A DNA stretch of 64,000 nucleotides. Source: Deltaproteobacteria bacterium. GTDB taxonomy: Bacteria > Desulfobacterota > Desulfuromonadia > Desulfuromonadales > BM103. Both the position numbers and the translations under genes were made by a program. The first letter of the stretch is position 1, and each line of letters begins with the position of its first letter. Shown in pieces: positions 1 through 64,000 of the stretch. The notes under the pieces are model-generated. The model made no database searches, was not told where the DNA came from, and worked only from the letters and a program-made list of their open reading frames with translations. The DNA is taken from contig JAJRRB010000078.1 in the NCBI GenBank assembly GCA_024279915.1, positions 62,001 through 126,000 on the forward strand, read 5' to 3'.

Positions 1-393
1 ATCTCCGTTCAGACGAGTCAGCCACTCGGCGTGCTCGAATTCAAAACGGAAGTTGTTGCTATCGGTATGCGCAAAGGAGCCGTAGGCATGGGCTAGCTGA
101 TAGGCAACTGCCGTACGAATGGCGACCTCAACACGTTCCAGTGCATCCATCACCAGAATACGCAGTTTACGATCAAACTCGTAAAGGGCAAAGACCTCTT
201 CCCATGTCGTTCCGTCCCGGAACTTGTCATGTTCTTTTTTGAAGGGAATTGCGTAAGCGCTGAAGCGATAGTAGTTGATGCGCGAAAGGTCAATTTCGGC
301 AGCGGGGCGGTCAGCGATAATCAGACCACGACCAGCGAGCAAATCTAGCTGTTCTTCAAAGGTGAGAGGGGCCTTGGTGTAGGGAGCAGCCAT
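1..393 (-). CDS. Abi_2 (AbiD/AbiF-like) abortive infection protein, 3' end outside window
   Basis: The reading frame is open from an ATG at 393 to the left edge, giving 131 codons of N-terminal sequence. It begins MAAPYTKAPLTFEEQL and continues with the features of the Abi_2 family: a 'LL..RGL' helix, INYYRFSAY, then LYEFDRKLRILVMDALERVEVAIR. Family members are about 300 residues, so more than half lies outside the window. Proteins of this family act in phage-induced abortive infection, and AbiF members are accompanied by a structured RNA encoded just upstream. A GGGGGAAC Shine-Dalgarno precedes the ATG. The gene follows hsdS on the same strand but has its own promoter, so it is a defence gene nested in a type I R-M locus. 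The family call is confident; the AbiF subtype is inference. Confidence 0.85.
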   Translation of the reverse strand, partial: MAAPYTKAPLTFEEQLDLLAGRGLIIADRPAAEIDLSRINYYRFSAYAIPFKKEHDKFRDGTTWEEVFALYEFDRKLRILVMDALERVEVAIRTAVAYQLAHAYGSFAHTDSNNFRFEFEHAEWLTRLNGD

Positions 394-411
394 GTCAGTT
401 CCCCCGCTGGG

Positions 412-481
412 CAAAATAAAACCCGCCATAGTTACGCATCATCCTCCCCAGAAGGGAAGAGAGAGGCGTGGCGGGTGTGTT
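412..481 (-). ncRNA. Structured leader RNA / terminator-like hairpin ahead of the Abi_2 gene
   Basis: The minus strand shows a long stem: ACCCGCC (476-470) pairs with GGCGGGT (427-421), extended by ACGC/GCGT across a 6-nt bulge. The loop is CU/GA rich (CTCTTCCC and GGGGAGG also pair). A TTTATTTT tract follows. It lies between a good promoter and the Abi_2 start codon. It could be a terminator or attenuator, or the structured RNA that accompanies AbiF proteins; a covariance search against the AbiF RNA model would decide. Confidence 0.45.
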
Positions 482-487
482 GGTTAA

Positions 488-516
488 TGTATAGCGTGTA
501 ATTGTGTTGGTGTCAA
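488..516 (-). promoter_or_regulatory. Sigma70-type promoter of the Abi_2 gene and its leader RNA
   Basis: On the minus strand there is TTGACA (516-511), a 17-bp spacer and TATACA (493-488). This is near consensus. Transcription would start near 481 and run through the structured leader into the Abi_2 gene at 393. It lies just downstream of the hsdS stop at 531. Confidence 0.65.
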
Positions 517-530
517 AAAGATTTTCCATA

Positions 531-1739
531 TTATCCCCCCGTGGATTTATTTGATGCCGTTGCCTTTGTTCTGATCTTGCCGGTCAAAAGCTGCTGCATC
601 AGACCCCTCTTGTGTTCGCGCAGGGCGGTGAGTTTGTTTTTGATCAAATCGATTTCCAAATCAACAGCATTGAAAATCTTTGCAATCTGTTTTTGTTCCT
701 CAGCAGAAGGACACGACACCTTGACATTAAAAAAATCATTAACGCTGACGTTCAAAAGACCGTGAGCCCTGGCTCCAACTTGAACAATCCCTCGGAGTTG
801 ATAATTTATAATGCCTGCTTCAAATACGTGTAGATAGAAATCCGAACAACACTCACTTGATGACGCAGCGAAACAGATGTATAGCGTTGAAAGAATGCCA
901 GTGTCATGTTCATCCAACCGCTTAATTGCACCAAATGGATAGCCGTTCATTGAGCTTCGATTGTAAGCAAATTCGCCTTTATTTAAGAGATAGTAGCCAG
1001 AAAGGTCTTTGCCAGCTACGTTGCGGTTGAAGTATTGAGTCTGATCGACAAGGCCATGCTTACCGGAAGCAGTGAGAACTAGAGTCTCACCCATAGAGTT
1101 CTTTCTTCGAACGGATTTAAATATTTCATTTAAGGGGACGTCCATCCACGCCCCATCAAACCCCGGCAACCGCTTCTTACCGGTCAGCAGTTGCTGCATC
1201 AAACCTTTACGGCGTAACTCTTTCTCGGCAAGGAGTTCTTCCGTGAGGGTGATGGCATGATCCCAGGTGGCTATGGTCTCAGCTACTTTCTTCTGCTCAT
1301 CAGTGTTAGGGAGTGGAACTGAAATAGTTGTAAAACCAGACTTGCTCAGGGTTTTATTTCGTCCGGCACCACCTGGAGACGCGAGCTCAAGCAGGTGTTT
1401 CCCTCTTTTAGATTTAAAAAAGTAGAGTAAGTAATCCAGGACAACGTGGTTTTCATCAGGTTCGTACATCGGAAAACGATGACTTGCTATCATTCCCCTT
1501 TCCGCCTCTGTAGTACGAGCAACAGCCTGCTCCCAGGCAAACACAATATTAAGTGTCAAACAATCTGGCTGGATCCAAAACACAGCCTTATTGCCAATCT
1601 TTTCGCCACGAGAAACAGGCTTGTAAAAGATTCCTTTCCCGTGTGATCGAATGCCAATCTCCCGGTATTCTGTCGCGGGATCAACAGCTACAGGCTTTTG
1701 GACTCTCGTTAGAAAGCTACCGACCTTTTTTCTGCCCAA
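531..1739 (-). CDS. hsdS: Type I restriction-modification specificity subunit HsdS (N-terminus frameshifted)
   Basis: HsdS supplies DNA sequence recognition to the HsdM2S methyltransferase and HsdR2M2S endonuclease. The 402-residue frame has two target-recognition domains. Each is followed by the conserved helical spacer ending in a 'GLMQQLLTGK' repeat (about residues 177-190 and 380-390). The frame as it stands opens only at a TTG (1739) without a ribosome site. A better start is a GTG at 1768 behind GGGAGAAG; it encodes MSAQHFIPDGWAEK, a normal HsdS beginning, but it is out of frame with the rest by one base at an A6 run (1731-1726). One extra A would restore a 412-residue protein. The gene follows hsdM after a 133-bp gap full of palindromes. 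No hsdR is seen; it may lie left of the window. Confidence 0.85.
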   Translation of the reverse strand: MGRKKVGSFLTRVQKPVAVDPATEYREIGIRSHGKGIFYKPVSRGEKIGNKAVFWIQPDCLTLNIVFAWEQAVARTTEAERGMIASHRFPMYEPDENHVVLDYLLYFFKSKRGKHLLELASPGGAGRNKTLSKSGFTTISVPLPNTDEQKKVAETIATWDHAITLTEELLAEKELRRKGLMQQLLTGKKRLPGFDGAWMDVPLNEIFKSVRRKNSMGETLVLTASGKHGLVDQTQYFNRNVAGKDLSGYYLLNKGEFAYNRSSMNGYPFGAIKRLDEHDTGILSTLYICFAASSSECCSDFYLHVFEAGIINYQLRGIVQVGARAHGLLNVSVNDFFNVKVSCPSAEEQKQIAKIFNAVDLEIDLIKNKLTALREHKRGLMQQLLTGKIRTKATASNKSTGG

Positions 1740-1788
1740 CCATCAGGTATGAAATGTTGTGCACTCACTAAATTCTTCTCCCTGACCC

Positions 1789-1896
1789 AACTTGTAAGTA
1801 ATCCTTGCAAGTTTCCAGAATAATACTATTCCCAACCGTCAAGGCCTACTTGACAGTTCAACTCTAACCGCAGTTGTCAAGTAATCCTTGACAACT
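1789..1896. promoter_or_regulatory. Three similar palindromes between hsdM and hsdS (candidate operator array)
   Basis: There are three inverted repeats of one pattern, TTGTCAAG-N5-CTTGACAA. Copy 1 (1789-1813) has 10-bp arms with one mismatch. Copy 2 (1838-1854) has 6-bp arms. Copy 3 (1872-1896) has perfect 10-bp arms and abuts the hsdM stop codon. Centres are at 1801, 1846 and 1884, all with 5-bp spacers. Each arm contains TTGACA, so the sites could also overlap -35 boxes on either strand. They look like binding sites for a dimeric regulator controlling hsdS separately from hsdM; no regulator gene is visible nearby. Confidence 0.6.
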
Positions 1897-3401
1897 CAAT
1901 CGATTCCCAACTCCTTCAAACACTTAGCCATCTCCCCCCGCACCTGAGCAAGCTCCTGCTCAATCCCGTCAATTCGCTCCTGCACCGCCGCAATATCAAC
2001 ATTTTCCTCTTCTACAAAGGTATCGACATAACGCGGGATGTTCAGGTTAAAACCATTCTCAGCAATCTCATCACGCTTGGCAATATAGGAATACTTATCA
2101 ATCGTCTTGCGGCGCTTGTAAACGTCGATAATCTTCTTAACCTCAACATCCTCACGAATCTTGTTCTGATTCTTTTCCTGCGAAAACTCACGACTGGCAT
2201 CAATAAAGAGCACATCAGTGCGCTCAACACGATCACGACGGAAGATCAACACGGCGGTCGGAATGCCGGTGCCGAAAAAGAGATTCGGTGGCAGGCCGAT
2301 CACGGCATCAAGCAGATTCTCTTCGATCAACTTTTGACGAATGCGCCCCTCTGCCCCACTGCGAAACAGCACCCCATGCGGTACGACCACACCAACCCGA
2401 CCAGTTCCCTCGGTAGTGGTTTCGATCATGTGGCTAATAAAGGCGTAATCGGCCTTGCTCTTCGGTGGCACGCCACGATGCCAGCGATTATGACGCTTGG
2501 CTTCTTCACCTTCTTTTTCCGCGCCCCACTTGTCGAGGGAGAAAGGCGGATTGGCGACAACCACTTCGAACTTCATCAACTTGTCTTTTTCAATCAGTTT
2601 CGGTTCGAGCAGGGTGTCGCCCCACATGATTTGCGAACTGTTCACGTTGTGCAGAAACATGTTCATCATGCAGAGCGCCCAGGTGCCGCTGATCGCTTCT
2701 TGTCCATAGAGGGAGAAGTTATCACCTTCGACTTGCGATGCGCATTTGAGTAGTAGTGAACCAGAGCCACAAGCCGGGTCGCAAATCCGCTCACCCGGTT
2801 GCGGATCAACCAGTTTGGCGATCAGGGTGGAGACCTCGGGCGGGGTGTAGAATTCACCAGCCTTTTTGCCGGAACCGGCAGCAAAGCGTCCTATCAGGAA
2901 TTCGTAAGCGTTACCGATAACATCAAGATTACCGATCTGTGAGGGGCGCAGATCGAGTTTGCTGTTTCCGAAATCCTCGATCATGTGTTGAATAATCTGG
3001 TTACGCTTTTTGGTGTCACCCAGGCGTGATTCGGAATTGAAATCAACATTGCGGAAGACGTTGGCAAGCTTGGTCTTGTTGGCCAGCTCAATCGATTCCA
3101 GGGCGATATTGACCAACTCGCCAAGATTCGGTGCCTCACGATTCTCAAAAAGGTAATAAAAGGAGCCGTTCTCCGGCAGGATAAAGCGCTCACGCTCCAT
3201 GCGGCGTTTGATGCGTACCGGATCATCGCCATACTGCTTTTTACATTCGTCGTAATGATCCTGCCATACATCGGAGATATATTTGACGAAGAGCATGGTC
3301 AGAATATAGTCCTTGTACTCAATCGGATCGACCGTGCCGCGCATCGAATCACAAGCGCGCCAGAGAATGTCGTTTATTTCCTGTTGGTCTATCTTGGCCA
3401 T
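1896..3401 (-). CDS. hsdM: Type I restriction-modification methyltransferase subunit HsdM
   Basis: This is an N6-adenine DNA methyltransferase subunit that works with HsdS. The 501-residue protein has the HsdM N-terminal helical domain (ILWRACDSMRG...YILTMLFVKYISDVW). The SAM-binding motif I is DPACGSGSLLL around residue 210 and the catalytic motif IV is NPPF ('VVANPPFSLDKW') near 285. The C-terminus is a coiled-coil-like helix (AAVQERIDGIEQELAQVRGEM) typical of the family. The length is normal. It starts 12 bp after the half-HsdS gene on the same strand, so the genes are co-transcribed. No lesion is seen. Confidence 0.95.
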   Translation of the reverse strand: MAKIDQQEINDILWRACDSMRGTVDPIEYKDYILTMLFVKYISDVWQDHYDECKKQYGDDPVRIKRRMERERFILPENGSFYYLFENREAPNLGELVNIALESIELANKTKLANVFRNVDFNSESRLGDTKKRNQIIQHMIEDFGNSKLDLRPSQIGNLDVIGNAYEFLIGRFAAGSGKKAGEFYTPPEVSTLIAKLVDPQPGERICDPACGSGSLLLKCASQVEGDNFSLYGQEAISGTWALCMMNMFLHNVNSSQIMWGDTLLEPKLIEKDKLMKFEVVVANPPFSLDKWGAEKEGEEAKRHNRWHRGVPPKSKADYAFISHMIETTTEGTGRVGVVVPHGVLFRSGAEGRIRQKLIEENLLDAVIGLPPNLFFGTGIPTAVLIFRRDRVERTDVLFIDASREFSQEKNQNKIREDVEVKKIIDVYKRRKTIDKYSYIAKRDEIAENGFNLNIPRYVDTFVEEENVDIAAVQERIDGIEQELAQVRGEMAKCLKELGID

Positions 3402-3413
3402 GTGGCATGCTCC

Positions 3414-4013
3414 TTATAATCGCAACCGGCCACACAAAATTTGTGCACCGATCAATCGTTGCCTAAGTTGGGTTGCATCCTGCAACTGACGCAGCAATCG
3501 CTGCTCTCGCCCCAGCAAATTGCCGAGTCGTGCAATTTTATATTGTTCGGCAAGTGGCGGTAGCAGGATGCGCAATTCATTGAATATCTGTCGCGGAATC
3601 ATCGGCGTACCAGCGCCGGTACGTACATTTCTTAATTGCGTTTGAAAAGGTTGCTGGTTAAGACACCAGACCAGATAGCCAGGATCGACTCCTTCTCGGG
3701 CACGAAGAATAAAGAAAGTGAGTGATGCGATTGAGCTTGCAGGAATGTCTTCGAGCAGTACGGCGTAGTTGCCGACACCGCGCGACATGAAGAGAATATC
3801 CCCCGGCACCAGGCGGTAATTATCGACCGACCGGGCCGGGGTGATCCTCAGTGCATGTTCTTCTTCATAACGATACGGTTCACCAGGGGTCAGATGTTTA
3901 GACATGATGACCTGATGCGTACCGCCCGGCTCGTGCGTCAGCGCGCCCTTGACCGAAAAGCCCGCCTGCACTTGTGCGCAGGTTTCTATTGTCACCATCT
4001 CTGCATTCATCAT
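3414..4013 (-). CDS. Half-size HsdS-like single target-recognition-domain protein
   Basis: This 199-residue protein resembles one half of an HsdS subunit. It has a single target-recognition domain (roughly residues 10-150, with 'LVPGDILFMSRGVGNYAVLL' and 'GTPMIPRQIFNELRILLPPLAEQ') followed by one conserved coiled-coil segment (LGNLLGREQRLLRQLQDATQLRQRL). Half-S proteins can dimerise to give symmetric recognition, can replace half of a full S subunit, or can be inactive partners. It lies directly upstream of hsdM, so the locus encodes two potential specificity polypeptides. An internal Met at residue 2 is an equally good start. Confidence 0.75.
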   Translation of the reverse strand: MMNAEMVTIETCAQVQAGFSVKGALTHEPGGTHQVIMSKHLTPGEPYRYEEEHALRITPARSVDNYRLVPGDILFMSRGVGNYAVLLEDIPASSIASLTFFILRAREGVDPGYLVWCLNQQPFQTQLRNVRTGAGTPMIPRQIFNELRILLPPLAEQYKIARLGNLLGREQRLLRQLQDATQLRQRLIGAQILCGRLRL

Positions 4014-4031
4014 GATTCCCGGCGATTCCGC

Positions 4032-4352
4032 TTAACCGTTACAAGTTGGGTTGTAGTTGTCGCTCAGATCTCGCTCAATCGCGAGACGGGTCTTTTCAAC
4101 ACTTTCAACCTTCACGGCAATATGTGTTTTGCCGTTGCGATTGAAACAGCCTTGCTTGTGATGGTCATCGAATCGTTCGCTCAGATCACCCGTTTGTCCA
4201 ACGTAGAGAACATCGTAGCCACCAGTTTGCTTCTTCTTAAGCACGAGATAAACACCTCCGAGGGCTTTAAACGTTGTGCCCCAAGGATAAACGCTGAACT
4301 CGTACTTCTTCCCTGATTTTCCTGTTGCCGTTACTTTCTCTGGCTCTGCCAT
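4032..4352 (-). CDS. GIY-YIG-like nuclease-fold protein heading the R-M operon
   Basis: The 106-residue product shows a degenerate GIY-YIG signature: GGVYLVL (for GIY) near residue 30, then LYVGQTGDLSERFDDH (for YIG plus the following helix with Arg and His), and a C-terminal ERDLSDNYNPTCN like the asparagine-bearing end of small GIY-YIG proteins. I chose the ATG at 4352 because AAGGAGGATTAG lies 5 nt upstream; an upstream in-frame start would add 34 poorly supported residues. It ends 18 bp before the half-HsdS gene and is probably the first gene of the operon. Whether it cuts DNA or only binds it is unknown. Confidence 0.7.
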   Translation of the reverse strand: MAEPEKVTATGKSGKKYEFSVYPWGTTFKALGGVYLVLKKKQTGGYDVLYVGQTGDLSERFDDHHKQGCFNRNGKTHIAVKVESVEKTRLAIERDLSDNYNPTCNG

Positions 4353-4445
4353 AACTAATCCTCCTTGAAGGATTACGACAGGCTTGACCTGAGACAGCAA
4401 GCAAAGTACGTTAACGGTTCCTACACCACGCGACTTTAACTGCAT

Positions 4446-4507
4446 ACAGGCCATGCCTGTCCGGTTGAGGTTGCGAAAAACCTCGTGCCCTGTGCATGGG
4501 GTTTTTC
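4446..4507 (-). ncRNA. Switch-like leader: two mutually exclusive hairpins plus a third stem
   Basis: Read on the minus strand, GAAAAACC (4507-4500) pairs perfectly with GGTTTTTC (4482-4475). The 3' part of that second arm is also the 5' arm of GAGGTT-TTTCGC-AACCTC (4484-4467), so the two stems cannot coexist. A third stem, ACAGGC-ATG-GCCTGT (4460-4446), follows. Overlapping alternatives like this are typical of attenuators, riboswitches and trans-RNA targets. I do not recognise it as a known class. Confidence 0.4.
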
Positions 4508-4517
4508 AATTTACGGA

Positions 4518-4546
4518 AGAGTATCAGCTCTACTTGTGTTTGTCAA
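4518..4546 (-). promoter_or_regulatory. Candidate promoter of the R-M operon
   Basis: Minus strand TTGACA (4546-4541), 17-bp spacer, TACTCT (4523-4518). The -10 is weak. It would produce a leader of about 160 nt before the GIY-YIG gene. Confidence 0.45.
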
Positions 4547-4731
4547 GAGCTCTTATTTATTTTTGTGGGGATGACTGACAGTATTCAAGAGGCAATTAAA
4601 TTCACCACACAACAGGGCTAGCAAACCTTATACTGTGGGATATGCTTGCAAAACTGTAATTTTAGAGGATGATTAGCTGTGGCAGATCAAATAATAGAAT
4701 GTTCGCCATTTCAACCAGGGAGATTACTACT

Positions 4732-5670
4732 ATGCCAGCCCCAACTCCAAAAACCATTCCAACACATTTCATGCAACAGCACACCGACTGGCCTCGAACG
4801 AGGCTCTACACGATTGTGGCCCTCATTCTGGTCCAGTTTATGTTTAGCGGTTGCGCGGTTGGGAATAAATCCTCCCGCTTGGAGTTGACCCCTGTCACCG
4901 AATCACCTACCGAGGTGCATCGTGTGGGGAAATTCGTCTGGAACGACCTGCTCACTGACGATGTTGCTGCTGCTAAAGGTTTCTACGGCCAACTGTTCGG
5001 CTGGACGTTTGAGCAACAGGGCGGTTACACGGTTATTGATAATAACAGTCAAAGAATCGGTGGTATGGCTCAGGTGGGTGAGGAGTCCGGGGAAACCGGT
5101 GCGGCCCGGTGGATCTGTTCACTTTCCGTTGCAGATGTGGACAAGGCGACCGCTCTGGTCACCGAAGAGGGTGGTACAGTCCATGTCGGCCCTCTGGAAT
5201 TGTTGAACCGCGGTCGGGGCGCCCTGATAAGCGATCCCCAAGGGGCACAACTTATGTTGTTGTATGCCACGGACGGGGATCCTGAGGACAGCGAACCGAT
5301 GATCGGCTCGTGGTTGTGGCACGAACTCTGGAGTCATGATACCGAGGCCTCGCTGACTTTTTATCAAAAGCTTGTCGGCTACGATTATGAGGGTGAAAAA
5401 ACCGACTATCTGATTTTACTTAAAGATGAGCAATGGCGTGCAGGTATCCGTTCTGTGGAGGATAGTGAGGTTGAGATGCGCTGGGTACCGGTCGTCCGAG
5501 TCGCCGACACGGAAGAGACTGTAGAACGAGCAGAAAAACTGGGAGGAAAGCTTTTGGTTGGGCCTCAGCCCACCGCCAGCGGTGGCAGTGTGGCATTACT
5601 CTCCGACCCGTCAGATGCACTCGTGATTATCCAGCGCTGGTCGGCAACAACCTCTGAGCAGGAGAACTAA
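4732..5670 (+). CDS. Two-domain VOC (glyoxalase/bleomycin-resistance fold) lipoprotein
   Basis: The 312-residue protein has a membrane-spanning signal (TIVALILVQFM) ending in a lipobox FSGC, so it is probably anchored in the envelope. Two VOC modules follow. The first is about residues 70-185 (GKFVWNDLLTDDVAAAKGFYGQLFGW) and the second about 195-305 (SWLWHELWSHDTEASLTFYQKLVGY). The fold is seen in glyoxalase I, dioxygenases and resistance proteins, so the substrate is unknown. I chose the ATG at 4732 because CAGGGAG lies 8 nt upstream; the upstream in-frame ATG at 4669 lacks one. The next small gene starts 2 bp after the stop. Confidence 0.8.
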   Translation: MPAPTPKTIPTHFMQQHTDWPRTRLYTIVALILVQFMFSGCAVGNKSSRLELTPVTESPTEVHRVGKFVWNDLLTDDVAAAKGFYGQLFGWTFEQQGGYTVIDNNSQRIGGMAQVGEESGETGAARWICSLSVADVDKATALVTEEGGTVHVGPLELLNRGRGALISDPQGAQLMLLYATDGDPEDSEPMIGSWLWHELWSHDTEASLTFYQKLVGYDYEGEKTDYLILLKDEQWRAGIRSVEDSEVEMRWVPVVRVADTEETVERAEKLGGKLLVGPQPTASGGSVALLSDPSDALVIIQRWSATTSEQEN

Positions 5671-5672
5671 CC

Positions 5673-5984
5673 ATGGGGAAATATATAAAACTCGTGCTCA
5701 GTGGTGTGATTGTCATAATGGTATTCTCCTTGTCGGGCTGTTCCGGTTCTGGCAGTGGATCCACGACTGCAGTCTAGTATAACGGCTACCATAACCCTTA
5801 TTATGGCTGGGGCTATTATGGCCGGATAACTGTTTATGTTGATCATCGCCCAGGATACAGGCCCCCGGGGCAGAGGCCTCCGACTGTCAGACCTCCGATT
5901 AACAGGCCTCCGAATATGGGCCGCCCCTCAAATCTTCCTGCCAGATCCAGACCTGCCTCCAGACCCTCACGAGGGCGCAGGTAA
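5673..5984 (+). pseudogene. Small Tyr/Arg/Pro-rich lipoprotein interrupted by an in-frame TAG
   Basis: From ATG 5673 the first 34 codons encode a lipoprotein signal with lipobox SLSGC and a Gly/Ser stretch, then TAG at 5775-5777. The same frame continues for 68 more codons (YNGYHNPYYGWGYYG, then Arg/Pro repeats RPP..RPP..) to a TAA at 5982. The composition before and after the TAG fits one small envelope lipoprotein of the YNGYxNPYYGWG type, so I read it as one gene of 103 residues with a nonsense codon at position 35. The true residue there may have been Gln or Trp. It sits between the VOC and transporter genes with 2- and 15-bp gaps, as an operon member. Readthrough, a real mutation or a sequence error are all possible. 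Confidence 0.7.
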
Positions 5985-5999
5985 AGGTTTAAGGATACA

Positions 6000-6932
6000 A
6001 TGCTTCGCTTAATGCTCCTCGGTTTGGCCGCTGGAATGTTCTTCAGCGCAACCTTCATATTCAACCGGGCCATAAGTCTCGAAGGTGGACACTGGTACTG
6101 GTCGGCTGCGCTGAGATACGCCTATATGGTGCTCTTCCTTGGTGCGGGGATCAGTGTCTGCAAAGGTGGGGCTTACCTCAGGCGGGTACTGTCCGAATTC
6201 CAACGTCACTGGAGATTCTGGATTGTAAGTGGCAGTATTGGCTTCGGTGGTTTTTATGCTCTGATCTGTTTTGCCGCCGATCATTCGCCAGGATGGGTGG
6301 TGGCTACGACCTGGCAGATGACGATCATTGCGACACTTTTTGTTTTAAAGCTCTTCGGTAAGACCTTTTCAAAAAAAATCTGGCTCTATTCTGCGATTGT
6401 TTTCATTGGCATTTTTCTGGTTAATATCAGCGAGGTGGAGTCAGAAAACATTATGACGCTGCTTTTAGGAGCTTCACCCGTTCTGGTCGCAGCGTTCCTT
6501 TATCCGCTCGGCAATCAACTCGTATGGGAAGCGAAACATGGCCGGAAGGGGTTGCCAAGAGTCGATGTCAAACTCCTCGATAATGCATTTGCCAAAGTTC
6601 TCTTACTTTCCCTTGGCAGTGTGCCTTTCTGGATTTTACTCTTTCCCTTCACCGACGCGACCATCCCTTTGCAGGGTCAGTTGGTTAATGTCGCTCTGGT
6701 CGCGCTCTTCTCTGGCGTTATCGCCACCTCGCTCTTCTTGTCAGCTCGTAACAGCGCCGACAATGCCAGCAAGCTGGCTGCTGTTGACGCGACCCAATCA
6801 AGTGAAGTCGTCTTTGCTCTTGCCGGAGAAGTCCTCTTCCTGCAGGCCAGTCTGCCGAACTTGATGGGGCTCTTTGGCATACTGGTCGCCTGTGTGGGGC
6901 TTGTCGCGTTTGTTCGTCACGAGCATGATTGA
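6000..6932 (+). CDS. DMT-superfamily transporter, EmrE-type multidrug efflux family
   Basis: A 310-residue integral membrane protein with about ten hydrophobic helices. It starts with LMLLGLAAGMFFSATFIFNRAI and ends with the second drug/metabolite-transporter repeat (QSSEVVFALAGEVLFLQASLP...GILVACVGLVAFV). It resembles the long two-repeat 'multidrug resistance efflux transporter' family; substrate unknown. AAGGA precedes the ATG by 5 nt. It is followed after 9 bp by the glycerate-kinase-like gene, so the two are probably co-transcribed. Confidence 0.8.
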   Translation: MLRLMLLGLAAGMFFSATFIFNRAISLEGGHWYWSAALRYAYMVLFLGAGISVCKGGAYLRRVLSEFQRHWRFWIVSGSIGFGGFYALICFAADHSPGWVVATTWQMTIIATLFVLKLFGKTFSKKIWLYSAIVFIGIFLVNISEVESENIMTLLLGASPVLVAAFLYPLGNQLVWEAKHGRKGLPRVDVKLLDNAFAKVLLLSLGSVPFWILLFPFTDATIPLQGQLVNVALVALFSGVIATSLFLSARNSADNASKLAAVDATQSSEVVFALAGEVLFLQASLPNLMGLFGILVACVGLVAFVRHEHD

Positions 6933-6941
6933 GAATTAACG

Positions 6942-7904
6942 ATGCGATCTCAAATTCTGCATAATCTGACAGCAGACGAAATGAACAGGATTACGGCCAG
7001 AACCTGTGAGTCGTTTTTAGTCGCTGCTCGACAGATGAAAATCGGTAATGATCTTGAACAAGAGTTGACAGACATCTACATTCCTCTGGCTGCAGCCCTG
7101 AAAAAGAAAACAGAGAGGCATGATGGGCCGCTGGTGATTGGCGTTAACGGCGCTCAGGGTGCCGGAAAATCAACGCTCTGCCGACTGTTGCAAATCGTAC
7201 TCGAGCATGGTTTTGACCAGCATGTCACCAGTTTTTCAATCGATGATATTTACCTGACTTGTGCTGAACGGAAGAAGCTGGCGCAACAGGTTCACCCTCT
7301 GCTCGCAACCCGCGGTGTCCCCGGCACCCATGATGTCGAGCTCGGTTTAAATCTGCTCAGCGACCTCAGAGAACTAAAGACCGGGCAAAATCTGGCGATC
7401 CCGCGGTTCGACAAGGCGATCGATGACCGCCTGCCGCGCGAAGAGTGGATGCAGGTAACAGGCCCTCTCGACCTGATCCTCTTTGAAGGTTGGTGTGTTG
7501 GGGCTCTGCCACAAGTGGAGGAGGCTTTGGCTGAACCGGTCAACAGACTTGAGCGTGTTGAAGATCCAGAGTTGATCTGGCGACGCTACGTTAACCGGCA
7601 GTTGCAGGAAGGCTACTGCCGCTTGTTCGCTGAGCTTGATCTGCTGATTATGCTCAAGGTCCCCGGGATGGAGAGCGTCATAAACTGGCGTAGTCTTCAG
7701 GAACAGAAATTGAACTCGTCCTCCAGCCAGCAGAGACATCACAAGATCATGGATGCTGCAGCGCTGGAGCGTTTCATCATGCACTACGAACGATTGACCA
7801 GAACCATGCTGCAAGAGATGCCGGACCGGGCTCATCTGGTGCTGGAATTAAACTCCTGGCATCAAATAGATGGTGTGAGACTCAACATGGAGACCGTAAA
7901 TTAA
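6942..7904 (+). CDS. GLYK-type (plant-type) D-glycerate 3-kinase-like P-loop kinase
   Basis: The 320-residue protein has a Walker A motif GAQGAGKST near residue 70. The family blocks follow: FSIDDIYLT, HPLLATRGVPGTHD and PRFDKAIDDRLP, then LILFEGWCVG. These mark the phosphoribulokinase-like family that includes plant-type glycerate 3-kinase (glycerate + ATP to 3-phosphoglycerate) and uncharacterised relatives. An N-terminal extension of about 60 residues precedes the P-loop. The cofactor-binding residues look intact. It is in an apparent operon with the exporter upstream. The fold is certain, the substrate is by family only. Confidence 0.75.
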   Translation: MRSQILHNLTADEMNRITARTCESFLVAARQMKIGNDLEQELTDIYIPLAAALKKKTERHDGPLVIGVNGAQGAGKSTLCRLLQIVLEHGFDQHVTSFSIDDIYLTCAERKKLAQQVHPLLATRGVPGTHDVELGLNLLSDLRELKTGQNLAIPRFDKAIDDRLPREEWMQVTGPLDLILFEGWCVGALPQVEEALAEPVNRLERVEDPELIWRRYVNRQLQEGYCRLFAELDLLIMLKVPGMESVINWRSLQEQKLNSSSSQQRHHKIMDAAALERFIMHYERLTRTMLQEMPDRAHLVLELNSWHQIDGVRLNMETVN

Positions 7905-8079
7905 GCAGGCTATGTTCGCGTTCTTGTGTTGTGTATTGAATATACTCTGAAGCAGGGTTGTCGTAACGAGTGTGTCAGCGTTGAGGTGTATAAGAAAGTA
8001 GAATCCTCCCTCTTTAAGTCTCCCGTAAAGAGGCAAATCACTACTTTCGGCAATATTCCCCTAGGGAATGCTTGTATAT

Positions 8080-8112
8080 GAGTCGTTTACTGTCTACAAT
8101 CGACTCAGTAAA
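8080..8112. promoter_or_regulatory. Interleaved palindromes upstream of the Fic gene
   Basis: Two inverted repeats overlap in the order A-B-A'-B'. GAGTCG (8080-8085) matches CGACTC (8101-8106), and TTTACTG (8086-8092) matches CAGTAAA (8106-8112). The dyad centres are 6 bp apart. This lies 22 bp before the Fic start codon and could be an operator for the Fic protein's own DNA-binding tail or, as RNA, a pseudoknot. Confidence 0.45.
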
Positions 8113-8133
8113 TGAGGCGAAAGGATGTTGTAA

Positions 8134-9279
8134 ATGACTCAAGATGCACTATACATCTGGCAAAAGAAGTCTTTGTCTAACCTCTACTGGGATAATGCTT
8201 CTCTGATGAAACCATTGGGGGACTGTCGTTTCCAGCAAGGTTCCTTGCTGGCACAGATGAGAGAGCTGGGCCTTGAAGTACGGCAACAGGCCCGTGCAGA
8301 AGTCCTGATCGAAGAGGCATTAAAAACGTCAGAAATTGAAGGGGAACGACTTGACCCTAAGGCTGTAAGGTCTTCTGTTGCAAGGAGGCTCGGTTTGCCA
8401 ACAGCAGATCTGCCAGATGTCAATAATCAACATGCTGATGGCGTTGTTGAAATATTGCTGGACGCAACACAAGGCTTTGATGAAGAGTTAACTGTTGAGA
8501 GATTGTACGGTTGGCATGCGGCCCTTTTCCCAACGGGTTATTCTGGTTTGCACAAAATATTGGTGGCTGCCTGGCGTAATGACTGCGAAGGTCCTATGCG
8601 TATTGTATCTGGCCCCATCGGTCGAGAAAAAATCCACTATGAGGCTCCTCCTGCTGATCGGCTAGATAAGGAGATGAATCTCTTTTTTCGTTGGTGGGAT
8701 AACAGCCGGCGAGATGTTGATGGCCTTCTGCGAGCAGCAGTCTCTCACCTAAGGTTTGTTGCGGTCCATCCTTTTGAGGATGGTAATGGCAGAATCGCTC
8801 GCACTTTGACCGACATGGCCTTGGCACAGGATGAAGCTCTTGCAACCCGGTATTATAGTCCCTCATCTCAAATAATGGTTGACCGGGAATCCTACTATTC
8901 AGTCCTCGAAAGAACGAACAAAGGGGATGGCGACCTTACAGAATGGATTTTGTGGTTTCTTGATTGCATGTCTAGAGCCATACAGAGTTCTAACGACCTG
9001 TTGGCCAATGTCATGCAGAAGTCACGTTTTTGGCAGCGTCATGTCCAGGTGGAGTTCAGTGAGCGGCAACGTAAAGTAGTTAACCGTCTTCTGGATGCTG
9101 GTCCAGGCGGCTTCGAGGGTGGCATGACAAATCGTAAATATGCCAGCATGACTCATGTGAGCCGTGCGACAGCTCAAAGAGAACTGGCGGCCCTTGTTGA
9201 GAAAGACGTTCTTCGTAGCAATTCTGGTGGCGGCAGAAGTGCGAGTTACAGTCTGTGCAGGGAAAATTTTGAAGAGTAA
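8134..9279 (+). CDS. Fic-domain protein with N-terminal DUF4172 and C-terminal winged-helix region
   Basis: Fic enzymes usually transfer AMP to target proteins. This 381-residue protein has an N-terminal DUF4172-like region (YIWQKKSLSNLYWDN). It also has the inhibitory helix motif TSEIEG near residue 68 that fits [S/T]xxxE[G/N] of self-inhibited Fic proteins. The catalytic loop HPFEDGNGRIAR lies near residue 212. The last 70 residues (NRKYASMTHVSRATAQRELAALVEKDVL) look like a winged helix that could bind DNA. All catalytic residues are present. Interleaved palindromes lie just upstream. It stands alone; no antitoxin gene is adjacent. Confidence 0.85.
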   Translation: MTQDALYIWQKKSLSNLYWDNASLMKPLGDCRFQQGSLLAQMRELGLEVRQQARAEVLIEEALKTSEIEGERLDPKAVRSSVARRLGLPTADLPDVNNQHADGVVEILLDATQGFDEELTVERLYGWHAALFPTGYSGLHKILVAAWRNDCEGPMRIVSGPIGREKIHYEAPPADRLDKEMNLFFRWWDNSRRDVDGLLRAAVSHLRFVAVHPFEDGNGRIARTLTDMALAQDEALATRYYSPSSQIMVDRESYYSVLERTNKGDGDLTEWILWFLDCMSRAIQSSNDLLANVMQKSRFWQRHVQVEFSERQRKVVNRLLDAGPGGFEGGMTNRKYASMTHVSRATAQRELAALVEKDVLRSNSGGGRSASYSLCRENFEE

Positions 9280-9535
9280 GTTAAATACGCATTTAATTGA
9301 CTCATTATTTGAGGCGTATGGCCATGAACCATGAAGGTGTGTCAGTGGCACGGCACTGAATCAGGGAAGAGATTGTGTCAGTCGGAGGGTTCATGGGATT
9401 CAGGCGACAACTATCTTGACACTTACCGGTCTTTCTTTGCCTGATCTTTACATGCCCCTTAATCAGTCTTTAAGCAGAACTGCTATACTTCACACATAAC
9501 AAGTCGAAAATTCTCTCTGCATACTGGGAGGTCTT

Positions 9536-10126
9536 ATGAAATACCAAAGGATTCTTTTTCTCCTAACCATCCTGCTCATTTTTGCCACAAACGCCTTGGC
9601 CGATAAAACGATCTTGGCTGGAGGATGCTTCTGGTGCATGGAATCGGATTTTGAAAAACTTGGCGGTGTCACCGATGTGGTCTCCGGATTTACCGGTGGC
9701 ACCCTGAAAGACCCCACCTATAACGGCAACCATGAAGGGCACTACGAAGCGGTTGAAATATCCTATGACTCGAACCTGGTGAGCTATCAACAGTTGCTCG
9801 ATCATTACTGGGTGAATATCGACCCCTTTGATGATCGCGGGCAATTCTGTGATAAAGGTCACAGTTACTTAGCAGCTATTTTTGTCGCCAATACATCAGA
9901 ACGGACGCTTGCCGAGGAATCGAAGAGGCGCGTTGTTGCGATGTTCCCGGATCAAGCTGTGGTCACACCTATTCTGGATCAGTCAACCTTCTACCCGATC
10001 AAGGGGAGCGAAAGTTACCATCAGGATTATTACAAGAACAACCCCTTTCGCTACAAAGCGTATCGATGGAACTGTGGTCGCGATCAACGTTTAAAAGCTA
10101 TCTGGGGTGAGAAAGTGACTCATTGA
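9536..10126 (+). CDS. msrA: Peptide-methionine (S)-S-oxide reductase MsrA, exported
   Basis: Repairs S-methionine sulfoxide in proteins. The catalytic motif GGCFWC begins at residue 30, directly after a cleavable signal (FLLTILLIFATNALA), so the enzyme probably acts in the periplasm. Other family blocks are VSGFTGG, HYEAVEISYD, and GSESYHQDYYKNNP with the GYC-type region replaced by CGRDQRL. At 196 residues it has the usual length plus signal. A GGGAGG ribosome site lies 7 nt before the ATG. There is no fused MsrB and no neighbour in an operon. Confidence 0.9.
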   Translation: MKYQRILFLLTILLIFATNALADKTILAGGCFWCMESDFEKLGGVTDVVSGFTGGTLKDPTYNGNHEGHYEAVEISYDSNLVSYQQLLDHYWVNIDPFDDRGQFCDKGHSYLAAIFVANTSERTLAEESKRRVVAMFPDQAVVTPILDQSTFYPIKGSESYHQDYYKNNPFRYKAYRWNCGRDQRLKAIWGEKVTH

Positions 10127-10297
10127 CCCCGATTAGCACTTACGCCGACCTAATCGTTAGAACAGCTAAGCTGTGTCCCTGATCCTAGTTACATTGATCC
10201 AGAACAAGAGGAACACTCCCGTAAGTACCCCCGATGTAAATTAATGGTGTGGTCCAAAGGGCTTGGCGTGTCACTCCGCTTGTCAGGCCTGCCTCAT

Positions 10298-10660
10298 TCA
10301 GCAAAGAGTATCACCATGAGTCTCATTATCAAAAAGCGCCATAAGCACCCTGGCTGAGTAGCGATAATGATCTTCTCTCATACTGCCATCACCACCGAGA
10401 TGCTGCCAATGCACCATTGATTCACCTTTGCGTTTTTCCATCCAGATTCTGGCCGACGCATGCCGTTTCAACTCTTTCCACATATCATCCATACTTAAAA
10501 GCTCGTAATTCTCAAACTCATTTTCCGGTGTCAAATGCTGCAGAAATTGGTCGATAAGTTCATAATCGGCAAAATCGTTTTCTTTACGCCACCATTTGAT
10601 AAAGTAGCGATCATCGACGTCACTGCTCATCAAGTTTTGCTTCAGTTCGTAACCGGTCAT
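10298..10660 (-). CDS. Hypothetical acidic/aromatic protein of 120 residues
   Basis: I do not recognise the family. The protein is soluble, without signal or membrane segment, rich in Trp, Tyr and acidic residues (RYFIKWWRKENDF, FENYELLSMDDMWKEL). A strong ribosome site (AAGGAGGT) 6 nt before the ATG supports that it is real. It stands alone between msrA (convergent) and the ANTAR regulator. Confidence 0.6.
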   Translation of the reverse strand: MTGYELKQNLMSSDVDDRYFIKWWRKENDFADYELIDQFLQHLTPENEFENYELLSMDDMWKELKRHASARIWMEKRKGESMVHWQHLGGDGSMREDHYRYSARVLMALFDNETHGDTLC

Positions 10661-10831
10661 AACAGACCTCCTTTTCAGGCCTTTTAACGAGCCCGCATCA
10701 AGTCTCTTTTTAATTATAAGTCCTGCGAGGGAGTCAACGCAAATCAGAGCTTGGCAACAAGAAGAGTGCTTGCTCGAAAATGACCATGGGGAATGGAATT
10801 TTCAAAAGTGAGAGTTACACGCACGTCCTGA

Positions 10832-11395
10832 TCAACCTTCCATCAGTAAGATTGCCTCCGCAACTTCCTTAAGGCTTCTACGTTTATTCATGGCGAGCTT
10901 CTGAATTTTGCGATGCGCCTCTGGTTCTTTCATGCCTTGCCTGATCAGCAGACCTTTGGCACGATCGACTAGTTTACGCGTTTCCAAACTCTCTTTAAGT
11001 GCGGCGACCTCATCATGCAGGTTTGATAACTCAATAAATTGATGAATGGCGAGATCGACCGTTATTTTCAGTTGTTCTTCCTGGAAGGGTTTCATCAGGT
11101 AATGATGAACTCCAGCCTCTTGGGCTTTAATGACCGTAGCGGTTTCCGTATTGCCGGTAAGGAGGACAATGGCACCGCTTGGATTACGGTTCATTTTGTC
11201 TGCCGCACTGATCCCATCCATAACAGGCATGGAAACATCCATGACCGTCAGTAAAGGCTTATGTGTGATAGCCATGGCGACGGCCTGGGATCCGTCAGCT
11301 GCCTCATACAGAGAATCAAAACCGTAATCGGCTAAAACCTTGGCGACCTGTTGCCGCATTAAGGGTTCGTCATCGACAATTAGAGCAGTTTTCAT
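10832..11395 (-). CDS. Response regulator with ANTAR RNA-binding output domain (GnfR-like)
   Basis: Receiver domain residues 1-120: ALIVDDEPL, phospho-acceptor Asp in VMDVSMPVMDG, the conserved Thr in LLTGN and Lys in LMKPF. After a helical linker comes an ANTAR domain (LVDRAKGLLIRQGMKEPEA...SLKEVAEAILL). ANTAR domains bind paired hexaloop RNA hairpins and prevent termination. In Geobacter, GnfK/GnfR of this architecture controls nitrogen genes. I start at ATG 11395, where the receiver begins; a further 35 upstream residues would be read from the leader hairpin. The histidine kinase at 14375 and the terminator leader before glnK suggest the full circuit is local. Confidence 0.9.
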   Translation of the reverse strand: MKTALIVDDEPLMRQQVAKVLADYGFDSLYEAADGSQAVAMAITHKPLLTVMDVSMPVMDGISAADKMNRNPSGAIVLLTGNTETATVIKAQEAGVHHYLMKPFQEEQLKITVDLAIHQFIELSNLHDEVAALKESLETRKLVDRAKGLLIRQGMKEPEAHRKIQKLAMNKRRSLKEVAEAILLMEG

Positions 11396-11415
11396 TGAGC
11401 GTCCTTGTTGCTGTT

Positions 11416-11457
11416 GGAAGTTTCCCGTGCAGATCTTAAGTGCCACGGGAAACTTCC
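11416..11457 (-). promoter_or_regulatory. Perfect 14-bp stem hairpin in front of the ANTAR regulator gene
   Basis: GGAAGTTTCCCGTG (11416-11429 on plus) is exactly repeated inverted at 11444-11457, leaving a 14-nt loop. There is no U-tract. It lies 21 bp before the regulator's start codon, after the porin gene. It could be an mRNA processing or stability element, or a regulator-binding hairpin. Confidence 0.55.
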
Positions 11458-11510
11458 GGTTGTTATGATTATTATCAGATTTAAGCCTGACAGTAACCAT
11501 TTGTCTCGAT

Positions 11511-12245
11511 TTAGAATGTGAAGTTTATCGCCACGCCGCTGAGCATTTCGCTGTCAATCGCATCTTTGGCATCATCACTGATTCCTGAGGAGAAGAGAAA
11601 GGACGGAGAGATTGAAAACTGGTCAGTGATGGCATATTCGACACTGGCACTCAACTCGTAGTTGTGCCAACCAGAGTAATCGCCGACGGCATAGTCGCTC
11701 TCCTGATTGTATCCAGCCAGGGCAGCCAGGCTCAGGCCCAATTTCTCCATCAGATCGAAAGAGTGACCAATGGAAATTGTGTAGTACAAACCAGTTTCAT
11801 CAGCCTCGTCCCAGTCGTAGTAAGCAGTCACCGAGGGCTCAAAGATGGTACTTAGAGAGACCGTTAGATAGAGCTCGTGAGTGTCATCCAAACCGTCGAG
11901 CATGTAGTAGATGTCGCCGACGCTAATCGAGACCAGATCGTTGATGTCGCGCGAGTAGTCAAGGATGAAATCGTTCTCGGTCGCTTCGCCGCTCTTGAAA
12001 CCTTCGCCCTTGTCACTGCTCAACTGCACGTTGGTCCAGTAACTCAGAGTAAAGTTTCCTGCTGTCAGATCGACTCCACCTTGAGCAACCGACTTGCTGC
12101 CACTCAAGTCAAAACCACGCCACAGATACTTGTCATAGACACCGATATACGCGTCGCCTTCAACTTCGATGGCGGCCAGAGCCGGAGAGCTAACGGCCGT
12201 CAAAGCCAGAGTCAGGGCAAATGCAATTACAATAAACTTTTTCAT
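11511..12245 (-). CDS. TorF-family putative outer-membrane porin
   Basis: A 244-residue secreted beta-barrel type protein. It has a signal peptide (KKFIVIAFALTLALTAVSSPALA), then alternating amphipathic strands and a terminal aromatic residue (GVAINFTF). The YDKYLWRGFDLSG block near the N-terminus is typical of the TorF/'gcw_chp' family, often found beside ammonium transporters. It is probably an outer-membrane channel for the same nutrient. It follows amt on the same strand (80-bp gap) and precedes the ANTAR regulator. Confidence 0.75.
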   Translation of the reverse strand: MKKFIVIAFALTLALTAVSSPALAAIEVEGDAYIGVYDKYLWRGFDLSGSKSVAQGGVDLTAGNFTLSYWTNVQLSSDKGEGFKSGEATENDFILDYSRDINDLVSISVGDIYYMLDGLDDTHELYLTVSLSTIFEPSVTAYYDWDEADETGLYYTISIGHSFDLMEKLGLSLAALAGYNQESDYAVGDYSGWHNYELSASVEYAITDQFSISPSFLFSSGISDDAKDAIDSEMLSGVAINFTF

Positions 12246-12325
12246 CTTTAAATGGTTCTCCTTGGAAAAAATAGAAATTTAAATCCCTGCGAGACACGAC
12301 GTCCCGCAGGAAACAGGACATATCA

Positions 12326-13711
12326 TCAATTCTGACGAACCGGTGTTGTTGCAACACGTGCCGCAGCGGGCGCATTACCAAAACCAGCAGGAGCACCCAT
12401 ACCACCGAGATGCACGGTCTGGAAATCAGGGTAGGCTTCCATGCCAATCTCGGCGAGGTCGAGGCCACGGTATTCATCTTCTTCACTGCAGCGGATACCG
12501 ATGGTGTACTTGATGACCAGCCAGACGATTGAAGAGGTAATCAGAACAAAGGCAGCCGTAGCTGCAACACCGATGAACTGGGTCAGGAAGCTGGCTCCAC
12601 TGTCAGTGAAAGGAACAGCCATGGTACCCCAGATGCCACAAACCAGGTGAACCGAGAGAGCACCAACCACATCGTCAATTTTAAGCTTGTCGAAGAAAGG
12701 AACGGCCAGGACAACCAGCACACCACCGACAGCGCCGATCAGGATAGCAGCACCGAGCGATGGGGTTGCCGGGCCGGCAGTGATGGAAACCAGACCAGCC
12801 AAGGCACCGTTGAGTCCCATGGTAACATCAACTTTTTTGTAAAGGATTTGCACCATGGCCATGGCAGCAATCATGCCACCACAGGCAGCCAGATTGGTGT
12901 TGGCGATAACGTTGGACATTTCGATGACAGAAGCAGCATCACCGAGAGCAAGCACCGAACCACCGTTAAATCCGTACCAGCCCATCCAGAGAATGAAGGT
13001 ACCGAGAGTGGCCATGGGGATGTTGGAACCAGGCATCGGATTAACGCGACCGTCTTTACCGTACTTGCCTTTACGGGCACCGAGGATAATGGCACCAGTC
13101 AGAGCTGCCCAGCCACCTACTGAGTGAACGATAGTGGAACCGGCGTAGTCAGCAAAGCCCATTTCTGAGAGCCAGCCGCCGCCCCAGCCCCAGGAGCCCT
13201 GGATCGGGTAGATGATGCCAGTGAGAATGGCGCAAAAGAGCAGGAAGGGCCAGAGTTTGATACGCTCAGCCACACAACCGGAGACGATCGAGCAGGCCGC
13301 ACCGCAGAAGACCATCTGGAAAAACCAGTCAGAAGATGCAGAGTAACCAGCAGAGTAATCACCCGCTAACGCTGCGGCATCATCAGCAGCCCAGAGGCCG
13401 AAAGAACCAATAAAGCCACCATCAACTCCGGCATACATCAGGTTGTAACCACAGAGGTAGAAGAGGACGCCGGCAATACCGAACAGAGAGATGTTTTTGA
13501 GGCAAATGGTGGCAACGTTCTTGGAACGAACCAGGCCAGCTTCGAGCATACCGAAACCGGCGGCCATCCACATGACCAGAATACCCATGATCAGGAAAGA
13601 AAAGGTGTTCAGGATGTAGGTCATCTCAGAGACGGGAGCATCTTCGGCCAGGGCCAGAGCTGGCAGAATCATCATCAAACCGACGAGCAAAGCAATACGT
13701 GACTTATTCAT
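12326..13711 (-). CDS. amt: Ammonium transporter AmtB
   Basis: Forms a trimeric ammonium channel in the inner membrane, gated by GlnK. The product from ATG 13711 is 461 residues with a signal-like first segment (SRIALLVGLMMILPALALA) and eleven membrane helices. Signature blocks include DWFFQMVFCGAACSIVSG, GSTIVHSVGGWAAL and WMGWYGFNGGS. The pore histidines are in 'TIVHSVGG' and 'SVHLVCGIWG'. I chose ATG 13711 because GATAAGGAG lies 6 nt upstream; the frame is open further but that part is not Amt-like. It begins 35 bp after glnK and is co-transcribed with it. The tail is Ala/Gly rich. Confidence 0.95.
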   Translation of the reverse strand: MNKSRIALLVGLMMILPALALAEDAPVSEMTYILNTFSFLIMGILVMWMAAGFGMLEAGLVRSKNVATICLKNISLFGIAGVLFYLCGYNLMYAGVDGGFIGSFGLWAADDAAALAGDYSAGYSASSDWFFQMVFCGAACSIVSGCVAERIKLWPFLLFCAILTGIIYPIQGSWGWGGGWLSEMGFADYAGSTIVHSVGGWAALTGAIILGARKGKYGKDGRVNPMPGSNIPMATLGTFILWMGWYGFNGGSVLALGDAASVIEMSNVIANTNLAACGGMIAAMAMVQILYKKVDVTMGLNGALAGLVSITAGPATPSLGAAILIGAVGGVLVVLAVPFFDKLKIDDVVGALSVHLVCGIWGTMAVPFTDSGASFLTQFIGVAATAAFVLITSSIVWLVIKYTIGIRCSEEDEYRGLDLAEIGMEAYPDFQTVHLGGMGAPAGFGNAPAAARVATTPVRQN

Positions 13712-13745
13712 GTTTTTCTCCTTATCTTTTACCGCGCGCAATTGA

Positions 13746-14203
<458 letters not shown>

Positions 14204-14248
14204 TCAAAACTCAATGAAGAGTGTTTTGTTGTGACGATTCAGTGGTAG

Positions 14249-14265
14249 TGCAGTCTTCATGCCAA
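14249..14265 (-). promoter_or_regulatory. Sigma54 promoter of glnK-amt
   Basis: The minus-strand sequence TTGGCATGAAGACTGCA matches the -24/-12 consensus at 15 of 17 positions, with GG and GC at the required spacing. Transcription would start near 14238, leaving a leader of about 155 nt before glnK. This fits nitrogen control by RpoN and an NtrC-type activator. Confidence 0.7.
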
Positions 14266-14374
14266 GGAGAAAAAAACGGCTGAGCGCCATTATGACTGCT
14301 TTTTTTCTTAACATATTGTCTTTTATTTAGACACTAGTGACCGCTTGTGGATAAAAAATATGCAGTTGGTTTTG

Positions 14375-15946
14375 TTACTCAATACTGCTTGTCGGCAGGT
14401 TTAATTCAAAACAACTTCCTCCGGCAGGAGCATCGGCAACGGTCAATCTCCCTTTATATTCGGCAATGATTTTTCGACATAAATAAAGACCGAGGCCGGT
14501 GCCACTACCATCTTTTCTTGCCGTGAAAAACGGTTCGAATATTTTATCTTTCAACGCATCAGAAACACCTGGCCCATTGTCGCAGAAGCGGACGAAAATC
14601 CTGTTGTCCGGAAGGCAGCCCGTCGATATGCGCAAGCAGCCACCTGACTCCATTGCCTGAACAGCATTCAAAACCAGGTTGATAAAGATCTGTTTAAATT
14701 TACTGATATCGATAGTTATCATTGGCAGGTCGCCGAAATCCTCTACCAATTGGATCTGCTCTTTGTTTAATTCGTAACTCAGTAAAGCCACAACATCCCG
14801 GATCGTTTTATTAAGATCCGTCAGCTCTCGTAGCCCTTCATGATTGCCGGAATATGAGAGCAGCTCAGAGGTGAGGTTTTTCAATCGCCCGACCTCATTG
14901 CCGATTCGCTGCAGCAATTCCGATTGTTCCGTGGTGTAGCCTTCTTCTTCCACCAGTAATTGACAGGCGTAGCTGATAACTGCCAACGGGTTATTAATTT
15001 CATGAGCGATACCGGCACTCATCCTGCCGACTTCTGCCAGTTTTTCCGATTGGATCGTCTGAGCCAGCAGTTGTTCGAATTCCGTAATATCTTCTACAAC
15101 CACAACAGCGCCAATCGTCTTGCCTTTTTCTTTCAAAGGGGCGAGACATCTTTTCTGCAGGCGGTTCTCTCCCGCCAGGCCACGGTGCAGCAAGCGTAAA
15201 TTTTCCGGTCGACCGCTACTCAACACACGACGCAGGCGATCGGCAATCTTCTCTTGCTCCAGGCTGGGGAACAACTTCAACAGAGGGCTTCCTATCGCTT
15301 TCTCCGCAGCGACACCGCTCATTTTCACCATACTGTCATTCCATGAGGTTATCTGCATTTTCCGGTCGATTGTATAAAGGCCGATGCCTACACTTGATAA
15401 AATCTTTTCGTTAAGGTGGTTGAGGTTTTCCTTCTCCCGGGAAACGCGACAAAGGTCTCTGTACAAATGTGCATTGTCAATTGCTACCGCCGCCTGCCCG
15501 GCGAGTATTGAGAGAGCATCGCTGTCGTTTGCAGAAAAAGCTTCCGGTCGTTGACTTTCGACGTTGAAAACACCAATGACCCTGTCTCGGGCAATCAACG
15601 GAACCGCCAATTCCGAACAAGCCGCTTCAATACCGGGGATATAGCCGTCGGCTTGACTCAGGTTCTGAATCAGGTAGGGCTTACCGAATTTCGCGGCTTT
15701 ACCCATGATGCCCTGCCCCAGGAGAATCGGGTTGTCAACAACCTCCTTGCTGTATCCAAAAGACGCGACCGATTGCAGCATTTTGCCATCATCGCTAAGT
15801 AACCGGATAATTGCGTTCTCAAAATGAAAAACTTCTCGAGAAATTTCGAGAATGCGTGGCAGCAGATGATCCAGGTCGGTAATAGCCGCCAGCTCTTTAC
15901 CAACATCAATGAGCGCTCTGAACAGTTTCTGGTTTTGGTGGGACAT
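14375..15946 (-). CDS. GAF-PAS sensor histidine kinase (GnfK-like)
   Basis: The 523-residue soluble kinase has a GAF domain (about 20-175, DLDHLLPRILEISREVFHFENAIIRLL), a PAS domain (about 190-310, GIGLYTIDRKMQITSWNDSMVKMSG) and a HisKA domain with phospho-histidine in GRMSAGIAHEINNP. A HATPase follows, with N box NLVLNAVQAM, G1 DNGPG and GTGLGL. There is no membrane segment, so it senses a cytoplasmic signal. I start at ATG 15946 (MSHQNQK); an upstream ATG at 15973 is possible. The ANTAR regulator at 10832 is its likely partner, as in Geobacter GnfK/GnfR; this pairing is inference from location and domains. Confidence 0.85.
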   Translation of the reverse strand: MSHQNQKLFRALIDVGKELAAITDLDHLLPRILEISREVFHFENAIIRLLSDDGKMLQSVASFGYSKEVVDNPILLGQGIMGKAAKFGKPYLIQNLSQADGYIPGIEAACSELAVPLIARDRVIGVFNVESQRPEAFSANDSDALSILAGQAAVAIDNAHLYRDLCRVSREKENLNHLNEKILSSVGIGLYTIDRKMQITSWNDSMVKMSGVAAEKAIGSPLLKLFPSLEQEKIADRLRRVLSSGRPENLRLLHRGLAGENRLQKRCLAPLKEKGKTIGAVVVVEDITEFEQLLAQTIQSEKLAEVGRMSAGIAHEINNPLAVISYACQLLVEEEGYTTEQSELLQRIGNEVGRLKNLTSELLSYSGNHEGLRELTDLNKTIRDVVALLSYELNKEQIQLVEDFGDLPMITIDISKFKQIFINLVLNAVQAMESGGCLRISTGCLPDNRIFVRFCDNGPGVSDALKDKIFEPFFTARKDGSGTGLGLYLCRKIIAEYKGRLTVADAPAGGSCFELNLPTSSIE

Positions 15947-16160
15947 AACAGGGTGCTCTCCATAGAAAAACAAGGTTGAACCGTGGCGTCAAGAGTATCA
16001 ATGAATTCGCCCAGGCATATTTATACAAGCATAGAGAGTGCCAAAAATGACCGTTTCCAGGTAGGCTCCATTTAAGTATGGTGTCACTAGATCAATAAAT
16101 GGTATATTCCTGCGCTGTCACGCAGAAGCGATAATCAAAATCCAGACCACTGAGGATAAA

Positions 16161-16790
16161 ATGTACGATTTCACATCCTATCTGGGATTCATTGCGGTCA
16201 GCTTAATGATCGCTTTATCTCCCGGACCCAGTTGGGCTTACACTATATCCACCACGCTTGGTCATGGCCGAAAGGCCGGTATGATCGGCAACCTTGGCAA
16301 CTCCACCGGCATCCTCTGTCATGCTGTTGCTGTCGCTCTCGGTTTGGCCGCCCTGCTTCAATATTCATCTGCGGCATTCCATACGCTCAAGTTTCTCGGC
16401 GTGGCCTATCTGGTCTATCTGGCCATACGAGCCTTTCGAGGCGGGTCAGCTTTAGGCAAGGTGACAGAAACTCCTCGCACGTCACTCTGGAAAATCTTTC
16501 GCAATGGTGCCTTTGTCAGTATTTTCAATCCGAAGATATCACTCTTGATGTTAGCGTTACTGCCACAGTTCGTGAATCCTGCAGCGAGCAACCCGGAGTT
16601 GGAAATTGCAGCCATGGGCGCCACGCATGCATTAGTCGCCGGTATTGTCCATACTCATCTGATCTTCTTTTCAAGTGGTGTTTCACGTCGTCTCAAGAAA
16701 TCAGGAAAAGTGCAGAAAGCCATGCGCTGGGCGACTGGAACGGTTTTCCTTGGCTTCGGTGCACGTCTGGCATTAACAGAGAATCAATAG
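16161..16790 (+). CDS. LysE/RhtB-family amino-acid exporter
   Basis: Six-helix inner-membrane exporter of 209 residues. Family marks are the N-terminal SLMIALSPGPSWAYTIST, GRKAGMIGNLGNSTGILCHA, and NPKISLLMLALLPQFV in the middle. The substrate (amino acid or homoserine lactone) cannot be told. It ends with TAG at the normal family length, which shows that TAG works as a stop here. It diverges from the histidine kinase gene; the 214-bp gap between them holds both promoters. Confidence 0.85.
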   Translation: MYDFTSYLGFIAVSLMIALSPGPSWAYTISTTLGHGRKAGMIGNLGNSTGILCHAVAVALGLAALLQYSSAAFHTLKFLGVAYLVYLAIRAFRGGSALGKVTETPRTSLWKIFRNGAFVSIFNPKISLLMLALLPQFVNPAASNPELEIAAMGATHALVAGIVHTHLIFFSSGVSRRLKKSGKVQKAMRWATGTVFLGFGARLALTENQ

Positions 16791-16839
16791 TCGGCACTCC
16801 CTATCATTCACCCAACAATAAGAACAAGAAAGGTACTCC

Positions 16840-17325
16840 GTGGAAAGAAAGCCGGAATCAAAGAAATCTCTGAGAACGTTCTTTATATTACTCATCATCT
16901 GGTTCATAACGATTGTTGCCGTGATTATAGGTTCCATCGTTTATGATCATTACCAGGCATCGGAATACAGTGACATTGCCGTGCCCTATGTCAAAAAAAT
17001 CATCCCGATCGTCTCGAAATGGGAGCCAACGGCAATCAGAAAATTGATGGTTCCGGAGGTCTCAGCTGAGATTTCGGAGGATACGTTTGCCCAGACCATG
17101 GCCTTGTTCTCTAAGCTAGGAGCACTGCAGAGTATAGAGGAACCGCAGTTTGAAGATGTTGATACCGGGGGCAAGACTGTCATCGGCATGCAAACCATCC
17201 TTGAATACGAGATCGATGCGAAGTATGAAAATGGTGACGCCGTAATTACGATCAAGCTTCTTTACAGGGACGGAGTATTAGAACTCTACAACTTCAACCT
17301 GGGATCTGAAGTTCTGCTCAAATAG
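16840..17325 (+). CDS. Single-pass membrane protein with cystatin-like soluble domain, unknown function
   Basis: The 161-residue product begins at a GTG and has a charged N-terminus, one membrane helix (FFILLIIWFITIVAVIIGSIVY) and an outward domain of about 120 residues. The pattern, helix then 'LMVPEVSAEIS...LEYEIDAKYENGDAVITIKLLYRDGVLELYNFNL', resembles small NTF2/cystatin-like periplasmic folds. I do not recognise a family. It ends in TAG, 21 bp before the amidotransferase and in frame with it. Confidence 0.6.
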   Translation: MERKPESKKSLRTFFILLIIWFITIVAVIIGSIVYDHYQASEYSDIAVPYVKKIIPIVSKWEPTAIRKLMVPEVSAEISEDTFAQTMALFSKLGALQSIEEPQFEDVDTGGKTVIGMQTILEYEIDAKYENGDAVITIKLLYRDGVLELYNFNLGSEVLLK

Positions 17326-17346
17326 TCTGATCACCGTAAGCTCTCA

Positions 17347-18072
17347 ATGAAAAAGCTCATTATTGTCAAAACCGGTTCAACCTTTGTCGATACTGCCGAA
17401 AGATATGGTGACTTCGATGAGATGACTTGCCGGGGGCTCGGCATCGACCCTGCTACTGTTCGGGTCGTCAATGCTGACCAGGGAGAAAGGCTACCGGATC
17501 CCAAGGCCTGCTATGGGGTCGTGATCACCGGTGCCCACTGTATGGTCACTGATGACTTGCCGTGGAGTCTGGCAATCGAAGCCTGGATTCCATCGCTCGT
17601 ACAGGCAGAGGTTCCCCTGCTCGGCATCTGCTACGGCCATCAACTGCTCGGCCGCGCCATGGGTGGCAACGTTGACTTTCACCCAGGCGGGAAAGAGGTC
17701 GGTACGGTTGCTATCAAGCTCCGCTCGGAGAGGAGTAACGACCCACTCTTCGCCAATCTAGCACCGCAATTCCCTGTACACGCCACCCACTCCCAGTCAG
17801 TGCTCAGCTTGCCGCCTGAAGCAGTGCTTCTGGCCGAAAATGATTTCGAACCGCACCATGCCTTCCGGCTTGGCCGCTGTGCATGGGGTGTTCAGTTTCA
17901 TCCTGAATACGACAGCAATGTTATGCGGGACTATGTCACAGCACAGTCTGACAGCCTTGTCCTGGCGGGTCAGAATGTGGATGCATTGTTGCAGAACCTG
18001 TGTGAGACTCCAGAGGCCAACAGCCTCCTGGTCACTTTTGCAGAATTGGCAATTCAGGGGGAGTTTTCATGA
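17347..18072 (+). CDS. Class I glutamine amidotransferase (GuaA-N-like)
   Basis: The 241-residue stand-alone amidotransferase has the nucleophile elbow GICYGHQLLG (Cys near residue 98), and His and Glu of the triad in QFHPEYD (about 184-188). Such proteins hydrolyse glutamine or act as gamma-glutamyl hydrolases; the partner synthase is not visible, so the substrate is open. It overlaps the next gene's upstream region by four bases (stop 18072), suggesting translational coupling to the coiled-coil protein. Confidence 0.85.
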   Translation: MKKLIIVKTGSTFVDTAERYGDFDEMTCRGLGIDPATVRVVNADQGERLPDPKACYGVVITGAHCMVTDDLPWSLAIEAWIPSLVQAEVPLLGICYGHQLLGRAMGGNVDFHPGGKEVGTVAIKLRSERSNDPLFANLAPQFPVHATHSQSVLSLPPEAVLLAENDFEPHHAFRLGRCAWGVQFHPEYDSNVMRDYVTAQSDSLVLAGQNVDALLQNLCETPEANSLLVTFAELAIQGEFS

Positions 18073-18086
18073 TAATGGGAGATACC

Positions 18087-18626
18087 ATGAAAAGGAGAGT
18101 TTTAATAAGAGTTCTATTTGGCTTGCTGGCGACCTACCTCTGTCTAAGCACTTCTGCACTTGCCGCACAAACTGATATGAATGACCGCTTGGTCGCTGAA
18201 GAACTCAAAGCTTTGTCAGCGTCTATTAATCGTCTTGTGAAACAGATGGAAACCCAGACAGGAAGCGTGCGCAAAGACACTACTCTGCGCAAGCTTGATA
18301 TCGCCATTGCTTATCTGAACTTCCGCTCCCGGCGGATCGAGATGTTTGAGCGAGATCTGCAGTCAGCCAGAACCAGTCGCAATCGTCTCGACGATGTTCT
18401 GGAACAGTTCCAGCGTGAAGAGGATAGACTGTCACAGGTTTCCGATCCCACTCAGAGAGATGTCATGCAAAGAGCCCGTGAAGAGCTCTCTCTTCGCAGA
18501 CAGATGGTTAAGGGCAGGCTCAGTCGTATGGATGAAGAAATCATTCTGCTGGAGAATCGGATTATGGAGATGCAGAGCCAGATCGATAACGTGGAAAGTT
18601 TCGTGCAAAAGAACCTGGAGTTTTAA
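18087..18626 (+). CDS. Secreted coiled-coil protein, unknown function
   Basis: The 179-residue protein has a signal peptide (RVLIRVLFGLLATYLCLSTSALAA) and then a nearly all-helical body with heptad-like patterns (LVAEELKALSASINRLVKQMETQ; EEIILLENRIMEMQSQIDNVESFVQKNLEF). It is probably periplasmic. I start at ATG 18087 because GGGAGA lies 5 nt upstream. No family is recognised. It lies 49 bp before a lipoprotein gene, as part of the same transcription unit. Confidence 0.65.
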   Translation: MKRRVLIRVLFGLLATYLCLSTSALAAQTDMNDRLVAEELKALSASINRLVKQMETQTGSVRKDTTLRKLDIAIAYLNFRSRRIEMFERDLQSARTSRNRLDDVLEQFQREEDRLSQVSDPTQRDVMQRAREELSLRRQMVKGRLSRMDEEIILLENRIMEMQSQIDNVESFVQKNLEF

Positions 18627-18675
18627 ACCCGAACCTTGTTGAATTGCCTGATTCAGGTTAAAGGGAGATTGACTG

Positions 18676-19292
18676 ATGAACAAGTTCTTTTGGATGTTGT
18701 GCTGTGCTGCTCTGGTGCTTGTTGCATGTGCTGAAAAAAAACCGAAGTTCAGAGTGTCTGGAAAGATGAAACCAAGGTAGGCAAGATCAACAAGGTCTTT
18801 GTCCTTGCGGTCGTTCAGGATCCAGCCATTCGCCGCTCGGTCGAATATGGCATTGTCGACATCCTTAATAAGGAAACCCTTCGAGCCATACCAACTCTCG
18901 ATTCATTCCCGAACATTGACGATATTGATAAATCCCTTGCCCATAAAATGATGCAAGAGTATGGCATAGATAGTGTCCTGCTGATCCGTCTTATCGACCG
19001 TAACGTGGAAAAAACCTACGTCAGTGGGACATCGTACTACGATGGTTTCTATGGCAACCGCTATGCGGGAGGATGGCACAATTATTATGGGCGTGGTTAT
19101 AATGTTTTCAGAACTCCGGGGTATGTCATTGAAAAGTACATTTCCACGGTAGAGACGGTAATCTTCGATATCGCCACGGACAAGGTTCGTTGGTCTACGG
19201 TGACTACAACCAAGGAGAATATAGTCTCCAAGGCTATAGAATCCTATCTCAAAACCATTGATACCTCCCTGACAGATAGCAAGCTCTTCTGA
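18676..19292 (+). pseudogene. Envelope lipoprotein gene split by a one-base loss in an A-run
   Basis: ATG 18676 (AAGGGAG upstream) opens a lipoprotein signal with lipobox LVAC, then A8 at 18733-18740 shifts the frame, and a TAG follows 13 codons later. In the neighbouring frame the protein resumes directly after the A-run (TEVQSVWKDE, then KVFVLAVVQDPAIRRSVEYGIVDILNK) and continues to 19292. One added A gives a single 205-residue lipoprotein. The body, with a Tyr/Gly-rich loop (YYDGFYGNRYAGGWHNYYGRGY) and ISTVETVIFDIATDKVRW, resembles DUF4136-like lipoproteins. A8/A9 could also permit transcriptional slippage. Confidence 0.7.
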
Positions 19293-19294
19293 TA

Positions 19295-19332
19295 ATAATG
19301 GCCACCTGGTTCATGTACCAGGTGGCCATTAT
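19295..19332. terminator. Perfect 16-bp stem bidirectional terminator
   Basis: ATAATGGCCACCTGGT (19295-19310) is repeated exactly inverted at 19317-19332 with a 6-nt loop. It lies between two convergent genes. Its ATGGCCAC core recurs in other hairpins of the window. Confidence 0.75.
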
Positions 19333-19357
19333 CTGTTGAATTAAAGGTTTGTTTGAC

Positions 19358-20209
19358 CTACTCTGGAATGGCGCCCAGCGTGATAAGCGCCTCAAATGCC
19401 GAAGTCCTCTTATTGGTAAACTTGCCAACCCATTTATCATAAATTTTCAGAATCTGTCTTGATCGATAAAGGTCAGATATTACTCGGTCTGCAATAAGTC
19501 GAAAGTCTGCATCATTTCTCCTTACTGACAGGGCAAAAGGCTCATATGAGAACAGGTCAGGAAGTACTGAAAAGCTGCTAGGCTTGCCGGATTTTATGGC
19601 CAGGCCAATCAGGACAATCTGATCGGCAGCATAAGCATCTATCTTGCCTTTCTCCAGAGCTGCAAGTGCTTCAGTCGATGAATTTAATAAAACGATCTCA
19701 GCCCCTGCATCTGTTTCCTGAAGCAATTTTTTCAACGTAACAGCAGTTGTCGTTCCTTTTGCAACACCAATCTTTTTGCCGGCAAAATTGTTCCTGATTT
19801 TCGTGCCCCGCAAACTCATAAATGTAGCACCCGTCACAAAGGTAAGCTGTGTGAAGTCAACCTTTTCGCCACGGGAAAGAGTCTTGGTCGTTGCTCCACA
19901 CAATATGTCAATTTTGTTGTCAGATAGCGCATCAAATCGGTTTGCAGATGTCACAGGGACATATTCAACCTCGACCTTGCTACCTATAGTGTTGTTTATT
20001 TCAGTGGCAATCTGTTCACAGATTTCAATAGAGTATCCCGCTGGGATCCCATCTTTACTCAGAAAAGACATGGGAGGGAGATCCTGGCGATAGCCGATTT
20101 TAACTTTTCCAGACTTTTGGATTTGTTGCAGAGTTCCCGTCAATTCCTGAGCCGAGAGTGGGCTAATCATAAAGGTGGAGAGTAGTAAGGTCGCCAGTAT
20201 CCATCTCAT
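19358..20209 (-). CDS. Periplasmic amino-acid-binding protein (family 3 solute-binding protein)
   Basis: The 283-residue secreted protein has a signal peptide (RMRWILATLLLSTFMISPLSA) and the family-3 binding fold: GKVKIGYRQDLPPMSFL, GYSIEICEQIA, SNKIDILCGATTKTLSRGE, GKKIGVAKGTTTAVTL. I start at ATG 20209 because AAGGAG lies 10 nt upstream. No permease or ATPase is adjacent, so it either serves the AapQMP transporter at 30-34 kb or is an orphan binding protein. Confidence 0.8.
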   Translation of the reverse strand: MRWILATLLLSTFMISPLSAQELTGTLQQIQKSGKVKIGYRQDLPPMSFLSKDGIPAGYSIEICEQIATEINNTIGSKVEVEYVPVTSANRFDALSDNKIDILCGATTKTLSRGEKVDFTQLTFVTGATFMSLRGTKIRNNFAGKKIGVAKGTTTAVTLKKLLQETDAGAEIVLLNSSTEALAALEKGKIDAYAADQIVLIGLAIKSGKPSSFSVLPDLFSYEPFALSVRRNDADFRLIADRVISDLYRSRQILKIYDKWVGKFTNKRTSAFEALITLGAIPE

Positions 20210-20306
20210 GCGCGTGTTCTCCTTCATTGCGGGTTTGATTAATAATACAAGGGTACAGGCTAACTCGAATCCAGTCATAGTCAAGCAGGGCTTGGTGCGT
20301 TCCCCT

Positions 20307-20825
20307 TTAATGTGGATCGGGATAATCGACGTAGGATCCTTGTGGCGTCACTCCTGGCGGTAGACTCTCCGGCGCTGAAGTTCCTTTCGGACCGAGGTAC
20401 TTCACGAACTGGTAGATGGCGCGTAGATCCTGCTCCGACGTTTTAGGCAGCATGACCCAGGCCATTGGCGAATCCTTGCGCATCTGCCTGGCAAGCACCA
20501 ACCAGTTGTCTTCAGACATGTTGTTAAACAGTAATCGCAAGTTGCTCGGATATACTGTCCCATAGGAACCACGGAAGCCGAGGCTGCCACCGGTCAACCA
20601 GTCTGCTTCTGGAATGTCGATCTTGCTTGTCATGTAGTCAGGAGTGTGGCAGTCGTTACATCCCATGATCTCAAGCACGTAACGACCACGATCAATGCCT
20701 GACAACTGTTGATTCTTAAGCTCGGCGTCAGATAATGGCTTGCTGGACTCTACGCATCCGATAGTCATAGCGAGTGTCACTAAAAGAGAGACAACCAGTT
20801 GCCCTGGCAAGTTGAATTCGCGCAC
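20307..20825 (-). CDS. Monoheme c-type cytochrome lipoprotein
   Basis: The 172-residue product has an N-terminal hydrophobic segment ending TIGC (possible lipobox) and one heme site CNDCH near residue 57. The likely distal Met is in SPMAWVMLPKTSEQDLRAIYQFVKYLG. The fold resembles class I cytochromes with an extended loop. It probably carries electrons in the periplasm; the partner is unknown. It is monocistronic, between the binding protein and the epimerase-like gene. Confidence 0.8.
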   Translation of the reverse strand: MREFNLPGQLVVSLLVTLAMTIGCVESSKPLSDAELKNQQLSGIDRGRYVLEIMGCNDCHTPDYMTSKIDIPEADWLTGGSLGFRGSYGTVYPSNLRLLFNNMSEDNWLVLARQMRKDSPMAWVMLPKTSEQDLRAIYQFVKYLGPKGTSAPESLPPGVTPQGSYVDYPDPH

Positions 20826-20897
20826 CTAATCCTCCTTGGAATAAAATCTTATCGTATTAAATAATTGCTGATGGGACAGACGTCACTAAAAATGATA

Positions 20898-21800
20898 TCA
20901 GGGCTTGTCCTGCAGGCAAGCGTCGATTCCTTCGGCATAGCTGAGTGGTTTCAGATCAAAGACTTGTGCCCACTCGGCAGAATCACAAACATTGCCTTCG
21001 ATTAACATCGTTAATTGGTCGCTGGAGATCGGGAAATACTCGCTGCCCTGCATCACCTTGATTATCGGCTTGATCATAAAGAGCGGCTGGTGGAGTTTGG
21101 TCACTTTTCCTTTGCCAATGCTTCGTGCAGTGATATCAAGGATTTCATCGTAGCTGTAGCTGGCCCCCCCGCCAAGGGTGTAGGTCGCACCGATCGATGC
21201 CGGTATTTCAAGGGCTTTAACAAAAGAGGCCGCGACCTGTTCCAGAGCGACCGGTTGCATGTGGTACTGACCGTCGCCTATGACCGGCACCGCCGGTATC
21301 CTTCGTATCAGTTCGGCAAGCATTTTGACGAATTCGCTGCCTGAACCGAATATAATTGAGGGCCTGAATATTGTCCAATCCAGAGCTGTCTTGCGTACTA
21401 ACTCCTCCGCCTGCCACTTGGTTCGGTGATACGCAGCTATGCCATTCTCACGTGTACCGTTAGCACTCATGTGAAGGTAACGTTGCACTCCTTGCCTTGT
21501 GGCCGCTTCCAGCATGTTCCCCGTGGCCTCGACGTGTATCTTCTTGAATGTAATACCACGACGGGGAAATTCACGGATGATGCCGACTAGATGAACGACT
21601 GCATCACAGCCTTCCATGGCGCCGACAAGACTGGCAGCATCAGTGACATCGCCCAGACGAACCTCTACACCCTCTGTAACCGCCAGCTTGCTTTCAGAGC
21701 CCTCGCGCACCAAGGCCCGCACAACATGCCCTGCTGCCACCAACTGCAGCAACACCTCGCTCCCCACAAAGCCCGTCCCGCCGGTCAAAAAAACTTTCAT
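20898..21800 (-). CDS. Atypical SDR-family NAD(P)-binding protein (complex I NDUFA9-like)
   Basis: The 300-residue protein opens with the nucleotide motif GGTGFVG (residues 7-13) and has DVTDAASL, VVHLVGIIRE and a degenerate active site in YHRTKWQAEELVR. It matches the atypical dehydrogenase group called 'complex I NDUFA9 subunit family' in bacteria, where the role is unproven. No Nuo genes lie near. ATG 21800 is the only sensible start. It diverges from the hydrogenase operon. Confidence 0.8.
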   Translation of the reverse strand: MKVFLTGGTGFVGSEVLLQLVAAGHVVRALVREGSESKLAVTEGVEVRLGDVTDAASLVGAMEGCDAVVHLVGIIREFPRRGITFKKIHVEATGNMLEAATRQGVQRYLHMSANGTRENGIAAYHRTKWQAEELVRKTALDWTIFRPSIIFGSGSEFVKMLAELIRRIPAVPVIGDGQYHMQPVALEQVAASFVKALEIPASIGATYTLGGGASYSYDEILDITARSIGKGKVTKLHQPLFMIKPIIKVMQGSEYFPISSDQLTMLIEGNVCDSAEWAQVFDLKPLSYAEGIDACLQDKP

Positions 21801-22159
21801 TACTTTAAACCCTTTTTGTCAGACTTACCGCAGGCCACGAATACCAGCATGTTCAACTATACCAGCGATATGCTGATGTGGAAATTAAGTCCAAAGTTTT
21901 TTGCAAAAGGGTGGAGATGAGATATATTTCATAAACGGACATAAGTTATGTGGAATTAACATATGTCGAATAGGTGTTGTCAATGCGGGAATTGTCAAGG
22001 CTTTGGGCTCTGTTTGTTTTCGCTTGACAAACAGTGTTCTAAAGTTTTATCAAGGACGTCATGAAATCTCTCAAGAAAATCTTACGATCAATTCTAATAT
22101 CTTGAATTTGTTATGTTTGCGCGTTTGATTAAAAATTGACACCGAAAGGAGGTCGCTCA
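21801..22159. other. 359-bp divergent region upstream of the hydrogenase operon
   Basis: No gene is supported. It is AT-rich on the right. A candidate plus-strand promoter is TTGACA (22024-22029), 18-bp spacer, TATCAA (22048-22053), giving a leader of about 100 nt before hyaA. I see no clear sigma54 or Fnr site. Confidence 0.5.
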
Positions 22160-23281
22160 ATGAAAACTGACCTGGATATCGTTTCCCCTCCGATTCCCGA
22201 GGAGATCCTTCAGCGCGTGGAGGCCAAAGGAATCAATCGTCGTGACTTTATCAAATTCTGTACGGCCACTACGGCCGCCCTGGCGTTGCCGGTGAGTTTT
22301 ATTCCTACCGTCGCCCAAGCCGTCGAAGACAAGCGCCCGCCGGTGATCTGGGTAGAATACCAGAGCTGCTCCGGTGACTCGGAAGCTTTCCTGCGGGCTA
22401 ACCAACCGACCGCCGGTGAGATCATTCTTGACCTGCTCTCGATCGAATATGCCGAGGTGCTCATGGCCGCAGCTGGCCACCAGGCCGAAGAAGCCAAACA
22501 CCAGGCGATGGAAAAATACAAGGGCCAGTACATCCTGATCGTTGAGGGCTCGATACCGACCGGTGCCGGTGGCGGTTACTGTACAATCGGCGGGCACAGT
22601 GCCGTGGATGATTGCAAGAAACTGGTACAGAATGCTGCCGCCACCATCTGTGTTGGCTCCTGCTCTTCTTTTGGCGGCATTCCTGCAGCGGCACCGAACC
22701 CGACCAGTGCCGTGTCAGTAAGCAGTCTGGTGCCAGGTGCAGCAATCGTCAACCTGCCTGGCTGCCCAGTTAACGCCGACAACCTGACAGCAACCATCGT
22801 CCACTTCTTAACTTTTGGCAAACTTCCGGCGGTTGATCGTCTCGGCCGACCGAAGTTCGCTTATGGCAAGCGCATTCATGATAACTGTGAGCGACGCGGC
22901 CACTTTGATGCTGGCCAGTATGCTGAAGCGTTTGGTGATGTTGCCCATCGCCAGGGACACTGCCTATACAAGCTCGGTTGCAAAGGTCCGGAAACTTTCC
23001 ATAACTGTCCCACCATTCGTTACAACGAAGGCACCTCCTGGCCGGTCATGGCTGGACATGGCTGCATCGGCTGTGCGGAGCCGGGTTTCTGGGACACGAT
23101 GAGTCCTTTCTACCGGCGCTTGCCCAAGGTGCCAGGGTTTGGAATTGAAGACACGGCCGACAAGATTGGCATCGGTCTGGCGGCAGCCACTGCAGTGGCT
23201 TTCGGCATCCATGGGGTAGCAAGTTGCTTCCGCAAGGGTGGTTCCATGGAAGAAGACAAGACCGGTAAGGAGGCTAACTGA
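22160..23281 (+). CDS. hyaA: Uptake [NiFe]-hydrogenase small subunit (HyaA type)
   Basis: Carries the Fe-S clusters that pass electrons from the active site. The 373-residue protein has a Tat signal (NRRDFIKFC near residue 26, then TTAALALPVSFIPTVAQA). Cluster ligands include WVEYQSCSGDSEAF, GYCTIGG, CVGSCSSFGG, NLPGCPVN, and the C-terminal CIGCAEPGFWD. A C-terminal hydrophobic helix (IGLAAATAVAFGI) would anchor it to the cytochrome b. I start at ATG 22160 behind AAAGGAGGT. It overlaps hyaB by one base. With HyaB and HyaC it forms a group 1 membrane-bound, H2-oxidising enzyme on the periplasmic side. Confidence 0.96.
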   Translation: MKTDLDIVSPPIPEEILQRVEAKGINRRDFIKFCTATTAALALPVSFIPTVAQAVEDKRPPVIWVEYQSCSGDSEAFLRANQPTAGEIILDLLSIEYAEVLMAAAGHQAEEAKHQAMEKYKGQYILIVEGSIPTGAGGGYCTIGGHSAVDDCKKLVQNAAATICVGSCSSFGGIPAAAPNPTSAVSVSSLVPGAAIVNLPGCPVNADNLTATIVHFLTFGKLPAVDRLGRPKFAYGKRIHDNCERRGHFDAGQYAEAFGDVAHRQGHCLYKLGCKGPETFHNCPTIRYNEGTSWPVMAGHGCIGCAEPGFWDTMSPFYRRLPKVPGFGIEDTADKIGIGLAAATAVAFGIHGVASCFRKGGSMEEDKTGKEAN

Positions 23282-24993
23282 TGGCCAAAAGAATTGTCGT
23301 TGATCCAATCACCCGTATAGAAGGCCACTTGCGCATCGAAGCCGTGATCGATGGTGGCAAGATCGTTGACGCCTGGAGTTCTTCCACGGCTTTCCGTGGT
23401 ATCGAGAAGATTCTCAAGGGACGTGATCCCCGTGATGCTCATCACTTCACCCAGCGTTTCTGCGGCGTCTGCACCACGGTTCATTCCATGGCCAGCATCC
23501 GCGCTGTGGAAGATGCCCTGAATATCCAGATTCCTGACAATGCTCGTCTGATCCGTAACCTGATTATGGGTATCCAGAACGTGCAGGACCATGTGATTCA
23601 CTTCTATCACCTGCATGCTCTTGACTGGGTCGATCTTGTCAGTGCCCTCTCTGCCGATCCGGTAGCAACTGCAAAATTCGCCCAATCGATCTCCAACTGG
23701 CCGAAATCGAGTGCTACCTATTTCAAGGGTATCCAGGACAAATTGGCCGCTTTTGCTGGCACCGGCCGTCTCGGTCCTTTCCAGAATGCTTACTGGGGAC
23801 ACAGTGCATACAAGCTGCCGCCTGAGGCGAACCTGATGGCGGTTGCTCACTATCTTGAAGCCCTCGAATGGCAAAAGGATATCATCAAGATCCACGCCAT
23901 TCTCGGTTCTAAAAATCCGCACCCACAGACCTTTTTGGTTGGCGGTATGTCGATTCCAGTCGATCCGGATAGCCAGAGCGCCATCAACGCTGACAAGATC
24001 GCTCACATCCGCAAACTTCTGCGCAAAGCCCGTGCGTTCGTCGAGCAGGTCTACATCCCCGACCTGCTGGCAGTGGCTCCAGCGTATCTCGACTGGGCCA
24101 GCATCGGTGGTGGAGTTGGCAATTACCTCTCCTACGGTGACTTCCCGATGGACAACAGTCCCGGCACCGGTAGCCTCTTCTTTCCCCGTGGTGTCATTAT
24201 GGGCAAGGATCTGGCCAACGTCATGGAGATGGATGAGAAGAAGATCACCGAATATGTCACTCACTCCTGGTACGACTACTCTGGGGGCAACGATAAGGGG
24301 TTGCATCCTTACGATGGCGAGACCAACGACAACTACACCGGTCCGAAGCCTCCCTACGAGTTTCTCGATACCGATGGCAAGTATTCCTGGGTCAAGTCAC
24401 CACGTTACATGGATCAGCCGATGGAGGTCGGTCCGCTGGCACGCATCCTGGTCGCTTATGCCTCCGGCGTTAAGGAAGTCGTGGACACCGTCAATTTCGT
24501 CCTCAAGACGCTCGGTGCTCCGGCTACCGCACTCTTCTCGACCCTCGGCCGCACTGCCGCCCGCGGCGTAGACGCGCTGCTCCTGGCCCAGAAGAACGAG
24601 CTCTGGCTCGATCAATTGGCCGATAACATGGGTCGCGGTATCTACGAAACCTTCAACAAGGAGAAATGGGATCCGGCAACCTGGCCAAAAGAGGCCCAGG
24701 GCTTCGGTTACCATGAGGCCCCGCGCGGTGCGCTCGGTCACTTTATCCGTATCGAAAACCAGAAGATCGCCAACTTCCAGGCAGTGGTTCCCTCAACCTG
24801 GAACGCCGGTCCACGCGATCCAGCCGGACAACTGGGGCCCTACGAGTCGGCCCTGATCGGCACTCCGATTGCAGACCCAGAGAAGCCTCTGGAGATATTG
24901 CGGACCATCCACTCCTTCGATCCCTGTCTGGCTTGTGCTGTGCACGTTATGGACGGCAAAGGCACGGAGATCGTTAAGGTTCGGGTCCTCTAA
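23281..24993 (+). CDS. hyaB: Uptake [NiFe]-hydrogenase large subunit (HyaB type)
   Basis: Holds the NiFe(CN)2CO site that splits H2. The 570-residue subunit begins KRIVVDPITRIEGHLRIE. It has the N-terminal nickel-binding CxxC in RFCGVCTTVHS (about residue 60) and the C-terminal DPCLACAVHVMDGKG motif. Cleavage after the His there by the maturation protease removes about the last 15 residues. It has no signal peptide and is exported with HyaA. TGATG overlap couples it to hyaA. Confidence 0.97.
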   Translation: MAKRIVVDPITRIEGHLRIEAVIDGGKIVDAWSSSTAFRGIEKILKGRDPRDAHHFTQRFCGVCTTVHSMASIRAVEDALNIQIPDNARLIRNLIMGIQNVQDHVIHFYHLHALDWVDLVSALSADPVATAKFAQSISNWPKSSATYFKGIQDKLAAFAGTGRLGPFQNAYWGHSAYKLPPEANLMAVAHYLEALEWQKDIIKIHAILGSKNPHPQTFLVGGMSIPVDPDSQSAINADKIAHIRKLLRKARAFVEQVYIPDLLAVAPAYLDWASIGGGVGNYLSYGDFPMDNSPGTGSLFFPRGVIMGKDLANVMEMDEKKITEYVTHSWYDYSGGNDKGLHPYDGETNDNYTGPKPPYEFLDTDGKYSWVKSPRYMDQPMEVGPLARILVAYASGVKEVVDTVNFVLKTLGAPATALFSTLGRTAARGVDALLLAQKNELWLDQLADNMGRGIYETFNKEKWDPATWPKEAQGFGYHEAPRGALGHFIRIENQKIANFQAVVPSTWNAGPRDPAGQLGPYESALIGTPIADPEKPLEILRTIHSFDPCLACAVHVMDGKGTEIVKVRVL

Positions 24994-25012
24994 CAGGAAG
25001 GAGGCGCATACT

Positions 25013-25666
25013 ATGAATGAAATTCGTTACGTATGGCAATGGCCGGTTCGCATTTGCCACTGGCTCAACGTGCTCTCCATGATCATGCTGGCGATCACCG
25101 GCTTCTTCATCGGTAGACCATTCATGACGGCACCGGATACTTCGATGTACATCATGGGCTGGATGCGTATGCTGCACTTCTCCTTCGCCTACCTGTTCAC
25201 GGTGTCAGTTGTCGCTCGCATCATCTGGATGTTCATCGGCAATGAGTACTCCTCATGGAAGGCCTTTTTCCCATGGCTGACCAAGGATGGACGCGTAGCG
25301 TTTGTGCAAATGCTTCGCTACTATACCTTCACCGGAAAAAAACTGCCCTACGCAGTTGGCCACAACCCGGTCGCGGCAACAGCTTATTTCGGTATCTTCA
25401 TCCTCTTTATCTTTCAGATCGTATCCGGATTCGCCATCTACGGGCAGTATGCTCCGGGTGGCTTCTGGGACGGGATCCTCGGTGGGCTCAATGTTCTGGT
25501 CGGCAACCAATGGTTGCGTTTGTTGCATCACGGCGTCATGTGGCTGCTGGTTGGTTTTGTCATCAACCATATCTACAGCGGCTGGTTGATGGATGTGAAA
25601 GAGCGTAATGGCACCATGAGCGGTATCTTCAGCGGCTACCGTTTCATCAAATCAAAGGACCTTTAA
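25013..25666 (+). CDS. hyaC: Ni/Fe-hydrogenase b-type cytochrome subunit (HyaC type)
   Basis: A 217-residue membrane diheme cytochrome b that passes electrons from the small subunit to quinone. It has four main helices and conserved His in RICHWLNVLSM, LHFSFAYLF, and LLHHGVMWLLVGFVINHIYSGW. I chose ATG 25013, which has GGAAGGAGG 9 nt upstream. It lies 19 bp after hyaB and overlaps hyaD by one base (TAATG). Confidence 0.95.
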   Translation: MNEIRYVWQWPVRICHWLNVLSMIMLAITGFFIGRPFMTAPDTSMYIMGWMRMLHFSFAYLFTVSVVARIIWMFIGNEYSSWKAFFPWLTKDGRVAFVQMLRYYTFTGKKLPYAVGHNPVAATAYFGIFILFIFQIVSGFAIYGQYAPGGFWDGILGGLNVLVGNQWLRLLHHGVMWLLVGFVINHIYSGWLMDVKERNGTMSGIFSGYRFIKSKDL

Positions 25667-26151
25667 TGTCGATTCTGGTCCTTGGCCTGGGCAACACAAT
25701 CATGACGGATGACGGTTTCGGGGTGGAAGTGGTGACGACGCTTGCATCCCGTTACCATTTTCATGGCTCGGTGAAGATTCTTGATGGTGGCACTCTCGGT
25801 CTGGATCTCCTCCCCCATCTCGAAGAAATCGAATCTTTGCTGATCATCGATGCCCTCGATATGCGTGATGATCCCGGTAAGATCTTCCGCATTGAAGGTG
25901 ATGAGGTACCAAGGGCGTTCGCCAGCAAACTCTCCGTTCATCAGATGGGGTTGCAGGATCTGCTTGCTGTGTCTGAGTTGCAGGGCCATGTACCGCGCAA
26001 CCTGGTGGTCTGGGGGGTGCAGCCGGAGTGTATCGAAATGGGTACGGAACTGACTGCTACGGTGGCAAGAGCGGTTGAACCATTGGCGATCAAAGTGCTG
26101 GAAGAGTTGCGAGGGTGGGGGGTTCAATACGAAATGAGAAACTTGGAGTGA
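25666..26151 (+). CDS. hyaD: Hydrogenase maturation endopeptidase (HyaD/HybD)
   Basis: Cuts the HyaB C-terminal extension once nickel is in place. The 161-residue protein has the family's nickel-sensing acidic residues: GLGNTIMTDDGFGVE (residues 6-20), IIDALDM in mid-protein and SVHQMGLQDLL with the conserved His near residue 93. It is translationally coupled to hyaC and to the cytochrome gene after it. Confidence 0.93.
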   Translation: MSILVLGLGNTIMTDDGFGVEVVTTLASRYHFHGSVKILDGGTLGLDLLPHLEEIESLLIIDALDMRDDPGKIFRIEGDEVPRAFASKLSVHQMGLQDLLAVSELQGHVPRNLVVWGVQPECIEMGTELTATVARAVEPLAIKVLEELRGWGVQYEMRNLE

Positions 26152-26573
26152 ACGGCGCGAAAAGCATTCCGAAAAAGTTGTTACAATTAATCATTCTCAC
26201 TGTTTTGTTGGTTTATGGTTGCGGGGAGCAACCGGTCACTTATCCTGCTCGATTGATGCCAGATGGTCTGATGCAGGATGTGGCACAGTTGCAGGCTGGT
26301 CAGGCTCTGTTCAGAAGCAAATGCGCTTCCTGTCATGGCAAGACGAGTGAAGGGCGTTACGACCGGGCGGCCTTTTTTATACCACCGGCACCTGATTTTA
26401 CTGGTGCACATTACCGGGAGATGGATCCCGCTTATCTCTACTGGCGCATCGAAGTTGGCAAAACGGTCGAACCCTATCGCTCGCAAGGCTCTGTCATGCC
26501 AGCCTGGGGTGCTCATTTCAGTGAGAAGAAGATCTGGCAACTCGTAGCCTATTTACAGGTCAGAGCGCATTAA
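26148..26573 (+). CDS. Monoheme c-type cytochrome lipoprotein of the hydrogenase operon
   Basis: The 141-residue product has a hydrophobic signal (LLQLIILTVLLVYGC, lipobox VYGC) and one heme motif CASCH (about residue 60). The likely axial Met is in SQGSVMPAWGAHFSEKKIWQLVAYLQ. I chose GTG 26148, which overlaps the hyaD stop (GTGA). An accessory cytochrome at the end of a hya operon suggests that part of the electrons from H2 leave through a periplasmic or outer-membrane cytochrome route. That link is inference. Confidence 0.8.
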   Translation: MNGAKSIPKKLLQLIILTVLLVYGCGEQPVTYPARLMPDGLMQDVAQLQAGQALFRSKCASCHGKTSEGRYDRAAFFIPPAPDFTGAHYREMDPAYLYWRIEVGKTVEPYRSQGSVMPAWGAHFSEKKIWQLVAYLQVRAH

Positions 26574-26900
26574 GTAGGCAAAATTATCGAGTAAATCAGA
26601 ATAGATACAACGCCCTTTGATTTTAGCGAAATTTTTACTTTTTTATTCTAGCTAAATTTGTTAGAGTGCCGCTGTCGCGGCGTCTAAACTATACGTCATA
26701 ACAGTGTCTCTGCAGTCGGTATTCGTTGATAATGATCCCGTTGATTTTTGTACAAAGACGTCTTATAGTTAACCGAATCAGTCATAAATGTTTGGCTTGT
26801 TACTGAAATCAGTGACAAGCCTCTTCTTTTTTACGCAACATGAGTTAGGATTACATCGGTGGAAGAGTCAATCTTCCGCAAACCTCAGGGGAGTCTCACC
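26574..26900. other. 327-bp region between the hydrogenase operon and pckA
   Basis: No gene is seen. The left part is very AT-rich (26600-26680). The right part carries the pckA promoter and an early terminator, listed separately. There is no obvious terminator directly after the cytochrome gene. Confidence 0.5.
26741..26835 (+). promoter_or_regulatory. pckA promoter followed at once by an intrinsic terminator (candidate attenuator)
   Basis: TTGATT (26741-26746), 17-bp spacer, TATAGT (26764-26769) gives a start near 26776. Only about 18 nt later the hairpin GGCTTGTTACTG-AAAT-CAGTGACAAGCC (26794-26821; one wobble pair) and a T-rich tract follow, 80 bp before pckA. Most transcripts would stop there unless the hairpin is prevented. 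ATCAGT occurs on both sides of the 5' arm, so an alternative pairing is possible. Confidence 0.55.
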
Positions 26901-28481
26901 ATGTCAAACCTTACCGCTCAAGAACTTGGACTAAAGAGTATTGGCACAATCCGTCACAATCTCAACTATGATGAACTATTTGAGCTGGAAAGCAGCAACG
27001 CTGAAGGCGCCATTTCTGAAAATGGCACCATGATGGTGGATACTGGCAAGTTCACTGGCCGCTCTCCCAAGGACAAGTTCTTTGTTCATCAGAAACCGTC
27101 CGTTGAGAATATCGCCTGGGGCAAGATTAATCAGGCCATGGCACCTGAGGTTTTCGACGAACTCTATAGCGAGGTCATTGACCACCTCGATGGCAAAGAC
27201 CTTTATGTCACTGACGGTTTCTGTGGTGCTAACGAGAAGACCCGTTCTGCAGTTCGTTTCGTGACCGAGTTTGCCTGGCAATCGCATTTTGTTAAAAATA
27301 TGTGCATCCGGCCATCCACAAATGACCTCGAAAGTTTTGCCCCCCAGTTCACTGTCTACAACGCTTGCAGCCTGACCAACAAGAAGTGGGAGCAGCATGG
27401 TATCAACTCTGAAGTCTTTGTCGTCTTCAACATTGAGAAGAATGTGGCGATCATCGGTGGTACCTGGTACGGCGGCGAAATGAAAAAGGGCATCTTCACC
27501 ATGATGAACTACTGGTTGCCGCTGCAAGGGATTCTTTCCATGCACTGCGCAGCCAATGTCGGTGACAAAGGTGATGTTGCACTCTTCTTCGGTCTCTCAG
27601 GAACCGGCAAGACCACGCTCTCTACGGATCCAAAGCGTAAGTTGATTGGTGATGACGAGCACGGTTGGGATGATGAGGGCATCTTTAATTTCGAAGGTGG
27701 TTGTTATGCCAAGACCATCAACTTGAGTGAGGAGAATGAGCCCGAAATCTACAACGCTATCCAACGCAACGCGCTGCTGGAGAATGTCGTTGCCGACGAT
27801 AAGGGTGTTATCGACTTTGACAGTGCGGCTAAAACTGAGAATACTCGGGTTTCCTACCCGATTGACCATATCGAGAACCACGACCCCAGCCTTAAGGGCG
27901 GACAGCCAGAGAACATCATCTTTCTGACCTGCGACGCCTTTGGTGTTCTGCCCCCGGTTTCCAAACTGAGCAAAGAACAGGCAATGTACTACTTCCTCTC
28001 CGGTTACACCGCCAAGGTGGCTGGGACCGAGCGCGGTGTCACCGAACCACAGGCAACTTTCTCCGCCTGTTTCGGCGAAGCATTCCTGCCGTTGCACCCT
28101 ACGGTATACGCCAAATTGCTCGGCGAGAAGATGGACAAGCACAACGTCAATGCCTACCTGGTCAACACCGGTTGGGTCGGTGGCGGTTACGGTGTCGGCA
28201 GTCGCATGAGCATCAAGGCAACCCGAGCCTGCATCGACGCGATCCTTGACGGCAGCATCAACGATGTCGAGTTTGACCAAACTCGCTGGTTCCGTCTCGA
28301 TATTCCCAAGACTCTGCCCGGTGTTGATGCGCAGCTACTCAACCCACTCAATGCCTGGGCTGACAAAGAGTCTTTTGACAGCACGGCCAACAAATTGGCC
28401 GGTATGTTCATCGAGAACTTCAAAAAATACGTTACTGATAATGATGACTTTGATTACACTCAGGCGGGCCCGAAGGTCTGA
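26901..28481 (+). CDS. pckA: Phosphoenolpyruvate carboxykinase (ATP)
   Basis: Interconverts oxaloacetate + ATP and PEP + CO2 + ADP. The 526-residue protein has the substrate Arg motif [10 protein letters not shown] (about residue 53), the metal-binding His region [13 protein letters not shown], and the kinase-1a P-loop [11 protein letters not shown] (about 235). Kinase-2 ([22 protein letters not shown]) and the adenine-binding RVSYPIDHI follow. Start: ATG 26901 behind AGGGGAG; upstream in-frame codons lack a ribosome site. A strong terminator follows at 28504. Confidence 0.96.
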
Positions 28482-28503
28482 TATAATACATTATGTTGCA
28501 CTG

Positions 28504-28533
28504 AAAAAGGGCGTCCAATCGGGCGCCCTTTTT
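28504..28533 (+). terminator. Intrinsic terminator after pckA
   Basis: AAAAAGGGCG-T-CC, loop AATC, GGGCGCCCTTTTT: a strong GC stem with a T5 tract, 22 bp after the pckA stop. Confidence 0.85.
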
Positions 28534-28553
28534 CTATAGTACTTACTCTTGGG

Positions 28554-28581
28554 TTGACAATGGAGGGACCCTCGGTAAATT
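28554..28581 (+). promoter_or_regulatory. Promoter of the asparaginase-domain gene with internal palindrome
   Basis: TTGACA (28554-28559), 16-bp spacer, TAAATT (28576-28581). The spacer contains GAGGG-A-CCCTC (28564-28574), which could be a repressor site. The gene starts 63 bp downstream. Confidence 0.5.
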
Positions 28582-28643
28582 CTAAGCAATTGGAAGTTTT
28601 CCACAGCGCAATGACCAGAATGATACCGACAGAAGGATTGTTT

Positions 28644-29126
28644 ATGCAGATTGAAATATTCACGACCGGCGGCACAATCGATAAAGTCTATTTCGATGCC
28701 AAAAGTACCTTTGAGATCGGTGAGCCACAAATTATTGAGGTTTTGCACGAAGCCAATCTGAGCATTGATTATCAGGTGACACAATTAATGCGTAAAGACA
28801 GCCTTGAGTTGACTGATGATGATCGGCAGAAAGTGCGGCAGGCTGTGCAGAGCTCAACTGCTGCGCAGATTGTCATTACCCACGGCACTGACACCATGAC
28901 TGATACAGCCAAAGCTCTCGCTGGCATCAGCGGCAAGACGATTGTCCTGACTGGAGCGATGCAGCCGGCCCGCTTTCGTTTCACCGACGCTGTATTTAAT
29001 ATCGCCAGTGCCATGATGGCGGCCCAAACTCTTCCTGGTGGAGTTTACATCGCTATGAATGGGCAAGTTTTTGACCCACGTACAACACATAAAAATATTG
29101 AGTTAAACCGATTTGAGACAATTTGA
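28644..29126 (+). CDS. Short asparaginase-domain protein
   Basis: The 160-residue protein equals the N-terminal domain of type I/II asparaginases. It has the catalytic Thr in FTTGGTIDK (residue 8-9) and the second Thr/Asp in THGTDTM (about 81-87). Full enzymes are about 330 residues; this shortened family occurs widely in proteobacteria and is complete at this size, so it is not a truncation. Start ATG 28644 has AGAAGGA 7 nt upstream. The substrate is unproven. Confidence 0.8.
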   Translation: MQIEIFTTGGTIDKVYFDAKSTFEIGEPQIIEVLHEANLSIDYQVTQLMRKDSLELTDDDRQKVRQAVQSSTAAQIVITHGTDTMTDTAKALAGISGKTIVLTGAMQPARFRFTDAVFNIASAMMAAQTLPGGVYIAMNGQVFDPRTTHKNIELNRFETI

Positions 29127-29219
29127 AAATCTATTTTTACTTACTCAAGAACTTGTTGAACAAAAGTTGTCGGCTTGTTATGTTGCCTTCTTATCACATC
29201 ACTATTAACCGGAGGCTTC

Positions 29220-29906
29220 GTGAAGCAATTTCACTCACTTCTTATTCTCGTCACTCTTCTATTCTGTACCGTCTCTGTAGTGCTTGCTTCGCAAATGGAC
29301 GAGGCGCTTCAAGCCTTTCAAGCAGGTGATCTCCCTAATGCTATAGAGATCTGGTCTGAGGAGGCTACAGGTGGTGATCGCGAGGCACAATATATCTTGG
29401 GGACGTTATATCTAGAGGGGACGGGAGTGTCCCCAAGCTACAGCGAGACAATCAAATGGTTCCAGGCTTCTGCCGAGCAGGGATATGCTCTGAGCCAAAA
29501 TGCTCTTGCCAGTATGTACTTTTTCGGCAGGGGGGTTCCAAAGGATCAGACGCTGGCGACCTCATGGTGGCTGCTCGCCGCAGAGCAAGGCATCTCTGAA
29601 TCACAGAATAACCTTGCTGTTGCCTACAGAGATGGTGATGGTGTCCCACAGGACCCTCAAGCTGCGATTATGTGGTTTAAAAAGGCTGCTTTTCAGAGAG
29701 ATGTGGAGGCGATGATCAGTCTTGGGGGCGTCTATCATCAGGAAGGTGATTCTGAGATGGCTTATGTGTGGTGGTCTATAGCGAGTTCAGGGGGGGATGA
29801 GACTGCGAAAAAAAATGTGGAGATTCTCAATAGTCGTCTGACTCCAGACGAAATCGAAAGTGCTCAAGCTATTGCCAAAAAAATCTTGTATCGGTTTAAC
29901 GAATAA
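29220..29906 (+). CDS. Sel1-repeat (TPR-like) secreted protein
   Basis: The 228-residue protein has a signal peptide (SLLILVTLLFCTVSVVLA) and at least four Sel1 repeats of about 36 residues: AQYILGTLYLEGTGVSPSY, ALSQNALASMYFFGRGVP, ESQNNLAVAYRDGDGVP and VEAMISLGGVYHQEGDS. Such proteins are helical scaffolds for protein-protein contact in the envelope. GTG 29220 is preceded by GGAGGC. Confidence 0.8.
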   Translation: MKQFHSLLILVTLLFCTVSVVLASQMDEALQAFQAGDLPNAIEIWSEEATGGDREAQYILGTLYLEGTGVSPSYSETIKWFQASAEQGYALSQNALASMYFFGRGVPKDQTLATSWWLLAAEQGISESQNNLAVAYRDGDGVPQDPQAAIMWFKKAAFQRDVEAMISLGGVYHQEGDSEMAYVWWSIASSGGDETAKKNVEILNSRLTPDEIESAQAIAKKILYRFNE

Positions 29907-29935
29907 CGCTAGTTCCTCTGGCGAGTAAAACTATC

Positions 29936-30103
29936 CTAGCAGCCTGTCGGACAATCAGGGCTGAAGCGAAAATTTGGGGGTTTGAGGCCAGATTTTGGCT
30001 CATTTGAGAGTAATAGCCGTAGCTATTGGTCGAAAAGGAGCTGAAATATGGGCCAAACAAGCGAATTTGCAGCCAGCTCATTGATGGTCCGACAGGCTGC
30101 TAG
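29936..30103. mobile_element. 168-bp MITE-like palindromic element
   Basis: The ends CTAGCAGCCTGTCGGAC (29936-) and its inverted copy (-30103) match over about 22 bp with one mismatch. The inside is also imperfectly self-complementary with a dyad at AATAGC-CGTA-GCTATT (near 30018), so the whole element can fold into one long hairpin. It has no open frame. This fits a non-autonomous element moved by a transposase elsewhere. I see no clear target duplication. Confidence 0.7.
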
Positions 30104-30136
30104 ACTCTTGATCTGAGCGCAGCCAACCCCTGCAAC

Positions 30137-30907
30137 TTAGAGAATCTGACTCAAGAACAGTTTGGTCCGCTCATGCTGCGGATTATCAAAGAAATCATGC
30201 GGGTTGTTCTCTTCGACGATCTGCCCCTCATCCATAAACATAACCCGGTCGGCAACACTCTTGGCAAACCCCATCTCGTGGGTGACCACTAGCATTGTCA
30301 TGCCTTCTTCGGCCAGCTCAATCATGACGTCGAGAACCTCCTTGATCATTTCTGGATCAAGGGCCGAGGTCGGCTCATCAAAAAGCATCATTTGCGGCTT
30401 CATGCAGAGGCTGCGGGCGATTGCCACGCGCTGCTGCTGACCGCCGGAGAGTTGTCCCGGGAATTTCTCTGCCTGCTCGGCAATATGGACCTTCTCCAAG
30501 TACATCATCGCCTGCTCCTCAGCCTCTTTCTTCGGTGTTTTACGCACCCAGATCGGCCCCAGGGTCAAATTCTCGACAATGGTCAGATGTGGAAAAAGAT
30601 TGAAGTGTTGGAAAACCATACCGACTTCAGCACGCACCTTTTCAATGTTTTTGATGTCGTTGGTCAGTTCCGTGCCATTAACGATAATCTGCCCGCGCTG
30701 ATGTTCCTCAAGCCGGTTGATGCAGCGGATCAGGGTTGACTTACCGGAACCTGAAGGACCACAGATGACAATTCGCTCCTGCGGTTGCACCTGCAGGCTG
30801 ATGTCACTGAGCACATGGAAATCACCAAACCATTTGTGCATACCGATGATTTCTATGATCGGCTTGTTAGCGGGAACTGTGGTTGTCTGCTTTTCGGTCT
30901 CGTTCAT
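30137..30907 (-). CDS. aapP: General L-amino-acid ABC transporter ATPase (AapP/BztD)
   Basis: The 256-residue ATPase drives amino-acid uptake. Walker A is [12 protein letters not shown] (about residue 53), then the Q-loop [11 protein letters not shown], signature [13 protein letters not shown] and Walker [15 protein letters not shown], then switch His in VVTHEMG. It is last in the operon aapJ-aapQ-aapM-aapP on the minus strand, 32 bp after aapM. Confidence 0.95.
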
Positions 30908-30939
30908 AATTCTCTCGCAAATTGCGGTCTGCCGGGAGA

Positions 30940-32034
30940 TCAGCGACCCGTATGTAGTGTTTTCTCCAGTTTGCGACTATAACTCGACATAGCATAGCAA
31001 CAGATGAAGTAAAGGAGCGCCAGAAAAATGTAGGCCTCGGTAGAATAGGCCGTCCATTTGGGATTCGATAGAGTGACCTTGGTCGTCTTCAAGACATCAT
31101 AGAGGGCGATGATAACCACCAGTGAGGTGTCTTTGAAAGCCGACAGGAGGATGCCCAGGGACGGCGGAATTACGATTTTCAGCGCCTGCGGCAGGATAAT
31201 CAGTCGCATCGTCTGGTTGTAATTCAAGCCCATAGAGTCGGCCGCTTCAAACTGACCACGCGGCATCGCCTGCAGGCCACCACGTACCACCTCGGCAATG
31301 TAAGCTGCCGTAAAGAGGATGATGGCAACCTGGGCACGTAGCACTTTGTCAATCGTCACACCCTCGGGAAGAAAGAGCGGAAACAGGATCGAGGACATGA
31401 AGAGCAGGCTGATCAGTGGCACACCACGAATCATCTCGATGTAAACGATACAGAGGGTTTTGATGGCAGGCATCCTTGATTGACGACCAAGGGCCAGTAC
31501 CACGCCGAGTGGATACGCTGCAACCATACCAAAGAAGGAAAGCATAAAGGTCAGTGGCAGGCCACTCCACTGTGCAGTTTCGACGACCTGCATACCAAAG
31601 ACGCCGCCATACATCAAAGTGCCCATGACAACCAGGCCAATCAACCAGTAGACACCAAGGGATTTTTTCCAGTGCTTGCTGTCTTTGGAGTAAAATACCA
31701 GACTGAGCAGCAACAGCATGGCACTACCTGGGCGCCACTGCTCGCCGTCCGGGAAAAAGCCGAAGAGGATAAAACTGATGTTTTGCGGGATGACCGACCA
31801 ACAGGCACCCTCAATGCCACGACAAGCCTCAGAGGGAGTATTCCAGACGCTGTCGATAAAAGCCCAGCTGAAGAATGGCGGTACAATTTGCCAGAGCACC
31901 AGCATAACCGACACCGACAAAAGTGAGTTGTACCAGGTGTTGAACAGATTGGTACGCAGCCAACCAAGGACACCAACTTCGGTGACCGGTGGCTTGAGGT
32001 ATTCGCGGGATGGAGGTGTGTTCGGAGCGCTCAT
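30940..32034 (-). CDS. aapM: General L-amino-acid ABC transporter permease (AapM/BztC)
   Basis: The 364-residue permease has an N-terminal extension of about 170 residues with extra membrane helices, as is usual for AapM, and a C-terminal binding-protein-dependent permease domain with the coupling loop [28 protein letters not shown] (the EAA motif). It starts 4 bp after the stop of aapQ. Confidence 0.93.
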
Positions 32035-32038
32035 ATGA

Positions 32039-33238
32039 TCATCTCTCCACCATGGCTATTTTTTTGTTATACCAGTTCATAAACACAGAGGTCGACAGAC
32101 TGAAGGTCAGGTAGATGAGCATGATCAACGCTACCCCTTCAATCGCCTGTCCTGTCTGATTGATGGTGGTGTTGGTCACGGCCACAAAATCTGCATAACC
32201 GATGGCGATCGCCAAGGAGCTGTTTTTGGTCAGATTGAGCATCTGGCTGGTCAGCGGCGGAATGATCACGCGTAGCGCCTGGGGTAAAATCACCAGATGC
32301 AAGACCTGCCCAGACCGCAAACCGACAGCCATGGCCGCTTCAATCTGTCCACGGCTAACGGACTGAATGCCAGCTCGTACAATCTCAGCGACAAATGCTG
32401 CTGTGTAAAAGACCAGGCCGAGTAAGAGTGCACTGAATTCAGGGCTGACGGTTACCCCACCTTGGAAGTTGAATCCACGCAGTTCCGGTATGTCCATGGC
32501 GGTAGGAGAACCGGCGAAAGCCCATGCCAGCAGCGGCAAGGCTATACTCAGAGCCAGGGTGAACCGGATCGTTGGAAAAATCTGTCCGGTTTGCGCCTGT
32601 CTGCGCTTACCCCAGCGGTTTAGAGACCAGCTGATTGCTAATGCCGCAACGAAAGCCCAAGCCATGGTCCCGTGCACTGCATGTGATTCCGGAACACCGA
32701 AAATGAGCCCGCGGTTACAGAGGAACACCCCTTCAAAAGGATTGAGCGCCTGACGAGGTGAGGGGAAAGATTCGTAAAAAATTGCGTACCAGAAAAAAAG
32801 CTGCAGCAACACCGGGATGTGCTGCATCACCTCTATGTAGCCAGCGGCCAGTTTCGATACCAGCCAGTTGCTGGAGAGCCGTGCGACACCGACGGCTGTG
32901 CCGAGAATAATGGTGAGTATGATGCCGATGAAGGAAACTTTTATGGTGTTGAGAGCGCCAACCAACAGGGCATCGGCATAGCTGTCGGCTGCTGAATACT
33001 CGATGACCGACTCGCCGATTTCAAAGCTGGCTTCTTTTTCGAGGAAATCGAAACCTGTCGCTATTGACTGCCGTTCAAGGTTGGCCTGCGTATTGGAATA
33101 AAGGTACTAGCAGACAGCTGCAACCAGCAGCAACGCAGCGATCTGGAAAATTATTGCTCGCTTCTCGGGATCGCGCAAGAAAGGAACCTTGCCCGGCAGC
33201 AGCTCTGCATCTGTTGTAATGGAGGGGGTTTTCTTCAC
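32039..33238 (-). pseudogene. aapQ: General L-amino-acid ABC transporter permease (AapQ/BztB), interrupted by in-frame TAG
   Basis: A frame from GTG 33238 runs through a TAG at 33109-33107 (codon 44) to the stop at 32039. It encodes a 399-residue AapQ of normal length if the TAG is read. The part before it (KVPFLRDPEKRAIIFQIAALLLVAAVC) is the normal cytoplasmic start and first helix. Right after it comes YLYSNTQANLERQSIATGF, where relatives usually have a Trp just before the Tyr, so TGG to TAG is likely. An ATG at 32965 would start only the later part, losing the first helix. The rest is intact, including EAAMAVGLRSGQVLHLVILPQALRVI. Confidence 0.8.
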
Positions 33239-33300
33239 AGGTGTTCCAGTATCTTTAGCTAAGCAATTTGTTCAGATGGGTATGACTTACATTAAATGTT

Positions 33301-33330
33301 CGGGGAGATGCCACAGATGACATCTCCCCG
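33301..33330 (-). terminator. Hairpin between aapJ and aapQ (partial terminator or mRNA stabiliser)
   Basis: CGGGGAGATG and CATCTCCCCG form a perfect 10-bp stem 18 bp after the aapJ stop. There is no U-tract, so it more likely protects the aapJ message and lowers downstream expression, as is common between binding-protein and permease genes. Confidence 0.65.
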
Positions 33331-33347
33331 ATAAAACAAACAAACGA

Positions 33348-34367
33348 TTACTTGAACGGAGGCGAGTACATCAGGCCGCCATCGGTCCATAGAGCATTCA
33401 GACCGCGCTCAATACCGAGGGTGGTGTTCACGCCAACGTTGCGCTCGAAAACTTCACCGTAGTTACCAACCTGCTTGATGATGTTGTAAGCCCACTTCTC
33501 GTCGAGGCCGAGGGATTTGCCGTTACCTTCGATGACGCCGAGGAAACGCTGTACCATCGGGTCTTTGCTCTTCATCTTCTCGTCGACGTTCTTGGAGGTG
33601 ATGCCCATCTCTTCCGCATTGATCATTGCCAATACGGCAAAGTCAACGATGTCACGGAATTGATCATCGCCGTGACGTACGGCAGGAGCCAAGGGCTCTT
33701 GAGAGATGATTTCAGGAAGAACGGAATAATCATCGGGGTTTGGAGCAACCGCACGGGTTCCAGCCAGCTGAGAGGCGTCGGAGGTCAGTACGTCACAACG
33801 GCCAGCGAAGAAAGTTTTGGCCAGTTCCGATGTGGACTCGATAACGACCGGGTTCCACTTCATATTGTTGGAACGGAAGAAGTCCGCGGCATTCTGTTCG
33901 GTGGTTGTTCCCGGCAGGACACAAACTGTGGCGCCATCAAGATCTTTAGCGCTCTTCACGCCAAGCTTGTTTGGTACCATGAAACCCTGGCCATCATAGT
34001 AGTTGACTGTCACAAAATTCAGGCCGAGTTGAGTATCACGGCTCAGGGTGCGGGTTGCGTTACGGGTCAAGACGTCAATCTCACCTGACTGTAGAGCAGT
34101 GAAGCGCTGCTGGGCAGTGAGAGGGGTGAACTTGACTTTGCTGGCATCACCAAAGATTGCTGCGGCAACGGCACGGGCGGTGTCAACATCCAGCCCCTTC
34201 CAGACGCCTTTGGAATCAGGCATACCGAAACCGAAAACACCACCATTTACACCTGCCTGGATAAAGCCTTTTTTCTTGACGGCATCAAGGTCTTTCCCGG
34301 CGAAAGCAACGCCTGCTGCCAGCAGGGAAAGAATCATTACCAGTACGGTCAGTCTGCTCAGTTTCAT
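33348..34367 (-). CDS. aapJ: General L-amino-acid-binding periplasmic protein (AapJ/BztA)
   Basis: The 339-residue binding protein has a signal peptide (LTVLVMILSLLAAGVAFA). AapJ blocks follow: GFIQAGVNGGVFGFGMPDS, WKGLDVDTARAVAAA, IDVLTRNATRTLSRD, DGATVCVLPGTTTEQN and the C-terminal GLMYSPPFK. It is the first gene of the transporter operon and diverges from the NRDE gene. Confidence 0.95.
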   Translation of the reverse strand: MKLSRLTVLVMILSLLAAGVAFAGKDLDAVKKKGFIQAGVNGGVFGFGMPDSKGVWKGLDVDTARAVAAAIFGDASKVKFTPLTAQQRFTALQSGEIDVLTRNATRTLSRDTQLGLNFVTVNYYDGQGFMVPNKLGVKSAKDLDGATVCVLPGTTTEQNAADFFRSNNMKWNPVVIESTSELAKTFFAGRCDVLTSDASQLAGTRAVAPNPDDYSVLPEIISQEPLAPAVRHGDDQFRDIVDFAVLAMINAEEMGITSKNVDEKMKSKDPMVQRFLGVIEGNGKSLGLDEKWAYNIIKQVGNYGEVFERNVGVNTTLGIERGLNALWTDGGLMYSPPFK

Positions 34368-34476
34368 CTGCTTACCTCCAAATCTGTAGGGTTAATGAAT
34401 TACATTCGGCAAGGGATCTCATCACGAATAGAACGATGTATTAAATAATACTTTGTGCTCCCCAGCCTGTCAATTG

Positions 34477-34521
34477 CCGAATCGCTACATGTCGAATCGC
34501 TACATTGCGAATCGCTACATG
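34477..34521 (+). repeat. Three tandem 15-bp repeats
   Basis: The unit (N)CGAATCGCTACAT(G/T) is present three times without gaps at 34477, 34492 and 34507. It lies in the divergent region between aapJ and the NRDE gene. It could be a slippage tract or an iterated binding site. Confidence 0.7.
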
Positions 34522-34629
34522 ACCAAATCACAGTATTTTCTCTCTATTTACTCTCATCATGATTGTCAAAAACACCCAATTCTGCCAAACTTGAGGCGCA
34601 TCAATATCAAACATATAAGGATACAAGCG

Positions 34630-35394
34630 ATGTGCCTGATTCTAATTGCCCACCAAATGACTGAGCAAAGGCCGCTCCTGGTTCTGGCCAACCGCGACGA
34701 GTTCTATGCCCGCCCGACAGTTGCCGCCGAACATTGGCAGGAAACTCCAGGGATGATTGCTGGTCGCGATCTGGTCTCGGGAGGCACATGGTTCGGTGTC
34801 CGTAATGATCGTTGGGCGACGGTGACCAATATTCGCGAAGGGGTTCGGGATAAGGACAATCACAGCAGTAAATCTCGAGGCTGGCTGGTACGTGACTATT
34901 TACAGGGAACGTTATCACCTGCGGACTTTCTTGACAGCATTAAAGTCACCTCTGTTGACTTCGCCGGGTATAACCTGTTGCTTGGCGATGGACGGGAACT
35001 CTGGTATACCTCAAATCGTCAAGCGACCAGCAGACGTCTGGAGCCGGGTGTTTATGGTTTGAGTAATCACTTGCTTGACACCTCTTGGCCAAAGGTTGAG
35101 CGTGGCAAAAAAGGCCTCAGTACACTGCTCAACAAGTTGACCTTCAATCGTGAAGCCGCCTTTGCCATTCTCACCAACACCACTCGGGCTGCAGATACGG
35201 AACTACCGGAGACAGGTGTTCCACTAGAGTGGGAACGCGCCCTCTCATCGATTTTTATCACCATGCAGGAATACGGCACGCGATGCTCGACGCTTTTGAC
35301 AACTGACTCAGATGGCTGCCATCAGTTTGTTGAGCGCCGCTTTACCGACGGACCGCAATCATGGGGAATTAGCGAATTCGCTTGGGAAGTGTGA
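34630..35394 (+). CDS. NRDE (TANGO2) family protein
   Basis: The 254-residue protein starts MCLILIAHQ, so Cys2 could become a catalytic N-terminal residue after Met removal. It has the family's NRDE motif (LVLANRDEFYARP) and then LVSGGTWFGVR and NIRE. Human TANGO2 relatives affect lipid and heme handling; bacterial function is not settled. I chose ATG 34630 behind AAGGATA, since the upstream frame runs through the 15-bp tandem repeats. Confidence 0.85.
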   Translation: MCLILIAHQMTEQRPLLVLANRDEFYARPTVAAEHWQETPGMIAGRDLVSGGTWFGVRNDRWATVTNIREGVRDKDNHSSKSRGWLVRDYLQGTLSPADFLDSIKVTSVDFAGYNLLLGDGRELWYTSNRQATSRRLEPGVYGLSNHLLDTSWPKVERGKKGLSTLLNKLTFNREAAFAILTNTTRAADTELPETGVPLEWERALSSIFITMQEYGTRCSTLLTTDSDGCHQFVERRFTDGPQSWGISEFAWEV

Positions 35395-35472
35395 GCGAGT
35401 TTTCTTGACAGATAAAATTTCTTGAATGAAAATAGCCTGTTATCATCAATCAGGGAATCAGAGGCAGAATAT

Positions 35473-36465
35473 TTGAAACTACAGGATTTTGGTGAATTCA
35501 AACTGATTGATCGTATCCGCCAGCAGGTCGTTAATGGTGCCGGGGTTCATCGTGGTATTGGCGATGATGCTGCTGTTCTCAGCCTGCCTGATGGGCACCA
35601 TCTGCTGACCTCAACTGACCTGCTCATCGAAGACGTTCACTTCCGCCACGCCTGGACCGATTGCGAAGCACTCGGTCACAAAGCTGTGGCTGTCAACCTG
35701 AGCGACATTGCCGCCATGGGTGGTACTCCCCGTTATCTCTATCTTGGTCTGGCTTGCCCAGGTGAAACTGATTTGGACGATATTTACGCGTTTACCAAAG
35801 GTGTCTTAGACGAAGCAGAACGCCATAATGTGACGCTCGTTGGTGGTGACACCTGCCGTAGTCCCGGTCCGTGGATGATCTCAGTCACCATCGAGGGCAG
35901 CGCTCCAGCAGCTCAGGCCATAGGGCGTGACGGCGCGCAACCCGGTGACCTGATCATGGTCTCCGGAACGCTGGGTGACAGCGCCCTGGCCTTGCATCTG
36001 CTGCAAGGGGGGAAAACCCCAGAAGCAGAGCTGTCAGGCCGCCATCATCAACCCACAGCACAGGTGGCTCTCGGCCGTCTGCTTGGCGAACAGCGCCTCG
36101 CTAAGTCTATGATTGACATTTCCGATGGCCTGGCCAGCGATTTGGCGCATATCCTGCAAGCATCTCAAGTAGATGGCTTCATCGAAGAGGACAAGCTGCC
36201 GCTGTCGTCAGCCTTTCAGCAACACTCAGACACCGAACCTGGCTTGCGAGAGCTGGCTCTCTACGGTGGCGAAGATTACCAGCTGCTCTTTACCGTGGCC
36301 CCTGAAAAGGCGAAGGCTGTCGCTGCGCTCGGTGCTGAGTTGAAGCTGTCGATTACCTCTATCGGTGTCATTTGCGAGGGTTCCGGAGCCCTTTCGCTCC
36401 AAGATAAGGCGGGGGCTGTACGACCCATCCTTGTCAGGGGATATGACCATTTTTGTCGGTCCTGA
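35473..36465 (+). CDS. thiL: Thiamine-monophosphate kinase ThiL
   Basis: Makes thiamine diphosphate from TMP and ATP. The 330-residue protein begins KLQDFGEFKLIDRIR. Metal and nucleotide motifs include GIGDDAAVL (about 27), STDLLIEDVHF (about 48), VAVNLSDIAAMGG (about 76), GGDTCRSPG (about 125) and MVSGTLGDSA. I choose the TTG at 35473 with GAGGC upstream, since family members start at this point; an earlier TTG at 35422 would add 17 unlike residues. No thi operon is nearby; it lies 18 bp before cheR. Confidence 0.9.
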   Translation: MKLQDFGEFKLIDRIRQQVVNGAGVHRGIGDDAAVLSLPDGHHLLTSTDLLIEDVHFRHAWTDCEALGHKAVAVNLSDIAAMGGTPRYLYLGLACPGETDLDDIYAFTKGVLDEAERHNVTLVGGDTCRSPGPWMISVTIEGSAPAAQAIGRDGAQPGDLIMVSGTLGDSALALHLLQGGKTPEAELSGRHHQPTAQVALGRLLGEQRLAKSMIDISDGLASDLAHILQASQVDGFIEEDKLPLSSAFQQHSDTEPGLRELALYGGEDYQLLFTVAPEKAKAVAALGAELKLSITSIGVICEGSGALSLQDKAGAVRPILVRGYDHFCRS

Positions 36466-36483
36466 AGACGATCTTGAGGCAAG

Positions 36484-37350
36484 ATGACTGAACCATTCGT
36501 CCAGCTATGGACAGGAGATGATCTTTCTGACGCCGAATTTACGGCGGTCACGGAACTCCTGCGCGACCGGCGTCAGTTTGATCTTGGCCAATACAAGGAC
36601 CGCTGTATCCGTCGTCGGATCGCCAAGCGCCTGCGGGCCTGCAAAGCCACTGATTTTTCCTCTTACCTGAAGCGTCTGGAGATGGACCGGGACGAACTGG
36701 ATACTTTACTGGCCACCATCTCCATCCATGTCTCTCAATTTTTCCGCAACCCGGACACTTTTCAGATTCTTGAACAGAAAATATTACCGGATCTTTGTCG
36801 TCAGGCCCGGGCAACCGGACGGACCGAGCTGACTCTCTGGAGCGCTGGCTGTGCTTCCGGCGAGGAACCCTACTCCCTGGCTCTTCTGATTGATGAACTG
36901 GCAGTAACAGATCTGGATATTCGCATTTTGGCAACTGACGTTAGCGAGCCAGTCCTGAAGTTGGCCCGTACCGGGCAATTTGACGCCACCCGCATGAATG
37001 AAGTGCCCGCTGTGGTACTCGAAAAATACTTTCGTATTGAAAATGGTCGCTATCATCTGATCGAACGTATACGTGACAAAGTTGAATTTCTGCGCCACAA
37101 TATTATGCGCGACAGTGACTATCCTGCGGCGGATCTGATCCTCTGCCGTAACGTTCTGATCTATTTTACGCGTCAGGAACAGGAACGCATTCTGACCCGC
37201 TTTGCGGCGTCCTTGCCGGAAGATGGGGCTTTAGTCCTGGGTCGGTCTGAAACCATGGCCGACAACGTACGCTGCTATTATCATTCGGAGTTTCCTGTGG
37301 AACGGGTTTACCGCCGTACGGCTGAGCCTGTTACCGCACCTGTCGTCTAA
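36484..37350 (+). CDS. cheR: Chemotaxis protein methyltransferase CheR
   Basis: Methylates receptor glutamates with SAM. The 288-residue protein has the N-terminal helical domain (LLRDRRQFDLGQYKDRCIRRRIAKRL), the SAM site LWSAGCASGEEPYSLA (about residue 120) and ILATDVSEPVLKLA. DLILCRNVLIYF near 220 is typical of CheR. It opens the chemotaxis operon. There is no cheB in the cluster, so demethylation must come from elsewhere or be replaced by CheD deamidation. Confidence 0.93.
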   Translation: MTEPFVQLWTGDDLSDAEFTAVTELLRDRRQFDLGQYKDRCIRRRIAKRLRACKATDFSSYLKRLEMDRDELDTLLATISIHVSQFFRNPDTFQILEQKILPDLCRQARATGRTELTLWSAGCASGEEPYSLALLIDELAVTDLDIRILATDVSEPVLKLARTGQFDATRMNEVPAVVLEKYFRIENGRYHLIERIRDKVEFLRHNIMRDSDYPAADLILCRNVLIYFTRQEQERILTRFAASLPEDGALVLGRSETMADNVRCYYHSEFPVERVYRRTAEPVTAPVV

Positions 37351-37399
37351 AGAAGGGCTTTACCTCAATTGATTGTTGTCCTGCTTAAGGAGTGGAAGC

Positions 37400-38674
37400 A
37401 TGCGCGTCGAAATCAGTTACAAGTTTATTATCGGCTTTCTCGTTGTGGTGGTCTCGGGGATCATCGTTAACCTGTCGGTTCCCTATCTGCAAATTCCATT
37501 AGAATTCCAGCAGTTCTTCAGCGTTGCTTGTGCTTTGGTGGTCGGATTGATCATCGGCGTGATCTTCTCACGGGAGTTTACCGCAAATATCCGCCGTCTG
37601 ACCTCGGCTGGTGACCGGATCAGCCGGGGTGATCTCTCCGATGAGATTCAACTGAAAGAAAGCAATTTTCCGGATGAGACGAGTGACCTGGCAAATTCCA
37701 TGAATCAAATCCAGGAGAGCCTGCGCAGGCTGGTTGGCGACATCCGCGGCATTGCTTTCAAAGTTGCCGGATCTGCACAAAGTCTCTCCGGGACATCGCA
37801 GGAGGTCTCCGCTTCATCTCAGGAGGTTGCTCGCACCGTTGACCAGATCAGTAAGGGTGCCGAAACTCAGGCTGAGATGGTGGAGGAATCGAAGCGGCTT
37901 TTCAAGGAAGTGGCCATGTCAATCTCCTTGGTTGCCACGGCAGCAAACAAAGTTGTTGAATCGGCCAACCAGACTGTAGAGACTGCCAAAAGTGGTAGCG
38001 AGTTGGCTGGCGTCAGTCTCGCTAGCATTCGTCAGGTACTGGCAGAGGCGGAGAGTAGCAGTCAACAGATGCTTAATTTTGTTGGCCAGTTACAGAGGAT
38101 CAGTAAATTCGTTGAAGTGATCAACGGGGTTGCCCAAAAGACCAACCTGCTTGCCCTCAACGCCACAATTGAAGCGGCCCGGGCTGGTGAATACGGTCGC
38201 GGCTTTGCCGTGGTCGCTGAAGAAATTCGCAAATTGGCTGATTCAACCACCATTTCTGCCGACGAGATAACAGACCTGGTGGATGGGATCCGTGCCGAGG
38301 GCCAGCAGGTGCAGTCCTCAATGGGCCAGGTGATCGAAGAGATGGAGAGCGGCCGTGAAGCGGTCGATCGAACCAATCAGGCCTTTTCAGCAATCACAGA
38401 GAATGCCGAGGGCACCAGAACCAAGGCCAACAGCATCTCCGAACTGGCAGAACAGCAGATCTCCAGTGCCGAACAGATCACCCGGGCGATTGATGAAATT
38501 GACAAGGTGGTTTCTGATAATGCTGCGGCAACCGAGCAGGTCTCGGCGGCGACTCAGCAGCAATCCGCCTCCATGGAGGAATTGGCTCTGTCGGCGCAGA
38601 ATCTTTCCACCATGTCAGAATCGATGCTCCAGATCGTCAAACAATTCAAGCTGGTCCAAGACGAGCAAGAGTAA
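37400..38674 (+). CDS. Methyl-accepting chemotaxis protein with minimal periplasmic loop
   Basis: The 424-residue receptor has two close N-terminal helices ([21 protein letters not shown] and [19 protein letters not shown]) separated by a loop of roughly 15 residues. A HAMP domain (about 65-120) and a signalling domain with hairpin tip [31 protein letters not shown] follow. With hardly any periplasmic domain it must sense inside the membrane or cytoplasm. ATG 37400 has AAGGAG 8 nt upstream. No CheR-tethering pentapeptide is seen at the end. Confidence 0.9.
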
Positions 38675-38677
38675 ATC

Positions 38678-39100
38678 ATGGCGCTGACCCTGATTTTTAC
38701 CCTCGGAGAAGAGCTTTACGGACTGGAAATCGATGCGATCCAGGAGATTATCGAAGATCCTCCTCTGCACTATGTCCCACGTGCCGAGGGTGTTCTCTCC
38801 GGGGCGATTAATTTCCACGGTCAGATCCTCGCCGTGATCGACCTGCCGAGCTTGCTCGGCTTCCCGGGTGAAGAGCGCGATCATCGCCAGATGGTTTTGA
38901 CGCCGGAGTTCAAATCCCTTGCGCTGACAGTCAGCACTATTCAAAGAATCGTCAAGCTGGATCTTTCAGCATTGCAGCCGCCACCAGAAAGCAGTGGGAA
39001 CAGCGCTATTCGTGGCGTGGCTGATCTCGATGAAGCACTGGTCAACCTGCTTGATGTAGACGAAGTCATTAATCAATTGGAAAATAGCTATGCTGAATAG
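38678..39100 (+). CDS. cheW: Chemotaxis coupling protein CheW
   Basis: Links receptor and CheA. The 140-residue SH3-like protein has YGLEIDAIQEI, GAINFHGQILAVIDLPSLLG (about residue 45) and a C-terminal DVDEVINQ. It starts 3 bp after the receptor gene. Its TAG stop overlaps the ribosome site of cheY (TAGGAG), showing TAG used as a working stop. Confidence 0.9.
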   Translation: MALTLIFTLGEELYGLEIDAIQEIIEDPPLHYVPRAEGVLSGAINFHGQILAVIDLPSLLGFPGEERDHRQMVLTPEFKSLALTVSTIQRIVKLDLSALQPPPESSGNSAIRGVADLDEALVNLLDVDEVINQLENSYAE

Positions 39101-39109
39101 GAGAAAATT

Positions 39110-39478
39110 ATGGCCTTACGGGTAATGGTAGTCGATGATGCGCTGTTTATGCGCAGCATGCTTAAGGACATCTTTGTCCGGGCAGGCTACGAGGTGGTCG
39201 CCGAAGCGGAGAATGGTGAGATAGCTCTTGAGCTTTATCAGGAGATCAAGCCGGATCTGGTGACTATGGACATTGTGATGCCCAAAAAGAGTGGCATCGA
39301 GGCGTTGCAGGAGATTATGGCCAGCGACCCGGATGCTTGCGTTGTCATGGTCAGTGCTCTTGGCCAGGATTCCCTGGTGCTTGAAGCGGTGGAGTCAGGA
39401 GCAAAAGATTTTATCGTTAAGCCGTTCAAGGAAGACAATGTACTTGAAATTGTCAGGCGGATTACAGGACACGCCTGA
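39110..39478 (+). CDS. cheY: Chemotaxis response regulator CheY
   Basis: The 122-residue single receiver has the acidic pair VVDDALFMR, phospho-Asp in LVTMDIVMP (about residue 53), Ser/Thr switch in VVMVSALGQ and Lys in FIVKPFKE. There is no output domain. It lies 9 bp after cheW and 38 bp before cheA. Confidence 0.93.
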   Translation: MALRVMVVDDALFMRSMLKDIFVRAGYEVVAEAENGEIALELYQEIKPDLVTMDIVMPKKSGIEALQEIMASDPDACVVMVSALGQDSLVLEAVESGAKDFIVKPFKEDNVLEIVRRITGHA

Positions 39479-39516
39479 ACCGCTGCCCAGAAACTTCTCC
39501 TGAAAAGAATCAAGCT

Positions 39517-41550
39517 ATGGACATGTCTCAATACCGGGATCTTTTCTTAAGCGAAACCCGGGAACATATCAATAACCTCAATCAGCTGGTCGTCACCCTG
39601 GAGTAGGAACCGGGTAACCGGGAGACTATTGACGCCCTGTTCCGTGAGGCACACTCGATCAAGGGCATGGCAGCGACCATGGGCTTTGATCGCACGGCAC
39701 AGCTGTCTCATCATCTTGAAGATATGCTGGATGGCTTTCGTGCCACCGGCAAAGTCCCTGCTTCGACAGTCGATTACCTCCTTGCTGGCATTGACCTCCT
39801 CGATGGCCTGCTTGACGACCTGCAATCTAATAAGCCAGAAAGATCAATTGATGTCTTCATGAGGGAGACGCCCAGCGAGGAACCAGCCAGTGAGCAACCA
39901 GCCAGTAAGGAGTCGACCCCGGTTGCTGAAGTCCTGGAGGAGATTCCGGCAGAAGAGCTGATTACCGTAGCTGTCGAGGTAGATCCTGGTGAGATCGTTC
40001 TGGTCGCAGAACCAGCTCTTGAGCCGGAAGTGGCCTCTTTCGTTAACGTTGAGACAGAAGAAGCCAGTCAAGAAGAAACGAAAAAAGAGTCAGCAAAAGA
40101 GCCGGATGTTTTTCAAGTGCTGGTCGATCTGGCCGAAAACACTCCGGCATCTGCCGCCCGAGGCATCCTGGTCCTGCGCGAGTTGGAAAAATCCGGTGAA
40201 CTGATGTCGAGTAAGCCGGACATAGCGGCCTTGCGTAGCGGTGCTTCCTGCCAGCAAAGTCAAGCCTGGTTGCGTACCTCGCTTGCCAAAATGCATATCG
40301 AAGAGGCTCTGCTGAGGATCAGTGGGGTTGTTAAAGTTCGCTTTATCGATGACCGTCGCAAGGAAGAAAGTAGTGGCCGAGATGAGGGTGCCCGAACCAT
40401 CCGCGTTCGCACTGATCTGCTCGACCAGTTTGTCAACCTGACCGGAGAGCTGATTACAAACCGCTATATGCTTCATACAGCAACCAACGGCCGCGACTGG
40501 AACGAGCTGACCCAGGCACTCAGCCAAACCAGTCGTTTAATCGATGATCTGCATCATCAGGTCCTGAAGGCTCGCCTGATGCCATTGGAGAATATTACCG
40601 GACGTTTGCCGCGCATCATTCGCGACCTGAGTCGTAAATCCAATAAAAAAGTTACCCTGCGATTGACTGGGGCCGACGTTGGCATCGATCGTGTGGTCCT
40701 TGAAGCGCTGACTGATCCACTGATTCATCTTGTTCGCAATGCTGTGGATCATGGCATTGAACAGGAGGGGATCGTCACACTTTCCGCTCGCCGCGAAAAA
40801 GATCTTGTCCTGATTGAAGTTGCTGATAACGGCAAAGGGATGGATCCTGAGCAGCTACGTCAGAAAGCTGTGGAGCGTGAGCTGATGACACCTTCCCAGG
40901 CTGCCAGCTTAAGCGACCGTGATGCCCTGATGCTGGTCTGTCGACCGGGCTTTTCAACGACAGAAGAGATTACCGAAACCTCCGGTCGTGGTGTCGGTAT
41001 GGATGTGGTCAAGGCCGCAGTCAGCAACCTTGGTGGCTCTCTGGATATTATCTCCGCACCTGGTGAGGGAAGCCGTTTCCAGATGTGGTTGCCACTTTCC
41101 ATTGCCATCATTAAAATTCTGCTGGTCAGTTGTACTGGCCACTCTCTGGCCATCCCTATCACCCGTGTCCAGCGAACTCTGGATTTACCGACCTGCGACA
41201 TTCAACTCTCAGGACAGAAACGGGTCTTTCGGCTCGGTGAAGAAGTGGTCAGTCTCTACTCGTTGGCAGAAGCTCTTGGCTTGCCGGAAGTCGCTGCCGG
41301 AGAAATCACCTGGGTGGTTCTGACTGAGGTCCAGGGCCGGCGTGTTGGTCTGCAGGTGGACCATTTCCTTGGTCAACGCGAGGCTTTTGTTAAAAATCTT
41401 GGTTTCCCCCTGAACCTCTTGACCGGTCTGAACGGTGCGACCGTGGAAGGTAATGGTCAAGTCGTTTTCATTGTCGACCCCAGGCCTTGCTTGAGAACCG
41501 CCAACTTTTCGCAAACGATTGACCCGGGAGAATTTGATGTCCTTTCGTGA
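39517..41550 (+). pseudogene. cheA: Chemotaxis histidine kinase CheA, interrupted by in-frame TAG at codon 30
   Basis: From ATG 39517 the frame encodes MDMSQYRDLFLSETREHINN, a normal CheA start, then TAG at 39604-39606, and continues in the same frame to 41550 (677 residues if read). The phospho-accepting His is codon 46 (FREAHSIKGMAA), after the TAG. The next ATG (39667) comes after that His, so restarting would give a kinase that cannot be phosphorylated. Downstream parts look intact: acidic linker, dimerisation helix, HATPase with LVRNAVDHGIE, DNGKGMD and GRGVGMDVV, and a CheW-like end. CAG to TAG is the simplest change (LEQEPGN). Gene order and all neighbours are intact. Confidence 0.88.
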
Positions 41551-42160
41551 ACTGAACAACATCCAGTTGGACGCTTTAAAAGAGATCAGTAACATCGGTA
41601 TGGGTCATGCTGCAACGGCACTTTCGCAGATGATCGGCCAGACGGTCAGGCTGCGGGTCCCGCATGTCACAATTACTGAAATCAGTCAGGTGCCGGAACA
41701 TCTCGGCGGCGCCGAAAACCTGATGGTCGGCATTACCCTGCAGATTCTGGGTGATGCCCGCGGCAGCATCATGCTGCTCTTCCCTCAGGAGAGCGCTCAT
41801 CGCCTGCTCTGCAGTTTGCTTGGTCACCAGGGAAAAACCCTGATTATGAATGAGATGGCAGTCTCTGCACTGAAAGAAGTCGGCAATATCCTCGCTTCGG
41901 CTTACCTCAGCGCCCTTGGCCGCCTGCTCAATAAAACCCTGATTCCCTCGGTGCCCCTGCTTGCCTATGATATGGCTGGGGCCGTGGTCGACTACGTCCT
42001 AATCGAACTGAGCCAGTCCAGTGACCTGGCTCTGATGGTAGAAACCAATTTTGTAGGTGAACCGGGTGAGGACCTTGCCATCAAAGGTCATTTCTTTCTG
42101 ATGCCAGATCCGACCACCCTCGATATCTTTCTTAGTGAAGTCGGAGGAGTTCATGTCTGA
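41537..42160 (+). CDS. cheC: CheY-phosphate phosphatase CheC
   Basis: The 207-residue protein has the paired CheC motifs: LKEISNIGMGHAATALSQMIG near residue 15, and MNEMAVSALKEVGNILASAYLSAL near residue 110, each with Glu and Asn of the phosphatase sites. I chose ATG 41537 (GGGAGA upstream), overlapping the cheA end by 14 bp. It overlaps cheD by 8 bp, matching the known CheC-CheD complex. Confidence 0.9.
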   Translation: MSFRELNNIQLDALKEISNIGMGHAATALSQMIGQTVRLRVPHVTITEISQVPEHLGGAENLMVGITLQILGDARGSIMLLFPQESAHRLLCSLLGHQGKTLIMNEMAVSALKEVGNILASAYLSALGRLLNKTLIPSVPLLAYDMAGAVVDYVLIELSQSSDLALMVETNFVGEPGEDLAIKGHFFLMPDPTTLDIFLSEVGGVHV

Positions 42161-42635
42161 TCGCGTCAGTATCGCCCAGGCGCGCATCGATCAGGCACCA
42201 GTAGTCCTCAAAGCATCTGGCCTGGGCTCCTGTATTGCTGTTGGCATTTATGATCCGGAATCCAGACTTGGCGGTATGGGGCATATGCTATTGCCTTTTC
42301 GCCCGAAGCAGGCCCCACTCGGTTCGGCAGGGAAATATGTCGATGCTAGAATTTTCCAGATGGTTGATGAACTGGTGCGGGCGGGTGCAAGTCGGGAGAA
42401 GTTGGTGGCTAAAATAGCTGGTGGCGCTAATATGTTCGAGACAACCTATCAAACCTTGATTAACAGTATCGGTGCTCGAAACGCCAGGAGTGCTCGAGAA
42501 ACTCTGGTTGGGTTAGGCCTTCCGCTGCTCGGTGAAGATGTTGGTGGCAACCGTGGACGCACAGTAGAGTTTGATCTTGCCACCGGTAATATGATGGTTT
42601 ACTGTGCCCATGATAGTGAGCAACTCTCTCTCTAA
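42153..42635 (+). CDS. cheD: Chemoreceptor glutamine deamidase CheD
   Basis: Deamidates receptor glutamines and activates CheC. The 160-residue enzyme has the catalytic Cys in GLGSCIAVGIYD (about residue 27) and His in GGMGHMLLP (about 44), plus AKIAGGANMF and GGNRGRTVEFDLATG. ATG 42153 has GGAGGAG 6 nt upstream. It is the last gene of the chemotaxis operon. Confidence 0.92.
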   Translation: MSDRVSIAQARIDQAPVVLKASGLGSCIAVGIYDPESRLGGMGHMLLPFRPKQAPLGSAGKYVDARIFQMVDELVRAGASREKLVAKIAGGANMFETTYQTLINSIGARNARSARETLVGLGLPLLGEDVGGNRGRTVEFDLATGNMMVYCAHDSEQLSL

Positions 42636-42680
42636 GCGTCCAGACAAACACCCTTTAATTGATTGTTCGAGGAGCCCGTA

Positions 42681-43607
42681 ATGATAAAAAGGAGCCTTTT
42701 CTCTGGCTTGTGTCTTTGTGCCTTACTGACAACCGCGGTGACTCCTGCATGGGCCGTGTCTCTCGGCGATGTCATTCGCACTCTGGAGACCCCGTTCCAG
42801 ACGAAAACCGATAAAGAATCAAGAATTTACGATTATTCCGCTGATTTTTTCCAGGAATCGAAGATCACCTCTCTCAACCGGTTACAGCGAGCCACTGGTC
42901 GTGTTGAGGTTGCTTTTGATTATCGACGTGAGCAGACCGTACCGGATGTCAAGTTCCGTTGGCAATATGAACAGCCGACCACGCAGGAGATCGTTTCCGA
43001 CGGCGAATCTTTGTGGGTTTATCTGCCGGAGAATAACCAGGTCATCCTGTCAAATATTGAAATGGTTAACGAGGCCCGTCAGAATGATCCCATGACCTTT
43101 CTCACCGGACTCGGTAATCTCTCCCGGGACTTCCAGATAAGCTGGGCGACGCCGAATATGGATGTCGACGGCAACTATGTGCTGGAGTTACGACCGCGAC
43201 GCGTCTCTTCGTTGATAAACAGACTGATAATTGTGGTCGATCGCTACGCTGTCGAAGCTTATCAGAACCGCGGCCAGGATGACCTGACTGTCGATCCTCG
43301 CCAGGATCCAAGGTTGCAAGCATCGAAGCCTCCTGAATTTGGTCAACGAAATCTTCCCGCCAATGGGGGTGTTCCGACCTCCTGGGGGGGAGCAAAGAGC
43401 GGTGTCAGGGCAGATTTCGGAATAGGGCCCGGTGGCATCTGGTTCCCGATCATGTCAACCGCGGTCTATGATCCCAACGGCAACAGCACCATCATAGAGT
43501 TCAATAACCTGAGGGTTAATCTCGGCATTTCGGAGTTGAATTTTAATTTTATTATGCCAGCGGGTGTGCAAGTGGTTAGACCAACCGGTCAGGAAATGGG
43601 TTTCTAA
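42681..43607 (+). CDS. LolA-like outer-membrane lipoprotein carrier family protein
   Basis: The 308-residue secreted protein has a signal peptide (FSGLCLCALLTTAVTPAWA) and a LolA-type half-barrel: YSADFFQESKI, GRVEVAFDYRRE, VKFRWQYEQP, QEIVSDGESLWVYLPENNQVIL. It is about 100 residues longer than classical LolA, with an insertion around residues 190-250 (VDRYAVEAYQNRGQDDLTVDPRQD). A role in lipoprotein trafficking is by family only. ATG 42681 has CGAGGAGCC upstream. Confidence 0.8.
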   Translation: MIKRSLFSGLCLCALLTTAVTPAWAVSLGDVIRTLETPFQTKTDKESRIYDYSADFFQESKITSLNRLQRATGRVEVAFDYRREQTVPDVKFRWQYEQPTTQEIVSDGESLWVYLPENNQVILSNIEMVNEARQNDPMTFLTGLGNLSRDFQISWATPNMDVDGNYVLELRPRRVSSLINRLIIVVDRYAVEAYQNRGQDDLTVDPRQDPRLQASKPPEFGQRNLPANGGVPTSWGGAKSGVRADFGIGPGGIWFPIMSTAVYDPNGNSTIIEFNNLRVNLGISELNFNFIMPAGVQVVRPTGQEMGF

Positions 43608-43641
43608 GCAGTTTTTCAAGCTTCAGATACGACGAACAAGG

Positions 43642-43671
43642 ATGGCCACTCGCTAGCAACCGGGTGGCCAT
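43642..43671 (+). terminator. Terminator after the LolA-like gene
   Basis: ATGGCCAC (43642-43649) pairs with GTGGCCAT (43664-43671), followed by AATTGTTTTT. It shares its stem core with the hairpins at 19295, 60449 and 62007. Confidence 0.7.
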
Positions 43672-43691
43672 AATTGTTTTTGCATTTCTCC

Positions 43692-43719
43692 TTGACATGT
43701 CTGACTAAAAGAGTAATCT
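43692..43719 (+). promoter_or_regulatory. Promoter of small RNA copy 1
   Basis: TTGACA (43692-43697) with a 16-bp spacer to TAATCT (43714-43719). The same promoter text (TTGACATrTCTkAC, then AGTAA) precedes copy 2 at 61.9 kb. Confidence 0.65.
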
Positions 43720-43725
43720 ATAGAC

Positions 43726-43816
43726 AACAGAAACAGACCACTTCATTTTTACCTCCTAAGAACAAAGCGAAACCCATTTGCCTCACAGTCCCCTCCTGGC
43801 TGTGGGGCTTTTTTTT
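43726..43816 (+). ncRNA. Small RNA copy 1 with anti-Shine-Dalgarno elements
   Basis: About 90 nt from promoter to terminator, no open frame. Conserved with the copy at 61862-61952: CTTCAT, TACCTCCTAAGA (43750-43761), GAAACCC, then the terminator stem GCCTCACAG / CTGTGGGGC (43780-43808) with loop TCCCCTCCTGG and eight T. Both ACCUCCU and the loop CCCCUCC are complementary to ribosome-binding sites (GGAGG). The distance from the -35 box to ACCTCC is 59 nt in both copies. It is probably a trans-acting regulator of translation. Confidence 0.7.
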
Positions 43817-43839
43817 GTCTTGCTGCTTTTGCAAATGAG

Positions 43840-43869
43840 AAAAGGCCACCCGGAGGAGGGTGACCTTTT
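43840..43869. terminator. Bidirectional terminator between the small RNA and sucD
   Basis: AAAAGGCCACCC (43840-43851) and GGGTGACCTTTT (43858-43869) pair with one mismatch around GGAGGA. On the minus strand it ends sucCD. Confidence 0.75.
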
Positions 43870-43893
43870 CGATCCTGTCTCTTTTACTTAATT

Positions 43894-44766
43894 TCAGGGT
43901 TGCCAGATCTTCAGCAACGCTTCAGCCATCTCGGCTGGACTGTCGGCAACACTGACACCACACTCGGCCAGAAACGCTTTCTTGCTGGCTGCATCGCCTT
44001 TACCGCCGGAGATGATGGCTCCGGCATGGCCCATGCGCTTGCCGGCAGGGGCAGTAGCCCCGGCGATGAAGGCCGCGACCGGCTTGGTCATGTGGTCACG
44101 CACGTATGCGGCGGCCTGCTCTTCTGCGTCACCACCGATTTCACCGATCATGATCACCGCTTCGGTGTCCGGATCATTCTCAAACATTTTCAGAACATCG
44201 AGGTGGCTGGTGCCGTTGACTGGGTCACCGCCGATACCGACACAGGTGGTCTGACCGATGTCGCGGGTGGTCAGTTGCCAGACCGCTTCGTAGGTCAGGG
44301 TGCCGGAACGCGAGACAACACCGACCGGGCCAGGCTTGTGAATATAGCCGGGCATGATACCGATCTTGCATTCGCCCGGAGTAATCACGCCAGGGCAGTT
44401 TGGACCGACCAGTCTACAGTCCTTGCCTTCCATGTATTTCTTGACCTTGACCATATCAAGCACCGGAACGCCCTCAGTGATGCAGATCACCAGTTCGATG
44501 CCAGCATCGACCGCTTCCATGATCGCATCGGCGCTGCCGATCGGCGGCACATAGATAACCGAAGCGTTGGCGCCAGTCTCTTTGATGGCATCTTCGACGG
44601 TATCAAAAACCGGGAATCCTTCGACTGTCGTGCCACCCTTGCCGGGGGTTACCCCGCCAACCATCTGGGTACCGTAGTCGCGGGCACCCTGGGCATGGAA
44701 AAGACCGGTGGCACCGGTGATCCCCTGAGTAATTACTCTCGTATTCTTGTTGACTAATATGCTCAT
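43894..44766 (-). CDS. sucD: Succinate-CoA ligase alpha subunit SucD
   Basis: With SucC interconverts succinyl-CoA and succinate, forming ATP or GTP. The 290-residue subunit has the CoA-binding Rossmann start ([18 protein letters not shown]), [17 protein letters not shown] and the phospho-histidine [12 protein letters not shown] (about residue 247). It is of standard length. It lies 50 bp after sucC. Confidence 0.96.
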
Positions 44767-44816
44767 TAGATTTAGCTCCCTATAAAAAGCGGGTTAAGGG
44801 TTCTGGGGTTGACCCA

Positions 44817-45980
<1,164 letters not shown>

Positions 45981-46347
45981 GGGTGTTTAACCTCCGCATG
46001 CAATAAGTTTAGTGGGACGTTCTCTCTCGACCGTCCCTGTGTGAAGTAAAGGCAAAGATGGTGCCAGTACCGCTCTGTTAAAAAGTCTCGCAGAAATGGG
46101 TGTTTGTCAAATCTCCACGACTGTTTTTTGCCAAAAATAGAGACAGCTCACCTTGTTGAGGCAAAAATGGTTCTTTGGTAAGACCTTTTCACAGTGGGTA
46201 AAGTAACGTGATTCATGTATTTTGTCTAAGTAAAATTGTTTATTTGTAATAAAACGATGGTTTGTTTTTAGAGTGCTGAAAGGGTTACTGGTGCCGGATG
46301 GGTCTGCTTATGAAATGGGGTTTTTACTTTAGGAGCATTGGCGTAAA
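45981..46347. other. 367-bp region upstream of sucC
   Basis: No gene supported. It must hold the sucCD promoter (minus strand) and the end of the nik operon. A GGGACG-N12-CGTCCC dyad (about 46014-46037) lies in the sucC leader. The remainder is AT-rich without clear hairpins. Confidence 0.45.
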
Positions 46348-47169
46348 TCAATGTTCATGGTCATGCGGTTTACTGCTATGCGGGGGGACCAGGGGAGGTT
46401 GGCTGACGAGAGGTCGCTTGTCTGGGGAACAGACCGGGCAGCCTTGCATGGCAAACGGCTTTTCCAGCCGGCAGGTCTTGAGCAACTCTTCGTTGTTGAA
46501 AATATCCAGAGTTGGGCCATCTGCCATGATTTTCCCCTCGTGTAAGACAATGGTGCGTTCACACAGCTCCAGAATCATATCAAGGTCATGACTGGTGACA
46601 ATGCGCGTGTGATGAAAGGCCTGGAGCAAGGCAATCAGTTGGCGGCGAGCTTGAGGATCGAGACCGTTGGTTGGCTCATCGAGGACCAGTATCTCGGGCA
46701 GCATGGAGAGCACAGTTGCGATTGCCACACGTTTTTTCTCACCACCGGAGAGGTGGTAAGGAGGTTTGTCGCGCAATTCGACGGCCCCCACGCGTTGCAG
46801 TGCTTCCATCACTCTGGTTTCGGTTTCATCTGCAGAAAGGCCGAGATTGAGTGGGCCGAAGGCAACATCATCGTAAACTGTTGGCATAAAAAGTTGATCT
46901 TCCGGATCTTGAAAGACCATACCCACGGTGCGTCTGATCTCAGGTAAAGTCTCCTTCGAAAGCTGATCATCGCCGATGATAATTTCGCCAGAAGTTGCCG
47001 AAAGATAGCCATTGAGGTGAAGGAGCAGAGTTGATTTTCCAGCGCCGTTAGCGCCAATAATGCCCACCGATTCGCCATGATGAATCAGAAAGGAGACGTC
47101 GCGCAGGGCGACTGTTTTGTCAGGATAGGTGTGCTGCAGATTCTTGACGTGGACAATATGATGACTCAT
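46348..47169 (-). CDS. nikO: ECF metal transporter ATPase (NikO/CbiO)
   Basis: The 273-residue energising ATPase has Walker A GANGAGKSTLLLHLNG (about residue 40), Q-loop VFQDPEDQLF typical of CbiO/NikO, signature LSGGEKKRVAIATV and Walker B ILVLDEPTNGLDP. The His-rich tail (PPHSSKPHDHEH) may bind metal. It overlaps the cbiQ-type gene by 4 bp. Nickel rather than cobalt is inferred from the NikR-like site upstream. Confidence 0.88.
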   Translation of the reverse strand: MSHHIVHVKNLQHTYPDKTVALRDVSFLIHHGESVGIIGANGAGKSTLLLHLNGYLSATSGEIIIGDDQLSKETLPEIRRTVGMVFQDPEDQLFMPTVYDDVAFGPLNLGLSADETETRVMEALQRVGAVELRDKPPYHLSGGEKKRVAIATVLSMLPEILVLDEPTNGLDPQARRQLIALLQAFHHTRIVTSHDLDMILELCERTIVLHEGKIMADGPTLDIFNNEELLKTCRLEKPFAMQGCPVCSPDKRPLVSQPPLVPPHSSKPHDHEH

Positions 47170-47981
47170 GGCATGGTTCCTGTGAAAAGGCCACCGAGTA
47201 GTTGCGGGGCATTGTAGAGACGCAGCAGAATAAAAAGGCTGATCCAGCCACCCATGAAAAGCAGCTCAGTACGACCAAAATGGCTTTGCCTGCGGGTTGA
47301 GTGGATCTCTCCGGCAAAACCGCGCGCCAGCATCGCCATATGGATGCGTTCAGCCCGCTCCCAGGTGCGTAGCAGCAGATGACCGACCAGAGAACCGAAA
47401 TGACGGATGCCGAGACCACGCTTACCGAAGGTACGTAGCTGACGGGCTCGTGCGGTACGTACGCCCTCATCGGTGAGGACAAATATGTAGCGGTAGAGAA
47501 AGAGGAGTTGTACGGCGAAAGTCTGCGGCATCTTCAATTTTTCCAGCGCCTCGCAAATTGCCGGGAAACCGGTTATTGCGACTAGGATAATAGCAGCGCT
47601 GGCTGTGAGGATGGCGCGAATCAGGATCGAGATACAGGAGATCCAGCCACCCCAGATATCAAGCGAGCCGATCTGCATCAGTACCTGGCGGTCAAAAATC
47701 GGGTTGAACAGCCCGATCATCAGAGCGAAGGGAATCACGATGACGATTTTGCGCATGATATAGCCGAAAGGCAGATCGCCGACTGCCATCAGAACGGCAG
47801 GATAAATCAGAAAAGGCAGCATTGCTGAGATCTGGTAACGGTCGAAGGAGACTACGCAGATGATGAAGCAGAGCGTTGTCAGAACCTTGGCACGTGGGTC
47901 AAGGCGATGCACAGGCGTCTGCCGCAGAGCGAGCAGGTCAAGTTGCTTAAAATCAAGAAACGAGCCGTCGATTGCCAGCAT
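47166..47981 (-). CDS. nikQ: ECF metal transporter transmembrane T component (NikQ/CbiQ)
   Basis: The 271-residue inner-membrane protein couples the ATPase to the substrate component. It has about six helices, the coupling segments 'EALEKLKMPQTFAVQLLFLYRY' and 'RARQLRTFGKRGLGIRHFG', and HMAMLARGF near the end, all as in CbiQ. It lies between nikMN and nikO. Confidence 0.88.
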   Translation of the reverse strand: MLAIDGSFLDFKQLDLLALRQTPVHRLDPRAKVLTTLCFIICVVSFDRYQISAMLPFLIYPAVLMAVGDLPFGYIMRKIVIVIPFALMIGLFNPIFDRQVLMQIGSLDIWGGWISCISILIRAILTASAAIILVAITGFPAICEALEKLKMPQTFAVQLLFLYRYIFVLTDEGVRTARARQLRTFGKRGLGIRHFGSLVGHLLLRTWERAERIHMAMLARGFAGEIHSTRRQSHFGRTELLFMGGWISLFILLRLYNAPQLLGGLFTGTMP

Positions 47982-48029
47982 TAATGTTCCCCGTTGTCTG
48001 GATTCGTTAGGTGGATAATAATCATGTCG

Positions 48030-49073
48030 CTATTTTGCCTGTTGTGGATTCGCAGAATTTCGTCTCTTTAAGAGTACGCCGATTACAGTGCAGATGACCA
48101 GGGTGAGTGTTCCGCCAATAATTCCGGAGAGGCTGGTGCCAACGCGTTTATCGGTGGCGGTTCGGGCCGCATCTTGACTGTGACCATTTTCTTCTGGGAG
48201 GGCATAGCCGGGAAGGATGCTGGTCTTCTCCTGGAGGTTGGCCAGTTTTGTGTGTTCCATATATTCCGTCTCTGGCAACTCTGCAGAACCGGTGATTTTG
48301 GCGATTGACCATTCTAGACCGTCAGGATTCTCGGAAGCGAACCAGGAGAGCACGCCGCCTATCAGTACGGTCGCAATTAGAAAAACTGCTAACAGGGATT
48401 TTGTCGGCATGTTGCCAAGGGGCTTTTCCTGTAAGACATTTTCTAAAATATCCGGCCTGGCCTGATAGATAAAGGAGACCACCAGTGCTGTGACCACGCC
48501 TTCAACGACGCCAATGCCGAGATGGATCGGTTGCATCAGCAGGAGAAAGGCATTGAACGGCAGGACGGAAACTCCCGAAGCAACCGTTTGCAGGACAACC
48601 CCCAAGGAACCGAATTGCAAGGCAACGACCGCAGCGATGATTGATGCAGTGACCATTCTAGCTTGGCGTGGTTCACGGCCGACCAGCTTTTTGTAGATGA
48701 AGGGATAAGCGATAAAGGCAGGGAAAACACCGAGATTGAACATGTTGCAGCCTAAAGCGAGCAGGCCTCCGTCGGCAAAAAAGAGGGCTTGTACCATCAG
48801 TACTGAGGCGATAGTCAAGTAGGCGGCAGCAGGGCCGAGCAGGATGGCTAGCAGTAGCCCTCCGCCAAGGTGACCACTTGAACCGGTTGCCGGGATGGTG
48901 AAGTTAATCATCTGCGCGGCGAAGACAAAGGCGCCGAGTACTCCCATGAGCGGTACTTTGCGATCATCGAGATCTTTGCGGACGCGCGACGAACAGTAAG
49001 CGATGGTTCCGGCGGCTACCGCCCAGAATGCTCCACCTACGGCAGGGGAGACGAGTGCATCTGCCATGTGCAT
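48030..49073 (-). CDS. nikMN: ECF nickel/cobalt transporter substrate component, NikMN fusion
   Basis: The 347-residue protein begins MHMADALVSP. The N-terminal His and His2-Asp region bind the metal in CbiM/NikM. It has the CbiM fold over residues 1-210, then a fused NikN-like part with PDGLEWSIAKI (about 250) and a final helix (IIGGTLTLVICTVIGVLL). The M-N fusion is typical of NikMN. It ends with TAG 48 bp before nikQ. Nickel specificity follows from the operator upstream and the hydrogenase elsewhere in the window. Confidence 0.88.
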   Translation of the reverse strand: MHMADALVSPAVGGAFWAVAAGTIAYCSSRVRKDLDDRKVPLMGVLGAFVFAAQMINFTIPATGSSGHLGGGLLLAILLGPAAAYLTIASVLMVQALFFADGGLLALGCNMFNLGVFPAFIAYPFIYKKLVGREPRQARMVTASIIAAVVALQFGSLGVVLQTVASGVSVLPFNAFLLLMQPIHLGIGVVEGVVTALVVSFIYQARPDILENVLQEKPLGNMPTKSLLAVFLIATVLIGGVLSWFASENPDGLEWSIAKITGSAELPETEYMEHTKLANLQEKTSILPGYALPEENGHSQDAARTATDKRVGTSLSGIIGGTLTLVICTVIGVLLKRRNSANPQQAK

Positions 49074-49187
49074 TGTTAGTTGCCCTTCTGCCTTGTATGT
49101 CTATGCCAAGTCAGTGCTCAGAAATGCTGGACGAGCTCTTGAAGAGTGGCGTGGGACCAGAGGCTTAGCAAAAAAATATTCTGTGAC

Positions 49188-49250
49188 ATTTTAGTTTTCC
49201 AGCGCTGTCTGGTCAAGGCAAAAGTGCTACGAATTGCAGGATCGTAACAC
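49188..49250 (-). promoter_or_regulatory. NikR-like operator and promoter of the nickel transporter operon
   Basis: Plus-strand GTGCTAC (49224-49230), 13-bp spacer, GTAACAC (49244-49250) is one mismatch from the GTGTTAC / GTAACAC dyad described for deltaproteobacterial NikR. On the minus strand a promoter TTGACC (49216-49211), 17-bp spacer, TAAAAT (49193-49188) lies just downstream, 115 bp before nikMN. Confidence 0.7.
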
Positions 49251-49260
49251 GGATCTACCA

Positions 49261-49797
49261 TTATCTCTTCTGTCTGGTAACAAAACTGAGAGGTGTTTTG
49301 CAGGCTTTGCAGAGGGCCTGATAGCTGCGAGAGATCTTATTGTGCATGATGCTGGTCAGGAGGTGCTCCTGACAGTTACAGCTGTAGAGAAAGGGTCTCG
49401 GTACGATACGGGCTGGAGTCGTCTGGTAGCTGTGACAACGCTTTGGCTCAAGGTTGAAACAGTTCTGCATTACGGCCTGCCATTCCGGTCCATGTGGCCG
49501 TGGCCTTTGGCGTTTTTTACGAGCTTGCCAGTTGACTATCAGGTGGGCGATTTCATGCGGGATGGTATTGCTCAGAAAATCGTCAAGATTTTCCGCAAGC
49601 AGCTGTTGGTTGATGCGTAAGCAGGTTTCACCGTTGCGTTCGACTCTGGCCTGGCCAGCGCAGCGGCCACGCAATGAGAAGTCGATCGCTGCATCAGGGA
49701 GTTTGATGCCGTAAAAATTGCGGGCACATGTTTCGGCCTGGCGGACGGTTGCTTCGGCTTGTTTGCGAAAGGCTGTATTGGTTGATTGATTGGTCAT
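49261..49797 (-). CDS. SprT-like zinc metalloprotease family protein
   Basis: The 178-residue protein has the zinc-protease motif HEIAHLIVNW (about residue 81) with a third ligand in PHGPEWQAVM, and a C-terminal zinc-ribbon (CNC...CKAC). SprT/Spartan proteins act on DNA-protein crosslinks in eukaryotes; bacterial roles are uncertain. It ends beside the NikR-like site, so it is upstream of the nik operon on the same strand. Confidence 0.8.
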   Translation of the reverse strand: MTNQSTNTAFRKQAEATVRQAETCARNFYGIKLPDAAIDFSLRGRCAGQARVERNGETCLRINQQLLAENLDDFLSNTIPHEIAHLIVNWQARKKRQRPRPHGPEWQAVMQNCFNLEPKRCHSYQTTPARIVPRPFLYSCNCQEHLLTSIMHNKISRSYQALCKACKTPLSFVTRQKR

Positions 49798-49860
49798 GAT
49801 TGTTGCACGGCATGATACAGACTGTTGGTTTTTGTCACAAGATATTCAATCTGTAGATGT

Positions 49861-51096
49861 TCAAGACAGTTCGCACTGTAATATTTTGATCAACTCGCGA
49901 GCCGGTTGATAACCAGAATGAATGTTAAGAGCCTTTTCGCAATCGTCCAGAGCCTGGGCGTATTGTTGCATATCATAATAGGTCTGAGCCCGTCCAAAGT
50001 AGCCATCAGGGTGGCTTGGATTGAGTCTCAGCGATTGATTGAAATCCTGCAAGGCTTTGTCATGCTTTTTCAAAACGCGATAGCAAAGGCCACGATTGGC
50101 ATAACCCCGGTCACTTTCCGGATCGTAACTGATTGCGCTGGAAAAATCTTTAAGTGCCCGCTGGTGGTTGCCCGTGGCAAAATAGGCCATACCACGATGA
50201 TTGTAAACCAGACCACGCATTTTACGATCAAGTTGCATGCCGAGTAACTGTCCATAGAGGGCAATAGCATTTTCAAGATCATGATTGCTGTGAGCTTTCA
50301 GGGCGCTCAGCATGGTCTTTTCCAGATGACTAGCCCTGGTTAATGGCTGCGGATCAATTTGAGCAGGTGGTGATGTGCTTGTGGGATGGGAGATGGCAAT
50401 AGAGTCAGCACTATGGATGTCTCGCTTAATGGTGGCACGACGCTTGCGACCGTGTTGACGGATCTCCTTCTGATAGTCGCGAATCTCTTGAAAAATTAAG
50501 TCAGAGAGCGTCAAAGTCGCATTGAGAGAAGCCAGTTTGCGGCGAATCGACTGGTTGGGCAGTGATATGTCGGACTTGTAAACCAACTCGTGTTCCACTT
50601 CAGCCCAGGCTTCCTGCAATGTGGTGCGCAGCTGAATTTCACAAACCTTACGCACTCCTGGCATCGACCGTCCTGTCAACTGTGTTGTGAGGGGAATAGC
50701 CAGATGCACCGAATCGTAGCCGAACTCACGAAATGAATGTTGATTGGCCTTGCGCTCTGTTTCAAGAATCTCAAAATGGTTGGCAATGAGGTTAGAGACA
50801 GTTTCAATATCCTCCAGGAATGGGCAGACTATCCGTAGACCAAAAAAATCGTTGATTGTCACTCTGCGGGAGTTGATGCTGCTGGAATTCTGTTTACGAA
50901 GCTTGTCAAAATAAGCTTCAAAACTTTTGACACGATACTTGATCGCTGGAGTGAGACCCTGTTGCTCAAGGATTAAGCGAACATCCTGGGCGAGTTGCTG
51001 CATAGCCGATCTATATAGCGGCAGCTGGCGATCATAAAGCGCTTTGGCTTTGCTTCGTTCAGGGAGTCGGAGATGATTGGTTACAGGGTTTTTCAT
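49861..51096 (-). CDS. RelA/SpoT-domain protein fused to TPR repeats
   Basis: The 411-residue protein has a (p)ppGpp-synthetase-like domain (about 20-220): YRVKSFEAYFDKLRK, INDFFGLRIVCPFLEDIE, FGYDSVHLAI and CEIQLRTTLQEAWAEVEHELVYK. A basic linker follows, then three or more TPRs (about 275-405: YNHRGMAYFATGNHQRALKDFSSAISYDPES and two similar). There is no HD hydrolase domain and no ACT domain. The synthetase core residues (Arg/Lys of RVKS, Asp of FGLRIV, Glu/Gln of CEIQLRT) seem present. It may be a small alarmone synthetase with its own protein-interaction module. ATG 51096 has GGAG upstream. Confidence 0.8.
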   Translation of the reverse strand: MKNPVTNHLRLPERSKAKALYDRQLPLYRSAMQQLAQDVRLILEQQGLTPAIKYRVKSFEAYFDKLRKQNSSSINSRRVTINDFFGLRIVCPFLEDIETVSNLIANHFEILETERKANQHSFREFGYDSVHLAIPLTTQLTGRSMPGVRKVCEIQLRTTLQEAWAEVEHELVYKSDISLPNQSIRRKLASLNATLTLSDLIFQEIRDYQKEIRQHGRKRRATIKRDIHSADSIAISHPTSTSPPAQIDPQPLTRASHLEKTMLSALKAHSNHDLENAIALYGQLLGMQLDRKMRGLVYNHRGMAYFATGNHQRALKDFSSAISYDPESDRGYANRGLCYRVLKKHDKALQDFNQSLRLNPSHPDGYFGRAQTYYDMQQYAQALDDCEKALNIHSGYQPARELIKILQCELS

Positions 51097-51228
51097 GCAG
51101 CGCTCCATTGTGCGGGCACTTAATTCATTGCAAGTGGGATGATGAGATCATTACAGTGTAAGCCACGTTGCGGATGAGGCAAGCAGTATAAGGAGAACGG
51201 ATCGGGCGGCAAAAGACTGTAACGTAAG

Positions 51229-51596
51229 TTATGACAGCAGCTTATTAACTTTATCAATGAGTTGATCTGCGCTAAAGGGCTTGCACAGATAATCATTGAC
51301 CATGGCCTCTGCGGCCAGTTCCTTGAGCTCCTGCTCCTCCTTGGAGGACATCAGGATAATAGGGATATGAGAACTCTTTTCGCGCTGTTTTAGCAGCTTG
51401 GCTTTTTGACGCCGGACATGAGCGGCATGATGACGTCGAGTACAATCAGGCTCGGGGGATTGTTACCATAAATGATGTTGTTTGAGTAAATGCCACAGTT
51501 CGCTGTTGAAACAGCAAATCCTGCTTCGTCAAGATAATCACTGACCATGGCCAACAGAACAGGGTCGTCATCTATGACAAGAATATGTTTTTTCAT
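51229..51596 (-). pseudogene. Single-domain response regulator split by a one-base loss in an A-run
   Basis: From ATG 51596 the frame encodes a receiver (KKHILVIDDDPVLLAMV, phospho-Asp in LIVLDVIMPLMSG) and stops early after KKPSC. In the next frame the receiver continues (AKLLKQREKSSHIPIILMSSKEE, Lys in YLCKPF, then LIDKVNKLLS) to TAA at 51229. Restoring one A in the A5 run (plus 51403-51407) gives one 122-residue receiver. All phosphorylation residues are present, so the protein would be functional if the frame were intact. Confidence 0.8.
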
Positions 51597-51793
51597 AATG
51601 TTATAGAGCCTTAAATTCTTTCTTTACCAACTCATTTAAGTGTAGCATTTAGAAGAATAAATTGCGCAAGGTTTTAATAGAATCTCAAGTTGTTGATTCA
51701 AAACCTTGTCAGCATTGAAGATACATTTCAGGTGGATCACTGTTAGCTATAACAGAAGTGTAACTCCACTGGTTGTCCAGGCATTCCCGGGTT

Positions 51794-51832
51794 GAAAAAC
51801 GATTAAGGCCACCCTCAGAGGAGAGCAGCCTT
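51794..51832 (-). terminator. Terminator after the tandem small-peptide genes
   Basis: On the minus strand AAGGC, an inner CCTC/GAGG stem, GCCTT, then AATCGTTTTT. It follows the second 48-residue peptide gene by 54 bp. Confidence 0.6.
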
Positions 51833-51885
51833 TTCTGTTTTTCTATTTCAGGGCAAGGTTTGAGCCTGGCCCTTCTGTTTCTTTC

Positions 51886-52032
51886 TTAATTAAACATTTT
51901 TGCACCGAGATAGGATAGAGCCGGCCAAGCAATCAGAGTTGCAGAGACAAAGGCGAAGACGCCGAGCACGCTCATGATGGAGATGGTATAACTGGCTTTT
52001 ACGGTATTGACAATGTTGGCTGCGTTTTTCAT
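51886..52032 (-). CDS. 48-residue single-helix membrane peptide, paralogue B
   Basis: MKNAANIVNTVKASYTISIM then a hydrophobic stretch LGVFAFVSATLIAWPAL and the tail SYLGAKMFN. ATAGGAG lies 7 nt before the ATG. It is a tandem paralogue of the gene at 52117 with the same length and the same pattern SY-LGVFAF-SA-LIAWPAL-Y-GAK-FN. No known family is recognised. The amphipathic N-terminus plus one membrane helix suggests a small membrane subunit or membrane-active peptide. Confidence 0.75.
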   Translation of the reverse strand: MKNAANIVNTVKASYTISIMSVLGVFAFVSATLIAWPALSYLGAKMFN

Positions 52033-52116
52033 GGCGTTGCTCCTATGCTTCTCTCGTTTGGCGAAAGGGTTGGTTGTTAACGTTCAATTCCAAGTCAAAG
52101 GTTAAATAGCTCAGGC

Positions 52117-52263
52117 TTAGTTAAAAAGTTTTGCACCGATGTAGGCGAGTGCAGGCCAGGCGATAAGAACGGCCGAGATGAAAGCAAATACGCCGAGTGC
52201 GGCAATGGTCATAACCAGATAACTACTTTTTACTGTGTCCATAAAGTTATTTTGTGCTTTCAT
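52117..52263 (-). CDS. 48-residue single-helix membrane peptide, paralogue A
   Basis: MKAQNNFMDTVKSSYLVMTI then ALGVFAFISAVLIAWPAL and AYIGAKLFN. A strong ribosome site (AGGAGGT) lies 6 nt before the ATG, and a promoter lies at 52314-52342. About 60% of residues match the paralogue 84 bp downstream, concentrated in the helix and C-terminus. The conservation of two copies in reading frame shows these are real proteins. Function unknown. Confidence 0.78.
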   Translation of the reverse strand: MKAQNNFMDTVKSSYLVMTIAALGVFAFISAVLIAWPALAYIGAKLFN

Positions 52264-52313
52264 GACGACCTCCTGTCGATTTGTTTGTAATTTGTTCCCC
52301 GTTGTTGATTAAA

Positions 52314-52342
52314 GTTTTAACATTAAGACAAGCTCATGTCAA
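52314..52342 (-). promoter_or_regulatory. Promoter of the tandem small-peptide genes
   Basis: Minus strand TTGACA (52342-52337), 17-bp spacer, TAAAAC (52319-52314), with a start near 52307, about 45 nt before the first start codon. Confidence 0.6.
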
Positions 52343-52584
52343 CAATAAAAGTTAGAAAATTCTCACTTTCCTTTAATTTTATGTATATCACTGTTTTTAT
52401 AGCACTTTTTTATGGTGATTTTATTGCAACTTCTTCTTGATGGCTTCTTCCGAAGATTAATACAATGACTTTATTAATAAATGTCTGGCCAATATCAATA
52501 AAATCCAGCTGCATTTTGAGCTTTTTTAACCGTAAATGAGCTTCCATTTGAGTAAAGCCTGGCCATGTGTATCTCCATAAAATG

Positions 52585-52619
52585 AAAAAAGGCCTATCCC
52601 GTGTTATTGAGATAAGCCG
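52585..52619 (-). terminator. Minus-strand intrinsic terminator
   Basis: GGCTTATCTC and GGGATAGGCC pair (with wobbles), followed by TTTTTTC on the minus strand. The gene it serves is not visible; the transposase remnant to its right may have been the source. Confidence 0.5.
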
Positions 52620-52664
52620 TGGTAGTCTTATGGTGTGTTTGTTCAACTAGCGTAAGGATGGCCT

Positions 52665-52832
52665 ATGAGAATCATGGCAATACTGTTTGGAGCTTCTGCT
52701 TTTGTCTATTATGTGACTGGGCTCAGAGGTGGGTTTTCCAGGAAGAAGCGGTTCTACTTTGCTCTGGGGACATACATCGTCCTGTACTTAACAACTCTCC
52801 TTTTGGTTTTACTTGGTGAAAACAATCCCTGA
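52665..52832 (+). CDS. 55-residue two-helix membrane protein
   Basis: MRIMAILFGASAFVYYVTGL, a basic loop RGGFSRKKRF, then YFALGTYIVLYLTTLLLVLLGENNP. Two membrane segments with a positive loop, and AAGGAT upstream. No family recognised. The frame runs cleanly to TGA 52832, right before the transporter fragment. It could be a small accessory membrane protein or a leftover of a longer gene. Confidence 0.5.
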   Translation: MRIMAILFGASAFVYYVTGLRGGFSRKKRFYFALGTYIVLYLTTLLLVLLGENNP

Positions 52833-52854
52833 CCTTTGCGGGTTTCACAACAGA

Positions 52855-52985
52855 TCATTGTCGGCAAACGAGAAGTGACGGTTGGTTTCGAGGATGGGTT
52901 CTTCGCGTCTTTCCGGAGAAGACGACTCAAGACCACGGGTGTGATCTCTTTGAGCTTCAGATCAATGATTTTTTCACAAGGCTGA
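52855..52985 (-). pseudogene. Fragment of a second AspT-like transporter gene
   Basis: The minus-strand peptide EKIIDLKLKEITPVVLSRLLRKDAKNP is nearly the same as GKRIIDLKLKEIAPVVLTRLLRKDAEEP in the intact transporter at 56851. The DNA is alignable over about 120 bp with plus 57740-57860. Only this piece of a TrkA-C domain remains; it joins the end of the transposase remnant within a few bases. Confidence 0.7.
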
Positions 52986-53723
52986 ATCCCTCCTCGATCC
53001 ATGTAACTCATCTTCACTTACGCCAAAAAGATATTTAACTGAGGAAATAACATCAAGCAATTTCGGACGGATCATCGGTTCTTGTTCGGCCTGGTTCAAT
53101 ACTTGACCAACAAAAGAGTCTTCACCGCAGACACGACAATCCAAACTTGATTGTCCATGAAAATCCTTGCGGTACCCCTGACCGATCTTCTGGATGACAA
53201 ATTCAGCAAAAAGCTTTTGAGCTCTGCCAACGGTTGGAGACAATTGTGACAGAACCGGTTCAACAGTTAACCACGGGAGGATTTCTTCGCATAATTTGTA
53301 CGGTGGCTGCTCCACGCGTAATCTTCCGAGTTTTCCATACTGGCTCTTACCGGATTTAAGTGCAGGAATGAAACCAGTTGTAGATAGGTAGTTATCCTCA
53401 TCAACTAAAATAGCCTTATAGCGCCCTTGAAGCAGGTGTCTATTCCTTTTGAGCCGTTTGTTGGTTCAGCGTGGATACCTCAATGAAAGGTTCTGCATAA
53501 TTCTTGAGAGTGTAACAGTTCCCACCTGTAAAGCGAGATGGATGTGCCTGGACATCAAACAAAAGGAATGACCACGGCAGCCATAACGTTCAATGCAGTG
53601 TTGAAGTAAAATTTAAAACCGGTATCGATCCTCGTTGTCAAAAAGGAGGTCGTCTCCACCATTGCCATGCAGCATGACATGGTAACAAGCGCCGGGAAAA
53701 TGTATGCGTGGTTTACGCGCCAT
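52974..53723 (-). pseudogene. REP-associated tyrosine transposase (Y1/IS200-like) remnant
   Basis: One frame from ATG 53723 to 52974 encodes MARKPRIHFPGACYHVMLHGN, then HSFCLMSRHIHLALQV (the HUH motif region, normally NHxH; here SRHIHL) and LLQGRYKAILVDEDNYL. It ends in the usual C-terminal helices (PWLTVEPVLSQLS, GQGYRKDFHGQ). Two in-frame stops (a TAA after RYRF, a TGA after RYPR) and a shortened middle show it is dead. RAYTs mobilise REP palindromes. Confidence 0.8.
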
Positions 53724-53977
53724 AGGTTGAGCTTAGAACATGTTTACATGTTTGCAATCCCCGTATTGACCTCGGAAACTGGGGTGTCATGCTGATACCC
53801 TGTCAACCAGGTTGAAGACTTTTTTGCCGAAGATGGTTTGACAATGCCATTAGCGTGGCCTAAGGTTAGGTGCGGCTAACTTCGTGCCAACTGTTTGTTG
53901 GGAGGGTGTTCTGCTGCATCAACTCATAAAATGCCAATTCTGCCATCTTTTGATCCCCTTTCATTAAGGAGGACGAC
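53724..53977. other. 254-bp region with several short palindromes between the transposase remnant and the PKD gene
   Basis: No gene. It holds ACATGT-TT-ACATGT (near 53737-53750) and TCAACC-AGG-TTGA, which may be REP-type sequences tied to the transposase. Promoter of the PKD lipoprotein not identified. Confidence 0.35.
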
Positions 53978-56563
53978 ATGAAAACAGCACTTAGGTTATT
54001 TGTAGTGTTACTTGCAGTATGGTTAATAGGTGGATGTAGCTCGGGAGGTGGAGGCAACAGCACGACAACGGGACAGTTTGTTGATGACCCGGTACAAGGG
54101 CTTGGCTACGTTTGTTCTTCTGGATCATCTGGTGTGACAAGCGCAGCGGGTGAATATATCTGTGGTGTAGGTGATAATGTGACCTTTTCTATCGGTCCAG
54201 TCACCATTGGAACCATTGCGGCACAAAGTGGAATGATCACTCCTTATTCCTTATTCCCAAATGACACTGCTGCGGCATATAATCTTGCCCGGCTCTTGCA
54301 AAGTCTTGATACAGACCCTGATGACGCTATCATTATTATTGATAATACATTAGTCGATTTGTTGCCAGCCGATATGGACTTTTCAAGTGAAACGTTTGCA
54401 GCAGATGTTGAAGGTGCCCTGAATATTACCTTGGTAAGTTTAGAAGAGGCACAGAGCAGGCTTAATGACGCGATCCTTGCCGCAGGCGGAGAGGTGCCAG
54501 TCGGTGGTCATCTCCCGATTGCTGATGCGGGCATAGATCAGAATGTTAATACAGCTTCCAGCGTCGCCCTCGACGGTTCCAGCAGTTCGGATGCCGATGG
54601 CGATGCTTTGACCTATCTTTGGAGCATGACTTCCCAACCGGCAGAAAGTCTGGCAACCCTTTCAGATGCATCACTGGTCAATCCGACGTTTGAAGCAGAT
54701 ACGGATGGCCGTTATGTTGTCGAGCTTATCGTCAATGACGGTATGGTCGATAGTGCCGCGGATACCGTGACTATCATCGTAACCACCGCCAACGCCGCAC
54801 CGGTCGCTAATGCAGGCATCGACCAGAATGTTGAGACTTTCTCCATTGTCACCCTGGACGGTTCTGCGAGTTCGGATGTGAATGTTGGTGATATCCTGAA
54901 TTATTCATGGAGCATCACCTCGGGACCATCACGCAGTACCGCAACTCTTTCAGATGCAACACTTGCTAATCCGACGTTTGACGCAGATCTGGATGGCAGT
55001 TATGTTGTGCAACTGATTGTCAACGACGGCACGGTCGATAGTGTCGCCGATACCGTGACCATCACCGCAACCACCGCCAACGCCGCACCGGTCGCCAACG
55101 CAGGCGTCGATCAGCATGTTGAGACTTTCTCGATTGTCACCCTGGACGGTTCTGCGAGTTCAGATGCGAATCCTGGTGACCTGTTAACTTATTCCTGGAG
55201 CATCACCTCTGCACCATTAAACAGCGCTGCGTTCCTTTCAGGTGCAACCCTGGTCGATCCGACGTTTGACGCAGACCTGGACGGTAGTTACGTTGTGCAA
55301 CTGATTGTCAACGACGGCACGGTCGATAGTGCCGCCGATACCGTGACCATCACCGCAACCACCGCCAACGCCGCACCGGTCGCCAACGCAGGCGTCGACC
55401 AGAATGTTGAGACTTTCTCGATTGTCACCCTGGACGGTTCTGCGAGTTCAGATGCGAATCCTGGTGACCTGTTAACTTATTCCTGGAGCATCACCTCGAC
55501 ACCATTAAACAGCGCTGCGTTCCTTTCAGGTGCAACCCTGGTCGATCCGACGTTTGACGCAGACCTGGACGGTAGTTACGTTGTGCAACTGATAGTCAAC
55601 GACGGCATGGTCGACAGTGTTGTCGATACCGTAACCATCTCGGCAACAACCAATACCCCGCCCGTTGCCGATGCGGGAATCGGTCAGTTTGTTGAGCCCG
55701 GTATCGCCACCACCCTTAACGGCCATGGCAGTTATGACCCGGATGCAAATCAATTGACTTATCGATGGAGCATTATATCGGCTCCGACAAACAGTTCCTC
55801 ACACATGCTAGGTGACACAAATGTTGTTGCGACGTTTACACCAGATTTGGCTGGCCGTTATGTTATGCAACTCATCGTCAACGACGGAATACTCAACAGT
55901 GTCGCTGATACAATGGCCGTCGCATCAGCAGTCAGTGAAACCGTCACATACAATCTGGCAACCTACAAAACCGTAGTGTCACCCTATACCTCGAATACCT
56001 GGCTGGACAGAAATCTAGGCGCAAGCCAAGTATGCGCTACTTTTGATGACGCAAGTTGCTATGGAGATTATTACCAGTGGGGCCGCTTGGCTGACGGCCA
56101 TCAAAGATCGAATAGCGGCACAACCGCAACTCAAGCTACTGATGTAAATAATGCGGGTACTGCTTTTATCACAGCACTTTACTGGGTGGCATCCGGCGTT
56201 GATGTTGATGGCAGCCTCAGAATTGCAAACTGGAGCAAGGTAGACGGAACGTCGCTTTGCCCAAGCGGATATCAGGTGCCAACTATTGATGAGTTGGCAG
56301 CTGAGACGGTTAATCAGGGCGTTGCAAGTTTGGATGATGCATTCAATAACTTTTTAAAAATACCCGCCGCTGGATCTCGTGATTTTTATGGAGTAAGCGG
56401 GCAGACATATCTGGCCCTGATTTGGTCAAGGAGCATCAGGAATGGTAATTCTGCTTACAGGTTCTGGGCCGCTACCGGCAGCGCCGATGAGGCAGGTACC
56501 GTAGCGTATTCAATCGGGGAGGGTCAAAGTGTTCGTTGTATCGAAGCTTCTTCTCTTCCTTGA
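53978..56563 (+). CDS. Large lipoprotein with five PKD-like repeats and a C-terminal FISUMP domain
   Basis: The 861-residue surface-type lipoprotein has a signal with lipobox LIGGC, then a 150-residue N-terminal region. Five Ig-like PKD repeats of about 97 residues follow (about 175-650), each with 'ANAGIDQNVETFSIVTLDGSASSD', 'YSWSITS', 'ATLVDPTFDADLDGSYVVQLIVNDG' and 'DTVTI'. The last 200 residues are FISUMP-like (TWLDRNLGASQVCATFDDASCYGDYYQWGR; CPSGYQVPTIDEL). Repeats 3 and 4 are almost identical in DNA (291-bp period), showing recent duplication. A strong AAGGAGG precedes ATG 53978. It is probably an outer-surface adhesion or binding protein. Confidence 0.85.
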   Translation: MKTALRLFVVLLAVWLIGGCSSGGGGNSTTTGQFVDDPVQGLGYVCSSGSSGVTSAAGEYICGVGDNVTFSIGPVTIGTIAAQSGMITPYSLFPNDTAAAYNLARLLQSLDTDPDDAIIIIDNTLVDLLPADMDFSSETFAADVEGALNITLVSLEEAQSRLNDAILAAGGEVPVGGHLPIADAGIDQNVNTASSVALDGSSSSDADGDALTYLWSMTSQPAESLATLSDASLVNPTFEADTDGRYVVELIVNDGMVDSAADTVTIIVTTANAAPVANAGIDQNVETFSIVTLDGSASSDVNVGDILNYSWSITSGPSRSTATLSDATLANPTFDADLDGSYVVQLIVNDGTVDSVADTVTITATTANAAPVANAGVDQHVETFSIVTLDGSASSDANPGDLLTYSWSITSAPLNSAAFLSGATLVDPTFDADLDGSYVVQLIVNDGTVDSAADTVTITATTANAAPVANAGVDQNVETFSIVTLDGSASSDANPGDLLTYSWSITSTPLNSAAFLSGATLVDPTFDADLDGSYVVQLIVNDGMVDSVVDTVTISATTNTPPVADAGIGQFVEPGIATTLNGHGSYDPDANQLTYRWSIISAPTNSSSHMLGDTNVVATFTPDLAGRYVMQLIVNDGILNSVADTMAVASAVSETVTYNLATYKTVVSPYTSNTWLDRNLGASQVCATFDDASCYGDYYQWGRLADGHQRSNSGTTATQATDVNNAGTAFITALYWVASGVDVDGSLRIANWSKVDGTSLCPSGYQVPTIDELAAETVNQGVASLDDAFNNFLKIPAAGSRDFYGVSGQTYLALIWSRSIRNGNSAYRFWAATGSADEAGTVAYSIGEGQSVRCIEASSLP

Positions 56564-56649
56564 ATTTGTAGACTTTCATGCCCTCCCACTGTGACAGGTG
56601 GGAGTGCATCATTCGTTAACAGTTTCACCATCCAGGCACATAGAATATC

Positions 56650-56823
56650 TTAGGTCATCCGCACACCCCTCGGTGGCTTATCCTGATGTACTTGCTGCAA
56701 CTTCACATCGGCTCCTTCCACGGCCTCACCTAAAGACTCAATGATGCCTTTAGCCTGTTTCCTGGCGGCTGGATCATCCTGATCTTTGATTATGACGCTG
56801 AATATCAGCTTGTATTCATTCAT
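56650..56823 (-). CDS. 57-residue hypothetical protein downstream of the AspT-like transporter
   Basis: MNEYKLIFSVIIKDQDDPAARKQAKGIIESLG, then EAVEGADVKLQQVHQDKPPRGVRMT. GGAGAA lies before the ATG and the gene starts 28 bp after the transporter stop, so it is an operon member. The beta-alpha-beta-like pattern suggests a small soluble domain. No family recognised. Confidence 0.65.
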   Translation of the reverse strand: MNEYKLIFSVIIKDQDDPAARKQAKGIIESLGEAVEGADVKLQQVHQDKPPRGVRMT

Positions 56824-56850
56824 ACCTTTTTCTCCGTATCTGACCGTTGT

Positions 56851-58455
56851 TTACATGAGCGATAATAAGTAGACAAGAACCTTGGTGCCCAGAATCATCC
56901 CGATTAGCCCGACCGGATAAACCGTTGCGTAGGCTGAGGAGGGGTAGGATGAATTGGTGTAAGAGTTTATGGCAGCGAGTCCCGGTGTGCTCGTCATGCC
57001 GCCGGTCAAAACGCCGAGCATCCGCAAAAATGGAATTTTCAGGACATACTTGCACATCGCGACGCAGGCCATCATCGGGGTTAATGTCACAACCAGCCCG
57101 GCCACAACAAGTTCAACTCCTTGAGACGACACCGTTTCAACGATCGTGGCCCCGGTCTTGGTGCCGACCGTCGCCAGAAAGAACATAAGGCCGAATTCCC
57201 TCAATAAAGCATTGGCGGTGGTCGGCATTTCCCAGATAAAGGGACCGGTTTTGTAGAGATGTCCCAGAATGAGTCCTGAGACCAGAACCCCGCCGGTGAC
57301 GCCCAGGGAGAAGCGACCGAGCAAAGGAATGTTTAAGGGAAGCTGGCCGAGGATAAACCCGGCGACCAGACCTATCAGGATGGGCAGAAGGCTGGCCTTG
57401 TATGTTTGCTTCACATCGTTTCCGAGGATCCGGCTTACATTTTTCAGGGCATCCTCTTCGCCGACGGCATGAATGATGTCACCGAGATGGAGTTTAATGG
57501 TGGACGATGCGGGGAGATCGATGTCGTTTCTCGTGATGCGGGTCGCCTGGACCCCGAAGGTTTCCCTCAGGTTCAGAAAACCCAGAGTGTGACCCGCGGC
57601 GCTTTGTTTGGAAACGATAATGTTTTTCTTGGTCAGTACTTTGTTGAAGGCGATTTCGCCGTCGATGGGTTTCCCCAAAAACAGTTCAATTCGTTCCAGA
57701 TCATTTTCGCGGCCCGCGATCCTGAGTTTGTCCCCTTCACGGAGAATGGTTTCACCCGTCACCAGGATGGGTTCCTCCGCATCTTTCCGAAGAAGACGAG
57801 TTAAGACCACGGGTGCAATCTCTTTGAGCTTCAGGTCAATGATTCTCTTGCCGAACAAGTTAGTGTTGGTCACCTCGATGTGGTGAAAAGTGAAGGGTGG
57901 ATTGTTCTCAGTTCGTTCCCTGTCGATGGTCATTTCTTCATTCTCGATATCGATGCGGAGAATTTTGGGCAGGAGGTTTACGAAGACAATCACACAGATG
58001 ATACCGCCCGCATAGGTGACACCGTAGGCCGCTGCGGCATTCCCTTCTACAGCCTCAACAGCAACGGCAAGGCCAGGTGAGCTGGTCAAGGCTCCTGCGA
58101 ACAGGCCCGCTCCGGTGGACACATCAAAATTGAACAACCAACAACTCAACACCGTCATCAGTGCGGCAACGGCAATTATGGTTCCGGCTCCGATAGCGAG
58201 ATTGATCCCCTGTTTATTGAATGATGTAAAAAACCCCGGTCCGGCGGTCACTGCAACAGAATAGATAAAAAGCACTAGGCCGAGAGTCTGAAACTCGGCT
58301 GGCAACATATAGCCGAAGTGACCAAAAGCCATAGCAACAAAGATGATCGCTGCCGAGCCGAGCGAAAAAGACTTGATTCGAATGTGGCCAAGGCCCTCAC
58401 CAAGGATGATGATTGCAAAGAGCAGAAAAACGGAATTTGACAATAACGTTGGCAT
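56851..58455 (-). CDS. AspT/YidE-family transporter with two TrkA-C domains
   Basis: The 534-residue membrane protein has the AspT architecture: five N-terminal helices (MPTLLSNSVFLLFAIIILGEGLGHIRI...), two cytoplasmic TrkA-C domains (about 190-345, with IIDLKLKEIAPVVLTRLLRKDAEEPILVTGETILREGDKLRIAG) and five C-terminal helices with GGVLVSGLILGHL and GGMTSTPGLAAINSYTNSSYPS. Family members exchange aspartate and alanine or take up other anions; substrate here unknown. I chose ATG 58455, which has CGGAGG 6 nt upstream; the longer frame adds 25 unlike residues. Confidence 0.88.
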   Translation of the reverse strand: MPTLLSNSVFLLFAIIILGEGLGHIRIKSFSLGSAAIIFVAMAFGHFGYMLPAEFQTLGLVLFIYSVAVTAGPGFFTSFNKQGINLAIGAGTIIAVAALMTVLSCWLFNFDVSTGAGLFAGALTSSPGLAVAVEAVEGNAAAAYGVTYAGGIICVIVFVNLLPKILRIDIENEEMTIDRERTENNPPFTFHHIEVTNTNLFGKRIIDLKLKEIAPVVLTRLLRKDAEEPILVTGETILREGDKLRIAGRENDLERIELFLGKPIDGEIAFNKVLTKKNIIVSKQSAAGHTLGFLNLRETFGVQATRITRNDIDLPASSTIKLHLGDIIHAVGEEDALKNVSRILGNDVKQTYKASLLPILIGLVAGFILGQLPLNIPLLGRFSLGVTGGVLVSGLILGHLYKTGPFIWEMPTTANALLREFGLMFFLATVGTKTGATIVETVSSQGVELVVAGLVVTLTPMMACVAMCKYVLKIPFLRMLGVLTGGMTSTPGLAAINSYTNSSYPSSAYATVYPVGLIGMILGTKVLVYLLSLM

Positions 58456-58572
58456 GATGCCTCCGAAAATATGATTTACATACGGGTTGTTCATGGTTGA
58501 CGACCGAGCAGCGGACTCCGGGTCCATCAACCTATGGAGTGAGTCAATGTTAGACGCCGGTCAACAAAGTTT

Positions 58573-59376
58573 CTATCTGTTACCACTTTGTGCGGAGGGA
58601 GGGACCTCGCCCATTCGAATGGCGATAGCATCCAAAGCCTTTTTAAACGCATCATAGCCACCGTGTTTTCTAACGACTTCCAGGGCTTGTTCGTTGAGGC
58701 CACCAGGGGACGACGCTTCCGTCACCAAAGTCGAAAATTTGCCGTCAGGTACATCTAGGGCCAAAACCGACAGGGCATGAAACATGGCGGCGGTATAGCT
58801 TGCAGCGATCGGTTGGTCTACTCCAGCAGCGGTGGCCCATCGGGTGGTTTCATCTATCAAGGCGTAAAAGGGGCCGATCAGAGCCGTAACAGTCGTCAAT
58901 AAGTTAAACTGTTGCTCGGTTGCGACGGTAAGTGGCCTGCCAACCTTGTTGAAGATGGAGATGGCCTTTTGGTTCTCCGGGTAGAGAAGGATGGGGCCTA
59001 AATGTTGGGCCACTGGCGGCAGAGGAATGGCTCGTATAACGTTTTGAACTGGCTCCACCAGTTTACGCATTTCGCCGAGGGAGATGGCTGCAACCAAAGA
59101 GATAATTGTTTGATTCTGTCGGAATTGCAGGTCGGCCAGTGTTGATGTTGCTATCTGCGGTAGAGTGGCAAGAAAAATAGTGTCACAGGTGTCAATCACC
59201 TCCTGATTGCTTGCCGCTATTCTCACTTGCGAAAATCTTTGGGAGAGTTTCGACGCTTTCAACGCATTTCGCGGAGAAACTACTATTGTCGCCGGGGGGA
59301 AATCTGCCGTGCATAAGCCCTCCACTACGGCAGTTGTAATATTTCCTGTTCCGATAAAACCTAATTGTTCACTCAT
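58573..59376 (-). CDS. Pyrroline-5-carboxylate reductase-like protein
   Basis: The 267-residue protein has the dinucleotide-binding start LGFIGTGNITTAVVEGL. It has the ProC blocks ISLVAAISLGEM, VIRAIPLPPVAQHLG, ALIGPFYALIDET and SPGGLNEQALEV. ProC makes proline from pyrroline-5-carboxylate, but the changed PNTP-type motif (PLPP) and residues around SPGGTT suggest a divergent member that may use another imine. It ends with TAG. It precedes the transporter on the same strand (117-bp gap). Confidence 0.75.
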   Translation of the reverse strand: MSEQLGFIGTGNITTAVVEGLCTADFPPATIVVSPRNALKASKLSQRFSQVRIAASNQEVIDTCDTIFLATLPQIATSTLADLQFRQNQTIISLVAAISLGEMRKLVEPVQNVIRAIPLPPVAQHLGPILLYPENQKAISIFNKVGRPLTVATEQQFNLLTTVTALIGPFYALIDETTRWATAAGVDQPIAASYTAAMFHALSVLALDVPDGKFSTLVTEASSPGGLNEQALEVVRKHGGYDAFKKALDAIAIRMGEVPPSAQSGNR

Positions 59377-59527
59377 AATTATATTTCCCTGAACTCGACC
59401 TGTCTGTCATTTCTTTATGGTAGGAGCTTGAAAAGTCTTACATCACCTATTCAAGCCAAGGTTTGTCACTCCACAGAATTACAGCTATTGCGGGAATCCT
59501 TCGAACCGAGAAAAACCGAAAACAGAA

Positions 59528-59553
59528 AAGGGTCAGCAATTAAGCTGACCCTT
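59528..59553 (-). terminator. Terminator downstream of the tRNA-Asn fragment
   Basis: Minus strand AAGGGTCAGC-TTAATT-GCTGACCCTT followed by TTCTG; a perfect 10-bp stem 8 bp after the CCA end of the tRNA fragment. Confidence 0.75.
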
Positions 59554-59560
59554 GAATTAG

Positions 59561-59606
59561 TGGCTCCCCGAGTAAGACTCGAACTTACGACAAGCGGATT
59601 AACAGT
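59561..59606 (-). other. 3' part of a tRNA-Asn(GTT) gene: candidate attachment-site scar
   Basis: The minus strand reads ACTGTTAATCCGC, TTGTCG, then the T-arm GTAAGTTCGAGTCTTAC and acceptor end TCGGGGAGCCA. This matches tRNA-Asn from the anticodon stem-loop (GTT) to CCA. The 5' half is missing; what lies upstream is unrelated. tRNA 3' ends are the usual targets of tyrosine recombinases, and integration leaves such a fragment at one end. Confidence 0.8.
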
Positions 59607-60214
59607 ACAAGAAACTGCACCTGTCATAGTGGCGTAAGTTGACAATCTGGAAGCGATTTTCTTGTTGGTCATGGGTCAATTCTTTGCAGACCGAACTTAT
59701 GCCGAACCTTGTTGCTGAAAAATATACCTTCTCAGTTTCAAAATCTATACAAAACAATTGCTTGCGCATAATTTTTGCTGAACTTGAAGCGAACGCCCTT
59801 GAGGCGTTGGTCTTTGATACCATTTTGGGAGTTGCAAATTCAGTCGTCATGGAGTGGCGTCCTGGGGCACGGGATGGGGGAAGCCAGGGGGCAGTCTCGG
59901 TCGTGCCACCGGTGGGCACACTGGGGCAGAGACGGGGTATCAGATCCGTTCCTCAGACGGAACTGCGACGATTCGCGGCCGTCAGAAAAACGGTAACTGC
60001 CGCTTCGTCCGCGGAGGGGCGTATGTAACTTCTCCGAATCTATGGGAAGGCGTCGAGGCGTCAGGTACGACGAGTGGCTCGGGGGAATAAAGACTTTGGA
60101 ATTGTAGCTATAAATCCTAAGGATATGTAGGTATGAGTTGCAACAATATAAATAAGAACATGTTCAGCGAGGCTTCTTTCTTCTAGGGTGTGGTGACTTG
60201 TGAGAATTAAGCAT

Positions 60215-60370
60215 CTACTGAACGAACTTAGCCCGTCCCAGCTTTTTTCTGTTTAATAATTCAATGTCACGTATAATCTCCCAACCTTCTGACTCTGTGA
60301 TACTGGCTATTTGATCATCAACCAATTTGGCTTGTGACTTCAGTACAACTACTAATTGCTCGCTTAGCAT
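60215..60370 (-). CDS. 51-residue hypothetical protein
   Basis: MLSEQLVVVLKSQAKLVDDQ, then IASITESEGWEIIRDIELLNRKKLGRAKFVQ, ending with TAG. GGAGGCAAAT directly before the ATG supports translation. It is mostly helical and soluble. No family recognised; island gene. Confidence 0.6.
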   Translation of the reverse strand: MLSEQLVVVLKSQAKLVDDQIASITESEGWEIIRDIELLNRKKLGRAKFVQ

Positions 60371-60616
60371 ATTTGCCTCCATTTGTCTTCTATTGCCCAG
60401 ACTATACCATTTTAGTCAGGATTGCAGCAAGGAAATGGAAAAAGCGAAATGGCCACCAAGGATCGAACCCTGCTGGCCATAATTTTGTAAATTAAAGAGT
60501 TTCCTAAATAATCTCTATCAATAAGAAGCCGCTTTTTCTCTCACAAGTCGTGACTAATAAAAACTCAGAAAGAATCGCAGAAGCGTCACGCGAGAAGCAT
60601 CTGCAATCGATGTTTC
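60371..60616. other. Short intergenic stretch with a repeated hairpin
   Basis: Apart from the hairpin repeat at 60449-60480 nothing is recognised. The hairpin probably ends the minus-strand methyltransferase transcript. Confidence 0.4.
60449..60480 (-). repeat. Repeated hairpin (copy 1 of the long form)
   Basis: ATGGCCACCAAGGATCGAAC-CCTG-CTGGCCAT, a 7-bp stem ATGGCCA / TGGCCAT. It is identical at 31 of 32 positions to 62007-62038. On the minus strand it is followed by TTCGCTTTTT. Confidence 0.65.
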
Positions 60617-61279
60617 TTATTGGTCTGGTTTAGTTGCACTATAGAGTGCGATTGTTCCGTAGATGGTGTTGTATGCCTTCAGTTGTGAAACATTGACAAA
60701 GCCATTTTCCTCAAATAGAGAAATAAGTTTTCCTTTTACATGCTCCTGCGTGTTGTTGAAACCGTCGAGAAGTTGGACCATTAGAAATAACCCCCTCATC
60801 CAGAGATTCCCGGCGCGCCCCCAGTCAGCGACGTGTAACTCTGCGCCTGGCTTAAGAACTCGAAAAATCTCCCGTACGGTTATTCCCTTGTCTTCCCAAT
60901 TAAGGTGATGAAAAAACATACTAGAGAACACTCGATCAAACCTAGCCGCTGGATAGGGTAGGCAATTGGAAAGAGCTTGGTCGAATTGCACCGAAACATC
61001 TGCTATTTGTGCTTTACGGCAGGCAATGGCTAAAATTTACAGGTCACCATCGACTCCAATAACTTTGGTTTGTGGATGTTGTTGTTTGATCCAGATTGCC
61101 AAAGTGCCCGTACCTGAAGCTAGATCAAGAACTTGCTGTCCATGCATGAGACGCGCTTGTTTGATAAGGGCACGTTTGAAAACAGATTCTCGAGCCGTAA
61201 TGCCGATAATGAGATCGTATAGGGGAGTCAAGCAATGAAAGCGCAAGGCTGGCACGTATTTAGATTCAGAGTTTTTCAT
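60617..61279 (-). pseudogene. Class I SAM-dependent methyltransferase with an in-frame TAA
   Basis: From ATG 61279 the frame encodes YDLIIGITARESVFKRALIKQA, motif I VLDLASGTGTLAIWI and motif II KVIGVDGDL. Then TAA (61039-61037) interrupts, and the same frame goes on with ILAIACRKAQIADVSVQFDQ, FDRVFSSMFFHHL (motif post-II), VLKPGAELHVADWGRAG to a TAA at 60617. Reading through gives 220 residues. The residue lost was probably Lys (AAA to TAA). It resembles the UbiE/menaquinone methyltransferase-like group; substrate unknown. Confidence 0.78.
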
Positions 61280-61511
61280 CTGTTCAGTTTTTTGCTTGTC
61301 TTAAGGTTCATTTGACCAAAATCGATAAACAGCACAAGCATCATTGTAAAATAAATTGGCATGCAAATTTACTTTACTATTTATCCCCTCGCAAGTCTGC
61401 AAATGCAAAATCAAATAAATGTGTAGTCCTTCTCAGAAGCTCTGACAAATAATAAATGACCACCCAGATTTTCTCCAGGTGCCGAAATTCTAAGAGTTAA
61501 CCAGGGAACTC

Positions 61512-61688
61512 TTACCTAATGATACAATGCTTGGCGTAATCAGAAGCTTCACTTGCCGTCCAATCACCTTTCGGATTCTCTTTCATATCCTCACACCATT
61601 CGTCACTGCCAACTTCTGGTGAACATCCGATTAGTATTGCGATCAGACAAAAAACGATGAACAGGCTGATCCCTTTGAGTAAATGCAT
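61512..61688 (-). CDS. DUF3012 small lipoprotein
   Basis: The 58-residue protein has a signal (LLKGISLFIVFCLIAILIGC, lipobox ILIGC) and the DUF3012 body SPEVGSDEWCEDMKENPKGD, then WTASEASDYAKHC. The two Cys after the lipid-anchored one could form a disulfide. ATG 61688 has GGGAGAC upstream. Function unknown in all members I recall. Confidence 0.8.
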   Translation of the reverse strand: MHLLKGISLFIVFCLIAILIGCSPEVGSDEWCEDMKENPKGDWTASEASDYAKHCIIR

Positions 61689-61861
61689 GGCTCTGTCTCC
61701 CTGACCTCTCCTAAAGGTTATTGTGACACTGAACAAATATGCTGATACAAATTATACCTAGTCGGGAGTTGAGGTCAAAGGGATGGGCTTCTTATTTATC
61801 CTACATTGATTGGAAGGTATGAAATTGGCAGAAACGTAAAATCCTTACAGACCCTAATAAG

Positions 61862-61952
61862 AAAAAAAGCCCCACAGGCCAGGAGGGGGTCTGTGGGGCA
61901 ACGGGTTTTGGGTTTCTCTTAGGAGGTAGAACATGAAGAATCATGTTCTGGT
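61862..61952 (-). ncRNA. Small RNA copy 2 with anti-Shine-Dalgarno elements
   Basis: Minus-strand homologue of 43726-43816: CTTCAT, CTACCTCCTAAGAG (61929-61916), AAACCC, terminator stem GCCCCACAG / CTGTGGGGC (61899-61869) with loop ACCCCCTCCTGGC and seven T. Its promoter is TTGACA (61986-61981) with TAAGGT (61964-61959). The stem is perfect here, with C-G where copy 1 has U-G at one position, which keeps the pairing and supports a functional RNA. Confidence 0.7.
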
Positions 61953-61958
61953 AATGAA

Positions 61959-61986
61959 ACCTTACTATTCAGGTAAGATATGTCAA
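61959..61986 (-). promoter_or_regulatory. Promoter of small RNA copy 2
   Basis: TTGACATATCTTACC, then GAATAGTAAGGT; aligned base by base with the promoter of copy 1, with the -35 box 59 nt from ACCTCC in both. Confidence 0.6.
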
Positions 61987-62006
61987 GCGAGAGGCTGGAA
62001 ATAGTT

Positions 62007-62038
62007 ATGGCCACCAAGGATCGAACCCTGGTGGCCAT
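62007..62038. repeat. Repeated hairpin (copy 2 of the long form)
   Basis: ATGGCCACC (62007-62015) and GGTGGCCAT (62030-62038) form a perfect 9-bp stem with a 14-nt loop AAGGATCGAACCCT. TTGTTTTAG follows on the plus strand. It lies directly upstream of the small RNA promoter. Confidence 0.65.
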
Positions 62039-62447
62039 TGTTTTAGTTTCCCAAATGTCTACTGCATTTTTAGGAGACTGTGAAATTGACAAAATTGCGA
62101 AAGTCTTACTGGTCCTGACATATAGGTGTTCATCAGCATTCAATTTTGACCCACCATCGGCAGGTGGGGCTCATTGGCTAGAAATGGCCTAACTCTCCAC
62201 CACAACAACAGAAGTCAGGTTCTGGACGGGTCAAAGTTCGACGCCGATCTGTCCTCTAAGTAGGTCATTTTTGCATGCCTGTCAACATCCTGTTGTCTTC
62301 AAGCCCAAAGGGATGCACCAGAAAACGTTTGACCGGATAAGAAGTCAGCTATATGCAATTGAAGAAGTAATTGACACGCATCTGTATTTTCTTTTTTCTC
62401 GGTTATCGTGACCTAATGAAAATAGATGCACTGAAAAGGCGTCAAGA

Positions 62448-62515
62448 AATTTACATAAAATAACCTTTGTGTAAATTCCGTCACCTTTTTTTACATAATG
62501 GGATCTGTATGTAAA
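62448..62515. promoter_or_regulatory. Two TTTACA-N14-TGTAAA dyads
   Basis: Site A (62448-62477) has 8-bp arms AATTTACA / TGTAAATT; site B (62490-62515) has TTTACA / TGTAAA with two further paired bases inside (TTTACATA / TATGTAAA). Both have the same 14-bp spacing and centres 40 bp apart, about four helical turns. They look like cooperative binding sites. They lie just past the end of the Fic gene. Confidence 0.6.
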
Positions 62516-62532
62516 TTGTTTGACACTATTTA

Positions 62533-63693
62533 TCAATCAATGAACAGCTCAAAATATGGAGCAAATAGGTAGTTTCTGTTTCTCTGGTTGCCAGTCATCT
62601 CACGTAAAAAGCCCGCTGCCACAAGTTTACGAATCAATGCACTAGAGGTCTGATGCGTTACGTTCAAAAGATTTGCCGCGCCATTAGCATTTATAATGGG
62701 TTTTTTGTAAAGATTATTAAAAAGTGCTCTCGCATTAGGTGCACGTCCGCCTAAATTCGTTGTAAACATATCCACCCGCTGCCTTAAGGCAAGAATCTCT
62801 TGAAATGTATTTTTGCCTTTTTACGCTGTTACGTTTATCGCCACAAGAAAAAACTTAATCCAATGAATCATGTCGTGTGAAGCACGCACTGTGGTAAGAG
62901 CATCATAATATGCTCCCTTGTTTTTTTCCAAATAGGCCGACAAGTAAAGACATGGTTTGCTCAGTAGTCCCTTACTGACAAAATACAATGGAATCAACAA
63001 ACGACCAATTCGGCCATTACCCTCAAGGAATGGGTGAATCGTTTCGAACTGATAATGGCTGATTGCAATTCTAATCAAATCAGGGACGGCTATCTCTTCA
63101 TTGTGCCAAAACTTTTCTAAGTCACTCATGAGGTCGACAACCTCATTGTGGTCCGGTGGAACAAATATGGCGTCAGTGAGGCTTGTGCCCCCAATCCAGT
63201 TTTGGCTAGTACGAAAATCCCCTGGCGTTTTGGCCTCTCCACGAACGCCCTGCATTAAGGTTTCATGTGTTCTGCGTAACAAGCGATTAGATAATGGCAA
63301 GGTGCTAAGTTCGTCAATCGCTGTGTTCATAGCCTGGATATAATTCTGAACCTCTTTCCAGTCGTCTCTGTTTTCGGGCAGGATATCTTCTTCGTTCTGG
63401 AGGGCTTCATCCATTTGAGTTTGAGTTCCCTCAATTTTACTAGAAGTGCTTGCCTCCTTAAGCACATGCATTTGAATGAAGAGGTCAACATCTGGCACAA
63501 TCAAGGAAAATGCATTGATCTCAGCAAGGGAACGAGCAGCTTGCTCAAGCAATGTGTTTATTTGCGGGTCTTCCCATGTCCACACTTGATTGACAGGGAG
63601 GGGGGAAAAACTTTTATATTGAAATTGTTGTCTAAGCTCACCTGAATGAAAATCTTCCAGTCTCAAGGTCTGTTCCCTCCCTGCCAACAACAA
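62533..63693 (-). pseudogene. Fic-domain protein with an in-frame TAA before its winged-helix tail
   Basis: From 63693 the frame encodes a Fic protein: inhibitory motif TSSKIEGTQ (about residue 85), catalytic loop HPFLEGNGRIGRLL (about 220), YLSAYLEKNKGAYYDAL. It then reaches TAA at 62823-62821 (codon 291). The same frame continues (KGKNTFQEILALRQRVDMF) into a winged helix (ANLLNVTHQTSSALIRKLVAAGFLREMTG) and ends at TGA 62533, giving 385 residues if read through, the usual length. The catalytic part is whole either way; only the DNA-binding tail is cut off. A GTG at 62775 might restart it. Likely GAA to TAA. Confidence 0.8.
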
Positions 63694-63710
63694 ATATTTA
63701 GCCGCCGGAG

Positions 63711-64000
63711 TTACTTTTTGACAACTTGAATCTCTTTGCCCAATTGATTAATTGTTACCGTACTTCCCTTCAGTGTAAATCTAACCCAAAAACTATCATC
63801 AATAGGAACTTTGATGGCAACTGCATTAGAAGTAACTAGTCCCTTAATGAATTCTTTGTAGCTCATGTCGCCGGAATATTCGTATTGATTTGATGGAATA
63901 TAAATACCATCACCGTCGCTATAGGTATGTAGACTCATTTTTTTAGAAATTACACTTGTATCAAATTTGACATAAATATCATCGTATTCAGAGATTTTGA
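63711..64000 (-). CDS. C-terminal part of an unrecognised protein, 5' end outside window
   Basis: The frame is open to the right edge (last codons ...KISEYDDIYVKFDTSVISKKMS) and ends KGSTVTINQLGKEIQVVKK at 63711, 18 bp before the Fic gene. The pattern 'YVKFDTS...DGDGIYIP...FIKGLVTSNAVAIKVPIDDSFWVRFTLKGS' resembles the C-terminal half of small envelope-type domains in VasI/IalB-like proteins, but this is weak. An ATG at 63938 exists but lies inside the domain. Confidence 0.5.
   Translation of the reverse strand, partial: KISEYDDIYVKFDTSVISKKMSLHTYSDGDGIYIPSNQYEYSGDMSYKEFIKGLVTSNAVAIKVPIDDSFWVRFTLKGSTVTINQLGKEIQVVKK

Follow-up and report, generated by a model that had tools for sequence, protein, structure and literature searches.

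FsrA is controlled by Fur, CcsR carries an anti-Shine-Dalgarno motif, and LhrC pairs with Shine-Dalgarno regions. In the passages of PMC9410917 that deal with them, the iron-sparing RNAs IsrR of Staphylococcus and FsrA of Bacillus bind Shine-Dalgarno regions through C-rich regions in an iron-related control, and IsrR is placed under Fur. The alphaproteobacterial ar14 or cuckoo RNAs are present in several copies per genome and carry anti-Shine-Dalgarno motifs, according to sections of PMC3927594 and PMC10746234, and CcsR, described in PMC10253847, is likewise an alphaproteobacterial multi-copy RNA. LhrC of Listeria is a multicopy small RNA (PMC4132741), and RyhB is described in PMC11475020 as a small RNA that is tied to iron and Fe-S homeostasis, works with Hfq and is repressed by Fe-Fur.

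Here, we will focus on two units found in a window of 64,000 nucleotides (the whole stretch of DNA that was analysed) from a bacterium of the Desulfuromonadales. They are members of a many-copy family of predicted small bacterial RNA genes, a family apparently without earlier description. Its closest relatives in mode are IsrR, FsrA and the alphaproteobacterial anti-Shine-Dalgarno RNAs, but it can be filed under none of them. It would share with IsrR and FsrA a C-rich, Shine-Dalgarno-binding mode and a link to iron, as judged from their published descriptions; those two are under Fur, whereas the family here has an IscR-like box and many copies. The cuckoo or ar14 RNAs have several hairpins, with CCUCCUCCC in the loop of every one, whereas in the RNAs described here a single CCUCCU precedes the terminator, whose loop holds a single CCUCC; neither motif of the two window copies is CCUCCUCCC, and the Rfam ar14 model gives 16.5 bits for copy 2, against a threshold of 58.8, and nothing for copy 1. 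A mark of the CcsR/CIN1 locus is cotranscription with a DUF1127 gene; each copy kept in our analysis has its own promoter and terminator. The proposed Fe-S link and the probable use of Hfq recall RyhB, from which the family differs by the Fe-Fur repression of the former and by the lack of an Rfam match at threshold, and for LhrC the best Rfam score in ten loci of the family is 33 bits against a threshold of 110. Membership of a known RNA family was rejected, since no Rfam family reached threshold in any locus set searched (the window, the surroundings of both copies, ten other loci and seven loci of a second class described below), in line with the original prediction, which knew of no described family in this bacterial group. 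A literature search, with most subscription papers outside its reach, found no description of this RNA family and no iron- or cluster-responsive small RNA described in this order.

The original prediction had proposed twin small RNAs on opposite strands, and the observation as a whole is confirmed, while its interpretation is partly supported. The predicted RNA of copy 1 extends from a putative start at 43726 to 43816 (+), and that of copy 2, with a start set in the same way, covers 61862-61952 (-). Both have a common promoter, with a -35 box TTGACA (43692-43697 (+) and 61981-61986 (-)) and, at a spacing of 16 nt, a -10 box that is TAATCT in copy 1 (43714-43719 (+), assigned by position and conservation) and TAAGGT in copy 2 (61959-61964 (-)). 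The anti-Shine-Dalgarno motif TACCTCCTAAG lies at 43750-43760 (+) and 61918-61928 (-), and the announced distance of 59 nt from the -35 box is recovered when both ends are counted, the first T of TTGACA and the first T of the motif being 58 positions apart in both copies. Both units close with a GC hairpin, whose loop is C-rich, and a U tract, as had been described (43780-43816 (+), loop CCCCUCC; 61862-61899 (-), loop CCCCCUCC), and copy 2 has a 5' hairpin, GAACAUGAUUCUUCAUGUUC, at 61929-61948 (-). The motif was said to be unpaired; in the lowest-energy folds this is only roughly true, since in copy 1 CCUCC makes up the loop of a hairpin and is flanked by weakly paired nucleotides, and in copy 2 part of the motif lies in a 3-bp stem. 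Of its proposed mimicry of the 3' tail of 16S rRNA, the part that can be seen is CCUCCU. The flanking DNA, which was held to be unrelated, is so only in part. Indeed, a shared hairpin (GGCCAC...GTGGCC) is found just upstream of both copies: TGGCCAC...GTGGCCA at 43643-43670 (+) for copy 1, terminator-like and common to copy 2, and TGGCCACC...GGTGGCCA at 62008-62037 (-) for copy 2, where it belongs to a dispersed intergenic repeat that this copy adjoins. This repeat, the IscR-like operator, the further copies and the second class go beyond what was first noticed and come to light only with computational tools.

The family is larger than this first observation, and the window units are two of six clear copies in their own genome. 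A DNA search with the whole unit found these six places and a few partial ones, the six having E-values from 3e-88 (the query itself) to 4e-12, far beyond chance. The 11-mer motif is by itself weak evidence: with at most 1 mismatch allowed, it matches twice in the window where 0.41 matches are expected, and 6 of 100 shuffles also reach 2. A first covariance model, made of the transcript only, without the promoter, was built from the six copies; in their own genome it recovered all six, as its construction implies, with scores of 97-111 bits, along with weaker matches. At E ≤ 0.01 it had matches in 75 of the 136 genomes of the order, with strong ones in genomes outside its training. Many of the weak matches could be C-rich terminators only, and the model was therefore rebuilt with the promoter included, with a cut-off of E ≤ 1e-5 and only 12 candidates scored per genome. 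This second model matched 49 of the 277 genomes of the class, all 49 of them in the order of the window, and it matched 19/22 genomes of the family and 11/11 of the genus. Genomes G015 and G017 carry at least 12 copies each, all 12 scored candidates having matched, and the first model finds 23 and 26 in them at E ≤ 0.01, remnants counted in. A terminator pattern gave 24 stretches in records titled Desulfuromonadales, Geobacteraceae, Deltaproteobacteria or, once, Proteobacteria, and carriage by viruses was set aside after one exact pattern had 0 matches in viral contigs. The proposal of a small RNA family with anti-Shine-Dalgarno motifs is thus upheld by both models, which found in related genomes of the order and class the conserved copies whose absence was to have spoken against it.

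We then considered the anatomy of the unit across its copies. A set of 40 regions surrounding the better matches was searched together with the window and five own-genome loci, which gave 52 matches at E ≤ 0.001; these are the best-scoring matches and no random sample. Five of them were dropped before the promoter counts, L093:2169 having lost its promoter and L019, L067:2886, L007:1305 and L085:1742 being degenerate. TTGACA is found upstream of all 47 kept copies, even though the first model holds no promoter, and some positions of the spacer never vary, but these 47 promoters are related copies, so that the counts are not independent trials. The 5' part of the RNA contains CCUCC in 46/47 copies, at 58-62 nt from the -35 box in 44 of these 46, and CCUCC is also present in the terminator half of 38/47. 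Among 43 aligned copies, the two helices pair in 93.8% of cells, against 30-53% for slid controls, and 7 of the 15 pairs change on both sides, such compensatory changes being equalled in 0/500 shuffles.

The spacer of these promoters has the consensus ATAYCTGACnAAAwnRGTAAkATAT, which we take to resemble the IscR type-1 boxes. The small RNA promoter carries a putative operator that is like these boxes, a likeness that is new here; this type-1-like box overlapping the promoter is present at the level of the family and weaker in both window copies. A directional matrix scan first found no site of 9 or more at the own-genome isc operon. A symmetrised matrix, for which the small RNA operators were the only training set, was applied to the 1560 nt that precede the cysE-linked iscR in 23 loci, and a box containing TTGACA before cysE-iscR was the best site in 21 of them, the exceptions being L223, where a neighbouring site was best, and L220, where the best site was elsewhere; a CysE-like frame stands between box and iscR in 23/23 loci. 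The own-genome isc box (L137:3623-3647) scores 8.6, with the symmetrised matrix only, lies after a gene that ends at 3609 and just reaches the longest possible cysE frame (3646-4560), although cysE probably starts at a more internal position. Conversely, a matrix built from 20 iscR boxes put its best register on the operator in 44/47 small RNA promoters and scored at least 8 in 26 of the 47 and below 0 in 10, a result that is mildly circular since it was the first matrix that had served to choose the iscR boxes. In 1.2 Mb, 45 generic TTGACA-TAnnnT sites all stay below 8 in every register, and the background of a near-identical 21-box matrix is 11.7 positions per Mb at 8 and about 50 per Mb at 4. 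With the 20-box matrix, the operators of the window copies reach only 4.8 (ATGTCTGACTAAAAGAGTAATCTAT, 43697-43721 (+), copy 1) and 3.8 (ATATCTTACCTGAATAGTAAGGTTT, 61957-61981 (-), the weak one of copy 2). The iscRB box of Escherichia coli, which is printed in PMC12594620, is free of this matrix circularity; used alone, it finds its best register on the operator in 41/47 promoters, with at least 15 identities out of 25 in 35 of the 47 operators against 0.04% of positions, and it is best at the operator register in both window copies, with 17/25 identities in copy 1 and 13/25 in copy 2. A passage of the same source states that clustered IscR represses the isc promoter via type-1 sites.

Operator-like sites are also found away from the small RNAs. 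A pattern search in G000, G012 and G014 gave 30 matches, of which 9 fall on small RNA copies; the other 21 are near chance, as the reversed pattern gives 18, and the one pair of matches common to two genomes is inside a gene. A palindromic pattern applied to five sister-family genomes matched in 11 rows, which come down to 7 places, with 0 in controls. Two of these places are small RNA loci, a third precedes cysE-iscR (G062) and a fourth overlaps a coding frame (G089); the remaining three are near a thiol peroxidase-like gene (L204, in G074), a DUF1508/YegP-like gene (L202, in G048) and a ribosomal protein gene, respectively. In the window, a site at 26765 (-) scores 14.8 with the directional matrix, lies upstream of a phosphoenolpyruvate carboxykinase-like frame that begins near 26844 and may be due to chance; another, at 60399 (-), scores 11.4 and lies just after a copy of the dispersed intergenic repeat and upstream of a 55-aa frame (60215-60382), a small possible gene.

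It is conceivable, though we hold it to be unlikely, that the anti-Shine-Dalgarno family is real and obeys a different regulator of the Rrf2 family whose operator is related, for instance a sensor of NO or of cysteine. The same box type can serve several Rrf2 proteins, 10 of the 47 small RNA operators have negative scores when read as IscR boxes, and a similar site (9.5 in the directional scan, 3 mismatches in the pattern) is found just upstream of another Rrf2-family gene at L131 (G000:C25:32321), a gene after which comes a frame that contains several CxxCH haem motifs. However, in most promoters the operator register is the best one for the iscR boxes and for the E. coli box alike, as seen above, and the seven loci of a second iscR-like gene (L231-L237) have no upstream site above 3.1.

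The genomic setting bears on a further reading, for which we see still less chance, in which the units would be mainly repeat-borne elements that spread a promoter and a terminator, their RNA having little regulatory role. The copies are many and some have decayed, and copy 2 and others are located within or next to a dispersed repeat, with flanks that are conserved. This repeat, AAGTCACGACTTnnGAGAAGAAAA ... GGCCACCAGGGTTCGATCCTTGGTGGCC, is found in the window at 60448-60555 and 62007-62059 (-), and in a weaker form at 19270-19330 (+). Its copies cluster in one orientation: a rough pattern finds 25 of them in 1.2 Mb of G015, many in cassette-like clusters of the same orientation, but only 3 of the 25 are followed by the unit. 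Moreover, the flanks of other copies are unrelated, and in one case a neighbouring gene has been retained: copy 1 has a LolA-like gene on one side and sucD on the other (putative names), and a copy in G012 is likewise beside a LolA-like gene (63% identity), sucD not being found next to it. The operator, CCUCC and the helices are also conserved across genera.

The sister family harbours a second class of loci, with the same kind of promoter and C-rich terminator, an ACCUC(C/U) motif and a 5' hairpin mostly with GUUGUGGCAGGC, in whose helices 8 of the 18 pairs change on both sides. The model of this class has matches in 58/136 genomes, class-one loci among them, as the shared parts would give. 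A conserved GGCAGGC is seen in the hairpin loop of the second-class loci L181, L182, L184-L187, L193, L196, L198 and L199, and a decayed-looking relative is present in the own genome at L007:1305.

Finally, CAU stands 3-9 nt before CCUCC in 45/47 copies, so that the complement reads like a ribosome-binding site and a start codon, but it is highly improbable that the opposite strand is the working one, with a strong Shine-Dalgarno sequence and an ATG starting a short peptide or toxin gene of which the unit would be the antisense, since the length of the frame that would open at this ATG ranges from 3 to 88 aa (in one of the 45 copies there is no stop in the stretch read) and the promoter and terminator point the other way.

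We thus favour, as reasonably probable, the reading in which each unit is a stand-alone gene for a trans-acting anti-Shine-Dalgarno RNA of about 90 nt, probably Hfq-assisted and repressed by IscR while clusters are plentiful. The family, its conservation, its helices and the likeness of its operator to IscR boxes can all be read from the sequence, as can the presence of iscR and of hfq, Hfq being encoded in 11/11 genomes checked. [2Fe-2S]-IscR bound between the -35 and -10 boxes would be expected to repress the small RNA gene; when clusters are short, IscR would let go, and transcription of the many copies would set in alongside that of the operon made up of cysE, iscR, iscS and iscU, among others. 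CCUCC is complementary to Shine-Dalgarno sequences, and sequence and predicted fold leave the C-rich stretch free to pair with them. The RNA, probably with Hfq, would pair through UACCUCCUAAG, and perhaps through the C-rich loop of the terminator too, with Shine-Dalgarno regions, and would block the initiation of translation, plausibly that of proteins rich in iron-sulfur clusters or haem. Target prediction was run on 1085 genes of G015, with start sites from a crude gene caller. The ferredoxin-motif set (8 of these 1085 crudely called genes) is not favoured (p = 0.63), the CxxxCxxC set (9 of the 1085) gives p = 0.14, and the multihaem set (8 of the 1085) gives p = 0.034, with the reversed RNA at p = 0.041 and the residual after Shine-Dalgarno strength at p = 0.34. 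The strongest predicted pairing is with a 12-haem cytochrome, one anecdote among the 1085.

The bacteria of this order depend to a large extent on iron-sulfur proteins and on multihaem cytochromes. We tentatively infer, as a possibility that we would not yet put on an even footing with its opposite, an iron-sulfur-sparing response that would be run by IscR and not by Fur, in which many-copy anti-Shine-Dalgarno RNAs of two structural classes would be released on loss of [2Fe-2S]-IscR and would shut down the translation of cluster-rich and haem-rich proteins across an order that is rich in them. If this is true, an IscR-controlled anti-Shine-Dalgarno family would tie the cluster status of the cell directly to translation, and its many copies would make dosage and redundancy testable.
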